From the NCBI RefSeq assembly GCF_020092905.1, contig NZ_JAGSGB010000001.1, positions 930,001 to 994,000 of the forward strand: 64,000 nt of DNA, in the 5' to 3' direction. Origin of the DNA: Pacificimonas aurantium (GTDB taxonomy: Bacteria > Pseudomonadota > Alphaproteobacteria > Sphingomonadales > Sphingomonadaceae). Under the pieces are notes generated by a model. That model had not been told where the DNA came from. It did not search any database and was given only the letters and a program-made list of their open reading frames with translations. A program made the position numbers and the translations under genes. Below, piece after piece: positions 1 to 64,000 of this stretch (within the stretch, counting starts at the first letter, position 1; every line of letters starts with the position of its first letter).

Positions 1-354
1 CCAATTTCCGCAACAACTTCGAATTCGCCCTCAAAGAAACGGCGTGTTTCTCGTAGGTTGTTCAGGTCAACGAATTGAACCGTCTCGAAGAGACGATTTC
101 AGCTTTGGACTGGATAGACGAGCGTCGAGTCTGAAATAAACGCTTCGCCAGCCATTACGACCACCTCCGCACCGATGCGATCGGCTGCGACTCACAAAGA
201 ATCTAGAAATCAAATTGCAGTCATGATTTCGGCCACCAGAGACAGCGGCCGAGTTCTCGGCGAGATGCGGCTCATTCAGAGACAAAACGCCCTGCAATTG
301 AAAATCGGCCTTCCGGAAACGCCGCAGAACTGCGGGCGTTTCGCCGCGCGACAG
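1..354. other. Left-edge stretch without a convincing gene
   Basis: About 350 bases of visibly lower GC than the rest of the window. The most gene-like signal is on the minus strand: an ATG at 155 lies 8 bases after a good GGAGG ribosome binding site, but the frame meets an in-frame TGA at 99-101 after 18 codons. The same frame is then open to the window edge, so this may be the start of a decayed gene. I recognise no family. Short open frames on the plus strand here look like chance. Confidence 0.3.
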
Positions 355-384
355 AAATAAAAGCCAAGCCTAACAAGGGCTTGG
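355..384 (-). terminator. Rho-independent terminator of tRNA-Leu
   Basis: A perfect 7-bp stem (CCAAGCC/GGCTTGG, arms 378-384 and 364-370, 7-base loop) lies just after the tRNA 3' end on the minus strand and is followed by the T-rich run CTTTTATTT. Confidence 0.75.
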
Positions 385-391
385 GACTGTT

Positions 392-478
392 TGGTGCGGT
401 CGAGAAGACTCGAACTTCCACGGGCTCTCGCCCACAACGACCTCAACGTTGCGCGTCTACCAATTCCGCCACGACCGC
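392..478 (-). tRNA. tRNA-Leu (anticodon GAG)
   Basis: Read on the minus strand, an 87-base cloverleaf with a 7-bp acceptor stem (GCGGTCG/CGACCGC), the D-arm sequence GGAATTGGTAGACGC, an anticodon stem CAACG/CGTTG enclosing the loop TTGAGGT (anticodon GAG at 442-444), a long variable arm, the T-arm GTTCGAGTC and an encoded 3' CCA. The long variable arm and the GAG anticodon identify a class II tRNA-Leu reading CUC/CUU codons. It is a single gene with its own terminator. Confidence 0.96.
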
Positions 479-597
479 ACGCCGCGATTCGCCGGGGTTT
501 TGCACGCCCGGCGGGAAAGGAGCGGCGCTGTTAGCAGACGACTCGCATGGCTGCAAGCAGGTGCGTCCAGCTCCTGGCAAAGACATATTGGGGCAAC

Positions 598-637
598 AAA
601 AAGGGGCGGGCCGCCAATGACGAACCGCCCCCTTTTG
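598..637 (-). terminator. Terminator after cdnL
   Basis: GC-rich inverted repeat (AAAAGGGGCGG ... CCGCCCCCTTTTG), about 20 bases past the cdnL stop. On the minus strand the stem ends in a run of five T. The symmetry would also allow weak action on the plus strand. Confidence 0.75.
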
Positions 638-656
638 CGTACCGGTACGGGTGGTG

Positions 657-1202
657 TCAGGCGGCTTCGGCCTGCTCCTCCGACCCCTTGCCTGCGGCCT
701 TGGCCTTGCGGACCAGAACGGTCTCGATCTTTTCCTGCGCCTCGCTTTCCTCGGTGCCTTCGAGAGCGGCGAGTTCACGTGCGAGGCGGCCGATGGCGGC
801 CTCGTAAATCTGTCGTTCGGAGTAGCTCTGCTCGGGCTGGTCTTCAGCGCGGTGCAGATCGCGTACGACTTCGGCAATAGAGACGAGGTCGCCGGAATTG
901 ATCTTTGCTTCATATTCCTGGGCACGGCGCGACCACATGGTGCGCTTGACCTTCGGCTTGCCCTTCAGCGTGGACATGGCGTCGGCCAGCGTGGCCTGAC
1001 TGGACAGCTTGCGCATGCCGACCTGGTCGATCTTGTGGGTCGGAACCCTGAGCGTCATTTTCTCCTTCTCGAACCGGAGGACGTAGAGTTCGAGGCTGGC
1101 GCCGGCGATCTCCGTCTTCTGAATTTCCATGACCCGGCCGACACCGTGCTTCGGATACACGACGAAGTCGCCCGGCGAGAAACTCAGCTTCTTGGCTGCC
1201 AT
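657..1202 (-). CDS. cdnL: CarD/CdnL family RNA polymerase-binding transcription regulator
   Basis: 181 residues. The N-terminal 70 residues form the CarD/TRCF RNA-polymerase interaction domain (start MAAKKLSFSPGDFVVYPKHG, then VGRVMEIQKTEIAG). The remainder is the helical DNA-contacting region with a basic stretch KGKPKVKRTMWSRR near residue 85 and an acidic/alanine-rich tail. CdnL proteins bind the RNAP beta subunit and stabilise open complexes at rRNA and housekeeping promoters; this is family knowledge. The ATG is preceded by AGGAG at good spacing. It is monocistronic, with a terminator downstream and a long leader upstream. Confidence 0.93.
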   Translation of the reverse strand: MAAKKLSFSPGDFVVYPKHGVGRVMEIQKTEIAGASLELYVLRFEKEKMTLRVPTHKIDQVGMRKLSSQATLADAMSTLKGKPKVKRTMWSRRAQEYEAKINSGDLVSIAEVVRDLHRAEDQPEQSYSERQIYEAAIGRLARELAALEGTEESEAQEKIETVLVRKAKAAGKGSEEQAEAA

Positions 1203-1538
1203 ATACTGCTCCTGTTAGGCTCGCAGCACGTGACACGACCCGTCGGGTCTCCCCAGAACCATTGGGAAAATCAGGCCGGTCATGTGCAAGTCGAGGCGTC
1301 CGCTTACCCAGTCTCCGGAACCGGCGGCGCGCGGACGACGCCGCGGCGATTCCCTGTCGGAAAGATACGCTCCGCTCCATGCGCCGACTCGGGCGAAGGA
1401 TCAAACCGTACCGTCGATGACAGGATTATAACATAAATGCGCAGGCTTCGCTACGGGCAGTGGTATACCATCCGCAACGGCCGTCAGAAGGCGCTATCAG
1501 GCGCCTATATCCGGTAGCTTGTGCCCAGACGCCGGGGC
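1203..1538. other. Intergenic region between cdnL and fdxA
   Basis: 336 bases with no coding signal. It holds the likely cdnL promoter near 1425-1453. A 5-bp GC hairpin (GGCGC/GCGCC, 1490-1505) lies about 35-50 bases after the fdxA stop; it could end the fdxA transcript but lacks a T run. Confidence 0.5.
1425..1453 (-). promoter_or_regulatory. Candidate promoter of cdnL
   Basis: On the minus strand a perfect TATAAT (1425-1430) follows a weak -35 TAGCGA (1448-1453) with a 17-base spacer. It would leave a leader of about 215 bases before the cdnL ATG. Support is mainly the exact -10 box in GC-rich DNA. Confidence 0.4.
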
Positions 1539-1874
1539 TCAGCCCTCGCCGGGTTCTGCCGAGAAGTACTTTTCGAACTTGCCCTCTTCGCCCTTATGCT
1601 CCTCTGCTTCGGGCAGCTCGTCCTTCTTCGTCGTGATGTTCGGCCATTCGGCGGAATAGGTCGTGTTCAATTCGAGCCATTTCTCGAGCCCGTCCTCGGT
1701 ATCGGGAAGGATCGCCTCCGCCGGGCACTCGGGCTCGCACACGCCGCAGTCGATGCACTCGCTGGGGTTGATGACGAGCATGTTCTCGCCCTCGTAGAAG
1801 CAGTCGACCGGGCACACCTCGACGCAGTCGGTATATTTGCACTTAATGCAGGCATCGGTGACGACGTAGGTCAT
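1539..1874 (-). CDS. fdxA: Seven-iron ferredoxin FdxA
   Basis: 111 residues. Two cysteine clusters are visible: C9, C12, C17 and C21 (followed by P) and C40, C43, C46 and C50 (followed by P), the layout of 3Fe-4S/4Fe-4S ferredoxins of the Azotobacter FdI/FdxA type, with the usual acidic C-terminal extension. It carries electrons in the cytoplasm; the partner is unknown. The start [12 protein letters not shown] is the family start and discards a spurious upstream extension. It follows the S4 protein gene by 67 bases on the same strand, so it may be co-transcribed with the helicase-S4 pair. Confidence 0.95.
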
Positions 1875-1941
1875 AAACTGAAACTTCCCCGTGGGATTCG
1901 AAGCGAATTTTCGTCTCCGTAAGCGCGCTCCGAGGTCGAGG

Positions 1942-2223
1942 TCAATCCTGCGTAAGGTCTGAATAAAGTAACTGAGAATCAGTAGCGGAGCCGCGCCGCG
2001 TCGGCAATATGTCCACCCGGACGATTCTGACTTTCCCGAAGCGTGTAAAGGCGAGCACGGATCCCGGCCGCACCAGCGCGGACGGTCGGCTGACCACACG
2101 GCCGTCGATCCGCAGCCGACGGCTTTCGGCCAGCGCCTGCGCTTCGCCGCGGGTCTTGGTAAGGCGGGAAAACCAGAGAAACTTGTCGACGCGCTGGCTC
2201 TCGCCACTCCCGCCTGAACTCAT
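1942..2223 (-). CDS. S4-domain RNA-binding protein (Hsp15-like)
   Basis: 93 residues. An S4 RNA-binding domain covers about residues 8-60 ([20 protein letters not shown], then [10 protein letters not shown]), as in the Hsp15/HslR ribosome-associated heat shock family. The start at 2223 forms an ATGA overlap with the helicase stop, so the two are translationally coupled. Inferred role: binding structured RNA or free 50S subunits, acting with the helicase. The length fits the shorter alphaproteobacterial versions. Confidence 0.87.
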
Positions 2224-4757
2224 TCCCCGCCCCGATGCAGATCGGCAAGGACGGCAAAGGGAGAGTGGCGCGGTGCCGGCGACGGTGAGCGACGACGGCT
2301 TTTGTGTGGCGGGCGGCCGCCATGACCGCGCCAACTGAAGGCGGCGTTGTCTCCCTTTGTGGTGCGGCGGTAACCGATGCCTTTCATCACAGCCGAAAAA
2401 TCTTCCGCATCGACACCCAGACGGTGCATCCAGTCGGCGGGCGGTACAAGCGGCGCTGCCCCCTTGCGCCGCTTGGCGAGGTCACGTGCCAGCCGCTCGA
2501 CCATGTCGAGGCGCACGGCGCGGCCGCCGAAGAGGCCGAAGCCGGCCACCCTGTAGAAGCCGTCCGGGACGCCGCCCTGGCGTTCCACGGACACGAGGCC
2601 GGGACCGGGCAGCGCTGGAATCGAAGCGACATCGGCGAAGGCCGCCCACAGCGCGATCCGCCAACGGGTGGGGCCGGGGCGGAGCAGGGACGGTACGAAA
2701 AGTTGCGAGACACCGATGCGGATACCCGCGCGATGAAGCAGTTTCCGGTCCGCATCGACCATGGTCGCCAGCAGCGGAGCCGCCGCTTCGCGGTCGAGAA
2801 TGCCGAATGCCTCAATAAGCTGCACGGCCAGCCCGCGCGGCGCAGCGTTGACGTCCCCTCGCGCCGCCGTTGCCGCAATACGGGCAAGCGGCTTCAATTC
2901 GGCTTCGATCCGGTCCGACAACCAGTCACCAATGCGGACATCCACCTTGCGCTGAAGCTCCGGCTCAAGATTGCGCAGCGCGCCGTCGAAGCGCAGCACG
3001 GGCGCGAGCGGAGAGGCGCCGGCTGCCAGATGGCCGACAAGAACATTCTGCCAGCGGACCTCCGGTAGCCCCTCGTCAGGGAGCGTGAGCGAAAGATCGT
3101 GCGCAGGTGCGTGCGCCAACTCGGTTGCCCGTCCGGCGAATTCGCCCGCCAGTCTTCGCTCCGCGGCGTTGATCAGCTTCTTTTTCTCACCCGCACGTGC
3201 GCCAGGGTCGACCTGGAACCGGAAACCTTCGACCGTACCGAGAGCCTCGCCGCCCATCTCGACGGTGCCGTCTTCTCCGATTTCCAGCGGCAGGCGGGAG
3301 ACGTCGCCGGCCAGTTCGCGCATCAGCACGGAGGTACGGCGATCGACGAAGCGTTGGGTCAGTCGTTCATGCAGCGCATCGGAAAGCTTCTCCTCAAGAG
3401 CGCGCGTGCGCTCGGCCCACTCGGCCTGGTCGGCGAGCCATCCCTGCCGGTGGGAGATGTAGGTCCAGGTGCGCGCGGCAGACATGCGCGCGGCAAGTGC
3501 GTCGATACCGCCCTGGGTGTCATCGAGGCGGGAGATTTCGCGACCGATCCAGGCCCGCGGGACATGGCCCGCACCCAGCGTAAGCTCGGTGAAGAGCTTG
3601 CCCACCAGGGCCGCGTGCCGCCTCTGGCCCGCCTTCCGGTAGTCGGGCAGGTTGCAGGCATCCCAGAGCAGCTGCAACCGCGCAGGCGATGACGCGCGCG
3701 CGGCGATGTCCTCCTCCTTCGCCAGTTCGCGCAGGACCGCCTCGTCCGTGGCCCGCCGAACCCGGACCAGATCGTCATGGTCAGGCTGCTGTTCCAGGGA
3801 AGCAAGGAGGCGCGGAAGCGAAGCCCAGTCGAGACGTGCGTTGCGCCAGGTCAGGTGCTTCAGCCGGCGGAACTCATGCTCCGTAATCGCGGCGATTTCC
3901 GGCTCTGTGAAAAGCGGGTCGTCATCCTCGCCAAGAGCGAGCGCACCGAAGCTGCCATCGGTCTGATAACGGCCTGCACGGCCCGCGATCTGGCCGATTT
4001 CCGCAGGGGTCAGCCGGCGCTGCCGCTGACCGTCGAATTTCGAGAGGCTCGCGAAGGCCACATGGTCGATGTCCATGTTGAGGCCCATGCCGATCGCGTC
4101 GGTGGCGACCAGATAATCGACCTCTCCCGACTGGTAGAGCTCGACCTGGCGGTTCCGGGTGTGAGGGCTGAGCGCGCCCATCACTACCGCGGCGCCGCCC
4201 TTCTGCCGCCTTAGCATCTCGGCGAGGCCGTAGACCTCGTCGGCCGTAAAGGCGATGACAGCCGACCGCCGGGGCAGGCGAGACAGTTTTCGGGGTCCGG
4301 CGAAACTGAGCGTCGAGAAGCGCGGACGCTGCTCTATGAAGGCCTCCGGCACCAATCGCCGAATGAGCGGCGCAATGGTCGCCGCGCCCAGAAACATCGT
4401 TTCCGCGGTTCCGCGCCGGTGAAGCAAGCGGTCGGTGAAGACATGGCCGCGCTCCGGATCGGCGGCGAGCTGAATCTCGTCGATCGCAAGAAACTCGGCG
4501 GGGATATGGGAGGGCATCGCCTCCACGGTGCACAGCCAGTAGCGTGCGCCTTCCGGAACGATGCGCTCTTCGCCGGTGATCAGCGCAACCTGCCGCGCAC
4601 CCTTGATCGCCACGACCCGGTCGTAGACTTCGCGCGCGAGCAGGCGCAGCGGAAATCCCATCATGCCGGAGGCGTATCCGCACATGCGGGTCACGGCGAG
4701 ATGGGTCTTGCCGGTATTGGTGGGTCCGAGGACCGCCGTCAGCCTGGACTGGGCCAT
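2220..4757 (-). CDS. SUV3/MgpS-like DExH RNA helicase
   Basis: 845 residues. Superfamily 2 helicase with Walker A GPTNTGKT at 11-18, motif II DEIQ at 93-96 (the SUV3 signature) and motif VI QIAGRAGR at 246-253, then a long helical C-terminal region and a basic tail. SUV3-like helicases unwind RNA in degradosome-type complexes; many alphaproteobacteria carry one of this length. I chose MAQSRLTAVLGPTNTG at 4757 because Walker A sits about 10 residues in across the family; the frame stays open upstream to 5897, but that part overlaps the M23 gene and has no homology. It is followed, overlapping by ATGA, by the S4 gene, suggesting a joint RNA-handling role. Confidence 0.9.
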   Translation of the reverse strand: MAQSRLTAVLGPTNTGKTHLAVTRMCGYASGMMGFPLRLLAREVYDRVVAIKGARQVALITGEERIVPEGARYWLCTVEAMPSHIPAEFLAIDEIQLAADPERGHVFTDRLLHRRGTAETMFLGAATIAPLIRRLVPEAFIEQRPRFSTLSFAGPRKLSRLPRRSAVIAFTADEVYGLAEMLRRQKGGAAVVMGALSPHTRNRQVELYQSGEVDYLVATDAIGMGLNMDIDHVAFASLSKFDGQRQRRLTPAEIGQIAGRAGRYQTDGSFGALALGEDDDPLFTEPEIAAITEHEFRRLKHLTWRNARLDWASLPRLLASLEQQPDHDDLVRVRRATDEAVLRELAKEEDIAARASSPARLQLLWDACNLPDYRKAGQRRHAALVGKLFTELTLGAGHVPRAWIGREISRLDDTQGGIDALAARMSAARTWTYISHRQGWLADQAEWAERTRALEEKLSDALHERLTQRFVDRRTSVLMRELAGDVSRLPLEIGEDGTVEMGGEALGTVEGFRFQVDPGARAGEKKKLINAAERRLAGEFAGRATELAHAPAHDLSLTLPDEGLPEVRWQNVLVGHLAAGASPLAPVLRFDGALRNLEPELQRKVDVRIGDWLSDRIEAELKPLARIAATAARGDVNAAPRGLAVQLIEAFGILDREAAAPLLATMVDADRKLLHRAGIRIGVSQLFVPSLLRPGPTRWRIALWAAFADVASIPALPGPGLVSVERQGGVPDGFYRVAGFGLFGGRAVRLDMVERLARDLAKRRKGAAPLVPPADWMHRLGVDAEDFSAVMKGIGYRRTTKGDNAAFSWRGHGGRPPHKSRRRSPSPAPRHSPFAVLADLHRGGE

Positions 4758-5003
4758 TCCGGATTCTTGCCAGTCCGCGCGGACGCTTGCAAACGCGTTC
4801 CGCACTGTGCCCGTCCGGCACCTTCGGAGACCCCCCGGGGCTCGGCTCGGCGCACGCACGATGCCATTCGCCGCAGCGGGAATCCGCATGCGATTCCCTT
4901 CAATTGACATTAACTTTTGGCTGCAACTATCGGTACTTTGGAGATTGTTACTTCTGCGTACCTGCCGACCGGCGGCAGTCCGCAGCGAACATTGGGGGTC
5001 AGT

Positions 5004-6428
5004 TTGGTTTCGTTCGCCGACTTCGAGTTTCACCGGCACCGGGTCAGTCCCGGCCTGATCGTGGACCTTGGGACGGGCATTGGCAGCAAGGATTGGTGGC
5101 GCGGCGTCGCGACCCTCCTCGGCATGCTCGCTCTTTGTTTCTGGTTGGCCTTCAGTCCTGTGAAGCTGCCGGCCTATGCCAGCCTGCCCCCGGCGGAGGA
5201 CCAGCTCGCCGCGTTCGAGGCGGTCAGCATCGCGCCTCTGGCAAATGGTGGGTTTTCGGGCAGCCGCAGCGGTCCCTCGGCCCTCGTCAAGCCGCTGTCC
5301 GAAGCGCCCGAACGTCCCCGTATCGAACTTGTGGCCGAACTGCGCGAAATCGACAGCTTCGGTGCTGCTCTTCGCCGTGCCGGCGTCAGCTCCAAGGACA
5401 TGAACCTGGCCGCAGGGCTTGTTGGCGAGCATCTGGACATCGCCCGCCTGCGCCCGGGCACGGCTTTCGACATCACCCTTGGTCGCCGGCCCGGTACCGG
5501 CGCCGCTCGTCCGCTGGAGGAACTGTCCTTTCGCGCCGACTTCGAGACGCGCATCGACATTGTCCGCAGCAAGGACGGCGTGCTGAAGGCACGCGCCGTA
5601 CCCATCCGTATCAAGGAAGAGCCGATCCGCGTCAGCGGGTTCGTCGGCAGCAGCCTCTACCAGTCCGCGCGCGCCGAGGGCCTCTCGAGCCGCGTCGTGG
5701 CCAACTTCATCCGCGCCATGAGCCCGCGGCTTAACTTCCAGCGCAACGTCTACGCCAGCGACGAATATGACCTGGTGGTCGAGCACAAGGTTGCCGAAAC
5801 CGGTGAAACGCAAACCGGAGACCTGCTCTATGCCCGCCTGAAGGGGAACGGGAAGGACCTGGAAATCGCGCTGTGGGAGAAGGACGGGCAGCCGCATTAT
5901 TTCCTCCCCGACGGGCGCGGCATCAAGGAGGGGCTATCCTCGACGCCGGTTCCGGGCGCGCGCCAATCCTCCGGATTCGGCATGCGTCGCCACCCGATCC
6001 TGAAGCGGGGGCGCATGCACAACGGCCTCGATTTTGCCGCCCGTTCCGGCACGCCCATTCAGGCCACCGCACCGGGAGAAGTCATCTTCGCCGGTCGCAA
6101 TGGCGGGTATGGCAACCAGGTACGTATCCGGCACAAGAACGGCATCGTCACCAGCTACAGCCACATGAAAGGCTTTGCGGTCAGCCGCGGCAAGTGGGTC
6201 GGGCAGGGCGAGACGATCGGCTATGTCGGCTCCACCGGGCTCTCCACAGGGCCGCACCTACATTATGAAGTCATGGTTGCCGGCAAGCGGGTCAATCCGA
6301 AGTCGCAGCGCTTGCCCACCGGTGTTGAACTGGAAGGTGCCGAGCTCGCCGCGTTCCAGCGTGAGCTTGCTCGCCTACGCGACATCGCACCCAAGGATGC
6401 CGACGAGCATACGCCGACCAAGACCTGA
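5004..6428 (+). CDS. M23 family metallopeptidase (murein endopeptidase-like)
   Basis: About 474 residues. One N-terminal membrane segment (near GVATLLGMLALCFWLAF) is followed by a periplasmic region and a C-terminal LytM/M23 domain with the zinc signature MHNGLDF, the stretch GYGNQVRIRH, and the catalytic HLHYEV near the end. These enzymes cut peptidoglycan cross-links or activate amidases. Start uncertain: the TTG at 5004 has GGGGG five bases upstream, while an in-frame TTG at 4917 would add 29 residues. It diverges from the helicase gene and precedes dinB by 57 bases. Confidence 0.88.
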   Translation: MVSFADFEFHRHRVSPGLIVDLGTGIGSKDWWRGVATLLGMLALCFWLAFSPVKLPAYASLPPAEDQLAAFEAVSIAPLANGGFSGSRSGPSALVKPLSEAPERPRIELVAELREIDSFGAALRRAGVSSKDMNLAAGLVGEHLDIARLRPGTAFDITLGRRPGTGAARPLEELSFRADFETRIDIVRSKDGVLKARAVPIRIKEEPIRVSGFVGSSLYQSARAEGLSSRVVANFIRAMSPRLNFQRNVYASDEYDLVVEHKVAETGETQTGDLLYARLKGNGKDLEIALWEKDGQPHYFLPDGRGIKEGLSSTPVPGARQSSGFGMRRHPILKRGRMHNGLDFAARSGTPIQATAPGEVIFAGRNGGYGNQVRIRHKNGIVTSYSHMKGFAVSRGKWVGQGETIGYVGSTGLSTGPHLHYEVMVAGKRVNPKSQRLPTGVELEGAELAAFQRELARLRDIAPKDADEHTPTKT

Positions 6429-6485
6429 GGCGAAAGGGATCCCGAAGGAGGGGAAATCCCTGTTCCGCAGTGCTAGTCTGCGCCT

Positions 6486-7568
6486 ATGGCAGACACCGCC
6501 CCGCCCCCGCTGCGTAAGATCATCCATGTCGACATGGATGCATTCTTCGCCAGCGTCGAGCAGCGCGACAATCCGGAGTTGCGCGGCAAGCCTGTAGCGG
6601 TCGGCGGGTCGAAGGCACGCGGCGTCGTCGCGGCGGCCAGCTACGAAGCGCGGGTCTTCGGCGTTCGCTCTGCCATGCCCTCGGTGACGGCCGCCCGGCT
6701 TTGCCCTGATCTCATCTTCGTGAAGTCGCGGTTCGACGTCTATCGGGAGGTCAGCGCGGAAATTCGCGACATCTTTCGCCGCCATACCGATCTGATCGAA
6801 CCGCTCAGCCTCGACGAAGCTTATCTCGATGTAACCGCGAGCGAGCGGCCTGCCACCGAAATCGCGAAGGCGATCCGACGGGAAATTCGCAGCGCCACCA
6901 ACCTGACGGCGTCCGCCGGCGTCAGCTACAACAAGTTCCTGGCAAAGATTGCCAGCGATCAGAACAAACCCGATGGGCTGTGCGTCATTCGGCCGGAACA
7001 GGGGGCAGCCTTCGTTGCCGAGCTTCCCGTAAAGCGCTTTCACGGTGTGGGCCCGGTAACCGCCAGAAAAATGGTGCGCCTGGGGATCGAAACCGGCGCC
7101 GATCTGGCGGCGCAGAGTTTTGAATTCCTGCAGGCGAATTTCGGCAAGTCGGCGCGCTACTACTATCACGCGGCGCGGGGCGTCGATGACCGTCCGGTCA
7201 GGCCGAGCCGCATTCGCAAGTCGATCGGCGCAGAACGCACCTTCTCCGAAGACCTGTCGGACGAGAACGAACTGATGGAGGCTCTAGGCCGCGTCACCGA
7301 CGCGGTCTGGGAACGCATTGCGGGCAATGACGCCGCGGGCAGAACCGTGACCCTGAAGGTGAAATTTGCCGACTTTCAACAGATCACTCGCGCGCGGTCG
7401 TTCGAGACGCCGGTAGGCGAGCGAAGCCTGTTCGAGCGGATCGGACGGGACCTTCTGGCGCGGGAACTGCCGGTGCCGAAGGGTGTGCGTCTCCTGGGCC
7501 TGACCTTGTCCAGTCTGACCAGCCGGGATGTCGCAGAAAGCGACGCCCAGATGACGCTCGGGCTCTAG
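6486..7568 (+). CDS. dinB: DNA polymerase IV (Y family)
   Basis: 360 residues. The palm motif HVDMDAFFASVE (D16) and SLDEAYLDVT (D110, E111) give the catalytic carboxylates. Helix-hairpin-helix (FHGVGPVTARKM) and little-finger domains follow. The last residues, QMTLGL, resemble a beta-clamp binding peptide. This is the error-prone polymerase for lesion bypass. The gene is convergent with the GNAT gene, 3 bases apart. No LexA-like box was obvious upstream. Confidence 0.96.
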   Translation: MADTAPPPLRKIIHVDMDAFFASVEQRDNPELRGKPVAVGGSKARGVVAAASYEARVFGVRSAMPSVTAARLCPDLIFVKSRFDVYREVSAEIRDIFRRHTDLIEPLSLDEAYLDVTASERPATEIAKAIRREIRSATNLTASAGVSYNKFLAKIASDQNKPDGLCVIRPEQGAAFVAELPVKRFHGVGPVTARKMVRLGIETGADLAAQSFEFLQANFGKSARYYYHAARGVDDRPVRPSRIRKSIGAERTFSEDLSDENELMEALGRVTDAVWERIAGNDAAGRTVTLKVKFADFQQITRARSFETPVGERSLFERIGRDLLARELPVPKGVRLLGLTLSSLTSRDVAESDAQMTLGL

Positions 7569-7571
7569 GCC

Positions 7572-8099
7572 TCACCGCAGCTTCAGGTGCCAGATCCTGT
7601 CATCGTCGGCCTGATCGCCCACCATGAAGATATGCCGCCCGACTTCGACGAAGCCATATTTGCTGTAGAAGCGCTGTGCGCGCAGATTGTCGTGATAGAC
7701 GCTGAGATAGATGTCGTCATGGCCGCGCGACCGTGCCTCTGCGAGCGCCCAGTCCATCAACTCCTGCGCCAGACCGGTCCCTTGCCAGGGCGTGTCGACG
7801 TAAAGCTGGCACAGTTCGATAGCCGAGCGGCCAGGCCTCGCCTCCGGGAGGTCCATGTAAGGCTTGCCGATCTTCACGAAGCCGGCGATCCCGTCCGGCG
7901 TTTCCGCAATCCGTAAGGTTCGTTCGCCCGCCCGGTATTCCTCTCGTACAGGCTCCTCGCCCCAAACCTGGTCGAGAAAGGCCTGCAGGTCAGAAGGTTT
8001 GTAAAGCGGGCCGAAGGTGTCCGTGAAGGTCCGGCGCCCCACCTCTCTCAGCGCCGGCAGGTCGGCCTCTTCGGGTTCGCGGATCGTCCAGCTCGTCAT
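7572..8099 (-). CDS. GNAT family N-acetyltransferase
   Basis: 175 residues. The N-acetyltransferase fold shows the acetyl-CoA loop QGTGLA at 106-111 (context LYVDTPWQGTGL) and the C-terminal NLRAQRFYSKYGFVEVGRH. Substrate unknown; the order is typical of small-molecule or RimI-like acetyltransferases. The ATG overlaps the MidA stop by one base (TAATG), so it is the last gene of an lgt-midA-GNAT operon. The longer in-frame extension upstream lies inside the MidA gene and is rejected. Confidence 0.87.
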   Translation of the reverse strand: MTSWTIREPEEADLPALREVGRRTFTDTFGPLYKPSDLQAFLDQVWGEEPVREEYRAGERTLRIAETPDGIAGFVKIGKPYMDLPEARPGRSAIELCQLYVDTPWQGTGLAQELMDWALAEARSRGHDDIYLSVYHDNLRAQRFYSKYGFVEVGRHIFMVGDQADDDRIWHLKLR

Positions 8100-9100
8100 T
8101 ACCCAACTCCTGCTATTGGCGGCCATCCCGGCGCCCTCAAGGCCAGCACCTTGAACAGGGCGCCCATCTCGCTGGGCGCAGTCAGGCGGTGCACGGCCGC
8201 GGAAATCTCTTCGCTGCGCCCGGGAGCGGCGGCCATCAGCCGCTCCGCGCGCAGGCCGATGCCGAGAGCGGAGAGAAAGGCTGCCTGACTTACCGGTCCG
8301 GAGACCTCTGCGCCTTTCCGGCGTGCAGCCTCGGCAAGAGCCGCAAAATCGACATGGGCGGTCAGGTCCGCCTCTCCCGGGAACGCGAGCGGCGACACTT
8401 TTTGATGCGCGCGCACCGCCTGCAGCGTGTCGCCGGTTTCCCCGCCCGCATAGCCATAGTCGATAACCAAGGCGGCGCCGCCCTGCGCGGTCAGGCGCGT
8501 CGCGAGCGCTGCCGCGACAGTCTGCGCCGCGTCGCCCGTTTCGCGGATTTCGGCGCCCTCCGGCAAAAAGACCAGATCGCCGTTCCGCTCGGTGACGCGG
8601 CGCTCCTGCCATTCGCTGCCCACGCGAACCTGCTGTGCGATAGGCAGCGCGTCGAAGAACTCGTTCGCCACGAGAAGGAGCGGGCCGCTCGCCGGAAGGG
8701 TGTCGAGCCGGTCATGATGGACGGCGTCCGGCAGTCGGCGGATCTGTTCGCGGCGAAGTGCCGGACTGGTTTCGACCAGATGTGTGCGCGCGGCCTCGCG
8801 GAATCCCGGCACCTGCCCGGCGGCGCGTAAGGCATCGGACATCAGCGTGCCGCGTCCGGGACCTAGCTCGCAGAGGAAAACAGGTGCTGGGGACCCTGCG
8901 CGCACCCATAGGTCGACAAGCGCGAGGCCGACCAGCTCTCCGAAGATCTGAGAGATTTCCGGCGCAGTCACGAAATCGCCCTCAGCGCCTAACGGATCGC
9001 GCGCGGCGTAATAGTGCGTGTTCGACGCGGCCATGTAGTCGCAGACGGAAATGCTTCCCTCCGCAGCGATCCGGTCTCTTAGATCTGCGGTGAAATTCAC
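8099..9100 (-). CDS. SAM-dependent methyltransferase, MidA/NDUFAF7 family
   Basis: 333 residues. DUF185 protein with the SAM loop ELGPGRGT at 78-85 and the family motifs [17 protein letters not shown] and EFFDALP. The mitochondrial relative NDUFAF7 methylates an arginine of the complex I 49-kDa subunit; an equivalent role here is only inferred. The GTG start overlaps the lgt stop (GTGA), and the stop overlaps the GNAT start, so translation is coupled on both sides. MidA following lgt is a common alphaproteobacterial arrangement. Confidence 0.9.
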
Positions 9101-9969
9101 TGCTGCGCGGTCGTCCCGGCAATGGGGTCTATGCGCTCGCGCCGCGCCTTCGCTGTCAGGATCAGGTACAGGCCGGCGATGATCATCGGCAGGCAGAGAG
9201 TCTGCCCCATGGTGAGGCCCCAGCCAAGGACGCCGAGCTGTGCATCGGGCATGCGGACGAACTCGACCAGAAAGCGAAACGAACCATAGCCCAGCAGGAA
9301 GGTGCCCGCGAGAAAGCCGGGCTGGTAACGTGCGCGCGTGCGCCAGAAAAGAACGGCCATGATCGTGAACAGGACGAGACCCTCTAGCGCCGCTTCGTAG
9401 AGTTGGCTGGGGTGGCGCGGCGTCTGCAGCGGATCGGATGGGAAGATCATGGCCCAGGGCAGGTCGGTCGGACGGCCATAGAGTTCCCCGTTTATGAAGT
9501 TCGCCAACCGGCCGAAGAACAGCCCTGCGGGCACGGCGCAGCAGACATAGTCGCCGACACGAACCCAGTTCAGGCCCTGTGAGCGGCAGTAGAAGAATAT
9601 GGCGAGGATGACGCCGATGGCGCCGCCATGGAAGGACATGCCGCCCTCCCAGACACGGACGATGTTCCCCAGGCTGCCCTCGGGCCCGAAGAAACGGCCG
9701 CTGTCGTAAAAGAGGACATAGGCGAGGCGGCCGCCAAGAATCACTCCGATGGTCGCCCAGGTAACCAGGTCGTCGACGTGGCGCTTCGCCATCGGCGAGC
9801 CGGGCTGCATGGCGAGGCGCGCCACATACCACCAGCCGAACACGATGCCGGCGATGTAGGAAAGGCTGTACCAGCGGATGGGAAGTCCCACCCCGTCGAA
9901 CGGCGTCGGGATGGTGAACCAGACCGGGTCGATCTGCGGATACTCGATCAGGACCATCGGGTCGAACAT
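9097..9969 (-). CDS. lgt: Prolipoprotein diacylglyceryl transferase
   Basis: 290 residues, about seven membrane segments. The Lgt signature [13 protein letters not shown] is at 153-165 and the conserved SFHGG at 112-116. It transfers diacylglycerol from phosphatidylglycerol to the lipobox cysteine of prolipoproteins in the inner membrane. Several lipoproteins in this window (CpaD, MlaA, the products at 23366-23989 and 47250-47573) would be its substrates. The start at 9969 is chosen because [16 protein letters not shown] fits the family N-terminus; the longer frame upstream has no similarity. Confidence 0.95.
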
Positions 9970-10146
9970 CGGCTGGGGGCTTTCCGGACTGGGGGAAGGA
10001 TGGCGTGCGGCCCGTTTCGTCGAGACCGCCACGCGACGCAAGATATGCGCGCCATTGGCAGCGATGATAGTCGTTTGCGAAAGCGCCGTTCGATCCCCTA
10101 AGAGAAGCGCAAATTCGCACAATCGGCCCTTGGGAGACTTTCAGAC

Positions 10147-11868
10147 ATGCCTACCGAACTCGACCTCGCCATGGAGGAGGAACTCGCCAAGCTGACCGCC
10201 GAGGGCACGATGTTCGAGGTGGTTGATGGCGATGTGCGGGGGACCTCCATGCCGGTCTTCAAGAACGCACCGGATTCCATGCGGGGATTTTACGACCTCT
10301 TTTTTGCAGCCCAGGCCGAGAAGGAATTCACGGTCTACGAAGAGGAGCGGCGGACCTTCGGAGATATCTACGCCGAGGCTAAGCAGATCGCAGCAATGCT
10401 GCAGCATGAATATGGGATCGCGAAGGGCGACCGCGTCGCCATCGCCATGCGCAACTATCCCGAGTGGATCAGTGCCTATGTCGGCGCAATGTATCTCGGC
10501 GCGGTCGTCGTTCCGATCAATGCCTGGTGGACGACCGAAGAGCTGGAATATGGCCTGCAGCATAGCGGTACCAGCCTAGTCATCGCCGACGAGGAACGCC
10601 TGCGGCGCATCCGCAAAATCGAGAACTTTCCGGTCGACGTGGTGACGGTCCGCACGAGCGCGCAGATCAGCGAAGAGCTGGGCGCACGCCGACTGCAGGA
10701 CGCGCTCGCCGCCAGCCCCGACGACATCTGGTACCTTCCGCCGCTGACACGCGAGGACGATGCCACCATCATGTATACGTCCGGCTCGACGGGTCATCCG
10801 AAGGGTGCGGTGTCGACACATGGCGGCCTGCTGCACGGCGCCATGAACTATCTTGCCAGCGGACTGGCGATGCTTGCCCTGGCGGAAAAAGAGGGAACCG
10901 AACTGCCCGAGCAACAGGTCATGCTGCTCAACGTCCCGCTGTTTCACATCACCGGGTCCGTGCCTGTCATGCTGGTGTCGATCGCCATCGGGCGCAAGCT
11001 GGTCATCATGTACAAATGGGATCCGACCGAGGCGCTGAAGCTGATCGAGCGTGAACGCGCGACCTACTTCGTTGGCGTTCCGACGATGTCGCTGGAACTG
11101 ATGCAGCATCCGGACCGGGACAAATACGACACCTCGACGCTGATGGACATTGCCGCCGGCGGCGCGCCGCGACCGGCCGAGCATGTGAAGCGGCTGAAGG
11201 AGACGTTCGAAGCGCGGCCCGCCATCGGCTATGGCCTTACCGAGACGAACGGCGTGGGGGCGGGCAATCTGCGCGACAACTATGTCGCAAAGCCGTCATC
11301 CACCGGCCGCGCGTCGAAGCCGATGGTCGAGCTCGGAATTCAGGACGATGACGGCAATTTGCTGCCGCAGGGCGAGCGCGGCGAAGTATGCATCCGCTCG
11401 GCGGCCAACTGCCGCGGCTATTGGCGCAATCCGCAGGCAACAGCCGAGTCCTTTTCTCCCGATGGCTGGTTTCATACCGGCGATATCGGCTATCTCGACG
11501 AGGACGAATATCTCTACATCGTCGACCGCAAGAAGGACATCATCATCCGCGGCGGCGAGAATATCGCGGCGCAGGAAGTCGAAGCCGCGATCTACGCCCA
11601 TCCGGCGGTTGCGGAGACCAGCGTCTTCGGCCTGCCGGATGACCGCATGGGGGAGATTGTCGGCGCCGTTATCTATTTGAAGCCGGGCGAACAGGTGGAG
11701 CGCGAGAGCCTACTCGGGTTCCTTGCGGACGACTTGGCGAATTTCAAGATTCCCGAGCGCATCTGGATGGTGAAAGAGCCGCTTCCCAAGCTCGGCTCTG
11801 CGAAGATCGACAAGGTTTCGCTGCGCGAAAAATACCGCGAGGAACATATCGGGCGCCATCAGGGCTGA
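10147..11868 (+). CDS. Class I adenylate-forming acyl-CoA ligase
   Basis: 573 residues. AMP-binding enzyme with P-loop YTSGSTGHPKG at 210-220, GYGLTETNG, the A8 hinge (GWFHTGDIGYLDEDEY, then DRKKDIIIRGGENI) and a C-terminal lysine motif KLGSAKIDK. It activates a carboxylic acid with ATP and joins it to CoA. The overall order is that of long-chain or medium-chain fatty-acyl-CoA ligases; the actual substrate cannot be read from sequence. It stands alone, diverging from lgt and convergent with the oxoprolinase gene. Confidence 0.9.
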   Translation: MPTELDLAMEEELAKLTAEGTMFEVVDGDVRGTSMPVFKNAPDSMRGFYDLFFAAQAEKEFTVYEEERRTFGDIYAEAKQIAAMLQHEYGIAKGDRVAIAMRNYPEWISAYVGAMYLGAVVVPINAWWTTEELEYGLQHSGTSLVIADEERLRRIRKIENFPVDVVTVRTSAQISEELGARRLQDALAASPDDIWYLPPLTREDDATIMYTSGSTGHPKGAVSTHGGLLHGAMNYLASGLAMLALAEKEGTELPEQQVMLLNVPLFHITGSVPVMLVSIAIGRKLVIMYKWDPTEALKLIERERATYFVGVPTMSLELMQHPDRDKYDTSTLMDIAAGGAPRPAEHVKRLKETFEARPAIGYGLTETNGVGAGNLRDNYVAKPSSTGRASKPMVELGIQDDDGNLLPQGERGEVCIRSAANCRGYWRNPQATAESFSPDGWFHTGDIGYLDEDEYLYIVDRKKDIIIRGGENIAAQEVEAAIYAHPAVAETSVFGLPDDRMGEIVGAVIYLKPGEQVERESLLGFLADDLANFKIPERIWMVKEPLPKLGSAKIDKVSLREKYREEHIGRHQG

Positions 11869-11886
11869 CCCGCGCGTGACCGTTGG

Positions 11887-11918
11887 GGAAGCGGGCCGTA
11901 CACGCTGGTCCCGCTTCC
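11887..11918. terminator. Hairpin between convergent genes
   Basis: A perfect 9-bp inverted repeat (GGAAGCGGG/CCCGCTTCC, arms 11887-11895 and 11910-11918) in the gap between the acyl-CoA ligase and the oxoprolinase. No T run on either strand, so it may be a weak two-way terminator or an RNA-stabilising stem. Confidence 0.4.
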
Positions 11919-11930
11919 AGGACGTTTGGC

Positions 11931-14900
11931 CTAGTCCGGCGTTCCGTAGCCGCCGCCTCCGGGCGTCTCGATCAGAAAGACGTCCCCGGGCAGAAGCTCG
12001 GTCGTGACCGTGCCTCCATGCTGCTCGCAGCGGCCCTCGGCGCGGTGGATCTCGGTGCGGCCGAGCTTCCCGTTTGCGCCACCGGCAAGGCCGAAAGGCG
12101 GCACCCGTCGCCGGTTTGCGAGCAGGTTCGCGCTCATGGGCGCGAGAAAGCGCATGCGCCGCACGGTGCCGTCACCGCCGCTCTGGGCGCCGCCTCCGCC
12201 CGACCCGCGTCGAATGGAGAATTCTTCAAGCCGGACGGGAAAGCGGTCCTCGAGCACTTCGGGGTCGGTGAGCCGGCTGTTGGTCATATGGGTCTGCACC
12301 GCATCGGCGCCGGGAAAGTCCGGACCCGCTCCGGATCCGCCGGCGATGGTTTCATAATATTGCCGCTCGCCGTCACCGAAGGTGAAGTTGTTCATGGTAC
12401 CCTGGGCAGCTGCCATGGCGCCGACTGCGCCGAACAGGGCATCGCAAAGGACCTGGCTGGTCTCGACATTGCCTGCGACCACTGCCGCCGGCGGCAAGGG
12501 ATTCAGCATCGTTCCCTCGGGCGCGACGATCTCCACAGGGCGCAGGCAGCCGTCGTTCATCGGAATGGGCTCGTCGACGAGAACGCGTAGGACGTACAGG
12601 ACGGCGGCGCGCGTAACCGCGAAGGGTGCGTTGAAGTTGGAATCTAGCTGGGGCGATGAGCCGCTGAAGTCCACGACGGCCCCACCTCCCTCGGCGTCGA
12701 TGCGGACCTCGACCTCCACGGCGGCGCCATTGTCGAGGTCGACGCGCTTCCGGCCCGGCGCCAGGCGAGACAGCAGCCGGCCCACGGCTTCTGCGGCATA
12801 GTCCTGCAGGTGGTCCATATAGGCATCGACGACATTGCGGCCGTGCAGCGATGCCGCTTCGCCGAGTTGTGCTGCGCCCCGAGCGCAGGCGGCCACCTGT
12901 GCCTTCAGGTCGGCGATGTTCTGCGCCGGGGTGCGTGCCGGATACGGGCCGCCCTCCAGAACGCTGCGCACCGCCTCTTCGAGGAAGCGGCCATCCTCGA
13001 CGATGAGGAGATTGTCGAAGACCACCCCTTCTTCGGCAATGTCGCTTGACCCGGATGGCATGGACCCGGGCGCCACCCCGCCGACATCCGCATGATGGCC
13101 GCGCGCGGCAACCCAGTATGCCGGGCTGGCATCGGCAGTCTCCAGGAAGACCGGCATAATCACGGTAATGTCGGGCAGGTGCGTGCCGCCGGCATAGGGG
13201 TTGTTCAGCGCGTAAACGTCGCCGGGTCTGATGCCGCGGCCATCGGCGGCGCGGGCGGACATGACCGCCTGAACGCTTTCGCCCATCGACCCGAGATGAA
13301 CCGGCATGTGCGGCGCATTGGCGACCAAGGCGCCGGCTGCGTCGAAGACCGCGCAGGAGAAGTCGAGCCGTTCGCGGATGTTCACTGATGAGGCCGAATG
13401 CTGGAGCGCAGCGCCCATTTCCTCGGCGATGGCCATGAACAGGGCGCCCATCATCTCGAGGCGGATGGGGTCGCGTTCGGTAGAAATTCGCACCGGGTCG
13501 CTGCGATCGGCCTTCGTGAGGACAAGGTTTGCTGCTGCGTCGAGGGCCGCCTCCCAGCCCGGTTCGACAACTGTCGTAGAACTGGGATCGACGATCAGGG
13601 CAGGGCCGGCGACGCGCTGGCCTTCTGCTAGAGCTTCGCGAGCGTAGACCGGCGCCTCTCCGCTTTCGGCAAAGTCGGCACGGGCGTGGTCGAGAGGGCG
13701 GGCAGGGCCCGAAGCGGCAGCGCCGACATCCACTTCGGCCTCGCTGGAGGCGCTCGCCTCCACGCGGATCATCTCTGCGACAAGCGGCGCTTCACCGACG
13801 AAGCCGAACTCTTCCCGGTGCGCCTCGTTGAAGGCAGCCACCATGTCGTCTTCGTTGCCGAAGGGGACGCCGATGGCATGTTCGGTGCCTTCATATCTCA
13901 GGAAAACGCGGGCCTTCGTTTCGGGCGGACGTTCTCCCTGCCGGGCCTCGCCGAGCTCCGCGAGAGCTTCGGCGTCGAGGTCGCGGCGTGCCTGATCCAG
14001 ACGCTTCGTCTCTCCGGCGCCGCAGCGAAGGGTGCGTTCACGCGTGGCGCTGCGGTCTGCCAGCCCCATGCCGAACGCGCTGAGCACGCCGGCGAACGGG
14101 TGCAGCATGATGCGCTCGATTCCGAGCGCGTCGGCGACGAGACAGGCGTGCTGACCGCCTGCGCCGCCGAAGCTGGCGAGGGTATAGCGCGTGACGTCGC
14201 GCCCCCGCCCGACGCTGATCTTCTTGATCGCGTTGGCCATGTTCTGGGCGGCAATGGCCAGAAACCCGCGCGCGATTTCGGCGACCGGCATATCGCGGTC
14301 TTCCGACGCTGCAATGGCCGCTCGAATCTCCTCGATCCGTTCGATCGAAGCCTGACGGTCGAGGGGCTGGTCGGCCTCCGGGCCGAAAACGCGGGGGAAG
14401 TGCGCCGGCTGAATTTTCCCGAGGACTAGGTTGCAGTCCGTGACGGTCAGCGGTCCGCCGCGGCGATAGCAGGCGGGGCCGGGCACGGCGCCCGCGCTTT
14501 CCGGTCCGACGAGGAAACGTGCGCCGTCATAGCTGCAGACCGAACCGCCCCCTGCGGCAACGGTATGAATTGCCATCATCGGTGCGCGGATGCGGGTGCC
14601 GGCCACCTCTGCCTCATTCGTCAGCTCATAGCTGCCTGCATAGTGAGAGACGTCGGTCGAAGTGCCGCCCATGTCGAAGCCGATGAGAAGCTCGCGCCCG
14701 GCCGCCTCACCGGTGCGAACCATGCCGACGATCCCGCCCGCCGGACCGCTGAGGATTGCATCCTTACCGCGAAACAAGGTCCCTTCGGTCAAGCCGCCCG
14801 ACGACTGCATGAAGAGTGGTTCGACGCCGTCGAGCGCAGCCGTGACGCGGTCGACATAGCGCCGTAGGACGGGCGACAGATAGGCATCGGCCACCGTGGT

Positions 14901-15512
14901 GTCGCCGCGTCCGATCAACTTGATGAGCGCGTTTACCTCATGGCTGACGGAGATTTGGGTGAAGCCTTCTTCGCGGGCGATTTCGGCCAGCCTGCGCTCA
15001 TGGTCCGGCCAGGCATAGCCATGCATGCACAGAATCGCGCAGGAGGTGAGTCCGCGCTCCGCAGCCGCTTTCAGCCCTTTGCGTGCCGCTCCCTCGTCGA
15101 GGGGCGCGACAACCTCGCCGCTTGCGGACACGCGCTCGCTGACTTCCAGAACGCCTGCATAGATCGGCGCGGGCTTTTCGATATGCTTGGCGAACAGGTC
15201 CGGCCGCGCCTGGTAGCCGATATCGAGTGCGTCCCCGAACCCCTTGGTGACCACGAGGAGCGTGGGCTCCCCCTTCCGTTCGAGAAGCGCATTTGTGGCA
15301 ACGGTCGTCCCCATGCGCACCGAAAGCGGCGGCAGGGCCGCCCCGGCGGCCGTGCCCGTCAGGCGGTGGATGCCTTCGACGGCAGCATCCTGATATTGTT
15401 CCGGGTTTTCGGACAGCAGCTTGTCCGTTTGCAGCGTCCCGTCCGGTGCGCGGGCGACGATGTCTGTGAAGGTGCCGCCGCGGTCGATCCAAAATTGCCA
15501 GCTCTTGTCCAT
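11931..15512 (-). CDS. 5-oxoprolinase / hydantoinase A-B fusion protein
   Basis: 1193 residues. The N-terminal half is hydantoinase A (start [16 protein letters not shown], then [14 protein letters not shown]); from about residue 680 it is hydantoinase B ([16 protein letters not shown], ending [13 protein letters not shown]). The A-B fusion in one chain is the layout of ATP-dependent 5-oxoprolinase, which opens 5-oxo-L-proline to glutamate in glutathione turnover. Length is close to eukaryotic OPLAH. Hydantoinase or other lactamase activity cannot be excluded. It may be co-transcribed with the metallo-hydrolase gene 48 bases upstream. Confidence 0.9.
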
Positions 15513-15560
15513 GCGCTCCCGCTAGCATCCCAGCCAGCGGGAGCGAAGCCTCGCGTCGGG

Positions 15561-16445
15561 TCAATCCGTCGTCTTCAGCCTGCCCACGGCCTTCACAGGG
15601 ATGCGCAGATAGCTGACGCCGTTGGCTTCGGCGGGAGGAAACTTCCCGGCGCGGATGTTCACCTGGATCGACGGTAGCAGCAGGCGCGGTACGGGAAGGG
15701 TCTCGTCACGCGATTCTCGCATCGCGACGAATTCCTCCTCGCCGACACCTCCTCCGACATGAACATTTGCGGCGCGCTGCTCCGCAATCGTGGTCTCCCA
15801 GCGATACTCGTCGCGGCCGGGCGCCTTATAGTCGTGACAGAGGAACACCCGCGTGCCCCCGGGGAGCGCCAGCAACCGCTGAATCGAGCGGTACAGCTGG
15901 CGCGCGTCACCGCCGGGAAAGTCTGCCCGCGCGGTCCCGTAGTCCGGCATGAACATCGTATCGCCGGCGAACAGAGCGTCCTCGATAAGATAGGCGATGT
16001 CGGCGGGCGTGTGGCCGGGCACGTGAAGCACTTTTACTTCCAGATCGCCGATCTCGAAGGTCTCGCCGTCCCGGAACAGCCTGTCGAAGTCGCCGCCCTC
16101 CGGCTTCATATCGTCGGCGCCGAACATGGGCCTGAAGATCCGCTGGACGTCGCGGATATGTTCGCCGATGCCGATGAGCGCGCCGGTTCTCTGTTTCAGA
16201 TAGGGCGCGGCGGACAGGTGATCCGCATGAGCGTGCGTTTCGAGAATGTAGCGGACGTTCAGCCCCTGATGTGCGGCCGCTTCCAGAATGGCATCCGCCG
16301 AGCGGACGTCCGCCTCCCCGCTGTCCAGATCGAAGTCCAGCACCGGGTCTATGACGGCGGCGTCCTTCGTCTCCGGATCGCTGACCAGGTAGCTGATCGT
16401 GTGAGTGGGTTCGTCAAAGAAAGCTTCGATTGCAGGTTCGGTCAT
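15561..16445 (-). CDS. Metallo-beta-lactamase fold persulfide dioxygenase-like hydrolase (Blh/ETHE1 group)
   Basis: 294 residues. Metal ligands are visible: H71, H73, D75, H76 (THAHADH), H145 (VPGHTP), D162 (FAGDTM) and H204 (LCHDYKAPG). The D-Y-K element and overall order match the ETHE1/Blh group, which oxidises glutathione persulfide to sulfite. It diverges from a BigR/SqrR-like repressor with shared operators, the classic Blh arrangement, and faces rhodanese and sulfite/thiosulfate-type permease genes. The start has a strong AAAGGAG site. Expected to be induced by sulfide or polysulfide. Confidence 0.9.
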   Translation of the reverse strand: MTEPAIEAFFDEPTHTISYLVSDPETKDAAVIDPVLDFDLDSGEADVRSADAILEAAAHQGLNVRYILETHAHADHLSAAPYLKQRTGALIGIGEHIRDVQRIFRPMFGADDMKPEGGDFDRLFRDGETFEIGDLEVKVLHVPGHTPADIAYLIEDALFAGDTMFMPDYGTARADFPGGDARQLYRSIQRLLALPGGTRVFLCHDYKAPGRDEYRWETTIAEQRAANVHVGGGVGEEEFVAMRESRDETLPVPRLLLPSIQVNIRAGKFPPAEANGVSYLRIPVKAVGRLKTTD

Positions 16446-16461
16446 GGCGACGCTCCTTTCC

Positions 16462-16502
16462 TTGACAATATATTAGAACAGCCTAAATTAGCAACATCTA
16501 AT
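16462..16502. promoter_or_regulatory. Divergent promoters with twin BigR-like operators
   Basis: Two near-identical palindromes of the form ATTAG-N6-CTAA(A/T): ATTAGAACAGCCTAAA at 16472-16487 and ATTAGCAACATCTAAT at 16487-16502, 15 bases apart and sharing one base. They cover plus-strand promoter elements TTGACA (16462-16467) and TAAATT (16484-16489, 16-base spacer), and minus-strand TTGCTA/TATATT for the hydrolase gene. The placement predicts repression in both directions by the adjacent ArsR protein. Confidence 0.75.
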
Positions 16503-16525
16503 GTAAGGAGTTCGACATCTTAAAG

Positions 16526-16840
16526 GTGGACACGGCCGATCTGCAGGCTTTCGCGGCGCGGGCCGGAGAGGTTGCGGATATTCTGAAGCTTCTGGGGAAC
16601 CGGGCCCGGCTTATGATCCTGTGCAAACTTGCCGAGCTTGGTACCGCCTCGGTTGGTGACCTGGCGGAGGCGATCGGACTGTCTCAGTCGGCAACGTCGC
16701 AGCATCTCGCGAAACTGCGCGCCGAGGACATCGTCAGCTTTCGCCGCGATGGTCAGACGCTCTGGTATGAAGTGGCCGATCCGCGTCTCGGCAGGCTGCT
16801 CGATTCCCTGCATGCCATCTATTGCGAGGACATCACATGA
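16526..16840 (+). CDS. ArsR family repressor, BigR/SqrR-like persulfide sensor
   Basis: 104 residues. Winged helix with recognition region LSQSATSQHLAKLRAEDIV. Two cysteines, C33 (MILCKLAE) and C100 (AIYCEDIT), sit 67 residues apart, very close to the pair that forms an intramolecular tetrasulfide in SqrR/BigR; no metal-binding ELCV-type motif is present. It starts with GTG after an AAGGAG site. It should sense reactive sulfur, release the twin palindromes just upstream, and so de-repress itself, the rhodanese, the permease and the divergent hydrolase. Confidence 0.87.
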   Translation: MDTADLQAFAARAGEVADILKLLGNRARLMILCKLAELGTASVGDLAEAIGLSQSATSQHLAKLRAEDIVSFRRDGQTLWYEVADPRLGRLLDSLHAIYCEDIT

Positions 16841-17352
16841 CAGACCTTGCTCCTATCGGGCCCCGAGAGGCGGCTGAACGGCAGGCTGGCGGCGCTCTGC
16901 TGATCGACATTCGCGGCGCGGACGAGTTTGCTCGCCGTCATATTCCGGGGTCGACCAATCTTGTGCCGGAGGCTTTGCCGGCGGGCGCACGCGAAGTGAT
17001 CTACCTTTGCCGCTCGGGGAACCGTACGGCGGTCAATGCGGACCGGCTTGCCTGCCCGGCAGGGGGGCGTGCTTTCATGCTGCATGGCGGATTGGAAGCG
17101 TGGGCAAGGACCGGCCTTCCTATCCAGGAAGACCGGCGACAGCCGCTCGAACTGATGCGTCAGGTTCAAATCGCCGCCGGACTTCTGGTTCTATCCGGCG
17201 TGCTCCTCGGCGTCTTCGCGTCTCCGGTGTTCTTCGCGCTCAGCGCCTTTGTGGGGGCAGGCCTGACATTTGCCGGCCTCACCGGATGGTGCGGCATGGC
17301 GAGGCTGCTTGCGGCCATGCCGTGGAACCGGCCGGTAGCGATCGGAAGCTAG
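16837..17352 (+). CDS. Rhodanese with C-terminal membrane segments (YgaP-like)
   Basis: 171 residues. Rhodanese domain over residues 5-100 with active-site loop CRSGNRT (C58). Residues about 110-155 form two membrane helices of DUF2892 type, as in E. coli YgaP. It would move sulfane sulfur at the inner membrane. The ATG overlaps the repressor stop (ATGA), so it is coupled to the regulator and belongs to the persulfide operon. Confidence 0.88.
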   Translation: MTDLAPIGPREAAERQAGGALLIDIRGADEFARRHIPGSTNLVPEALPAGAREVIYLCRSGNRTAVNADRLACPAGGRAFMLHGGLEAWARTGLPIQEDRRQPLELMRQVQIAAGLLVLSGVLLGVFASPVFFALSAFVGAGLTFAGLTGWCGMARLLAAMPWNRPVAIGS

Positions 17353-17357
17353 CGGGC

Positions 17358-18128
17358 ATGGAGACCGCCATCGCAACCCTTGCCGTGGGCGGATTGATCG
17401 GCGCGGTACTGGCCCTGATCGGCGGCGGCGGCTCGATCCTAGCCGTCCCTCTCCTCGTAAGCTTTGCCGGACTTTCCACCCATCTTGCCATCGGGACGGC
17501 TGCGGTCGGCGTGTCGCTCAATGCCCTCCTCGCGGTCATAGGCCATTCGCGCGTCGGTACCGTCAAATGGCCGTGCGCTCTGGTTTTCGGAGCCAGCGGC
17601 ATGGCGGGCGCAGCTGCTGGCGCAGAGCTGGGCAAAGCGACCGAGCCCGATCTCCTCCTCTCGCTGTTCGGTATTCTGATGATCGCCGTCGGCGGCCTGA
17701 TGTTTCGGGGCCGCAGGCTTGCGGCCAACGCGGAGGTCCGCCTGACGCGTGCGAGTGCGGGGGAATTGCTCCCACGCCTTCTCCCCCTCGGCGTGGGAGT
17801 GGGTGTCATGGCCGGATTTTTCGGTATCGGAGGAGGTTTTCTGATCGTCCCGGCGATAATTCTCGCCACAAGGATGCCAATCGCTATGGCCATCGGGTCG
17901 TCGCTGGCGGTCATCTCCGTGCTTGGTGCGACTACGGCCGCTTCCTACGCGCTTTCGGGCCTCGTCGACTGGACGGCGGTACTGATGCTCGTCGCAGGCG
18001 GTACGGCCGGCGCGGCCATCGGCTTGCAGGTTCAGAAGCGGCTCGCGGGCCGACAGAAACTACTCGAACGCGGCTTTGCCGCTGCGGTGGTGGCCGGGGG
18101 AGCGGCGATCGCCGGCGGGCTGCCCTGA
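17358..18128 (+). CDS. TauE/SafE family sulfur-compound permease
   Basis: 256 residues, about seven to eight membrane helices. The two internal repeats show the glycine signatures GGGGSILAVPLL (residues 23-34) and GIGGGFLIVPAI. The TauE/SafE family exports or imports sulfite, sulfoacetate or thiosulfate-like anions. As last gene of the BigR-like operon, 5 bases after the rhodanese, export of sulfite made by the persulfide dioxygenase is the likeliest role; this is inferred from context. Confidence 0.88.
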   Translation: METAIATLAVGGLIGAVLALIGGGGSILAVPLLVSFAGLSTHLAIGTAAVGVSLNALLAVIGHSRVGTVKWPCALVFGASGMAGAAAGAELGKATEPDLLLSLFGILMIAVGGLMFRGRRLAANAEVRLTRASAGELLPRLLPLGVGVGVMAGFFGIGGGFLIVPAIILATRMPIAMAIGSSLAVISVLGATTAASYALSGLVDWTAVLMLVAGGTAGAAIGLQVQKRLAGRQKLLERGFAAAVVAGGAAIAGGLP

Positions 18129-18132
18129 GCGT

Positions 18133-18795
18133 TTAGCTAAGGGTCTTGGCGAGTCCCTCGAACAGGCGCCGTCCGTCCGCGCCGCCCAGCTCGTCCTCGA
18201 TCAGCCGTTCGGGATGGGGCATCATGCCGAGCACATTGCCGCGCTTGTTCCGGATGCCTGCAATATTACGCTGCGAGCCGTTCACCGCCTCGCCATAGCG
18301 AAAGACGACCTGACCTTCGCCTTCCAGCCGGTCCAACGTGTCCTCATCGGCGAAATAGTTGCCGTCATGGTGGGCAACTGGGATGCGGATGGTTTCGCCG
18401 CCTTCATAGGCCAGGGTGAAGGGCGTCTCGGAATCCTCGACCACCAGGTCGACATCGCGGCAGACATAGTCGAGGCCCGAATTGCGCAGGAGGGCGCCGG
18501 GAAGGATCTGCGCCTCAGCCAGCATCTGGAATCCGTTGCACACACCGAACACATGTCGGCCTTCCTCTGCAGCCTTCTTCACCGCCGACATGATCGGCGA
18601 ATTCGCGGCAATCGCCCCGGTGCGCAGGTAATCGCCGTAGGAAAAGCCGCCGGGAAGAGCGATCAGGTCCACATCCGGCAGGTCGGTCTCGCCGTGCCAG
18701 ACCATTTGCGGCTTCACCCCGCCGATCTTTTCGATGGCGACCGCCATGTCGCGGTCGCAGTTGGATCCGGGAAAGACGACGACCGCCGCCTTCAC
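18133..18795 (-). CDS. purQ: Phosphoribosylformylglycinamidine synthase, glutaminase subunit
   Basis: 220 residues. Class I amidotransferase with nucleophile C86 in FGVCNGFQ and the His-Glu pair in [11 protein letters not shown]. With PurS and PurL it makes FGAM from FGAR, ATP and glutamine. The GTG start overlaps the purS stop (GTGA). The gene order here is purC-purS-purQ; the large subunit purL is not in the window, although it often follows purQ in alphaproteobacteria. Confidence 0.96.
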
Positions 18796-19040
18796 GCCGC
18801 GTCCTCGCCGGAAAGGATACGAATGTCGTAATTTTCGATGACGGTGTTCGCCAGCAGCTTCTCGCACATCTGTTCGATGCGCTCGCGAGGAGTGCCGTCG
18901 GCAAGCTCCATCTCGATAAACTTGCCTTGGCGGACATCCTCGGCCTCTTCGAAGCCGAGCGCGCCGAGCGCATGGTGGACGGCCTTGCCCTGCGGATCGA
19001 GCACGCCGGACTTAAGGGTGATGAATATCTGCGCCTTCAT
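18792..19040 (-). CDS. purS: Phosphoribosylformylglycinamidine synthase subunit PurS
   Basis: 82 residues. Small bridging subunit ([20 protein letters not shown], then FIEMELADG). It holds PurL and PurQ together and channels ammonia. Normal length; ends in a GTGA overlap with purQ. Confidence 0.96.
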
Positions 19041-19100
19041 GCGGCGCCATATGAGCCCTTAGCCCTCCCCGGGCAAGCCGCGAGGACGGGATAAGCGCCG

Positions 19101-19889
19101 TTATTCCGGACCGCGTGCCTTCTTGGCGTCGGCGAAGTTCAGGACCGTATCGGCCCCCGCGCCTTCGTCCGGCATCAGGCCCAGGCGGCGGGCCACTTCC
19201 TGATAAGCCTCGACCTCGCCGCCCAGGTCGCGCCGGAAGCGGTCCTTGTCGAGCTTCTCGTTCGACTTCATGTCCCACAAACGGCAGCCGTCAGGGGAAA
19301 TCTCGTCCGCCAGGATGATGCGGCTGAAATCTCCGTCCCAGACACGGCCGAACTCCAGCTTGAAGTCCACCAGCTTGATCCCGATCCCGGCGAAGAGACC
19401 CGAGAGGAAGTCGTTCACCCGGATTGCCATGTCAGAAATCTCGTGCATTTCATCCTGCGAGGCCCAGCCGAAGCAGGCGATGTGCTCGTCGGTGATCATC
19501 GGATCGCCAAGGGCATCGTCCTTGTAGCAATATTCAAGGATTGTGCGGGGAAGGGGGGTGCCCTCTTCGATCCCGAGCCGCTTCGAAAGCGTTCCCGCAG
19601 CCACATTGCGGACGATGACCTCGACCGGCACGATTTCGACCTGGCGCACAAGCTGTTCGCGCATGTTCAGGCGGCGGATGAAATGTGTAGGAATGCCGAT
19701 CTGACCGAGAAGTGTGAAGACATGCTCGGAAATCCGGTTGTTGAGGACGCCCTTGCCGTTGATCGTGCCCTTCTTCTGGTTGTTGAAGGCCGTGGCGTCA
19801 TCCTTGAAATACTGGATGATCGTGCCGGGTTCGGGGCCTTCATAAAGAATCTTGGCCTTGCCCTCGTAGATCTGGCGGCGGCGCGACAT
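19101..19889 (-). CDS. purC: SAICAR synthetase
   Basis: 262 residues. Starts [20 protein letters not shown] and carries the PurC signatures ([24 protein letters not shown]). It joins CAIR and aspartate with ATP to form SAICAR in purine synthesis. First of the purC-purS-purQ run, 60 bases ahead of purS. Confidence 0.97.
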
Positions 19890-19988
19890 GCGGGGGTGCC
19901 CTTTTCAAACAAGACGGTGGCAGCCGACGAGCCGGCGCCCGGGAGAGATAGGTTGTCCCGCGCGCCTACACCATAGTCGGCCTGCGGA

Positions 19989-21509
19989 CTAGAGCGCCCC
20001 GAGCGCCACCACAGTCGCGAAGAAGAGCGCCAGGCCGATCAGAGCAAAGTTGACCAGGAACCATGTTCGGATCAGCGCGCCAGTCCGCGACAGCGCATAT
20101 CCATATTTCAGTTGTTTGTACATGTGGATGGGCGGGATGAAGACCAGGCCGATCCAGAAAATCGCCCAGCCCCACAGGCCGGTGGCCATGCCGACCCACA
20201 GGGTAATGGTCAGAAGGCTCATGAAGCTAAGCGAATAGAGGATGAACACCGTATGATCGTAGAGGTGAAGGTCACGGCGCCAGAAAAAGAGAAGCCAGAC
20301 GAACGGAAGTGAAATCGGCAGTAGCAGGAAGGAGAACTTATAGGCCGACTGCTTCACCTTGTACCAGAAAAACTCCTTGTTCTTCAGGTTCCTGTCGATC
20401 GTCTGTTCGATCTTCTCAATGCCGAGGAAGGAGCTGCCATTCTCGTTCACTTTGATCCCCGGAGTGATCGTCCATCCGAAATTTTCTCCGCTGGGTGCTG
20501 CTTCCTCCTCCTCCTCCTGTGCCGTACCTGAGGAGGTGGCGGGCTCCGGGCTTGCGTCGCCGCTAGGTGCCGAGCCGGCTGGCACATCGGCTTCGCCTTC
20601 GTTCCCGGGTGGAGGGCTTATGGGGGCGTCAGCCTCCGTGGCGGCCGTCTCCGACATTGGCTCGCCGGCAGAACCCTGCGCTGCGGCGTAGGCCTGGTCG
20701 AAGTCCTCCAGCCCTGCAGGTGCTGCGCTGCTTTCAAGAACGCGTTCCTCGGATTTTTCTTCGGGACCCGCCTCGCCCAAGCTTGCGGATGTCTCTCCCC
20801 CTTCGGCGGCCAGGCCGATTACATCGCCTATCTGGCCCTCCCAGTCGAACCGGCCGGTCTCGATCGCCTCGATCGTGCGTTCGGCAATCCGCAGCGACAA
20901 GCGCTGCTCTCGCAGTTCTTCGTCGATCTGGGCGATCGCTTCGGCGTTTGCATCGCCGTCTCCGGCAAGGTCGGACCGCGTCTCCTCCAGCGTCGCAATT
21001 GCCTCGCGCAGCCCCTCGGCCTCTGCGCGAAGATCCTCCGCCGTCTGTGCGCGGGCGGCGGGGTCGGTGACCTCCTGTCCGGTTTCGCCGTCGATCATCG
21101 TATACTGGTCGACGCCCGGCGGGCCGAAGACCGCGAACGTGAAGTACATCGCGAAGATGGTGAACAGGAAAATGCCGAAGGGGGCGACGTAGCGTGCGCG
21201 CTTACCCTCGATATAGTCGCGGGTGAGATGCCCCGGCTTGAAGATCAGTTTGGGGAGCGTGCGCCAGAACTTGCCGTCGAGATGAAGCACGCCGTGAACG
21301 AACTCGTGCAGAATATGTCGTACCGACCGGGCGACATGAACATGCTGACCGCACTCCGGGCAATAATGCCCCGGCGCGGGCGTGCCGCAATTCGGGCATT
21401 CCTCGTGCTTCACGCCGGCATGGGAGGCGTGGCGCCCGCGCCCGCCGTCGACCTCTCCGGCGACGAGCCCTGCGGTCACAAAGGCTCCGACTGCATCTGT
21501 TTCGCTCAT
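19989..21509 (-). CDS. DUF3667 membrane protein with zinc ribbon and acidic insert
   Basis: 506 residues. A four-cysteine zinc ribbon (C38, C41, C50, C53) precedes a membrane-proximal DUF3667 core (LHLDGKFWRTLPKLIFKPGHL) and a first transmembrane segment near residues 110-125. Then comes a long insert of about 200 residues: a predicted coiled coil (near LRAEAEGLREAIATLEETRS) and an Ala/Glu/Pro-rich acidic stretch. Three or four further transmembrane helices close the protein. Function unknown in the family. The insert makes it longer than usual DUF3667 proteins. Confidence 0.8.
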   Translation of the reverse strand: MSETDAVGAFVTAGLVAGEVDGGRGRHASHAGVKHEECPNCGTPAPGHYCPECGQHVHVARSVRHILHEFVHGVLHLDGKFWRTLPKLIFKPGHLTRDYIEGKRARYVAPFGIFLFTIFAMYFTFAVFGPPGVDQYTMIDGETGQEVTDPAARAQTAEDLRAEAEGLREAIATLEETRSDLAGDGDANAEAIAQIDEELREQRLSLRIAERTIEAIETGRFDWEGQIGDVIGLAAEGGETSASLGEAGPEEKSEERVLESSAAPAGLEDFDQAYAAAQGSAGEPMSETAATEADAPISPPPGNEGEADVPAGSAPSGDASPEPATSSGTAQEEEEEAAPSGENFGWTITPGIKVNENGSSFLGIEKIEQTIDRNLKNKEFFWYKVKQSAYKFSFLLLPISLPFVWLLFFWRRDLHLYDHTVFILYSLSFMSLLTITLWVGMATGLWGWAIFWIGLVFIPPIHMYKQLKYGYALSRTGALIRTWFLVNFALIGLALFFATVVALGAL

Positions 21510-21661
21510 TAGATACCCGCTCCTGCGTCTTTCCGCAGTCCCGCCTCCCTCCTTGCGAGAGCCAGCGGCGGATTTCAAGCAAGCGGCTCCGTTGCGGCGG
21601 GCGCACGGGCGGCCTATCTGGTGGCAACGGAAGGCGCTGAGCAAGGACAGGGACAAGGGCG

Positions 21662-21988
21662 ATGAGCAGCAGTTTCGACGAACGCAAGAAGAGCTTCGAG
21701 GCGAAATTCGCCAAGGATGCCGAGTTGCAGTTCAAGGTTACGGCCAGGCGCAACCGCCTGCTCGGCGAATGGGCCGCGGACCGCCTCGACCTGACGCCCG
21801 AGGAACGGGACGCCTATGCCAAGTCTGTCGTGGCGGCAGATTTCGAAGAAGTCGGCGACGAGGATGTTTTCCGCAAGGTCTGGGGTGATCTGAACGCCAA
21901 GGACACCGGCGTGACCGAAGCCGAAGTGCGCGAGGCCATGAGCGAGAAGATGGTCGAAGCGCGCCGCCAGTTCATCGAGCAGGCCTGA
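21662..21988 (+). CDS. DUF1476 protein (F1-ATPase zeta-subunit family)
   Basis: 108 residues, mostly helical (MSSSFDERKKSFEAKFAKDA, then LLGEWAADRLDLT). DUF1476 proteins include the zeta subunit that inhibits F1-ATPase in Paracoccus and relatives; conservation of inhibition in this lineage is not certain. It stands 3 bases before bolA and 252 bases before grxD, the usual alphaproteobacterial cluster. Confidence 0.92.
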   Translation: MSSSFDERKKSFEAKFAKDAELQFKVTARRNRLLGEWAADRLDLTPEERDAYAKSVVAADFEEVGDEDVFRKVWGDLNAKDTGVTEAEVREAMSEKMVEARRQFIEQA

Positions 21989-21991
21989 CAG

Positions 21992-22231
21992 ATGCCCATG
22001 GCCGCCAGCGATATCCGCGCCCTCATTGAAGAGCATGTCACGGATGCACAGGTAGAGATCACCGATTTGGCGGGCGACGGCGATCACTATGCCGCGACCG
22101 TGACCTCGCCCGCCTTTGCCGGGCTCAGCCGCGTAAAGCAGCACCAGATGGTGTTCGACGCACTGGGCGGGCGCATGGGCGGGGAGCTGCACGCGTTGCA
22201 GCTGACGACCAAGACACCCGATCAGGAGTAG
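21992..22231 (+). CDS. bolA: BolA family protein
   Basis: 79 residues. Contains the BolA class II-like helix-turn-helix with conserved VKQHQMVFDALG and a metal-ligand histidine. BolA proteins pair with monothiol glutaredoxins to sense or traffic iron-sulfur clusters; grxD is the next gene, 8 bases on. Confidence 0.93.
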   Translation: MPMAASDIRALIEEHVTDAQVEITDLAGDGDHYAATVTSPAFAGLSRVKQHQMVFDALGGRMGGELHALQLTTKTPDQE

Positions 22232-22239
22232 AATTCGAC

Positions 22240-22578
22240 ATGGCCGAACTTTCCGACGCAACGAAGACCCGCATTGACGACATGGTGGGCGGCAGCGACG
22301 TCTTTCTGTTCATGAAGGGCACGCCGCTGTTCCCGCAGTGCGGCTTTTCCAGTCGGGCCGTCGCGATTCTCGAGCATGTCGGCGTCGAATTCGAAAGTGC
22401 CGATGTCCTGCAGGACCCGGAGATCCGTCAGGGTATCAAGGCCTATTCGAACTGGCCCACCATCCCGCAGCTTTATGTAAAGGGCGAGTTCGTGGGCGGC
22501 AGCGACATCATGATGGAAATGTACGAGGCGGGCGAACTGGGCGATCTGATGAAAGACAAAGGGGTTGCCGTCCAGTAA
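22240..22578 (+). CDS. grxD: Monothiol glutaredoxin (Grx4 family)
   Basis: 112 residues. Monothiol active site CGFS in the context FPQCGFSSRA, plus the conserved KGTP and WPTIPQLYV used for glutathione and 2Fe-2S binding. Forms a heterodimer with BolA. A perfect hairpin (GCCGTCC/GGACGGC, 22567-22586) encloses the stop codon; it has no T run. Confidence 0.96.
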   Translation: MAELSDATKTRIDDMVGGSDVFLFMKGTPLFPQCGFSSRAVAILEHVGVEFESADVLQDPEIRQGIKAYSNWPTIPQLYVKGEFVGGSDIMMEMYEAGELGDLMKDKGVAVQ

Positions 22579-22644
22579 AGGACGGCCTTGCGAACCGGCC
22601 GGCAGGGGGTGTTGGCCCGGAGCGCTACAAGGGGGAGGAAATCG

Positions 22645-23268
22645 ATGAAGCCAATGACTGGCATCGGCCTGGTTGTGCTGGGCTGCCTGGCAGTGAGTCC
22701 TGCGCAGGCGGCGTTGTCTCAGGCATTCGAAAGTGATTTCGAGCAGGGTAACATCGTCACTTTCGAGGGTCTGGCGACCTATTCCGACGTGGGGGCGACC
22801 TACGCCGCGCAAGGCGCCACATTCGCGGGCTTTCAGGCCTATGACTATTCGCTGTCCAATCTACAGGGGAATACGCTTGGCTGCTGCGGCGATACCGCCG
22901 CGGCGCTGGTAAACTTCGCGCAGCCAGAATTCGCGATCGACTTCGGTTCGGCTGTATTCCGGGCGGGATTCTACACGGGCGGCTCCAGTGCGGTCACACT
23001 CCCCGTTTCCTTCCTTTTGGACGGCACCGTGGTCGAATCGACGACGGTGACCAGCAATTCCGGCTTCTTCGAATTTTTCGGTTTCGAGAGTGCAGGTACG
23101 TTCGACAGGATCGAATTTGCCGGCTTTTCTCCGGGTGTCCTAGTGGACAATGTCCGGTTCGATTTCGCCCGCTCCGCCGATGTGCCGGCCCCCTCTGGTC
23201 TTGCCCTTTTGGGACTCGGTCTGGCGGTTCTTGGCGGTGCGATGCGTGGGCGGCACAGAGCTCGCTAA
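22645..23268 (+). CDS. PEP-CTERM sorting domain protein 1
   Basis: 207 residues. Signal peptide (residues 1 to about 22, ending PAQA), a beta-rich secreted region, and a C-terminal sorting signal: VPAPSGLALLGLGLAVLGG followed by the basic tail MRGRHRAR. The signal targets exosortase, which cuts and anchors such proteins to the outer surface, often with exopolysaccharide. GGGGGAGGAA is a very strong ribosome binding site 4 bases before the ATG. It lies 66 bases after grxD. The exosortase itself is not in the window. Confidence 0.82.
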   Translation: MKPMTGIGLVVLGCLAVSPAQAALSQAFESDFEQGNIVTFEGLATYSDVGATYAAQGATFAGFQAYDYSLSNLQGNTLGCCGDTAAALVNFAQPEFAIDFGSAVFRAGFYTGGSSAVTLPVSFLLDGTVVESTTVTSNSGFFEFFGFESAGTFDRIEFAGFSPGVLVDNVRFDFARSADVPAPSGLALLGLGLAVLGGAMRGRHRAR

Positions 23269-23330
23269 GGGCAGAAGCTCTCCGGGAATAGCTTCGCCTG
23301 TTCTGTGCGCCCAGGCCCGACGAACAGGCC

Positions 23331-23351
23331 AGGGCAGTCCGGCCCTTTTTT
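23331..23351 (+). terminator. Terminator after PEP-CTERM gene 1
   Basis: Short stem AGGGC/GCCCT (6-base loop) followed by six T on the plus strand, about 60 bases past the stop. Confidence 0.55.
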
Positions 23352-23365
23352 GTATCTCGCCGCCT

Positions 23366-23989
23366 TTATTTAGCGACGTTGTAGGCGAGCGCCGGTTCGT
23401 CGAGATTGAACCCGAGAAGCACCTCGAAGGTGGCCTCGCGCACCGCGTTACGCACTTCCGGGCGCGCCAGTGGATCGATCGCCGCGTCGGGATCTCCCGG
23501 TTTGCGCCGGCGGTCGATTTCCCGGTTGATGTCATCCGGCAGCGTCGCCGCACTGCGGGCAATGCTCGATTGTGCGCTCGACTGCGCGGATGCGGTCAGG
23601 GCGCCATCCGCGAACTGAAGCGTGACCGACCCAATGTCCTTCGACAGTAGGCGGTCGCCCCCGCGCACCACTGCCGAGAAAACCGGCAGTGTCACCGTGC
23701 GCGCCCCTGCCGCTTGCATACGCGTGGCGACGACCTCGTAGGTGGCGTTGCTGACGATGGTGTCGCTCTGTTCGAAGCAGGTGGAGCGGACGTTGGTGAT
23801 GGCTGCCGTCACGTCGATCGCGTCGGCATCGCGGCTGCCGGCCGGGCTGAAGAGCGTGGCCTCGCCCGCATATTCGAGCACTCCGACGGCCGGGCAGGCG
23901 CTGCGTTCGACCCGCAGCGGGTTCCGGTTGAGGCCGCAGCCGGCAAGAATCAGGGGGGCGAGGAGGACGGGCAGGAGGACAAGCCGCAT
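23366..23989 (-). CDS. Predicted outer-membrane or periplasmic lipoprotein
   Basis: 207 residues. N-terminal signal with lipobox LAGC (C18). The mature part looks like a small beta domain (motifs [17 protein letters not shown] and [16 protein letters not shown]). I do not recognise a named family with certainty, though the order resembles uncharacterised alphaproteobacterial lipoproteins. Diverges from ispH and converges with PEP-CTERM gene 1. Confidence 0.75.
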
Positions 23990-24090
23990 GTTTTGGCTTT
24001 CAAATCGAACTGAAGAACGGAACTGATCAGCCGCGATCTATAGGAACCGGGTTTCTAACCGGCAAGGAAACGCTTATCTCCGCGGGACAG

Positions 24091-25077
24091 ATGGCAGATA
24101 GAGACCCAAATCTTTCCTCGCGCGGCGGCAATGGCGCCGCCACCGCTCCGCTGAGAATTCTCGTCGCGAATCCGCGCGGCTTCTGCGCGGGCGTCGACCG
24201 GGCGATCCAGATCGTCGAACTCGCTCTCCAGAAGTTCGGCCCGCCGGTATATGTGCGCCACGAGATCGTTCACAACCGCTTCGTGGTCGACAGTCTGCGG
24301 GAGAAGGGTGCGGTTTTCGTCGAGGAACTCGATCAGGTTCCCGAGGATGTTCCGGTGATCTTCTCCGCCCATGGTGTTCCGAAGTCCGTCCCGGCTGAGG
24401 CCGAACGGCGAAATCTCCTCTATGTCGACGCCACCTGCCCCCTGGTTTCGAAGGTTCATCGTCAGGCGGAGCGCTTGATCGCTCAGGAGCGGCACATCCT
24501 GTTCATCGGCCATGAGGGGCACCCCGAGGTGATCGGGACGTTCGGGCAAGTGCCGGAGGGGCGTATGACGCTCGTGGAGACCGTTGCGGATGCAGAGGCC
24601 GTCTCGGTCGAGGATCCTGCCAATCTGGGTTTCCTGACGCAGACCACTTTGTCCGTCGACGATACCGCGCAGATTGTCGCGAAGCTGAAAGAACGCTTCC
24701 CGGAGATTCAGGGACCGCGCGGCGAAGACATCTGCTACGCGACTTCGAACCGTCAGGAGGCGGTGAAAGCGCTCGCCGAGCAGGCCGACGTGGTCTTGGT
24801 CATCGGCGCGCCAAATTCGTCCAATTCGGTCCGCCTTGTGGAAGTCGCGGAGCGCAGCGGCGCGCGTGCCTATCTGGTCGAGCGAGCAAGTGCGCTGACC
24901 GAAGACATGGTTGGCGGGGCGTCAACGGTCGGGATCACAGCCGGCGCATCAGCCCCGGAGGTTCTGGTTCAGGAAGTGATCGAAGCCCTTTCCGCCCACC
25001 GCGACGTGGAGGTTTCGTCGCTGACAACCGCTGAGGAGAACGTGACCTTCAAACTCCCTCGCGCGCTGGCCGGCTGA
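24091..25077 (+). CDS. ispH: 4-hydroxy-3-methylbut-2-enyl diphosphate reductase
   Basis: 328 residues. The three cysteine ligands of the 4Fe-4S cluster are visible: C32 ([11 protein letters not shown]), C116 ([11 protein letters not shown]) and C215 ([11 protein letters not shown]). It makes IPP and DMAPP in the MEP pathway. It is followed 8 bases later by thrB, then rnhA, an order often seen in alphaproteobacteria. Confidence 0.97.
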
Positions 25078-25084
25078 CCCTTTC

Positions 25085-26020
25085 GTGGCGGTCTACACGC
25101 AGGTGTCGGCGGAAACGCTGGAAGAGTTTCTGGCCGAATATGATGTCGGTACGCTGCGAAGCGCCAAAGGAATCGCCGAGGGCGTCGAAAACACGAACTA
25201 TTTCGTCGAAACCAGCCAGGCGCGCTTCATCCTGACGCTGTACGAAAAGCGCGTGGACGTGGCCGATCTTCCTTATTTCCTCTCTCTGACGGCGCATCTG
25301 GCCGAGAAGGGGTTACCCGTTCCTGCCCCGATCGAAGACCGGCGAGGGCGCGCACTCCAAGACCTTTGCGGACGCAAGGCCTGTTTGATCGAGTTCCTGT
25401 CCGGCGTGTCGGTGGACGAGCCGGGTGTCCGCCATGCGCAGGCAGCCGGGCAGATGCTGGCGGAGATGCATCTTTCAGCTGCCGACTTCGCTGACCGGCG
25501 TCCGAACGACCTGTCGGTGGCGGGCTGGCAAGCGCTTCATCATGAACTGGAGGGGGAGCTCGGAGGCATTTCTCCCGGACTGGACCGGCTTGTAGGGGAC
25601 GAACTGCGGCACTTAGCGGCGTGCTGGCCGCAGCATCTGCTCGCCGGGACCGTCCATGCTGACCTCTTCGCTGACAATGTCCTGTTTTCCGGCGACCGGA
25701 TTTCCGGAGTGATCGATTTCTACTTCGCCTGTACCGACCTGCTCGCATACGATCTTGCCGTGACCCACGCGGCCTGGGCATTCGATGGAGACGGCGCGGC
25801 GCGTCCCGAACTCGGCGAGGCGCTTGTCGCGGGCTATCAGGCCGTGCGTCCTTTGTCGGAAGACGAGCTCGGCGCGCTACCCGACCTATGCCGCGGCGCT
25901 GCGCTGCGTTTCCTGCTGACGCGCGCCTACGACTGGATCAACACGCCGCCCACTGCGCTCGTTACGCGCAAGGACCCACTCGCCTTCGCCCGGCGACTGG
26001 AACATTATCGCGCCGCATGA
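25085..26020 (+). CDS. thrB: Homoserine kinase, APH-fold type
   Basis: 311 residues. Aminoglycoside-phosphotransferase fold with the Brenner loop [11 protein letters not shown] (H191, D193) and DFYFACTD for metal binding; start [20 protein letters not shown] matches the Pseudomonas/alphaproteobacterial ThrB2 type. It phosphorylates homoserine for threonine synthesis. GTG start. The stop overlaps the rnhA ATG (ATGA). Confidence 0.93.
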
Positions 26021-26463
26021 GCCGCAAGGTTGAGATATGGACGGACGGGGCCTGCAAGGGAAACCCCGGGCCGGGCGGCTGGGGCGCGCTTCTGAAATTC
26101 GGCGAGTCCGAAAAGGAGATTTTCGGCTTCGAGGCCAGCACGACGAACAACCGCATGGAACTGACGGCTGCGATCGAGGCGCTGAATCTTCTGGCACGGC
26201 CCTGCAACGTCGTCCTGTCGACTGACAGCGTCTATGTCAGAGATGGCATTATGAAATGGCTGCCGGGCTGGCGGAAGCGGGGCTGGAAGACGGCTGGAAA
26301 GAAGGATGTGAAGAATCGCGATCTGTGGGAGGGACTGCTGGCGGCGACGGCACCGCACGACATCGAATGGCGCTGGGTCAAAGGGCATGCTGGCGATCCT
26401 GGGAACGAGCGTGCGGACGCCTTGGCCAATCGTGCGGTAGCCGAACGGCGCAGCGAACGTTAA
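26017..26463 (+). CDS. rnhA: Ribonuclease HI
   Basis: 148 residues. All catalytic residues fall at the same numbers as in E. coli: D10 ([11 protein letters not shown]), E48 (NNRMEL), D70 (STDS), H124 (KGHAG) and D134 (RADALAN). It removes RNA from RNA-DNA hybrids. Overlaps thrB by four bases; last gene of ispH-thrB-rnhA. Confidence 0.97.
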
Positions 26464-26540
26464 TATCGAAGAGTCGGAGGATTTTACGCCTTCAACCTCT
26501 TGATAAGGAAATTCCGCTTAAGATCAATTGATTGGGCAGT

Positions 26541-26556
26541 TGGCTTGGCTCTTGCA
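26541..26556 (+). promoter_or_regulatory. Sigma-54 (-24/-12) promoter of PEP-CTERM gene 2
   Basis: TGGCTTGGCTCTTGCA matches the RpoN consensus TGGCACG-N4-TTGC(A/T) at 10 of the 12 defined positions, including the GG at -24 and GC at -12. The next gene starts about 20 bases after the expected start of transcription. No sigma-70 style box was evident nearer the gene. Confidence 0.7.
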
Positions 26557-26587
26557 TGCCAAGAAGGTAGACGAGTCTCGGGGAATT

Positions 26588-27376
26588 ATGATGTTCGGCA
26601 AGGTAGGATTGGCTTTGGCAGCCGCACTGGCAGTTTCGCTGCCTGCGCGCGCGACGCTGACGAAGATCGGGGACGACGTAACCCTCGATCTGTCGAACAG
26701 CGGGTCCTGCTCTTCTTCCTCAAACGACTGCACCTACACGGCCTTTTACGGCAGTGGGCAGTCGGTGAACGTTCGCGCGACCGCATGGACCATCGAGGGC
26801 GGGAGCGGTTTCGATTCCGGAACGCACAGGCGCGGTGATCTGGAGCGCTACAGCTCCGGTCTTGGCGTGGTGAACAGCGACGGCGACAATTCCCACACCG
26901 TCGATAATTCCGGCTGGCGCGACTATATCGCATTCGAATTCAGCGAGCAGGTTACGCTGGAAAGCGTCAAGCTGGCGCTGTTCGGGGACCAGCCCGACTC
27001 CGACGTCTCCGTTGTCATCGGCAATGTTCCGACCGGCCTTGACGCCTATACGAACCCGCTGGAGGCGCTCGAGGACTGGCAGAGCGGTTACGCCATCGAC
27101 AACGACTATAGCGGCGGCAGCGGGTATAACGGGTGGATCACTCAGGACGGCTTCGATTTCGGCGAAGCCGATGCCGGCAACGTCGTTCTGGTCGCCGCGG
27201 ACCTGTTCGAGAATGACTATAAAGACGACTACTTCAAGGTCGATGAACTGACCTTCGATATTTACCAGCAGGGCTCGACGCCGCCTACGGGTGTCCCCGG
27301 CCCCGCGCCGATTGCGCTGCTCGGACTAGGACTTCTCGGCGTCGGTGTCCGTCAGCGAAAGCGCCGCGCCGCGTAA
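26588..27376 (+). CDS. PEP-CTERM sorting domain protein 2
   Basis: 262 residues. Signal peptide to about residue 21 (SLPARA), a beta-rich region with a CSSSSNDC disulfide-like pair and Asp/Gly-rich loops, and a C-terminal PEP-CTERM signal VPGPAPIALLGLGLLGVG followed by RQRKRRAA. An alternative ATG lies one codon later. Expected exosortase substrate at the cell surface. It follows a sigma-54 promoter, which fits the PrsK/PrsR-RpoN control described for exosortase systems. Its last 25 bases overlap the opposite FAD oxidoreductase gene. Confidence 0.83.
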   Translation: MMFGKVGLALAAALAVSLPARATLTKIGDDVTLDLSNSGSCSSSSNDCTYTAFYGSGQSVNVRATAWTIEGGSGFDSGTHRRGDLERYSSGLGVVNSDGDNSHTVDNSGWRDYIAFEFSEQVTLESVKLALFGDQPDSDVSVVIGNVPTGLDAYTNPLEALEDWQSGYAIDNDYSGGSGYNGWITQDGFDFGEADAGNVVLVAADLFENDYKDDYFKVDELTFDIYQQGSTPPTGVPGPAPIALLGLGLLGVGVRQRKRRAA

Positions 27377-28461
27377 GTCCCGGCGTTCAGGCCGTGCGGA
27401 ACGGGCCGGCCTAGGATCAAGGCGGCACACAAGTCGGCTGCCGCCGGCGCGGTCTGAATGCCGAAACCTCCCTGACCTGCACACCAGAAGAAGGGGTTGT
27501 CCGCCGCCTCGAACCCGTAGACCGGCAGCCGGTCGGGCGCAAAGGTGCGGAGGCCGGCCCAGCTTCGCTCGATCCGGGCAACATGCGCGTCCGCCGCGCT
27601 TTCGAAACGATCGACAGCCACGGCGATATCGATTTCCTCAGGCTGCGCATCGCCAGCCGGGGCGGGAACTTCGTCGTGCGGGCTGATCCAGAGCCGGCCA
27701 GCGTCGGGTTTGTAGTAGAAGCCGCCTTCTGCATCGACGGTGAGCGGCCAGTCGTCCGCGACCGGCCGGTCGAGGTCGGCGACCACCATCGTCCGGCGAA
27801 GCGGCTGCAGGCCGATGGGGGAGACGCCGCAGGCCGCCGCCACATGATCCGCCCACGCGCCGCCGGCATTGACGAGAAGGTCAGCCTGTACCCGGCCCCT
27901 GCGGGTCTCGATCTGCCAATTCTCCAAAAAGCTGGCGCTTTCCAGCTCCGCCTCTGTCAGGATCTGGGCCCCTGCGCGCCTGGCCTGCCGAAGATAGGCG
28001 GCGTGCAGTCCCGCGACGTCGATGTCGCGGCAACCTGGCTCCCAGAGAGACTGTCGCCGCCAGTCGGCGCGCAGCAGCGGCGCCTTCGCTTCCGTTTCCG
28101 CCGCAGTCAGCGTTTCGATTCTGACGCCGGTGCCGTCGAAATCGGTCGAGAGAGCGTCGAGAAAAGCTTCCTTTCCCTGCCGGGCGACATGAAGCGCGCC
28201 GCGATCCGACACAAGCGGCTGCTCTGAGAATTCCGGTGGCGGCGAAAAGAGCAGGTCCCGCGACGCCGTTGTCAGGGGCTGTACGCCCGGCCCGCCATAG
28301 GTTTCGGCGTAGAAGGCGGCAGAGCGTCCGGTCGCGTGCATGGCGGGATGGGCCTCACGCTCCAAAACGACGACGCTGCGTTCCGGCGCCAGGAGGGCGG
28401 CGAGGCTGATGCCCGCCATCCCCGCTCCTACGACTGCAACGTCAAACCGGGTGTTCGTCAG
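27352..28461 (-). CDS. FAD-dependent oxidoreductase (DAO family)
   Basis: About 369 residues from the CTG at 28461. D-amino-acid-oxidase-type flavoprotein: Rossmann motif VVGAGMAG near residue 9, HATGRSAAFYAETYG, LVNAGGAWAD, and C-terminal FFWCAGQGGFGIQTAPA. It probably oxidises an amino acid or amine; substrate unknown. The only ATG (28419) lies inside the GxGxxG motif, which would destroy FAD binding, although AGGAG sits five bases ahead of it. No ATG, GTG or TTG exists between that point and an in-frame stop upstream. The CTG overlaps the hydrolase stop as CTGA, like the ATGA/GTGA overlaps elsewhere here. Confidence 0.8.
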   Translation of the reverse strand: MTNTRFDVAVVGAGMAGISLAALLAPERSVVVLEREAHPAMHATGRSAAFYAETYGGPGVQPLTTASRDLLFSPPPEFSEQPLVSDRGALHVARQGKEAFLDALSTDFDGTGVRIETLTAAETEAKAPLLRADWRRQSLWEPGCRDIDVAGLHAAYLRQARRAGAQILTEAELESASFLENWQIETRRGRVQADLLVNAGGAWADHVAAACGVSPIGLQPLRRTMVVADLDRPVADDWPLTVDAEGGFYYKPDAGRLWISPHDEVPAPAGDAQPEEIDIAVAVDRFESAADAHVARIERSWAGLRTFAPDRLPVYGFEAADNPFFWCAGQGGFGIQTAPAAADLCAALILGRPVPHGLNAGTYAARRFR

Positions 28462-29423
28462 TCCAGAAACGACCAGATCTCCTGCCAGAGCAGCTGCTGT
28501 ACCTCATCGGTATCGAGGAACAGTTCGTGATGGCCATCCTCGATGTCGAGAAGGCGGGCGCGGGGCAATCGCGTGGAAGCGGCGCGAACCTCGTCCGGGT
28601 CCACGACCCTCTCCTCGCTTCCCAGGAAAACGAGGAGGGGGGTATCGATCCTTTCGAGTACGCCCGGGCGCCTTAGCTTCCGCATGGAGCGCACCGCGGC
28701 GCGTAGCCATCCCCAGGTCGCGCCTCCGGCTGCCAGTCGCGGGTTGCTGTCGATGTGAAAGAAGCTTTCGGCAAAGCGCGCCGTGTCGCCCGTCAGACGC
28801 TGCCGTCTCTCTTCGCTGCGATAAACAGGTCCGTAAGCAGGTTGACCGGGCGGCCTGTGCTCCCCGAACCCTAGACCCGTCATGACCTCGGCGGCTGTCC
28901 GCATAAGGATACGTCCGGCGCGTCCGGCGCCGCCGCTTCCGATACCCATCATAGGACCGGTGAGGACAGCGCGCCGCACCAGTTTCGCGGCGGCGGGGTC
29001 GAAGGCCAACACCCTCAGCAGCATGTGCGCGCCCATCGAATGGGCGAGCGCATCGAAGGGCGCGCCGATACGTTCGGCAGCATAGTTCATCAGATGGGAC
29101 AGGTCGGTTTCCATCCGATCGAACAGATGCGCGGTGGGGACGGAGGCGCGTGACGAAAGCCCCTGATCGCGCCAGTCGAGCGCCAGTAGCGGCCGCTCGC
29201 GTTCGCGAATCCGCGAAAGAGCCTCGGCATGCCGTTCGATAAAGTCGCGCTTGCCGCCCATGAACAGGACCGGCACGCCCTCACCGTCCGGCCACTCCAT
29301 GGTGCGCAGGCGCGCGCCGTCGGGCATGGGGTGGAAGCGCTCCACACCGCCGTCCGGAAGGCTGGTTCTCGGGGGTGCCGAACTGGGGGAGGGAGAAGGC
29401 GCGGTGTCGACTGTCTGGCTCAT
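28458..29423 (-). CDS. Alpha/beta hydrolase, lysophospholipase-like
   Basis: 321 residues. Serine hydrolase fold (Hydrolase_4/PldB group): nucleophile elbow AHSMGAH with S129, an oxyanion region GGKRDFIERH near residue 57, and the C-terminal histidine in DGHHELF. Pro/Ser-rich first 25 residues. It probably cleaves lysophospholipids or monoacylglycerols; not certain. Upstream of, and overlapping, the FAD oxidoreductase gene. Confidence 0.85.
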   Translation of the reverse strand: MSQTVDTAPSPSPSSAPPRTSLPDGGVERFHPMPDGARLRTMEWPDGEGVPVLFMGGKRDFIERHAEALSRIRERERPLLALDWRDQGLSSRASVPTAHLFDRMETDLSHLMNYAAERIGAPFDALAHSMGAHMLLRVLAFDPAAAKLVRRAVLTGPMMGIGSGGAGRAGRILMRTAAEVMTGLGFGEHRPPGQPAYGPVYRSEERRQRLTGDTARFAESFFHIDSNPRLAAGGATWGWLRAAVRSMRKLRRPGVLERIDTPLLVFLGSEERVVDPDEVRAASTRLPRARLLDIEDGHHELFLDTDEVQQLLWQEIWSFLD

Positions 29424-29464
29424 GGTTACGGCTTCTTTAGGATTGCTTCTTAAGGGCCGAAGGC

Positions 29465-29953
29465 ATGCTGCCTTTCCTGTTCTGGACTGCGATTGCCGGC
29501 CTCGCCGTTCTGCTCGCCTATACGGTCTATAGCGACCTGACGAGCCGGCGAATCCCCAACTGGCTGACTCTGTCCGTTGCGCTTCTCGCCATACCCTATT
29601 GGCTGGGACGCGGCGCTGCGGATGCCGACCTGCTGCGCCATGCGGTCTTTGCGGGCGCGGCGATCCTGCTGCTGCTGCTGATCTGGCAGGCCGGCTACTG
29701 GTTGCGGCGGCGGCTGATGGGCGGCGGCGACCTGAAGCTGCTGGCCGCCCTGACGCTGTGGCTGCCGCTCGCGCCCTATATGGAAATGCTGTTCTGGATG
29801 GCGCTGGCAGGCGCCGTCGTCACGTTGGTCGCGCTGGCGGAGAACCGCCTGCGGAAGCGGCCGCTTCCTACCCGTGTTCCCTACGGCCTCGCGATCGTCG
29901 CGGGGGTGTTCGCCGTACACGGCGAACTGATTGTTAAGCAATTCGGGGCATAA
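29465..29953 (+). CDS. cpaA: Tad pilus prepilin peptidase CpaA/TadV
   Basis: 162 residues, four to five membrane helices. The two catalytic aspartates of A24 peptidases are present: D24 (YSDLTSRRIPNW) and D89 (GGGDLKL). It processes Flp prepilins. It opens the Tad gene run, but no Flp pilin gene lies before or after it in the window. Confidence 0.93.
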   Translation: MLPFLFWTAIAGLAVLLAYTVYSDLTSRRIPNWLTLSVALLAIPYWLGRGAADADLLRHAVFAGAAILLLLLIWQAGYWLRRRLMGGGDLKLLAALTLWLPLAPYMEMLFWMALAGAVVTLVALAENRLRKRPLPTRVPYGLAIVAGVFAVHGELIVKQFGA

Positions 29954-29991
29954 CCGGTGATGGGTCATCCTAATCTGAGAGCTTTGGGGCC

Positions 29992-31308
29992 ATGGACGTA
30001 AAGAAGATCATCCTGCTTGTCGTCGCGCTGGTTGTCGCCGCGGGCTCCGCCTTCGCGATTCGCGCGCTTCTGTCCGGCGGTCAGGGTGCGCGGACAGTCG
30101 AGGCGGCGCCGCTCGATGCGATCAAGAATGCCGTCGCCGAGCCGGACGGCCCGCGCGTTCTGGTGGCGCAGACCACTCTGCCGACCGGCACGATCATCGC
30201 GCCCCAGCATATCGCCTATCAGCCATGGCCGAAGGACATGGTCCAGCAGGCGTACTATATCGAGTCGGACGATGCCGCCGAGGCCAATGCCGCGAACGCA
30301 GCCGCTGCGCCGGGGGGTGGACAGGGCAAAGCCGGACGCGGGGCGAAAAAGGTCGACCTTGCGGCGCCGCCGCCCGTCGGGGCCGAAGATCTGATCGGCA
30401 AAGTGGTGCGCATCTCGATCAGCGCAGGGCAGCCCGTTTCGCGCACTGCCCTGGTGGGGCCGGGCGAAAGCGGCTTCCTGGCGGCTGCGCTCAATCCCGG
30501 GATGAGGGCCGTGACCGTGCCCATCGACAATATTTCCGGCGTGGCGGGGTTCATCTTCCCGGGCGACCGTGTCGACATGCTGCTGACGCACAATATCCGT
30601 GAGGGCGGCGAAACCGGCGCTTTGACTCGCGTCAGCTCGTTGCGGGTGGCGGAGACCATCGCGCGCAACGTGCGCGTTCTCGCGATCGACCAGCGTACCG
30701 ACAATACGAAGGGGACGCCCCAGCAGGGCCGAACGGTCACGTTCGAAGTCACCCCGAAGATGGTCGAGAAGATCTCCGTCGCGCGCATGATGGGGAAAAT
30801 TCAGCTTTCGCTGCGCTCCATCAAGGATCAGCGCATGGCACTCGAGCAGGCAATCGCCGAAGGAAAGGTCGATGTAGGCGACGAGCAGACCTCTGCCGAG
30901 GACCTCGCCATGGCCTATGCGGCGACGGCTGGCGCGGACGAGCGCGGCCCGACTTACACCACAGGCGGTGAGGTCTCCCGCTTCGCGCTCGACTATGACG
31001 TACGCAAGCGGCTCGCGGAAATGCACCGCGAAAAGGCGGACTCCCGGCCGCAGGTGACGGTGCGCACCGGCCGCCGTCCGCCGCAGACCATCCGCGTGGC
31101 GGAGGAAGCTGCCGGGCCGACCGCGGCGAGTGTTTCCAGTGAGATGCCGCAGGCCATGGTCGCTGCGCTCGCAGCCGCCGTAAACGCGAAGGCCGGCCAG
31201 ACCGGCGTGCCCTCGCGTTACGACCCCGATGCCTGGGGAGCCGAAGACCCCAGCCTCGTTCCCGACGACGCCTATGCCGATGCCGGCGATCCGCGGATCG
31301 CCGACTAG
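29992..31308 (+). CDS. cpaB: Tad pilus assembly protein CpaB
   Basis: 438 residues. One N-terminal membrane segment (IILLVVALVVAAGSAFAI), an SAF domain (PTGTIIAPQHIAYQPWP) and the RcpC/CpaB core (GMRAVTVPIDNISGVAGF, then FPGDRVDMLLTHN). It sits in the periplasm and helps secretin assembly. The last 130 residues are longer and less ordered than usual and include basic RTGRRPPQTIRV. Confidence 0.94.
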   Translation: MDVKKIILLVVALVVAAGSAFAIRALLSGGQGARTVEAAPLDAIKNAVAEPDGPRVLVAQTTLPTGTIIAPQHIAYQPWPKDMVQQAYYIESDDAAEANAANAAAAPGGGQGKAGRGAKKVDLAAPPPVGAEDLIGKVVRISISAGQPVSRTALVGPGESGFLAAALNPGMRAVTVPIDNISGVAGFIFPGDRVDMLLTHNIREGGETGALTRVSSLRVAETIARNVRVLAIDQRTDNTKGTPQQGRTVTFEVTPKMVEKISVARMMGKIQLSLRSIKDQRMALEQAIAEGKVDVGDEQTSAEDLAMAYAATAGADERGPTYTTGGEVSRFALDYDVRKRLAEMHREKADSRPQVTVRTGRRPPQTIRVAEEAAGPTAASVSSEMPQAMVAALAAAVNAKAGQTGVPSRYDPDAWGAEDPSLVPDDAYADAGDPRIAD

Positions 31309-31332
31309 AATTCCCGAATTCGAGAGGGCCGC

Positions 31333-32763
31333 ATGAACCTTGTGACATTCTTTCGCGACATCGCATTGGGAACGGCACTTGCCGGTCTCGCTGCTGTCGC
31401 CATGCCGGTGCCCACGGCGGCGCAGCGGACCGTGGTGCGCGCGGCAAGCCCCGACACATCGCTCGAAGTCGGCGTGGGCAAGGGGACGTTCGTAACCTTG
31501 CCGCGTTCCATAACGGACCTCTTCGTGGTGACGCCTGGCATCGCCGACGTGGAGGTGCGCTCGGCGCGCGAGTTGTTCATCTACGGCATTCAGGGGGGTG
31601 AGACGAGCTTCTACGCCACCGACGCCGCTGGTGAGACCGTCTACGAGGCAACGGTGCGTGTTACGCGCAATATCGATCAGATTCGCGAAATGATGCGCCT
31701 CGCCATGCCCGGTCTCGACATCGAAGTGCAGACGGTTGGCGGCGTGACCTTCCTCAATGGGACGGTGCCAAGTCCGGAAGAGGTGGGCGAAGTCGAGCGC
31801 CTCGTTACGGCCTTCACCGGCAGCCAGAATATCATCAACCGCGTAAAGGCGGCGACCCCCCAGCAGGTCAGCCTTCGTGTCCGCTTCGTCGAGATCAATC
31901 GTAACCTGACGAAGAATCTGGGTGTGAACCTGCAACTGCTCAACGAGGAAGACGGCTTCATCTTCGGCCTGACCCGAGGGCGCGAAGCAGTGACCGGGCC
32001 GGCCGGGGATCCCTTCGTGAACACGCCAGATACCGGCGGCCAGTTCGAAATCGGCGGCAACAGTCTCTACGGCATCGGCGACCTGTTCGGCCTGGACTTC
32101 AATGTCGCTGTCGACGCACTGGCGCAGGACGGTCTGGCGACCGTGCTGGCAGAGCCGAACCTGACCGCGATTTCCGGTACGCGCGCAACCTTCACCGCTG
32201 GCGGCGAATTCCCCATCGCGGTTTCGAACGGGCTCGGCGGCGTCAACGTCCAGTTCAAGGAATATGGCGTGATGCTGGATTTCGTGCCGACAGTGATGGC
32301 CGATAATCGCATCCGGCTGCAGGTCGAACCCACGGTCTCGGAGTTGACCGACGCGGGCGCGGTGGTCCTCGACGGCATTTCGATCCCGGCCCTGTCGACC
32401 CGTACGGTGACGACGACGGTGGAACTGGGTTCCGGCCAGAGCTTCGTCCTTGGCGGCCTGATCCGTAACAATACGAACAGTGCCGTGGAGAAAACACCGC
32501 TTCTGGGCGACTTGCCGGTTCTCGGCGCGCTGTTCCGCTCCCAGAGCTTTCGCCGCGCCGAAACCGAGCTGATGGTCATCGTTACGCCCTATCTGGTGAA
32601 GCCGGTAAACGAACGTATCGCGACCCCGCTCGACGGCCTGCGCGCCCCCAGCGAGGCGGAAAACTATTTCCTCGGCGATGTCGGCGCACCGACAGAAGAG
32701 GTCCCGGTATCCGCGAAGGACGGGGGCACGACCCCGGCCCGTCCCGGCTTTTCGATCGACTAG
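31333..32763 (+). CDS. cpaC: Tad pilus secretin CpaC/RcpA
   Basis: 476 residues. Signal peptide (cleavage near PTAAQR), a T2SS/T3SS pilN-type N domain (GKGTFVTLPRSITDLFVVTP), a BON-like domain, then the secretin core with VNVQFKEYGVMLDFVPTV and GLIRNNTNSAVEKTPLLGD. It forms the outer-membrane pore for the Flp pilus. Confidence 0.95.
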   Translation: MNLVTFFRDIALGTALAGLAAVAMPVPTAAQRTVVRAASPDTSLEVGVGKGTFVTLPRSITDLFVVTPGIADVEVRSARELFIYGIQGGETSFYATDAAGETVYEATVRVTRNIDQIREMMRLAMPGLDIEVQTVGGVTFLNGTVPSPEEVGEVERLVTAFTGSQNIINRVKAATPQQVSLRVRFVEINRNLTKNLGVNLQLLNEEDGFIFGLTRGREAVTGPAGDPFVNTPDTGGQFEIGGNSLYGIGDLFGLDFNVAVDALAQDGLATVLAEPNLTAISGTRATFTAGGEFPIAVSNGLGGVNVQFKEYGVMLDFVPTVMADNRIRLQVEPTVSELTDAGAVVLDGISIPALSTRTVTTTVELGSGQSFVLGGLIRNNTNSAVEKTPLLGDLPVLGALFRSQSFRRAETELMVIVTPYLVKPVNERIATPLDGLRAPSEAENYFLGDVGAPTEEVPVSAKDGGTTPARPGFSID

Positions 32764-32775
32764 GAGAGGTAAGCG

Positions 32776-33381
32776 ATGAACGTCCTTCCCGCCGCAACCG
32801 TCCTTGCCCTCGTCGGCGTCATGATCGCCGCCTGCGCCCCGCAGCAGCAGACGCCGGAGTTCAACCAGACGAACTTCCCGCTCAATACGCCGGTCGTGGA
32901 ACAGCATGTCATGACCTACGACCTTGTAGCTCCTGCCGGCACCGGGTTGACCGCCGCCCAGCGCGACGAGCTGCGCGAGTGGCTGAACAGCGTGGGAGCG
33001 CGCTACGGCGACCGGATCAGTGTCGACCAGGAGGCCGTTCTCGCCGCGCCAGAACGCCGCGCGCAGGTCGAGACGATCGTCAACGAACGGGGCTTGGTGC
33101 TGCAGCGGATCGCACCGGTGACGTCGCCGGCGATACCGGCCGGCGCGACCCGCGTGGTGCTCGTTCGCGCTGAGGCAAGCGTCCCCGACTGTCCCAACCA
33201 TAGCGGGGTGGACGATACCAATTACGACAATGCCACGAGCAGCAATTTCGGCTGCGCGACCAGCACGGCGCTGACCCAGATGATTGCCGATCCGAACGAC
33301 CTCCTCAGCGGCAAGACCTATGAGGAGGAGCGGCAGGTTATCATTCCGGAAACCGGGCCGGCCGCTGCGCTCGACGACTGA
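32776..33381 (+). CDS. cpaD: Tad pilus lipoprotein CpaD
   Basis: 201 residues. Lipobox IAAC (C20) after a signal peptide. CpaD domain in the remainder (DCPNHSGVDDTNYDNATSSN, FGCATSTALTQMIADPNDL). Likely pilotin or outer-membrane partner of the CpaC secretin; 12 bases after cpaC. Confidence 0.93.
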   Translation: MNVLPAATVLALVGVMIAACAPQQQTPEFNQTNFPLNTPVVEQHVMTYDLVAPAGTGLTAAQRDELREWLNSVGARYGDRISVDQEAVLAAPERRAQVETIVNERGLVLQRIAPVTSPAIPAGATRVVLVRAEASVPDCPNHSGVDDTNYDNATSSNFGCATSTALTQMIADPNDLLSGKTYEEERQVIIPETGPAAALDD

Positions 33382-33398
33382 AACGAGGAAGCAGATCG

Positions 33399-34658
33399 AT
33401 GAACGCCATCTCACCACTCAGCGCCGGAGCTCGCGACGTCTTTGCTGCTTTCGTCGGTGATGACGAACTCGCCTCGACGATGCGGGCGGTGCTGCCGGAT
33501 CTCGGTTGGCCCGACGACCACGTTAATCTCGGCGGATTGCAGAATGCGGTGCAGACCCTGTCGGTGACTGCGTCTCCCGCCGTGCTGTTCGTCGATCTGT
33601 CGGATGCTGCCGACCCCATTACCGAGATCAACGCGCTGGCCGAAGTGTGCGAACCGGGCACCATCGTGCTTGCCGCCGGGACAGTGAACGATGTCGGCCT
33701 GTACCGGGACCTCGTCGCAAGCGGCATTCAGGATTACCTGACGAAACCGGTGCAGCCGGAGGTCCTTCGCGAAGCGCTGCTGCAGGCGCAGATCATGCTT
33801 CAGGCCCCGCGCGGCGCCGAAGAGGAAACCGCCGATCGCCCCGCTCTCGGTGTGACGGTCATCGGGGCCCGCGGCGGTGTCGGTGCGTCAACGCTCGCCA
33901 CGTCGCTCGCCTTCATGCTGGGGGACCGTGCCGGGTCCTCGACGGCTCTGCTCGACCTCGACGTGCAGTTCGGCACGGGTGCTCTCAGCTTCGACCTCGA
34001 ACCGGGACGCGGCCTGACCGACGCGCTGGAGAATCCCAGCCGCATCGATGGACTGTTCATCGAACGGGCGATGACCCGCGTGAACGACAAGCTGGCGGTG
34101 CTGTCGGCCGAGGCGCCGATCAATCAGCCCATGCTGGCGGACGGTACGGCGCTGCATCAACTGGAGGAGGAAATGCTGGCTGCCTTCGATGCGCTGGTGG
34201 TCGACATGCCGCGCTCCATGGCCGTGCAGCATCCGCACCTTCTTGCCCAGTCGGGCTACGTCGTTCTGGTCACGGACCTCTCGCTTGCCGCAACGCGCGA
34301 CACGATCCGCCTGCTCGGCTTCCTGCGCCAGCATGCGCCTCAGGCGAAGGTCGTCGTCGCCGCCAACAAGGTGCAGCAGTCGCCGCCGCCCGAGGTCTCG
34401 AAGGGGGATTTCGAAGCTTCGATCGAGCGCAAGGTGGATATCATGCTGCCCTTCGACGTGAAGCAATGCACGGCCGCCGCGAAGCAGGGCAAGGCTCTGG
34501 CTGCGATCGCAACTGGCAAGCTGAAAACGGCGATGGAGCAGCTTCGGACGAGCGTCTCGCCGCAGGAAGAGGATGAAGGCGAGAAGGAGTCGGTCCTCGG
34601 CAAGATGCGGGCGCTTCTGCCCAGCAAGGGTACCGCCAAGGCTGCGGGCGCCAGATAA
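33399..34658 (+). CDS. cpaE: Tad pilus localisation ATPase CpaE
   Basis: 419 residues. N-terminal receiver-like domain without a full phospho-acceptor set, then a MinD/ParA ATPase domain with deviant P-loop GARGGVGAST at 156-165 and DLDVQFGTG. CpaE places the pilus machine at the pole. It is followed 16 bases later by tadB; the cpaF ATPase gene expected at this point is absent. Confidence 0.93.
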   Translation: MNAISPLSAGARDVFAAFVGDDELASTMRAVLPDLGWPDDHVNLGGLQNAVQTLSVTASPAVLFVDLSDAADPITEINALAEVCEPGTIVLAAGTVNDVGLYRDLVASGIQDYLTKPVQPEVLREALLQAQIMLQAPRGAEEETADRPALGVTVIGARGGVGASTLATSLAFMLGDRAGSSTALLDLDVQFGTGALSFDLEPGRGLTDALENPSRIDGLFIERAMTRVNDKLAVLSAEAPINQPMLADGTALHQLEEEMLAAFDALVVDMPRSMAVQHPHLLAQSGYVVLVTDLSLAATRDTIRLLGFLRQHAPQAKVVVAANKVQQSPPPEVSKGDFEASIERKVDIMLPFDVKQCTAAAKQGKALAAIATGKLKTAMEQLRTSVSPQEEDEGEKESVLGKMRALLPSKGTAKAAGAR

Positions 34659-34674
34659 GGGATAGCGGCCGCGC

Positions 34675-35652
34675 ATGAGCCTTGATGTTCTCATACTGAT
34701 CGTAGCCGGGGGTATCTTCGCCACCCTCGCGCTCCTGATCCTCGCCTTTTCCGGCGATGGCGGGAAGAAGAAGGCCGCCAAGCGCCTGTCGGCGGTGCGC
34801 GAGCGTCATTCGGATTCTGCGGAAGTGAAGACGCAGGCGCAGATGCGCAAGATCGTCGCTGCTCGCGAGACGAAGCTCGATTCCATGTTCTCGGGGGTGC
34901 TTCCGAACAAGGAGGTCCTGCGCATCAGACTGGCGAAGACCGGCAAGAAGTGGGGCGTCGGTCAATATATGCTGGCGAATCTGCTGTTGGTGGGGCTCCT
35001 TGCGGGTGTGTTCAGCATGCTTGGGCTGCCGGGCATGCTGGCATTGCTCTTGGGCATCGCTCTTGGCCTGTTCATCCCGCATTTCACCGTTGGCTTTCTG
35101 ATTTCCCGCCGCACCAATGATTTCACGACGCGGTTCCCGGACGCCATAGAACTACTGACCCGGGGGCTTCGCTCAGGCCTTCCCATCGGCGAATCGGTTA
35201 TCGTCGTCGGCCGTGAGATTCCGGGCGTAGTGGGCGAGGAATTCCGCGCGGTGTCCGACAAGGTGCGGATCGGCCGGACCATGGACCAGGCACTGCAGGA
35301 GACGGCGAACCGGATCGGCACTCCCGAGTTCCAGTTCTTCGTCATCACGCTGAATATCCAGCGGGAAACGGGCGGCAATCTGGCGGAAACGCTCAACAAC
35401 CTGGCCGATGTGCTGAGAAAGCGCCAGCAGATGAAGCTGAAGATCAAGGCCATGAGCTCCGAGTCGAAGGCATCGGCCTATATCGTCGGCTCGTTGCCGT
35501 TCATCGTCTTCGGCCTGATCCATACGATGGATCCGACCTACACGGGCGGCTTCTTCGAGGATTCGCGCCTGATCATCGCCGGCATTTTCGGCCTAATCTG
35601 GATGTCCATCGGCGCCTTCATCATGGCGAAGATGGTCAGCTTCGAGATTTAG
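34675..35652 (+). CDS. tadB: Tad pilus inner-membrane platform protein TadB
   Basis: 325 residues. T2SSF-type platform protein: N-terminal membrane segment, two central helices (LLLVGLLAGVFSMLGLPGML and following) and a T2SSF domain over about 155-285 (FPDAIELLTRGLRSGLP, FFVITLNIQRETGGNLAETL). It works with TadC as the base on which the CpaF ATPase acts. Confidence 0.94.
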   Translation: MSLDVLILIVAGGIFATLALLILAFSGDGGKKKAAKRLSAVRERHSDSAEVKTQAQMRKIVAARETKLDSMFSGVLPNKEVLRIRLAKTGKKWGVGQYMLANLLLVGLLAGVFSMLGLPGMLALLLGIALGLFIPHFTVGFLISRRTNDFTTRFPDAIELLTRGLRSGLPIGESVIVVGREIPGVVGEEFRAVSDKVRIGRTMDQALQETANRIGTPEFQFFVITLNIQRETGGNLAETLNNLADVLRKRQQMKLKIKAMSSESKASAYIVGSLPFIVFGLIHTMDPTYTGGFFEDSRLIIAGIFGLIWMSIGAFIMAKMVSFEI

Positions 35653-35661
35653 GGGGCGGGG

Positions 35662-36657
35662 ATGGAAGCCAATACCGACCTCACGACTCATGCCCTGATT
35701 TTCGGGCTGACGGCGATCGATATTGCCACCGTGCTGACCGCCATCGCGGCCTTCGCGATGCTGGTCGCGGTCTATTCCGTCGCCACGGTGCGCGATCCCA
35801 TGCGCGGCCGGGTAAAGGCGCTGCAGGAGCGCCGCGAACAGCTGAAGGCGGGCATCACCGCCTCGCGCCGCCGTACGAAGGTGGCCGCGAAGGCCGAGGC
35901 CACCAACCAGATGCGGCAGGTTCTGAAGAAGCTGAAAGTGCTTCAGGACGAGCAGGCGAAGGTCGCGGCGGTGCAGCTGTCCCAGGCCGGCATCCGTTCG
36001 AAGGATGCCGTCGTCACGCTACTTTTCTGCCGTCTTGTCCTCCCCTTCGCCTTCGGCGCAGTGGCCGCTTTTCTCGTCTACGGCATGGACCTTGCCGCGG
36101 GATATTCCGACCCCGTGCAGGCAGGCATGGTCATGGGCGGCATTTTTCTTGGCTACAAGGCTCCCGACATCTTCGTCACGAACCTGAAGTCGAAGCGCAC
36201 GGATGCCATTCGCAAGGGGCTTCCCGACGCACTCGATCTGCTGGTCATTTGCGCGGAGGCGGGCCTTACCGTCGACGCGGCCTTCAACCGGGTCTCGAAG
36301 GAACTCGGCAAGGGTTTCCCCGAGCTGGCGGACGAGTTTGCCCTGACCGCTATCGAGCTGGGCTTCCTTCAGGAGCGGAGGCAGGCTTATGAAAACCTGT
36401 CGCAGCGCGTCGATCTGGAATCGCTGCGCGGCGTGGTCACCACCCTGGTGCAGACAGAAAAATATGGCACCCCGCTGGCGTCGGCCCTGCGGGTTCTCTC
36501 CGGCGAGTTCCGTAACGAACGCATGATGCGGGCCGAAGAGAAGGCGGCGCGCCTTCCGGCGATCATGACCGTGCCGCTGATCCTGTTCATCCTGCCCGTC
36601 CTGTTCATCGTCATTCTGGGTCCGGCAGCCTGTTCGATCGGGGATGCGCTCGGCTAA
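35662..36657 (+). CDS. tadC: Tad pilus inner-membrane platform protein TadC
   Basis: 331 residues. Second T2SSF platform protein (LPDALDLLVICAEAGLTVDA, RVDLESLRGVVTTLVQTEKY), with membrane helices near both ends and centre. It ends the Tad run: no tadD, tadE or pilin gene follows; the next gene is metabolic. Confidence 0.94.
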   Translation: MEANTDLTTHALIFGLTAIDIATVLTAIAAFAMLVAVYSVATVRDPMRGRVKALQERREQLKAGITASRRRTKVAAKAEATNQMRQVLKKLKVLQDEQAKVAAVQLSQAGIRSKDAVVTLLFCRLVLPFAFGAVAAFLVYGMDLAAGYSDPVQAGMVMGGIFLGYKAPDIFVTNLKSKRTDAIRKGLPDALDLLVICAEAGLTVDAAFNRVSKELGKGFPELADEFALTAIELGFLQERRQAYENLSQRVDLESLRGVVTTLVQTEKYGTPLASALRVLSGEFRNERMMRAEEKAARLPAIMTVPLILFILPVLFIVILGPAACSIGDALG

Positions 36658-36716
36658 CGCCGCCATGCGAAGGGGCATAGCCACAGCGTGGACCGGCGCT
36701 TAGAACCCGGTGAATC

Positions 36717-37958
36717 ATGGCAACCAAAGCAAGCGAAACCGGCGGCCTGCCCGTCTCATTCTCCGACGTCGAAGCGGCCGCCGAGGCCATTTCCGGCAGC
36801 GTTATCCGTACCCCTTGCCTGAAGTCGCAGACCTTGTCGGACATCACCGGCGCGGAAGTCTGGCTGAAGTTCGAGAATCTGCAGTTTACCGCCGCGTACA
36901 AGGAGCGCGGCGCGCTCAACAAACTGCTCTCCCTCAGCAAGGAGCAAAGGGATAAGGGTGTGATCGCCGCCTCGGCCGGCAATCATTCGCAGGGCCTTGC
37001 CTATCATGCCTCTCGGCTCGGTGTGCCCGTAACCATCGTGATGCCCCAGTTCACACCCGTGGTGAAGGTGAAGCAGACCGAAGGGCATGGGGCGAACGTG
37101 CTACTGGAAGGCGAAAGTTTCGACGATGCCTATGCCTTCGCCCGCACGCTCGAGGCCGAGCGGGGGCTGACCTTCGTGCACCCCTTCGACGATCCGAAAG
37201 TGATCGCCGGTCAGGGAACGGTCGGCCTGGAAATGCTTCAGGATGTGCCGGAACTCGACATGCTGGTAGTACCGATCGGCGGCGGCGGGCTGATCTCCGG
37301 CTGTGCGACCGCCGCCAAGGCGATGAAGCCGGACATGGAAATCGTCGGTGTACAGGCGGCCCTTTATCCTTCCATGTACGGCAAGCTGCGCGGTGAAACC
37401 GTGGTGTGTGATGGAGACAGCCTGGCCGAGGGGATCAGCGTCAAGAAACCTGGCGAGATGACCTTCGAGATCATCCGCGAACTCGTCGACGACATCGTGC
37501 TGGTGGCCGAGCGTGAACTGGAGCGCGCCGTGGCCCTGTTCCTCGGCATCGAAAAGACGGTCGTCGAGGGCGCCGGTGCCGCTGGCCTCGCAGCGCTGCT
37601 TGCGCATCCGCGCAAGTTCCGCGGCCGCAAAGTAGGCCTGCCTCTATGTGGCGGCAATATCGATACCCGCCTGCTCGCCAACGTCCTGCTGCGCGATCTG
37701 GCGCGAAACGGCCGTCTTGCCCGTCTGCGCATTCGTCTCAAGGACCGGCCGGGCCAACTCTATCACGTGGCGCGGCTGTTCGAGGAGCATCAGGCGAACA
37801 TCCTTGAGGTTTATCATCAGCGCGTATTCACCAACCTGCCTGCCAAGGGACTGATCACCGACATCGAGTGCGAGACGCGCGACGCCGAGCATCTCGACCG
37901 GCTGGTCGAGGGCCTGCGGGCGCGCGGGTACGAGGTACGTATGGTGGAACTGGCTTAA
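36717..37958 (+). CDS. ilvA: Threonine dehydratase (TdcB/IlvA type) with ACT domain
   Basis: 413 residues. Fold type II PLP enzyme: the PLP lysine is K62 in AAYKERGA (usually SFKxRGA), the phosphate loop GGGGLISG, and a C-terminal ACT domain (about 330-413: RIRLKDRPGQLYHVARLFEE). It deaminates threonine to 2-oxobutyrate, either for isoleucine synthesis or catabolism. The single ACT domain and length match the short IlvA/TdcB class. Gene symbol less sure than function. Confidence 0.9.
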   Translation: MATKASETGGLPVSFSDVEAAAEAISGSVIRTPCLKSQTLSDITGAEVWLKFENLQFTAAYKERGALNKLLSLSKEQRDKGVIAASAGNHSQGLAYHASRLGVPVTIVMPQFTPVVKVKQTEGHGANVLLEGESFDDAYAFARTLEAERGLTFVHPFDDPKVIAGQGTVGLEMLQDVPELDMLVVPIGGGGLISGCATAAKAMKPDMEIVGVQAALYPSMYGKLRGETVVCDGDSLAEGISVKKPGEMTFEIIRELVDDIVLVAERELERAVALFLGIEKTVVEGAGAAGLAALLAHPRKFRGRKVGLPLCGGNIDTRLLANVLLRDLARNGRLARLRIRLKDRPGQLYHVARLFEEHQANILEVYHQRVFTNLPAKGLITDIECETRDAEHLDRLVEGLRARGYEVRMVELA

Positions 37959-38047
37959 CCCAATCTTGGCGTCTGATCTGATAGGTTCGTCCGCGTCCGG
38001 CGAACGTCCTCTGGACATGATATGAACCTCCGCGCGATAGTCGCCCT

Positions 38048-38785
38048 GTGACAGACCAGAGTTTCCGCTTTCCCCGCTTCTTCGTGACGGCGCCGTCACC
38101 GTGCCCCTATCTGCCGGGGCGCACGGAGCGGAAGGTGTTTACCGAGCTGCGAGGCTCCGATGCCGCGCAACTGTCAGAAGCGCTGTCGCGAATCGGGTTT
38201 CGCCGGTCGCAGAACGTCGTCTACCGGCCAAGCTGCGACGGTTGCCGCCTGTGCGTCTCCGTCCGTGTCCTCACACGCGAATTCAAACCGAGTTCGTCGC
38301 AGCGGCGTATCCTGCGTCAGCATGACGATCTGGTGGTCGATGCCTGTCCGCCGCGCACGACGAGCGAGCAGTTCGCGCTGCTGCGGCGCTATCTCGACAT
38401 TCGTCATCCCGACGGCGGCATGGCGTCGATGGACGCCTATGACTATGCCGACATGGTCGAGCAGACGCCCGTCGACACCGTCATCCTGGAGTATCGCGAG
38501 GCGCCCGAAGAGGGAAAACGGCTGGGACGGCTGGTAGGGGTCTGTCTGACCGACAGGCAGTCCGACGGCCTGTCCATGGTCTACAGCTTCTACGAGCCAG
38601 AGCTGGAACGGCGGAAAGGCCTCGGCAATTTCATTATCCTCGACCATATCCGCCGCGCTGCCGAGGCGGGCCTGCCTTATGTCTATCTGGGATACTGGAT
38701 CGATGGCTGCGACCGGATGAACTACAAATACCGGTTCAAGCCGCTGGAAGCGCTGACGCCGGCAGGATGGGAACGACGCAGCTAG
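38048..38785 (+). CDS. bpt: Aspartate/glutamate leucyl- or arginyltransferase (Bpt/Ate1 family)
   Basis: 245 residues. N-terminal ATE domain with [11 protein letters not shown] and [10 protein letters not shown]-terminal GCN5-like half with YFEPE-type motif [15 protein letters not shown] and [15 protein letters not shown]. It joins Leu or Arg from tRNA to N-terminal Asp/Glu of proteins, marking them for ClpAP in the N-degron pathway. The start is GTG. Bacterial members of this length are Bpt (leucyl). Confidence 0.92.
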
Positions 38786-38806
38786 AGGCTGCCGCGATCA
38801 GCCCGG

Positions 38807-40561
38807 CTAGCGCTTGATCTCGGCGCGGCGAATCAGGTCTCCATTTGCCAGGCTGATTTTCCGCAGGGCGGTTTCGACGAACGCGTCCTGGCTGCGCACG
38901 ACGCGAATCATGTTGAGATTCGTGACGTCCGAAATGGGGCAGACATAGGAGGGCGGGCCCCAGGTGGAACCGAAATAGCCCTGCGCAGCGGCAGGGGCGC
39001 GGATGTCCCCCGTTACCGACCCGTAAAGTGTCAGCGCGCGGTTGCGGCGTGGATGCCCCAACAGCTCTTCCTTGCTCGTCACGGGCTTGAGGCCGTTGAA
39101 TTCCGTGTCGACGAAACCGCTTTGACGAATACCGAACGGTTCCATGCGGTGGCTTTCGATGCGCACGCCGCGAAACACCTGTAGATAGACATCCTCGCTG
39201 ACATCCTCGTCGCATTCGCCGGGCGCCATGGGCATTTCCCAGTCGGCCGCTGTGGGCCAGGGCACCTGTACGCGGCCGCGAGCCCCCCTTCCGCCTACAT
39301 AACGGTCTCGCCGCAAGCCGATGACGGCGTTGCGGGTCGTCGGACTGTCAGGCTGCCGCCGGCGAAAGGCTAGATCCTCCGCCCAGATCCATCCGAGGGT
39401 AGGCAGGTCTGCCATGGGACGGTTGGACGGTGTGGTCGGTGAGCCGCCGGTATCGAAGGCAACATTTTCGAGAATGGTAAGGGCGGGCCGGGCCTTCAGC
39501 AGATGACCGCCGATGCTGCCCTTGGCCTGCTGTCCGAAGATGACACTGTCGACGAAATGCGCGGACACGATGCCGTTCAGGTAGATCGTGTGTTCCTGGT
39601 CATAGTCGCTCCCGCCATTGGGTCCGAAGCGGCTCCGCTCGATATAGAGCATCGTCGCCCCAGGCGGGACGAAGAAGGCGTTGCGCGCACCGCTGAAGCT
39701 GCTGTCGCGCACGACCAGAGTCGTCAGCACATCATCGGTTGCGGAGGGAAAAACCTCGAACCAGAGGGCTCCGCTGTCTGCGCTGTTGGGAACATCGACC
39801 TCGATATCGCTCACTTCGGCGTGGAAGCGGCCGACGTCGAACTTGTTCACGCCGACCCGTCCCGGATTGATACGAAGCGATCCGCCGCGTTCGAGGCGGA
39901 AGCGTGCGGGGTCTCCCGCAAGCGCGCTGCGGTGAATAACCTGGGCACCGTCCGCCCATTGTCCGCGCGGGACTCGCGCCGGTGCTATGCCGTCGTAAAG
40001 ACATGGCTCGTAGACGAACTCCATGCCGCGGAGGAGTCCGCGGGACGGCGGATCGACCGGGCGGTCGGCGAGCGTGCGCAGCTCGCCAGCGCGGTTCGAA
40101 TTCTCGCAGGAGATGAAATAGCGCAGCGGCGGAGCGAGCAGGCCGCCCACGGGGAAATAATCCGGGTAGCGGGCCGTGCCCGCGCGCGCGGTCAGGTTTG
40201 GGACCGGCGGATCGAGCAGGGGCGCATCCGCGGCAAAGCGCGGCTGGTGCGCCAACGGGCCGCTGCCTTCCTGCGGCAGGACCCAACCGAGGGCGGTCCA
40301 GACGGGGTCCAGACTGGGATAGTTGCTGCGTATCCGTGCCAGACGTTCCCACCCGACTTCGAGGATCCGCGACCCGTAGGGAAGTCGGTCGAGAAACTGG
40401 AGTCCGACGAGCCCCGCAAGAACGAGGCCGGCTACAAGAGCCAGTCCGCCAAGGGCGAGCCTGCGCCGACGGTGCGCCCGGGAGCGCTTACGCTCGAGTC
40501 CCTCCTGCAGGCGCGCAAGCCGCGCGCGTCGTTCCTCCAGATTTCGTTCCCGCCTCGCCAT
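38807..40561 (-). CDS. Unrecognised membrane-anchored protein with probable beta-helix
   Basis: 584 residues. I do not recognise a family. The first 35 residues are strongly basic and helical (RRERNLEERRARLARLQEGL), then one membrane segment (near LALGGLALVAGLVLAGLVGL), then about 520 exported residues. The middle (about 200-400) has short turns of the type used in right-handed beta-helices (VVRDSSFSGARNAFFV, TMLYIERSRFGPNGG, AHFVDSVIFGQ, LTILENVAFDTGG). Four cysteines in the exported part could pair. It sits 54 bases after the metH2 stop on the same strand and faces bpt; no shared function is implied. Pectate-lyase-like or surface polysaccharide roles are only guesses. Confidence 0.7.
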   Translation of the reverse strand: MARRERNLEERRARLARLQEGLERKRSRAHRRRRLALGGLALVAGLVLAGLVGLQFLDRLPYGSRILEVGWERLARIRSNYPSLDPVWTALGWVLPQEGSGPLAHQPRFAADAPLLDPPVPNLTARAGTARYPDYFPVGGLLAPPLRYFISCENSNRAGELRTLADRPVDPPSRGLLRGMEFVYEPCLYDGIAPARVPRGQWADGAQVIHRSALAGDPARFRLERGGSLRINPGRVGVNKFDVGRFHAEVSDIEVDVPNSADSGALWFEVFPSATDDVLTTLVVRDSSFSGARNAFFVPPGATMLYIERSRFGPNGGSDYDQEHTIYLNGIVSAHFVDSVIFGQQAKGSIGGHLLKARPALTILENVAFDTGGSPTTPSNRPMADLPTLGWIWAEDLAFRRRQPDSPTTRNAVIGLRRDRYVGGRGARGRVQVPWPTAADWEMPMAPGECDEDVSEDVYLQVFRGVRIESHRMEPFGIRQSGFVDTEFNGLKPVTSKEELLGHPRRNRALTLYGSVTGDIRAPAAAQGYFGSTWGPPSYVCPISDVTNLNMIRVVRSQDAFVETALRKISLANGDLIRRAEIKR

Positions 40562-40615
40562 GACGGTCCTATAGCCGCGGCAAAGTACCTAGAGCCAGAG
40601 CTGCCGAGCGGACCG

Positions 40616-43209
40616 TCAGGCGAGATTGGGACGCAGCCAGCGGCGAGCCTCTTCCAGCGGCATGTCCCGCCGCGCGGCATAGTCGGTCAGCTGGTCCTCG
40701 CCGATGGTGGCAACACCGAAATACTGGCTGTCCGGATGCGCGAAGTAGAGGCCCGACACGCTAGAGGCAGGCAGCATGGCCATCGACTCCGTCAGCGTGA
40801 CGCCCGTCGCGTCCGTTGCCTGCAGCAGGTCGAAAAGGATTGGCTTCAACGTGTGATCGGGGCAGGCGGGATAGCCGGGGGCAGGCCGAATGCCGCGATA
40901 TTTTTCCTTGATGATCGCGTCCATCGACAGCTGTTCGTCGGGTGCGTAGCCCCAGAGCTGGGTGCGAACGCGGTGGTGCAGATATTCCGCAAAGGCTTCG
41001 GCAAGACGGTCGGCGAGCGCCTTCAACAGGATGTCGGAATAATCGTCATTGTCCGCCTTGTAGCGTTTCGTCTGCTCCTCGAACGAGCCCGACGTGACGC
41101 AGAAGCCGCCGATCCAGTCGCCTTCCGGCATCAGGAAGTCGGTCAGGCAGAAATTGGCGCGGCCTGCTCGTTTTCCGACCTGCTGGCGAAGCATGGGCAG
41201 ACGCCGTTCGCCTCCATCGACGGAGATCATGATATCGTCCCCGTCTGGACGAGCGGGCCAGAATCCCGCCACGGCCTGTGGCGAGAGCCAATTTTCGTCG
41301 GCGATCCGGTGCAGCATCGCTTCGGCATCGGAGAAAAGAGAGCGGGCGCTTTCACCGACGGTCTCATCTTCGAGAATCTGCGGATAATTGCCATGCAGCT
41401 CCCATGAGCGGAAGAAGGGCGTCCAGTCGATGAAGGGGATGAGGTCGTCTACCGACACGTCCTCGATCCGCGTCAGCCCGGGACTTTGGGGCTTCGGAGC
41501 CTCGTAGCCGCCGAAATCCGGAACGAAGCGGTTCTCGCGGGCCTCCTCAAGAGAGACGAGCTTGCTCTCGCCTTTGCCTTCGCGGCTGGTGCGGATATCG
41601 GCATATGCGCTTCTCGTTTCCTCGACCAGTTCCTCGCGCGCGGTTTCGGAAACGAGTTTCGAGGCAACGCCTACGGCGCGGCTGGCGTCCAGGACATGCA
41701 AGGTGGGGCCGTCATAGGCCGGCTCGATTCGCAGTGCGGTATGCACCCGGCTCGTCGTCGCCCCGCCGATGAGGAGCGGCAGGGTGAAGCCGGCATTCTG
41801 CATCTCCTCCGCAACGGTGACCATCTCGTCGAGCGACGGCGTGATAAGGCCGGACAGGCCGATGATATCGGCGTCTTCCTTGCGCGCGGTTTCAAGGATG
41901 TCCTGCCACGGGACCATCACCCCCATGTCGATGACTTCGAAGTTATTGCACTGGAGCACGACGCCGACGATGTTCTTGCCGATGTCATGCACGTCGCCCT
42001 TGACCGTGGCCATGACGATGCGGCCCTTGGCCTTCGCGCCCTCTTCCTTCTCCGCCTCGATATAAGGGATGAGGTGCGCCACCGCCTTTTTCATGACGCG
42101 CGCCGACTTCACGACCTGCGGCAGGAACATCTTACCCGCGCCGAACAGATCGCCGACAACGTTCATGCCCGCCATCAGCGGTCCCTCGATCACATGAATG
42201 GGCTTGTCGGCCTGTTGCCGCGCCTCTTCCGTGTCCTCGACGACATATGCGTCGATGCCCTTTACGAGCGCATGTTCCAGGCGCTTTTCGACCGGCTGCT
42301 CGCGCCACGCATCGTCCGTCGCGGATGTTTTCGCGCCGCCGTCGCGATATTTGTCGGCGATTGCCAGCATGCGCTCGGTCGCGTCGGCGCGGCGGTTGAG
42401 GACGACGTCCTCCGCTGCCTCACGAAGTTCGGGATCGATCTCGTCATAGATGTCGAGCTGGCCAGCGTTGACGATGGCCATGTCGAGACCGGCCGGGATC
42501 GCATGATAAAGAAAGACCGAGTGCATGGCGCGGCGCACTGGCTCGTTGCCACGAAACGAAAAGCTGAGATTGGACAGGCCGCCTGACGTTTTGGCGCCCG
42601 GACAGCGTGCCTTGATCTCCTTCAACGCTTCGATGAAGTCGTTGCCGTAATTGTCATGCTCCTCGATCCCGGTCGCGATAGCGAAGATGTTGGGATCGAA
42701 GATGATGTCCTCGGCCGGAAAGCCGTTTTCGGTCAGCAGGCGGTAGGCGCGGTCGCAAATCTCGACTTTGCGGGCCTTGGTGTCCGCCTGACCCTCTTCA
42801 TCGAAGGCCATGACGACCGTGGCGGCACCGTAGCGGCGGATCTTGCGCGCGGCGGCGAGAAAGTCCTCCTCGCCCTCCTTCAGACTGATCGAATTGACGA
42901 TCGCCTTGCCCGCAACGCATTTCAGCCCGGCCTCGATCACGTCCCATTTGGAACTGTCGACCATGATCGGCACGCGGGCAATGTCGGGTTCCGCCGCGAT
43001 CAGCTTCAGGAATGTTTCCATCGCCGCCTTCGAATCCAGGAGACCCTCGTCCATGTTGACGTCGATGATCTGGGCGCCGTTCTCGACCTGCTGACGCGCG
43101 ACTTCCACCGCCGTCTCATAGTCGTCCGCCATGATCAGCTTCTTGAAACGGGCGGAACCGGTAACGTTGGTGCGTTCGCCGATATTGATGAAATTGGTGG
43201 AGGAGGACA

Positions 43210-43210
<1 letters not shown>
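40616..43210 (-). CDS. metH: Methionine synthase, pterin-B12-activation part (MetH2)
   Basis: 864 residues. Starts [20 protein letters not shown]: pterin-binding domain, then B12 cap and the cobalamin loop DVHDIGKNI (near residue 407), and a C-terminal AdoMet activation domain ([19 protein letters not shown]). It carries the methyl-tetrahydrofolate and reactivation halves of cobalamin-dependent methionine synthase; the homocysteine half is the separate gene just upstream. The ATG overlaps the metH1 stop by one base (TGATG). Confidence 0.96.
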
Positions 43211-46111
<2,901 letters not shown>

Positions 46112-46118
46112 CGGCCGG

Positions 46119-46146
46119 AACATATAAAGACATCTTTATATGTCAA
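46119..46146 (-). promoter_or_regulatory. Promoter and palindromic operator of the methionine operon
   Basis: A perfect 10-base inverted repeat with a 4-base centre, ACATATAAAG-ACAT-CTTTATATGT (46120-46143), of the ATAAAG/CTTTAT type described for SahR/SamR regulators. It lies across a minus-strand promoter with consensus -35 TTGACA (46141-46146), a 16-base spacer and -10 TATGTT (46119-46124). A bound repressor would cover the RNA polymerase site. Predicted transcription start is at about 46111-46112, the first base of the ATG. Confidence 0.8.
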
Positions 46147-46217
46147 TTCGGCATGAAGTGGGCTTCAGGGTCGCATTTCACGTCGCAACCGTTCGCGCGC
46201 TGCGCTAGGTCGGCGGG

Positions 46218-47105
46218 ATGACGCGCCGTTACGCCAGCCTTCTCATCCTGCTTCCCGTCCTGTCCGCCTGCGCCACGACGCCTGCCGGCTATGAAACAGC
46301 CCAGCGCGACTCTCTGGAGGACTTCAATCGCGGGGTCTACAGTTTCAACAAGGCAGTCGATGATGCCGTGCTCAAACCCGTGGCCCAAGGCTATGTCGCC
46401 GCAGTTCCTGCGCCCGCGCGCAAGGGAATCGGCAATGCCCTCGGCAATGTCGAGGAGCCGCTCAGCTTCGTGAACGCCGTCCTTCAGGGCAAATTCAAGC
46501 GCGCCTTCCGTGCTGTCGATCGCTTCGTCATCAACTCGACCTACGGTTTCCTCGGCACGATCGACCGGGCAGCGGAGCTCGGCCTCGAGGAGCAGCCGGA
46601 GGATTTCGGCCAGACGCTCGCCGTCTGGGGCGTCGGTTCCGGGCCCTTCCTCGTTTTGCCGATCCTGGGTCCGTCGAGCCTCCGCGATGCGGCAGGCTTC
46701 GGCGTCGATACGGTGACCAACCCCTGGACACGCTTCGAAAGCTCCGAACTCAACCTCAGCTTCGAAGAACAGGCGGCAGAGCGCGTGATCGACGTCGTCG
46801 ACCTGCGCGCGGGTCTCCTCGGTACCGCCGACAGCGTACTCGCGGGCGCTCTGGACCCCTATGTCGCCCAGCGGTCCGCCTATCTGCAGAATCGCATGGC
46901 GCAGATTACCGACGGCGAGGCGTCCTCCGCCGTCGGCGCGGGAATGGAAGAGTTCGAGCCGGTGGATTATGGCGCGCCGCCCGTAGAGGATGTCTCTGGC
47001 GATGGCGCCGAGATGCCCGGCAGTGCGGATATGCCCGAAACGGCGGATGACCTCGACGATCCGGCACCTGAATCCACCAGCGATGAGCCGCGCCCCGGCG
47101 AGTAG
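46218..47105 (+). CDS. mlaA: MlaA (VacJ) family outer-membrane lipoprotein
   Basis: 295 residues. Lipobox LSAC (C18). MlaA core with FNRGVYSFNKAVDDAVLKPV, FVINSTYGFLGTIDRAA and LPILGPSSLRDAAGFGVD. It removes misplaced phospholipids from the outer leaflet of the outer membrane and passes them to the Mla system. The last 60 residues form an acidic, Asp/Glu/Pro-rich tail. Its start is 75 bases from the methionine operator on the other strand. The remaining mla genes are not here. Confidence 0.93.
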   Translation: MTRRYASLLILLPVLSACATTPAGYETAQRDSLEDFNRGVYSFNKAVDDAVLKPVAQGYVAAVPAPARKGIGNALGNVEEPLSFVNAVLQGKFKRAFRAVDRFVINSTYGFLGTIDRAAELGLEEQPEDFGQTLAVWGVGSGPFLVLPILGPSSLRDAAGFGVDTVTNPWTRFESSELNLSFEEQAAERVIDVVDLRAGLLGTADSVLAGALDPYVAQRSAYLQNRMAQITDGEASSAVGAGMEEFEPVDYGAPPVEDVSGDGAEMPGSADMPETADDLDDPAPESTSDEPRPGE

Positions 47106-47185
47106 GACGAGCGAGATCCCGGTCTGCTGTCGCGCCAACCGCATCATTTGTGAAACCTATTGGCATACGGAACGTTCGGGCCGAT

Positions 47186-47223
47186 GATGCATGCGGTGCA
47201 CCCTGCGCCGCAGGTGATGCATC
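47186..47223 (+). repeat. Inverted repeat in the leader of the acidic lipoprotein
   Basis: Arms GATGCAT (47186-47192) and ATGCATC (47217-47223), with a second pairing layer CACC/GGTG inside, 27 bases before the next gene. Would form a bulged hairpin in the mRNA leader. Confidence 0.45.
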
Positions 47224-47249
47224 TGTATGACTGAAAAGGGGTTATTGTT

Positions 47250-47573
47250 ATGAAGAACCTGACCAAGGGTTTCGCGGCTGTCGCACTCGTGGCCGGGCTC
47301 GGTCTTGCCGCCTGCTCCGAGGGTACCGAAGAGAACGCCGAGGCGACCGTCGAGAGCGCCGGCGACGACATGGAACTGGCCGGCCAAGAAGCGATCGACG
47401 ACATCGAATCCGGTATGGATGAAGTCGGCCAGGACATGGATGCCATGGGTAACGAGATGGAAGGCGAGTTCGACGAACTCGACGCCGAAGTCGATGCCGC
47501 CACTGCCGAAGCCGAGGCGGATGCCGAGGCCATGGGCGACGAAATGGAAGCGGAACTCGAAGAAGAGATGTAA
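47250..47573 (+). CDS. Small, very acidic lipoprotein
   Basis: 107 residues. Signal peptide with lipobox LAAC (C22). The mature chain is nearly all helix-forming and extremely rich in Asp, Glu, Ala and Met with no aromatic residue except one Phe (repeating E-M-E-G-E, D-A-E-A type steps). No family recognised; the amphipathic heptad-like pattern suggests a coiled coil or entericidin-like lipoprotein. It is followed by a terminator and looks monocistronic. Confidence 0.8.
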   Translation: MKNLTKGFAAVALVAGLGLAACSEGTEENAEATVESAGDDMELAGQEAIDDIESGMDEVGQDMDAMGNEMEGEFDELDAEVDAATAEAEADAEAMGDEMEAELEEEM

Positions 47574-47607
47574 GCTTCGCCGCCATTGGCGGATCGTTAC
47601 ATGAAGA

Positions 47608-47638
47608 GGGTCGCCGGGTTCTGTCGGCGGCCCTTTTT
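47608..47638 (+). terminator. Terminator after the acidic lipoprotein
   Basis: Stem GGGTCGCCG/CGGCGGCCC (one mismatch, 8-base loop) ending in TTTTT, about 35 bases past the stop. Confidence 0.8.
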
Positions 47639-47677
47639 CATGTCAGTGGCTTTTCCTGACCGGCTCGCCCTCCGGCG

Positions 47678-49042
47678 TCAGGCGGCTGTTTTCTGCGCGG
47701 CGGGACAGGAGTCTTCGCGGAGGTATCGCCTGGCGAAGAGATAGGCCAGGACCGCCCCGGCGAGATTCGCCGTCAGTTCGCCGCCATACACGCCCGCTTC
47801 GGCGGCCACGTGTCCGCCCAGCCAGGCGACCGGCACCATTACTGCCAGAACGCGGATGACCGAGAGCAGGAACGAGCGGTCGGCGCGGCCAATGCCGTTC
47901 AGCGCTCCGTTCGTTACTATCAGAATGCCATAGCCGCCGAACCCCCAGGCGGCGATCTGGAGGTAAAGGCCGATCGCGTCGATGATTGCCGGATCGTCGG
48001 AGAAGAGGCGCGCGGCTTCGCCCCGGAACGCGACCAGCAGCGCGGCGATAGCGGTGCCGTAGGCGAGGCAGAAGCCCCCCGCCTCCCACAGCGCCTTGCG
48101 TGCGCGATCCGGCCGGCCGGCACCCCAGTTCTGGCCTACGATCGCGCCGATGGAAGACGACATGGCCAGCAGCGGCACGACGGCGAAGGTCTGGATGCGT
48201 CCGGCCACGCCGAAGGCGGCAACCGCATCGTCACCATAAGAGGACAGAAAGCCGGTCAGGACCGTCAGTCCGACAGGGTTGATGGCGTTCGAAACCGCGG
48301 CGGGTGCCCCGACCGCCGCAAGTTCGCGCATGCCTGCCAGCAGGTCGCCATCCTTCAGGTGGGCGAGATGAAGTCCGAGCTGGCTACGCGCAGCGAAGGT
48401 GGAGGCCGTCAACCCGGCAATGACGAAGGACCCCGCCGATGCGTACGCCGCCCCCGATATGCCAAAGGCGGGAAAGGGGCCCCATCCGGTGATCAGCAGC
48501 GGATCGAGCACCCAGTTCGCGGCCGCCATCGTGATGAGGACGCCGCTCGACCGCTTCGCGGCCCCCTGGGCGCGCAGCACGCCGTTGCTGCCCATAGAGA
48601 GCAGAAGGAAGGGATAGCCGGCAAGATAGGGGAACATGTAGCGGTCGATCAGTGCCGCCGTTTCGCCTTTCGCCCCCAGGAGCGAAAACAGCGGACCCTG
48701 AAGCAGCATCAGGACGGCGGTAAGCGCCAACCCCACCAGCGCCGCCAGCGCCACACCCTGGCCCGCGCGGCGTTCGGCTAGGTCCCTGCGGCCGGATCCG
48801 AGACCGCGCGAGACGACCGAATTGATGCCGACCAGGACGCCGACGCCCAGGCTGGTCAATGCGATGGTGACGGGAAAGGCGAAGCTGATCGCCGCAAGAG
48901 GCTGCGGGCCGATCTGACCCACGAAATAGGCATCGATGATACCCACCGAACTGATCGCCGCGACGCCGAAGATCATGGGCAGGGTTTGTTCGAGGAGGTG
49001 GCTGCGGATCGACCCCTGCACCAGCTTTGCATCTTGCGACAT
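47678..49042 (-). CDS. MATE family efflux transporter
   Basis: 454 residues, about 12 membrane helices in two MatE halves (PMIFGVAAISSVGIIDAYFV; AAVSNAINPVGLTVLTGFL). Multidrug or metabolite exporters driven by Na+ or H+; NorM/DinF-like. Diverges from ku. Confidence 0.92.
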   Translation of the reverse strand: MSQDAKLVQGSIRSHLLEQTLPMIFGVAAISSVGIIDAYFVGQIGPQPLAAISFAFPVTIALTSLGVGVLVGINSVVSRGLGSGRRDLAERRAGQGVALAALVGLALTAVLMLLQGPLFSLLGAKGETAALIDRYMFPYLAGYPFLLLSMGSNGVLRAQGAAKRSSGVLITMAAANWVLDPLLITGWGPFPAFGISGAAYASAGSFVIAGLTASTFAARSQLGLHLAHLKDGDLLAGMRELAAVGAPAAVSNAINPVGLTVLTGFLSSYGDDAVAAFGVAGRIQTFAVVPLLAMSSSIGAIVGQNWGAGRPDRARKALWEAGGFCLAYGTAIAALLVAFRGEAARLFSDDPAIIDAIGLYLQIAAWGFGGYGILIVTNGALNGIGRADRSFLLSVIRVLAVMVPVAWLGGHVAAEAGVYGGELTANLAGAVLAYLFARRYLREDSCPAAQKTAA

Positions 49043-49142
49043 GGTGCGCGCTTACGGGGCGCCGGGCCAGAGGGAAAGCGCCGCGGCGGAACCAACGAGG
49101 CGGGAACCTCTTTGGAGTCAGGTTGATGGCGGGAGAACGGAC

Positions 49143-49976
49143 ATGGCCGCGCGTGCAGTATGGAAGGGTCAGATCCGTCTGGCGCTGGTGTCGATCCCCG
49201 TGGAACTCTACCCGGCAGCGAAGAGCGGCGCCTCGATCTCCTTTCGCCAGATCCACGAGCCGACCGGCAAGCCGATCCGCTATGAAAAGGTGGTGCCGGG
49301 CGTCGGACCGGTCGATCGCGACGAAATCCTGAAGGGTTATGAATATGAAAAGGGCAGCTATGTCCTTCTGAGCCCGGAGGAAATCGACGCCGTAAAGCTG
49401 GAATCGAAGCGCACGCTGGAACTGACGCAGTTCGTCGAACTGGGCGAGATTCCGGTTTTTTATTTCGAGAAGCCCTATTTCGTCGCACCGCAGGACGAGC
49501 TTGCCGAGGAAGCCTATACGGTTTTGCGGGACGCCTTGAAGGCGAGCGGCAAGGTAGGCCTGGGCCAGCTTGCCATGCGCGGCAAGGAGACGCTGGTGAG
49601 CGTGCGTGCCTGCGGACGCGGTCTGGTCATCGAAACGCTGCGTTATGCCGATGAAGTGCGGAATGCCGAAAGCTATTTCGCCAGCATATCCGATGACGAG
49701 CCGCAGGAGGAGCTGCTCGAGCTTGCCGAGACGCTTATCGAGAAGAAGACTGCACCGTTCGACGCGAAGGCGTTCGAAGACCGCTACGCCGAGGCGCTGC
49801 ACGACCTGATCGACAAGAAGCTTCAGTCGAAAAGCGGTAAGGTCGATCTGGAAGAGGGCGAAGAGGCACCTGCTTCGCGCGGGAATGTGGTCGACCTGAT
49901 GGCGGCCCTGAAACAGTCTGTCGAAGGCGGCGAGAAACCGAAACGCAGCCGCAAGAAAAAGGCGGCCAGTGGCTAG
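49143..49976 (+). CDS. ku: Ku non-homologous end-joining protein
   Basis: 277 residues. Bacterial Ku core (MAARAVWKGQIRLALVSIPV, FYFEKPYFVAPQ) with a basic C-terminal tail (KPKRSRKKKAAS) as used to recruit LigD. It binds DNA ends. The longer upstream frame has no similarity. Overlaps ligD by 8 bases, with the ligD GTG inside its last codons. Confidence 0.94.
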   Translation: MAARAVWKGQIRLALVSIPVELYPAAKSGASISFRQIHEPTGKPIRYEKVVPGVGPVDRDEILKGYEYEKGSYVLLSPEEIDAVKLESKRTLELTQFVELGEIPVFYFEKPYFVAPQDELAEEAYTVLRDALKASGKVGLGQLAMRGKETLVSVRACGRGLVIETLRYADEVRNAESYFASISDDEPQEELLELAETLIEKKTAPFDAKAFEDRYAEALHDLIDKKLQSKSGKVDLEEGEEAPASRGNVVDLMAALKQSVEGGEKPKRSRKKKAASG

Positions 49977-51441
49977 GCGCAAAGATAGTTCCGATCCGCT
50001 GGCGGAATATAACTCCAAGCGCGACTTCACCAGGACTGCCGAGCCGGCGGGTGAAGCCGGAGAGGCGGGCAGCCGCATCTTCATGGTGCAGAAGCACGAT
50101 GCGACGCGCCTCCACTACGACCTGAGACTGGAAAAGGACGGCGTCCTGAAGAGCTGGGCCGTTACAAAGGGGCCGTCGCTGGACCCCGACGACAAGCGCC
50201 TCGCGGTCCAGACCGAAGATCACCCCATGAGCTACGCCACGTTCGAGGGGACGATTCCGAAGGCGGAATATGGCGGCGGCACCGTCATGCTGTGGGACCG
50301 GGGGACCTGGAAGCCGATCGAAGGCAAGAGCGAGAACGATCTGGACGAGGGACATCTTCACTTCTGCCTCGATGGCGAGCGCATGAAGGGGGAATGGCTG
50401 CTCGTGCGCATGAAGCGGCGCAAGGGCGAGAAGCGCGACAACTGGCTGCTGCGCAAGCTGGACGACGAGCACAAGGGCAGCAGCGAGGGACTGACCGGCC
50501 GCTACCTGACCAGCGTCGAGACCGGGCGCACCATGGAAGAGATTGCCGAAGGCGCCGAACCGGCTGGCGGTAATAACGAGACGGAAAGCCACCGGCCGCT
50601 GCCAAAATATGAATCGCCGCAGCTCGCCACTCTAGCCGATGCCGTCCCGCCGGGTGACGACTGGTTGCACGAGATGAAATATGACGGCTACCGCGCCTTG
50701 GTGGCCGCTGCGGACGGTGAAGTCCGCATCTTCACGCGCAACGGCAAGGACTGGACGGAAAAATTCCCCGCCGTGGTTCACGCCGTAACGGCTGCCGGGC
50801 TCGGGACCGCGCTTCTCGATGGCGAATTGGTCGTCTTGGACGAGGACGGGCGTCCGAGTTTCCAGGGGCTGCAGCAGGCGCTCGACGGATCGAAGGCAGC
50901 AGAGAACGTCGTCTATTTCGCCTTCGACCTGCTGCGACAGGGCGGCCGCGATCTGAAAAGCCAGACGAATGCGGAACGCAAGGCACGGCTTGCCGCGCTG
51001 ATTCCCCAAAACTTCGGGGCGCTCCGCTACTCGGACCATGTTCTGGGCAAGGGCGAGGCGCTGTTCGACGCCATGTGCGAGCAGGGTCTGGAAGGCATCA
51101 TCTCGAAACGGGCGGATGCCCCCTACCGCGGCAAGAGATCACGTAACTGGCTGAAGGTGAAATGCACACGGCGCCAGGATTTCGTCATCGTCGGCTGGTC
51201 GAAAAGTTCGAAGGCGGGACGGCCGTTCGCGTCGCTGCTTTTGGCCCAGCATGACGACGGCGATCTCGTCTATCGCGGAAAGGTCGGTACGGGGTTCGAC
51301 CAGGAACGATGGAGGACCTCGCAGGCAAAATGCGCCGGCTGGAGCGAAAGACCGCACCGCTGGACGTGCCGAAGAGCGCCGGGAAGGGGGCGCAGTGGCT
51401 CACCCCCAAGCTGGTTGCGGAAGTCGCCTTCGCGGAACTGA
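49969..51441 (+). pseudogene. ligD: LigD, 3'-phosphoesterase and ligase part (frameshifted)
   Basis: 490 codons, the first 447 in the LigD frame. Phosphoesterase domain at about 35-165 with HDATRLHYDLRLE (H43, H49, D51); ATP-dependent ligase domain from about 210 with nucleophile K237 in MKYDGYRAL. In the OB-fold the reading frame is lost at 51307-51310: the sense frame continues from the ATG at 51309, one base back, and the remaining 43 codons here are out of frame. One base looks deleted. GTG start inside the end of ku. The ligase core is probably intact but lacks its OB end. Confidence 0.85.
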
Positions 51442-52412
51442 CAGGGGAGGGCGTGACGCGCCACGCCAGCTTCCTCGGTCTGCGCGCCGACAAGGATGCC
51501 GAAGATGTCGAGAGCGAGCGGGCCGTTGACGCGGAGAAGGTCGCGAACGCTCCTGCCGTGAAGATTTCGAGCGCGGAGCGCGTCGTCTTTCCGGATGCGG
51601 GTGTGACCAAGGGTGAACTGGCCGACTATGTTCGTGGCGCTGCGCCCATGATGCTGCCCTGGGCGGCAAAGCGGCCGATCAGTCTGGTCCGCTGCCCGCA
51701 GGGGCGCCAAAAACAATGCTTCTTCCAAAAGCACGACCCCGGCAGTTTCGGTCCGCATGTCCACGCTGTTCCCATCGTGGAGAAGGACGGCGACAAACAG
51801 GACTATCTCTATGTCGAAACCGCTGAAGGCCTGCTGGCCTGCGTGCAGATGGGCACGATCGAATTTCATGGATGGGGTGCGCGCATCGCGGATGTGGAAA
51901 AGCCCGACAGGCTGGTCATCGACCTCGATCCCGACGAAGGGTTGGACTTCGCCGACGTCCGGAAAGCGGCCTTGGAGGTTAGGGATCATCTCGCCGATAC
52001 CGGCCTGGTCAGCTTCCCGCTGCTGACGGGCGGCAAGGGCGTTCATATCGTCGCGCCGTTGACGCCCTCAGCCGAATGGCCGGAGGTGAAGGACTTTGCG
52101 AGCCGCTTTGCGCGCGCGATCGCGCAGGCAGAGCCGGACCGGTTTACGGCCACCATGTCGAAGGCGAAGCGAAAGGGCCGTATCTTCATCGACTGGTTGA
52201 GAAACCAGCGCGGATCGACTGCAATTCTCCCCTACAGCCCGCGCGCAAGGGCAGGGGCACCGGTGGCGGCACCGATCTCCTGGAACGAACTTAAGGATCA
52301 TAAAAGCGGCGCCACATTTTCCGTCAACGACCTGGACCGCCTCAAGCGGCGCGCAGCCTCGGCTGCGCTCGAGGGCTGGGGCGAAGCCGATCAGCGGCTT
52401 CCGGAATTGTAG
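51309..52412 (+). pseudogene. ligD: LigD, polymerase part (frameshifted continuation)
   Basis: 367 codons. The first 50 are the end of the ligase OB-fold (MEDLAGKMRRLERKTAPLDV). The primase-polymerase domain follows from about 85 with catalytic D205 and D207 (VIDLDPDEG), PHVHAVP and FPLLTGGKGVHIVAP. Together with the preceding frame this restores a normal phosphoesterase-ligase-polymerase LigD of about 814 residues. Translation might restart at this ATG (AGGA three bases before it), giving a separate polymerase, but this site is poor. Confidence 0.85.
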
Positions 52413-52422
52413 GAAAGGCCCG

Positions 52423-54240
52423 TCAGGCTGCGCCGCTCGACTTTCGCGGTACGTCGAACGGCATCTCGGCGCAGTAGACCCGGTTTCGTCCTGCCGCCTT
52501 TGCTGCGTAGAGCGCTTCATCCGCAGCGCGCAGGACCGTATCCTGATTGTCGCCGCGGCATAGCTGTCGCAGACCGAAGCTTGCCGACACGGAAATGGGC
52601 ACGCCGTCCTCGTCCAGGATATCCAGACCGTGGAGCTTGCGTCGCACGCGGTCGCACACGCGGGCGGCCTCTTCCAGACCCGCACCGGTCAGGATGAGCG
52701 CAAATTCTTCGCCGCCGATGCGGGCAAGCAGATCTCCGCTTCGCTTTTGCAATGTGACGGTGGCGGCAACGGTCTTCAGTACCTCGTCTCCCGAAGCGTG
52801 CCCATGCCGGTCGTTGATCTGCTTGAAATGGTCGAGGTCGAAAAGCGCCAGCGTCGCGGGACTGGTAGCCGGGAGATTCTGCAGCAGCTGTCCCATCTTC
52901 TCCGTGAAGGCACGGCGGTTCGGAATCTGCGTCAGAGGGTCGGTCTGCACCAGCTTCGACAGCATTTGCTGCGCCTCGCGATGATCGCTGATGTCGCGTA
53001 TCGAGCCGACGAGCGTCTTCCCGCCGTCCTTATGTTCAACCGCCCGCGCGATCATCTCCAGATAGATTCGTTCGCCATCGGCGCGGTCGAACGCCTGCTC
53101 CAGCGACACATCCCGGCCCGGGGCCCTCAGAGCGGAGGTCATGGCAGACTTTGCACGGCCGCGATCTTTCCTTGGGAAAAACAGCAGGAAGGACCGGCCA
53201 AGCATACGGTCGCTTTCGATACCGGTAAGATTTCCCATGGCAGGCGAAGCGTATGTGACGCGCCCCGATTCGGAGAGACGCAGCGTGCCGTCGGCGGAAT
53301 GACTGGCCATCATCCGGAAGTGCGACTCGTTTTCCTCCGCACGGCGCAGGAGCGAGCGGACAGTCTTGAGAGCGGCCGAGACGGGCAGGGCGGTAAGGAA
53401 CGTGACCGCTAGGAACAGCTGGAGGACATGAACCTGGATCGGTGAGGAGACACCCAGTGCGGCGATCGGACCGACACCGATCAGGGTCGTGGTCGTCCCG
53501 ATGGCGGCGACGATCACCAGGGCGACAGACGCGCCCACCCTGCCGGCGACGAGCGTGGCGAACACCATCGGCAGCACAGCCACGAACAGCAGCGGAAAGG
53601 GCTGCAGGAAGACGAGAAGAGCGAACAGCGAAAGCGCAACGAACGCCACAAGGGCGTCCACATATTCGCGCCGGGTGCTCGTCCTGAACCAGTCGGCAAC
53701 CTCTCCGCGCCATAGCATGATCGCGAGCGGCATAACGATGAGAGTGCCTAGCCCATGACCGGCCGCCCAGCGGAACCAGCTGTCGAAGAAGGGCTGATCG
53801 GTGAAGGGTACGGTAACGAACGCTGCCGGTACTGCGATTGCACTTGGAACGAGTACGCCCGCGACAAAGGTGAAAACGACGACGCCGCCGACCGTCTCCA
53901 GAAAGTCCATGCGCGGCCGCAGCCGTCGCAGCAGTTCGGCCGTGAGGACGCATTCGAGAGGGGCAAGGGGTGCAAGAAGCGCCGAAACGGTGGGATGGAT
54001 ACCGAAAAGTGCGGATGCGATGCAGATGGCGATGAACGCGGCGCCGACATGCATCCAGCGTTCCCTCGCCGGCAGGGTCAGAAGAGCCGCCACGACGACG
54101 CCGTTCGTCAGCCATACGATCGCGAGACCGCCATTCACGCGCGACAAGGCGAGCGTGGCGGCGGAAAGTCCGAAATAGACCGCAAAGCCGATGGCTGCGC
54201 GTACGAACGCCGAATTGTTCGGACTGGCCGGGGGGCCCAT
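52423..54240 (-). CDS. MASE1-PAS-GGDEF diguanylate cyclase
   Basis: 605 residues. An N-terminal MASE1-type sensor with about eight membrane helices (residues 10-290), a PAS domain (about 300-420; TYASPAMGNLTGIESDRMLG), and a GGDEF domain with active-site GGEEF near residue 508 and FDLDHFKQINDRHGH. An RSGD inhibitory site lies five residues before GGEEF, so product inhibition is expected. It makes cyclic di-GMP. No EAL domain. GGGAG site before the ATG at 54240; a longer frame upstream is rejected. Confidence 0.93.
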   Translation of the reverse strand: MGPPASPNNSAFVRAAIGFAVYFGLSAATLALSRVNGGLAIVWLTNGVVVAALLTLPARERWMHVGAAFIAICIASALFGIHPTVSALLAPLAPLECVLTAELLRRLRPRMDFLETVGGVVVFTFVAGVLVPSAIAVPAAFVTVPFTDQPFFDSWFRWAAGHGLGTLIVMPLAIMLWRGEVADWFRTSTRREYVDALVAFVALSLFALLVFLQPFPLLFVAVLPMVFATLVAGRVGASVALVIVAAIGTTTTLIGVGPIAALGVSSPIQVHVLQLFLAVTFLTALPVSAALKTVRSLLRRAEENESHFRMMASHSADGTLRLSESGRVTYASPAMGNLTGIESDRMLGRSFLLFFPRKDRGRAKSAMTSALRAPGRDVSLEQAFDRADGERIYLEMIARAVEHKDGGKTLVGSIRDISDHREAQQMLSKLVQTDPLTQIPNRRAFTEKMGQLLQNLPATSPATLALFDLDHFKQINDRHGHASGDEVLKTVAATVTLQKRSGDLLARIGGEEFALILTGAGLEEAARVCDRVRRKLHGLDILDEDGVPISVSASFGLRQLCRGDNQDTVLRAADEALYAAKAAGRNRVYCAEMPFDVPRKSSGAA

Positions 54241-54366
54241 GCGGAAATACTCCCTCGGGACCGCGCCTCTCGGGCACGGCCCTTTCCAAAACATTCGCCC
54301 CGATTCTTGACCCCGTGCGCCTTGTGGCATTTCGTCCGGCACCCGTCCAGCACGCAGGATATGAAA

Positions 54367-54397
54367 CGGCCCGGAAGGAGGGTGTCCTTCCGGGCCG
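54367..54397 (-). terminator. Terminator of groESL
   Basis: Perfect 13-bp stem CGGCCCGGAAGGA/TCCTTCCGGGCCG (5-base loop), read on the minus strand after groEL and followed by TTTCAT. Also in position to stop a plus-strand read, but no gene precedes it there. Confidence 0.75.
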
Positions 54398-54438
54398 AAA
54401 CTGGCTCTGCCATGGACAGAGCGGTGAGGGAGGCGGAC

Positions 54439-56100
<1,662 letters not shown>

Positions 56101-56145
56101 CTACCTTTCGTAATAGATTGGAAGAAAAGAAGAAAAGCCGCTGCC

Positions 56146-56433
56146 TCAGGCCATGATGCCGAGGATGTCGCTTTCCTTCATGATGATCAGGTCTTCGCCA
56201 TCGATCTTGACCTCGGTACCGGACCATTTGCCGAAGAGGATCTTGTCGCCTGCCTTCACCTCGAGCGGGGAAATCTCGCCGGCATCGTTGCGCGCGCCCG
56301 AACCGGCAGCGACGACTTCGCCTTCCTGCGGCTTTTCCTTGGCGGTGTCCGGAATGATGATGCCGCCCGCGGTCTTTTCGTCGGCCTCGATACGGCGGAC
56401 GAGAACGCGGTCGTGCAGAGGACGGAAGTTCAT
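56146..56433 (-). CDS. groES: Co-chaperonin GroES
   Basis: 95 residues ([20 protein letters not shown], then KSDILGIMA-type end). Cap of GroEL. First gene of the operon, behind a CIRCE operator. Confidence 0.98.
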
Positions 56434-56477
56434 GTTGCGTCACCCTTCTCGTTATGAATGGATGTGAAAAACTGGCG

Positions 56478-56541
56478 TTGGCACTCCAACGTGGAGAGTG
56501 CCAACGGCGAGCGATATGTGCAGCAGTTCATCCGCTGTCAA
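56478..56541 (-). promoter_or_regulatory. groESL promoter and CIRCE operator
   Basis: CIRCE inverted repeat TTGGCACTC-N9-GAGTGCCAA at 56478-56504; the consensus TTAGCACTC carries one change, balanced in the other arm. Upstream on the minus strand, TTGACA (56536-56541), a 17-base spacer and CATATC (56513-56518) place the transcription start next to the operator. HrcA repression is predicted; hrcA is not in the window. Confidence 0.9.
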
Positions 56542-56693
56542 CATTGGCCGATTGCGAAATTTTCGTGACCCGGCAGCCCGGCCGGGCGAGTGAACCAGCG
56601 GGCAATTTGCCCTAGACGCTACGTCGCGGTTGGACTGAAGCTGGTGTGTGACTACCTTGTGGGCAAGACCCTAGCGAAAGCAGTATTTCCTCC

Positions 56694-58574
56694 ATGGCTC
56701 TCCTAAAAGGCTTCTGGAAGCTTCTTGTCGGCATCAAGGACTTCCTCGTCCTCCTCCTGATGGTGCTGATCTTTGCCGGTATCGTCACGGCTATGAACCA
56801 GGAGGAGGAGCTTCCCCAGGTGGCGGGTGGCGGTGCGCTGACCGTGCCATTGACCGGGTTCCTCGTGACCCAGCGGCAGGACATCGATCCCGTCGCGCTG
56901 TTCACAGGTGCAGAGATCGCGCCGGAAATCGAAACGCGCGAACTGGTGCGCATGCTGGAGCGGGCAGCCGGCGACGACCGTATCGACTCCGTGGTTCTCG
57001 ACATGGACGGGTTTCTCGGCGGCGGCCTCGCCAACGTGCAGGCGGTGGCGGACGCGGTGGTGGAGTTCCGCGAAAGCGGTAAGCCCGTTTATGCCTTTGC
57101 CAGCGCCTATCTGGACGCCGGCTGGCTGATCGCGGCCCATGCGGACGAAGTCTCCCTGGCGCCGCTCGGAACGGTGCTGGTGCAGGGCCCCGGCGGCTCG
57201 CAGCTCTATTTTGGAGAGGCGCTGGAAAAGCTGAACGTCAACGTCAACGTCTTTCGCGTGGGAACCTACAAGTCCGCGGTCGAGCCCTATACGCTCACCG
57301 AGGCGTCGGAACCGGCTCGCCGGGCGCGGCAGGCCCTCGCGGATGATCTGTGGGCAAACTATCTGCAGGACGCGGAAGCCGCGCGGCCGCAGGCGAACCT
57401 CTCTGCTTATGTGGAGAACCTTCCCGGCCAGGTAAGAAACGCCGGGGGCGACTTTGCGCGCGCAGCACTGGAGGCGGGGCTTGTCGACCGCCTCGAAACC
57501 AGGGCGACCTTCGAGCAGCTGATGGCCGAACGGGTGGGCGATGCCGACGACATGCCGGGCGGGTATCTCGCGACCGACTTCTGGGCGTATCTCGAGACAG
57601 TCTCCGAGCCGGGCGGCGATGCCGTCGGCATCATCGACGTGACGGGAACGATCGTCGATGGCGAAGCCCCGGCAGGCACCGCCGGGGGCGAAACGATCGC
57701 GAACCTGGTCGAACTGGCCGTCGCGGACAGCGATATAAAGGCGCTGGTCGTCAACATCGATTCCCCGGGCGGTTCGGTCACTGCCTCGGAAACGATCCGT
57801 CAGGCGCTTCTGCAGGCGCGCGCGGAGGGCCTGCCCGTCATCGCCCGCTTCGGTCCGGTGGCGGCATCCGGCGGCTACTGGGTGGCGACCGCGGCAGATA
57901 CGGTCGTGGCGGCGCCGACGTCGATCACCGGCTCCATCGGGGTCTTCATGGTCTTGCCGACCTTCGAGGACACGCTTGCCGAGATCGGTGTGAACGCCGA
58001 TGGGGTTGGGACGACCCCTCTGTCCGGCGCTCCCGACCTCGCCGACGGACTAAGCGCTCCGATAGAGGAGCTTCTGCAACTGTCGGTTGAGGATATCTAC
58101 CGCCGGTTCGTAGGCATCGTCGCAGAAGCCCGGGGCCTGGACCCGGAGCGAGTTGACGAGATCGCCCAGGGCCGGGTCTGGTCCGGCGGTGCCGCCCGGC
58201 AGCTCGGCCTCGTCGACCGGTTCGGCTCGCTGGAAGACGCTGTCGCGGCGGCGGAGGAAGCCGCCGGTTATTCGGTCGGCGAGCTTGCGGTCGTGGAAGT
58301 GCGCGAGCCGAAGCCGTTCTTCGTGCAGCTGGCCGAGGACTTCCTCGAGATGGATGCGAAGGCGCGCGTGTCGGCCACCATCCCCCACTCCGCCATCGAT
58401 ACGCGCCTAGCGCAGCAGCGGGCGGTTCTTGAGCGGGCCGCCATCGACGCAGCCGCGGTGGCAGCGGGGCCGGCCATGCAGGCACGGTGTCTCAGCTGCG
58501 ACATGGCGGGCCGTCCCGTGCAACCGAGGGAAAGGACCGGCATGCTGGAAGTCGTGAAAGCGCTGCTCGACTAA
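56694..58574 (+). CDS. sppA: Signal peptide peptidase SppA, 67K type
   Basis: 626 residues. N-terminal membrane anchor (about 18-34), then tandem S49 domains. Catalytic lysine K193 (VGTYKSAVEP) and nucleophile S392 (PVAASGGYW) sit 199 residues apart, as the pair K209/S409 in E. coli SppA. It degrades cleaved signal peptides in the inner membrane. A short cysteine pair CLSC lies near the C-terminus. Confidence 0.94.
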   Translation: MALLKGFWKLLVGIKDFLVLLLMVLIFAGIVTAMNQEEELPQVAGGGALTVPLTGFLVTQRQDIDPVALFTGAEIAPEIETRELVRMLERAAGDDRIDSVVLDMDGFLGGGLANVQAVADAVVEFRESGKPVYAFASAYLDAGWLIAAHADEVSLAPLGTVLVQGPGGSQLYFGEALEKLNVNVNVFRVGTYKSAVEPYTLTEASEPARRARQALADDLWANYLQDAEAARPQANLSAYVENLPGQVRNAGGDFARAALEAGLVDRLETRATFEQLMAERVGDADDMPGGYLATDFWAYLETVSEPGGDAVGIIDVTGTIVDGEAPAGTAGGETIANLVELAVADSDIKALVVNIDSPGGSVTASETIRQALLQARAEGLPVIARFGPVAASGGYWVATAADTVVAAPTSITGSIGVFMVLPTFEDTLAEIGVNADGVGTTPLSGAPDLADGLSAPIEELLQLSVEDIYRRFVGIVAEARGLDPERVDEIAQGRVWSGGAARQLGLVDRFGSLEDAVAAAEEAAGYSVGELAVVEVREPKPFFVQLAEDFLEMDAKARVSATIPHSAIDTRLAQQRAVLERAAIDAAAVAAGPAMQARCLSCDMAGRPVQPRERTGMLEVVKALLD

Positions 58575-58633
58575 TCCCGGCGGGCGTAGCTTCGCTTGGC
58601 TGGATCGCCTTTCAGGCGGCTCGCCGCGGTGCG

Positions 58634-59527
58634 CTACCGAGCGCGTGCCCGCTCATATGTCCCAAGGACGCGAACCCATTTGGTGAAATAGCCAAGCTCG
58701 TCCATGGCGCGGGCCACTTCCGGCTGATCGGGATGTCCCTCGATATCGATGTAGAATTCGGCGGCCTGGAAAACTCCGTCGCGCAGGTAGCTCTCGATCT
58801 TCGTCAGGTTGACGCCATTGGTGGCGAAGCCGCCCAGAGCTTTGAACAGCGCGGCGGGAACGGAGCGTACTTCGAACATAAGAGTGGTCATGACGTCCGC
58901 TTCGGCCGGCAGACTTGCCGGTTTCCGGGACAGGGCCACGAAGCGCGTGGTATTATGTTCTGCGTCTTCGATACCCCGCTCCAGGATGTCGAGGCCGTAG
59001 AGTTCGGCGGCGAGCGCGGACGCGATTGCCGCTCGTCCGGGCGCTGTCTCTTCGGCTACAAGCGCGGCCGCCCCGGCGGTGTCGAATGTGGGCCGGGGCT
59101 TTATGTCCCACGCTTCCAGGCGGCGGCGGCATTGGCCGAGTGCCTGGGCATGGCTGAACGCCTCGCGCACCTCCTCGCGCCGCGTTCCCGGACGGGCGAG
59201 CAGGCAGTGCGACACGCGGACGAAATGCTCATGCGTGATCGACAGGCCGCTTTCGGGCAGCAGAAAGTGGATGTCGGCTACGCGGCCATGCTGGGAATTC
59301 TCAATGGGAATCACCGCGTAACGTGCGCGGCCCTCGCTCACGGCATCTATGGCCGCGCCGAAACTGACGCAGGGGAGCGGGGCGAAGTCGGGAAACAATT
59401 CACGCACAGCCTGATGTGAATAGGCGCCGGGTGCACCCTGAAACGCCGCGGTGGTTTCGGGGGAGGCCTCTGCGGTTTGCGACAGGCGCGATACTAGCTC
59501 TCGGGCTTTCGGCGGGTAGGTATCCAT
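58634..59527 (-). CDS. pheA: Prephenate dehydratase with ACT domain
   Basis: 297 residues. Stand-alone PDT: FQGAPGAYSHQAVRELFP, PIENSQHGRVAD, and the substrate TRF motif in NTTRFVAL. C-terminal ACT domain (about 210-290) with LTKIESYLRDG for phenylalanine feedback. No chorismate mutase domain. It makes phenylpyruvate. Diverges from the cytochrome gene. Confidence 0.94.
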   Translation of the reverse strand: MDTYPPKARELVSRLSQTAEASPETTAAFQGAPGAYSHQAVRELFPDFAPLPCVSFGAAIDAVSEGRARYAVIPIENSQHGRVADIHFLLPESGLSITHEHFVRVSHCLLARPGTRREEVREAFSHAQALGQCRRRLEAWDIKPRPTFDTAGAAALVAEETAPGRAAIASALAAELYGLDILERGIEDAEHNTTRFVALSRKPASLPAEADVMTTLMFEVRSVPAALFKALGGFATNGVNLTKIESYLRDGVFQAAEFYIDIEGHPDQPEVARAMDELGYFTKWVRVLGTYERARAR

Positions 59528-59650
59528 GGCGCGGCCTTCCCTCACCAAGTCGCACCGACTTGGCAAGATTGCACGGTCTCCTTATGAAGGCGGCGATTTC
59601 GCGCGCCCGTTGCGGCGCAGGCCTGTATCTTCTCAAAGGACCGACACCTC

Positions 59651-60364
59651 GTGGACAGTTTCGAGTGGAACAAGATCATCGGCTGGGTACTGGCGGCGGC
59701 AATCGCCGTCCTGGGCCTCAGCATCGTTTCCGGCGCCGCGTTCGATACCGACCGGCCCGAGGAAATGGGCTTCTTTGTTGACGTTCCCGAGGAAGCCGGC
59801 GCTGCCGAAGACGAAGTCGACCCGATGGTCGAACTGGCGCTCGCCATGCAGCAGGCCGATCCGGCCCGCGGCGAAGCCGTTTTCAAGAAGTGCGCGACCT
59901 GCCACACGATCGAACAGGGCGGTGCGAACAAGCAGGGTCCCAACCTGTGGGCCGTCGTCGGACGCGATGTCGGCAGCCATGCTGGCTTTGCCTATTCCAG
60001 CGCGCTCGAGGAAGAGCCCGGCAACTGGGACTGGGAAAAGCTGAACGCCTATATCGAGAGCCCGCGTTCCGCGATTCCCGGCAACGTCATGTCCTTCGCG
60101 GGCCTGTCCGATGTGCAGGACCGCGCGAACCTCTTCGCCTATCTGCATGACATGGGTGGCCAGATCGACTTGCCCGCTCCGCCGCTGCCGGAAGAGCTCG
60201 CCGCCGAGGATCCGGAAGGCACCGGCCCCGAGGCCGCGAAGGCTGAGGACGTGCCGGAAGCCGACTTGGCGGACGCGCAGGAGGTGCCTGAGAGCAATAT
60301 CGGTGGCCCCGCTGCCGAAAATCAGGACACGACCGACGCCGACGAGGTCAGCGAAGGCGAGTAA
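59651..60364 (+). CDS. Membrane-anchored cytochrome c (CycM/c552-like)
   Basis: 237 residues. One N-terminal membrane helix (IIGWVLAAAIAVLGLSIVSG), heme site C81-x-x-C84-H85 and axial M147 in PGNVMSFAG. Class I cytochrome c that can carry electrons to terminal oxidases. The last 70 residues are an unusual acidic, Pro/Ala-rich tail. GTG start. Its end overlaps the DUF418 gene by 17 bases in opposite orientation. Confidence 0.93.
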   Translation: MDSFEWNKIIGWVLAAAIAVLGLSIVSGAAFDTDRPEEMGFFVDVPEEAGAAEDEVDPMVELALAMQQADPARGEAVFKKCATCHTIEQGGANKQGPNLWAVVGRDVGSHAGFAYSSALEEEPGNWDWEKLNAYIESPRSAIPGNVMSFAGLSDVQDRANLFAYLHDMGGQIDLPAPPLPEELAAEDPEGTGPEAAKAEDVPEADLADAQEVPESNIGGPAAENQDTTDADEVSEGE

Positions 60365-61613
60365 GGGGCGGGGGCCTGCCATAGGTCCCCCAGCGCCACA
60401 GCCATTCCAGTGGACCGTAACGGAAGTGCTTCAGCCAGATGTGGCTGAACGCTATCTGCAGACCCAGAATGAGAATGGCGAGGCCCCATAGAGCCGCGAT
60501 TCCGAACCGGTCATATTGATCGAGGGCGAAGCCGGGGAACAGCAGCCACTGGCAGATCATCGTCTGGCCGATATAGGTCGTGAGCGCGAGTCGCCCGGCT
60601 GGGGCGAAGAGGCGCATGAGCCCGTCGGCACGGCCCGCGGTGTAGAGCCAGCCCAGCGCGCCAAGATGTCCTAGTGTGACAAGGACGCGGCCCGGCTGGT
60701 CGGACCAGAGCAGCATGGGAATTTCGGCCGCGAAGCCGCTGTGCCATTGCTGCCACCATTCGGCGATATTGAGCGGAATGCCGAGGCCGTAGCCGGCGGC
60801 AAGCATCCATCTATAGGCCGAGGGCTGGCCCTGTCCCGAAAGGATGCCGAGCTGCATCAATGCGCCGCCGAGCAGCATCATCGCAATCGGCTCGAACAGC
60901 CAGATGCGTGAGGCGGACAGGCTGTTGAGCTCGTTCGCAATGCCGACCTTGTAGTGAACATTCTCCGCAACGCCGCCGGCTCGCGCCTGACGGGACTCGG
61001 CCACGCGGTCGTCGCTGGGGGCGAGCTTCTCCAGATAGGCGCTCCAGTCTGACACGCGCTGATCGGTTTCGTCCGCGCCGCGCGCTGCCGCCCCCTCCGC
61101 GAACGCGCGCATGTTCATGAGGCCGGCGCTTGCGCCGAGGCCGAGGCCGGTCAGGAGGACCAGCCCGGCAACGCCAGCTCCGATCATCTGGCGCGGCTCC
61201 ATCTCCTTGGCGAACCAGAGAAGGAGGCCCGCCAGCCCGTAGATGAGAAGGATGTCCCCGGGCCAGAGCAGCAGGTATGAATGCACGAGGCCGAACAGGA
61301 TCAGGAGGACGGTGCGCCTGTAGTAGGTCGCCGCGCCCATTCCCCGGCTTGCCATCAGAACGAAGCCTGCCCCGAAAAGCATGGAGAGGAGGCCGCGCAT
61401 CGTCCCTTCCACGAACACCATCTGAAACCACCAGACGGCCTGGTCGAGCCCTGTCCAGCTGGGTCCGATACGCGGGTCGCGCTCGATCCCCGCAACGCTG
61501 CCCATGATCCAGATGTTGACGAACAGGATACCGCAAATCGCGATCCCGCGCAGACCATCTAGGAACGGGAGTCGGTCTCGGGCGGTGGTCGGCGCGGCTA
61601 GCGGCGCGCTCAT
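60348..61613 (-). CDS. DUF418 family membrane protein
   Basis: 421 residues, about eight to ten membrane helices. Starts near DRLPFLDGLRGIAICGILFV and holds the DUF418 C-terminal part (APAGRLALTTYIGQTM, then RYGPLEWLWRWGTYG). Relatives include YeiB-type and acyltransferase-3-like proteins; function not established. The ATG at 61613 is chosen because the extension upstream has no similarity. Confidence 0.88.
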   Translation of the reverse strand: MSAPLAAPTTARDRLPFLDGLRGIAICGILFVNIWIMGSVAGIERDPRIGPSWTGLDQAVWWFQMVFVEGTMRGLLSMLFGAGFVLMASRGMGAATYYRRTVLLILFGLVHSYLLLWPGDILLIYGLAGLLLWFAKEMEPRQMIGAGVAGLVLLTGLGLGASAGLMNMRAFAEGAAARGADETDQRVSDWSAYLEKLAPSDDRVAESRQARAGGVAENVHYKVGIANELNSLSASRIWLFEPIAMMLLGGALMQLGILSGQGQPSAYRWMLAAGYGLGIPLNIAEWWQQWHSGFAAEIPMLLWSDQPGRVLVTLGHLGALGWLYTAGRADGLMRLFAPAGRLALTTYIGQTMICQWLLFPGFALDQYDRFGIAALWGLAILILGLQIAFSHIWLKHFRYGPLEWLWRWGTYGRPPPLTRLR

Positions 61614-61650
61614 TGCCCGCCGACGCCCCCGTTCGCCATGATGCACCAGA

Positions 61651-62331
61651 TCATCGGCAATAGGGGCCTCGCGGTCCCATATCCATGTGCAGATGATCGC
61701 GGTGAAACGCATCTCCGTCCGGGCCGATGACGATCTCGAACCGGTTGCAGGCCGCCTTGTGAACGTCGCGCAGGAAGGCAGTCTCGTCGCCCCCTGCCTT
61801 CCAGCCGCTTTCCACCTGAATCACTTTCCCGTTCTCCAGATGAAATGCGGCGATATCGACGGCGTTGCCGTAGGAATGCTCGGACAGCCGCCCGCCGGGC
61901 CGGGAATTGACCGGGCGGCAGGAATAGGTCCCCCAGCTTTGGATGCGCACCACGCGGCTGCCGAAATGGATTGCGGCCGCGCCCTGAACGTCTTCGCTGA
62001 TCCATTTGTAGAGCGAAGCCGCCGCCGGGCAGGAGATCGCGGTCAGGCCGGGGACGGGCACGCCAATATCGAGCAATTGGACGCCGTCGTCGAAACCGCA
62101 ACCCTCGGTCGTACGACGGGGCGGCAGGGGCCGGTATTCGATCGGAAGACGGTCGAGGCTGGCATAGCAGGCGGGTGCAGGTGCACCGGATGGCGGCGGA
62201 GTGTCGGCGGGCCGGTCGACGGGGGGCTGCGATCGCACAACGGGTCGCGGCCCGGCGCAGGCGCTGGCCAGGGCGACAAGCGCTACGGTGAGAACAAGGC
62301 CGGGGGCCGGACGCATCGAAAGAGACCGCAT
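61651..62331 (-). CDS. Extensin-like C-terminal domain protein (lipoprotein)
   Basis: 226 residues. N-terminal signal ending ASAC (C25), so a probable lipoprotein, then a Pro-rich linker and the extensin-like domain: CPAAASLYKWISEDVQ, SWGTYSCRPVN, SEHSYGNAVDIAAF and the C-terminal RDHLHMDMGPRG. The His/Asp pattern resembles D,D-carboxypeptidase-like peptidases, suggesting peptidoglycan work in the periplasm; unproven. Cysteines probably pair. Confidence 0.87.
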   Translation of the reverse strand: MRSLSMRPAPGLVLTVALVALASACAGPRPVVRSQPPVDRPADTPPPSGAPAPACYASLDRLPIEYRPLPPRRTTEGCGFDDGVQLLDIGVPVPGLTAISCPAAASLYKWISEDVQGAAAIHFGSRVVRIQSWGTYSCRPVNSRPGGRLSEHSYGNAVDIAAFHLENGKVIQVESGWKAGGDETAFLRDVHKAACNRFEIVIGPDGDAFHRDHLHMDMGPRGPYCR

Positions 62332-62561
62332 GTCCGCTCGATAGAATGGAGAGGCGCCGACGTCATCTGCTTGCTGCATCTGCTTGGGGGCTGCGGAACC
62401 CGCGCCGGGCTCCATTCGTCGATTTGGGGAATGCGAGCACGCGCCCGTTTCCGCCCGTCATGCCTCCGTCCAGCCTTTGGATGTCTCGAAAGGAACATTT
62501 GACTCGCGGACTGCCGACCCTAATTGCGGCGGCGGGCCACGCCGTCCCAACGCGGCGCGCG

Positions 62562-62577
62562 CTCTCTGTAAGGAGAG
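62562..62577 (+). promoter_or_regulatory. Small hairpin holding the serC ribosome binding site
   Basis: CTCTC (62562-62566) can pair with GAGAG (62573-62577), which includes the AGGAG site of serC, 9 bases before its GTG. Pairing would hide the ribosome binding site. Upstream GC-rich self-complementary sequence (from about 62527) may form a second stem. The placement recalls the serC leader RNA motif of alphaproteobacteria, but I cannot test the match. Confidence 0.4.
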
Positions 62578-62584
62578 AATATCA

Positions 62585-63748
62585 GTGTCTAATGAACCCA
62601 CGCTCAAACCCGAGCGCCCCTTTTTCTCGTCCGGTCCCACGGCAAAGTTCCCGGGCTGGTCCCTAGATAAGCTGAAGACCGAATCGCTCGGCCGGTCGCA
62701 TCGGTCGAAGATCGGCAAGGCGCGTCTGAAATATGCCATCGACCTCAGCCGGGAGCTTCTCGGCGTCCCCGACGACTATCTCGTCGGTATCCTGCCGGCT
62801 TCCGATACCGGCGCGCTGGAATGCGCGATGTGGACCATGCTCGGCCCGCAGCCCGCGACGGTCGCAGCCTGGGAAAGCTTCGGCAACGTATGGATCCAAG
62901 ACGCCGTCAAGCAGCTCAAGCTGAAAAACCTCACCGCTCTCGATGCCGACTATGGCGAAATTCCGGATCTGGCATCCATTCCCCAGGATAACGACGTGGT
63001 CTTCACCTGGAACGGGACGACGTCGGGCGCGCGCATTCCGAATACCGACTGGCTTGAGTCCGGACGTTCCGGCGTGACGATCAACGACGCCACGTCTGCC
63101 ATCTTCGCGCAGGAGATGGACTGGCCGAAGCTCGATGCCACGACCTATTCCTGGCAGAAGGTCATGGGGTCCGAGGCCCAGCACGGCATGCTGATCCTGT
63201 CGCCGAAGGCTATCGAGCGTATCGAGAGCTACGACCCCGACTGGCCGTTGCCCAAGCTGTTCCGCCTGAAGAAGGGTGGCAAGATCAACCAGGGCATCTT
63301 CGAAGGAGCGACGATCAACACGCCTTCGCTGCTCGCGACCGAAGACTATATCGCCGCGCTTGAGTGGGCGAAGTCGATCGGCGGCCGCCAGGCGATGTTC
63401 GAGCGGGCGAATGAAAACGCGCGCATCCTCGAAGCGTGGATCGAAGCGACACCCTGGATCAGCAACATGGTCTCCGATCCGGCAAAGCGTACCAATACCG
63501 GCGTCTGCATGGTCTTTGGCGGCGACTGGTACGAATCGCTGTCCGACGAGGACAAGGCCGGCGTTCCGAAGAAGATCGTCTCGATGCTAGAAGAACGCGG
63601 CGTCGGCTATGACTTCAACGGCTATCGCGACGCGCCGCCGTCGCTGCGCATCTGGTGCGGCGGCACGGTCGACGCCGAAGATGTGAAGCGCCTGCTGCCC
63701 TGGATCGAATGGGCCTTCGAAGAAGTGAAGGCTTCGCACGCAAACTGA
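62585..63748 (+). CDS. serC: Phosphoserine aminotransferase
   Basis: 387 residues. The SerC type of alphaproteobacteria and Methanosarcina: PLP lysine K192 in YSWQKVMGSEAQHG, with FFSSGPTAKFPGWS at the start and RLKKGGKINQGIFEGATINT. It converts 3-phosphohydroxypyruvate to phosphoserine. GTG start after AAGGAG. It is followed by serA, which makes its substrate. Confidence 0.95.
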   Translation: MSNEPTLKPERPFFSSGPTAKFPGWSLDKLKTESLGRSHRSKIGKARLKYAIDLSRELLGVPDDYLVGILPASDTGALECAMWTMLGPQPATVAAWESFGNVWIQDAVKQLKLKNLTALDADYGEIPDLASIPQDNDVVFTWNGTTSGARIPNTDWLESGRSGVTINDATSAIFAQEMDWPKLDATTYSWQKVMGSEAQHGMLILSPKAIERIESYDPDWPLPKLFRLKKGGKINQGIFEGATINTPSLLATEDYIAALEWAKSIGGRQAMFERANENARILEAWIEATPWISNMVSDPAKRTNTGVCMVFGGDWYESLSDEDKAGVPKKIVSMLEERGVGYDFNGYRDAPPSLRIWCGGTVDAEDVKRLLPWIEWAFEEVKASHAN

Positions 63749-63751
63749 TTA

Positions 63752-63834
63752 GTCATTCCGGCGGCAGCCGGGCGGAGCGGGCGAACGGGTATCTTTCCTT
63801 TCGCCACCCGGCCCGCGAGCTGCGCCGGAATGAC
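63752..63834 (+). repeat. Long inverted repeat between serC and serA
   Basis: Outer arms GTCATTCCGGCG (63752-63763) and CGCCGGAATGAC (63823-63834) pair perfectly; inner sequence also pairs (GGGCGAA/TTCGCC and CGGGC/GCCCG). It would form a stem-loop of about 83 bases. The CATTCCGGCG element is like the dispersed intergenic repeats of many alphaproteobacteria; only one copy lies in this window. Confidence 0.8.
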
Positions 63835-63860
63835 GAAAATCTTGATTGGAGATTTTCGTC
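63832..63860 (+). promoter_or_regulatory. Hairpin with the serA ribosome binding site in its loop
   Basis: Perfect 10-bp inverted repeat GACGAAAATC (63832-63841) and GATTTTCGTC (63851-63860), loop TTGATTGGA. The GGAG site (63848-63851) is in the loop and the serA ATG follows the right arm directly. The left arm shares three bases with the larger repeat, so the two stems compete at that edge. Confidence 0.7.
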
Positions 63861-64000
63861 ATGCCCAAGGTTCTGATTTCCGACAAAATGTCCCCGAAAG
63901 CCGCCGAGGTGTTCCGCAATCGCGGGATCGAGGTGGACGAAAAGCCCGGCCTCAGCCCCGAAGAGCTGAAGGCGATCATCGGCGAGTATGACGGCCTCGC
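63861..64000 (+). CDS. serA: D-3-phosphoglycerate dehydrogenase (5' part, cut by window end)
   Basis: The first 46 codons are visible: MPKVLISDKMSPKAAEVF, then the NRGIEVDEKPGL and EELKAIIGEYDGL elements that begin the substrate-binding domain of SerA. It oxidises 3-phosphoglycerate in the first step of serine synthesis. Position directly after serC supports the call. Rest lies beyond the window. Confidence 0.92.
   Translation, partial: MPKVLISDKMSPKAAEVFRNRGIEVDEKPGLSPEELKAIIGEYDGL

Follow-up and report, generated by a model that had tools for sequence, protein, structure and literature searches.

We report that a marine bacterium of the genus Pacificimonas carries two ku-ligD pairs about 62 kb apart on the same contig, of which the upstream pair is intact and the downstream pair has a ligD gene divided between two reading frames by a one-base shift inside the OB region of the ligase. 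Most probably this is a real and very young break in a redundant native LigD, for which the intact and apparently acquired pair would substitute; the less likely alternative is an assembly error. Below, "the window" is the whole stretch of DNA that was analysed (64,000 nucleotides); positions without a contig name refer to it, C1 is the contig that carries it, and ORF1 and ORF2 are the first and second ligD fragments (Table 1).

Genomes and searches

The genome (3,348,875 bases) was searched with the ligase and Ku families. Four Pacificimonas genomes, including the window genome, were searched for LigD, and 199 genomes of the family were sampled for matches to the ORF2 protein. The phylogenetic tree was computed with a quick method, with SH-aLRT as the only support measure, from 108 different ORF2-type sequences (134 rows before merging of identical ones); it was confined to matches of at least about 330 residues, with the intact copy's locus counted once.

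Results

Table 1. Features of the two ku-ligD loci; window positions except where C1 is given.
Feature	Position	Strand	Basis or context
ku (277 aa), intact, by synteny and tree the native genus copy	49143..49976	+	TIGR02772, PF02735, identity to P. flava Ku
ORF1, first ligD fragment (490 aa, GTG start): phosphoesterase, ligase nucleotidyltransferase and start of OB	49969..51441	+	
Stretch holding the one-base gap relative to relatives	51300..51308	+	Alignment with other LigD genes
ORF2, second ligD fragment (367 aa, ATG start): remaining OB and polymerase	51309..52412	+	
Upstream ku (279 aa), intact	C1:915900		Directly before the intact ligD

The window ku-ligD locus

The two ligD ORFs lie on a common strand in different frames and together hold all three LigD domains (3'-phosphoesterase, ligase and polymerase), with the ligase divided over both. 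ORF1 covers the entire length of the LigD phosphoesterase model TIGR02777 and positions 1-236 of the 302 in the NHEJ ligase model TIGR02779, which continues in ORF2 (235-301), while the polymerase model TIGR02778 is matched by ORF2 over positions 1-244 of 245. The sequence-only reading had described a ligase part deprived of its OB end, and the Pfam ligase C-terminal (OB) model bears this out, being entered by ORF2 at position 34 of 94. Against the full LigD model, with its cut-off of 895, the halves score 552.6 and 372.2. KYDG at 50677 and WLKVK at 51148, which we take to be ligase motifs I and V, are found on ORF1, whose last 44 or so residues are out of frame; RADK at 51483, presumably motif VI, is on ORF2, as is the DLDP of the polymerase domain at 51921. 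Hence neither a single chain of about 820-845 aa nor one uniting the nucleotidyltransferase motifs with motif VI of the OB domain is encoded, and with two ORFs in two frames the locus as sequenced amounts to a broken gene for LigD and does not encode the enzyme. Adenylylation by the ligase requires motif VI; with this motif and most of the OB domain missing, no working ligase would be expected from the window locus.

The Ku upstream of the break was said to be intact and coupled to ligD, and we find both: it scores 305.2 bits against TIGR02772 (Ku_bact; NCBIfam cut-off 150), also matches PF02735, is 80% identical to the P. flava Ku, and the 3' end of its gene overlaps the GTG start of ligD.

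Position of the break

In the DNA alignment of the junction a one-base gap appears in the window row alone and in none of the 11 other LigD rows (9 different sequences, since L012/L044 and L013/L045 are each one gene), which include the intact second LigD of the window's own genome. Throughout the 240 bases around the junction all 11 are open in one frame without a stop. The earlier reading had proposed a one-base frameshift within the OB-fold near 51307-51310; ORFs, family models and alignment agree on such a split, and the alignment puts the gap at about 51300-51308, a position that is less clean when only 4 rows are aligned. Since both halves match one and the same P. flava protein (844 aa, 75-79% identity), the split pattern is beyond chance. 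Relative to 1vs0, the 310-residue ligase chain of M. tuberculosis LigD, a structure-based alignment puts the break between residues 237 and 248, and the OB domain acts as a lid on the ATP pocket and binds nicked DNA, as described in PMC8656161. Within the 132-base overlap the window differs from P. flava at 6, 7 and 22 sites on codon positions 1, 2 and 3 of the ORF2 frame, a pattern indicating that the overlap has changed in the manner of a normal LigD coding stretch, which the tail of ORF1 is not.

The window pair as the native copy

Among the four Pacificimonas genomes, P. flava JLT2015 and the metagenome-assembled genome UBA3612 each have one LigD, intact and window-like (an 845-aa open frame and 80% identity over ORF2 in the former; an 825-aa open frame and 73% over ORF2 in the latter), and no LigD was found by this search in the remaining genome, G002. 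The window pair is syntenic with that of P. flava over 13 kb, on both flanks, and the tree places the window copy with P. flava (SH-aLRT 99) and UBA3612 (98). Synteny and tree together mark the window ku-ligD as the pair that this genus has inherited vertically. Between ligD and groEL, at 52423-54342, lies a reverse-strand gene ending in what by eye is a GGDEF-like domain; its place is occupied in P. flava by a 284-aa ORF unrelated to it.

Selection and age of the lesion

The numbers of unique amino-acid changes in the window genome and P. flava were 23 and 29 for ORF1, 22 and 28 for ORF2, and 23 and 14 for Ku, and for none of the three was there a significant excess of change on the window branch. 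The dN/dS values relative to P. flava were 0.16, 0.10 and 0.09 (ORF1, ORF2 and Ku), with dS above 1 and thus near saturation in this comparison. The window ligD has a single lesion and no further stops. Purifying selection without excess change leaves two options, a lesion of very recent date or an assembly error, and an old pseudogene is rejected for the lack of excess change on the window branch. The gene does combine a disabling lesion with intact relatives, and its genome also has an intact copy of apparently foreign origin; relaxed selection and further lesions were not found, and we use the label pseudogene provisionally.

The second, intact ku-ligD pair

The sequence-only reading implied a bacterium in which the broken LigD would be the sole copy, and this implication does not stand: the genome has three places with ATP-dependent ligases and two ku genes. 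The intact upstream LigD comprises 842 aa and scores 939.9 bits against the full LigD model, above its cut-off of 895, and the third ligase is of the "cisplatin damage response" type.

The intact LigD groups with that of Erythrobacter sp. PW10 (87% protein identity; SH-aLRT 97 in a four-row set). At the DNA level the intact ku-ligD matches an Erythrobacter sp. PW10 contig at 84.3% identity over 3.43 kb, i.e. over the two genes and little beyond. The surroundings, C1:895-930 kb, find hardly any counterpart in the portion of P. flava contig C3 compared, its initial 316 kb, with which synteny resumes from 930.4 kb onward. About 47 bases past the intact ligD stop begins a 5-kb segment (C1:919317-924318; L006, L147) that matches two P. 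flava contig ends, at 99.1% and 88.5% identity, its right boundary being set by contig ends; it encodes a hydrolase, an EmrAB-TolC-like efflux set and what by eye is a thioesterase-like ORF. Syntenic pieces of the two genomes are roughly 66-89% identical in DNA, far under the 99.1% of this segment. Taken together, the tree, the DNA match limited to ku-ligD, the non-syntenic surroundings and the 99.1% segment make the intact pair look acquired and the region around it look recently exchanged, and its affinities point to an Erythrobacteraceae-like donor. A plasmid source was considered and rejected, as no near-identical plasmid copy was found and the best place matched at 76% over 72% of the query.

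Discussion

Our preferred explanation is that the native ligD was recently divided by the deletion of one base within its OB region. Ribosomes starting at the coupled GTG would then make the phosphoesterase and the nucleotidyltransferase, lacking motif VI and the greater part of the OB domain; the polymerase frame is still open, but any translation of it would be hypothetical. The loss would have been tolerated because of the intact upstream pair; acquisition probably came first and the deletion afterwards.

This sequence of events requires that the missing base is real, which we hold to be probable. The main rival, unlikely but with some evidence in its favour, is a sequencing or assembly error, in which case the native LigD is whole and the organism has two working ku-ligD pairs. 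Full constraint on both halves, a single lesion without other stops and the concentration of the overlap differences at third positions of the original frame speak for an error. Against it, the nearest homopolymer is a run of four G at 51291-51294 and no base occurs three or more times in a row within 51300-51308, a mild argument against the commonest type of error; moreover, a redundant gene is where a real loss would be expected. Another gene split by one base, again with no homopolymer at the break, was seen at about 766.4 kb on C1 (L161), so assembly errors are possible in this genome; it encodes a membrane protein containing the sequence MIPHHSIAI, presumably DUF305-like, and is an intact 175-aa ORF in P. 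flava. A homology screen of a small sample, 81 P. flava ORFs with matches in 339 kb of the window genome, gave two that are split here, which favours error, but this is not clearly above the three of 85 in the reverse direction, of which at least one is an extended-start artefact. A codon-usage scan for frameshifts gave mostly noise, with 51 candidates in 339 kb of the window genome and 71 in the 316 kb scanned of P. flava.

That the split is functional, with the phosphoesterase fragment and a polymerase made from its own start codon acting in trans with the acquired LigD, is improbable. Both terminal domains are complete, a spacer of 3 bases separates the ATG at 51309 from an AGGA ahead of it, the family has polymerase-type frames that stand alone and measure about 300-350 aa (G016, G112 and G189), and stand-alone LigD-type domains are described from Streptomyces coelicolor and Archaeoglobus fulgidus in PMC1378119. 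However, the cut is inside the OB domain rather than at a domain border, the spacing of the start signal is tight, and none of the 11 aligned LigD rows is split at this site. Stop-start coupling is also inapplicable, since ORF1 stops about 130 bases past the start of ORF2. Even less credible is a mixed system caught in mid-replacement, in which selection has pared the native pair down to Ku, a phosphoesterase fragment and a polymerase fragment serving as accessories to the acquired LigD. Programmed -1 frameshifting joining the two frames can practically be dismissed: as the sequence-only reading had noted, the usable overlap has no perfect X XXY YYZ heptamer, the one weak A_AAG-type tetramer is at 51345 whereas agreement with the relatives demands a switch at about 51300-51308, and these relatives encode LigD with no shift at all.

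Should the deletion be real, as we favour, the locus would offer a fresh snapshot of an acquired ku-ligD rendering the native pair dispensable, and with both pairs in one genome the cooperation of a native Ku with a foreign LigD would become testable. If the base is an error, the importance is limited to a correction of the annotation. Taken by itself, the window break is an ordinary case, of little interest unless the cell turns out to use the fragments.

The window locus agrees in its full set of domains, their order, its motifs and the adjacency of ku and ligD with the Pseudomonas aeruginosa PA2138-type LigD, for which PMC1378119 gives the order phosphoesterase-ligase-polymerase, but differs in that its frame is broken within the OB domain. 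Multiple copies and transfer of NHEJ genes are already known: PMC7719229 reports several POL domains in 37% of the NHEJ-positive bacteria, and exchange across clades. The two pairs described here, one apparently transferred, are of this kind, but with the difference that the native copy is broken; the main text of that paper contains no word beginning with "pseudogen-". The literature searches made here turned up no case of a broken LigD next to an acquired one, though as negative evidence this is weak.

Within the family, the ORF2 protein has a match in 116 of the 199 sampled genomes. Two or more matches were seen in 18 of the 199 (at separate places in 17 of these), so that two copies are uncommon but not rare. 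Broken LigD genes also recur, a point in favour of a real break. In one genome (L179, G171:C7:12500-17500), which has another LigD place elsewhere, a LigD without phosphoesterase has an in-frame stop in the nucleotidyltransferase, with OB and polymerase open. In another (L180, G038:C1:507500-512500) a ku-ligD is heavily decayed, with shifted frames and with the OB and early polymerase stretch lost.
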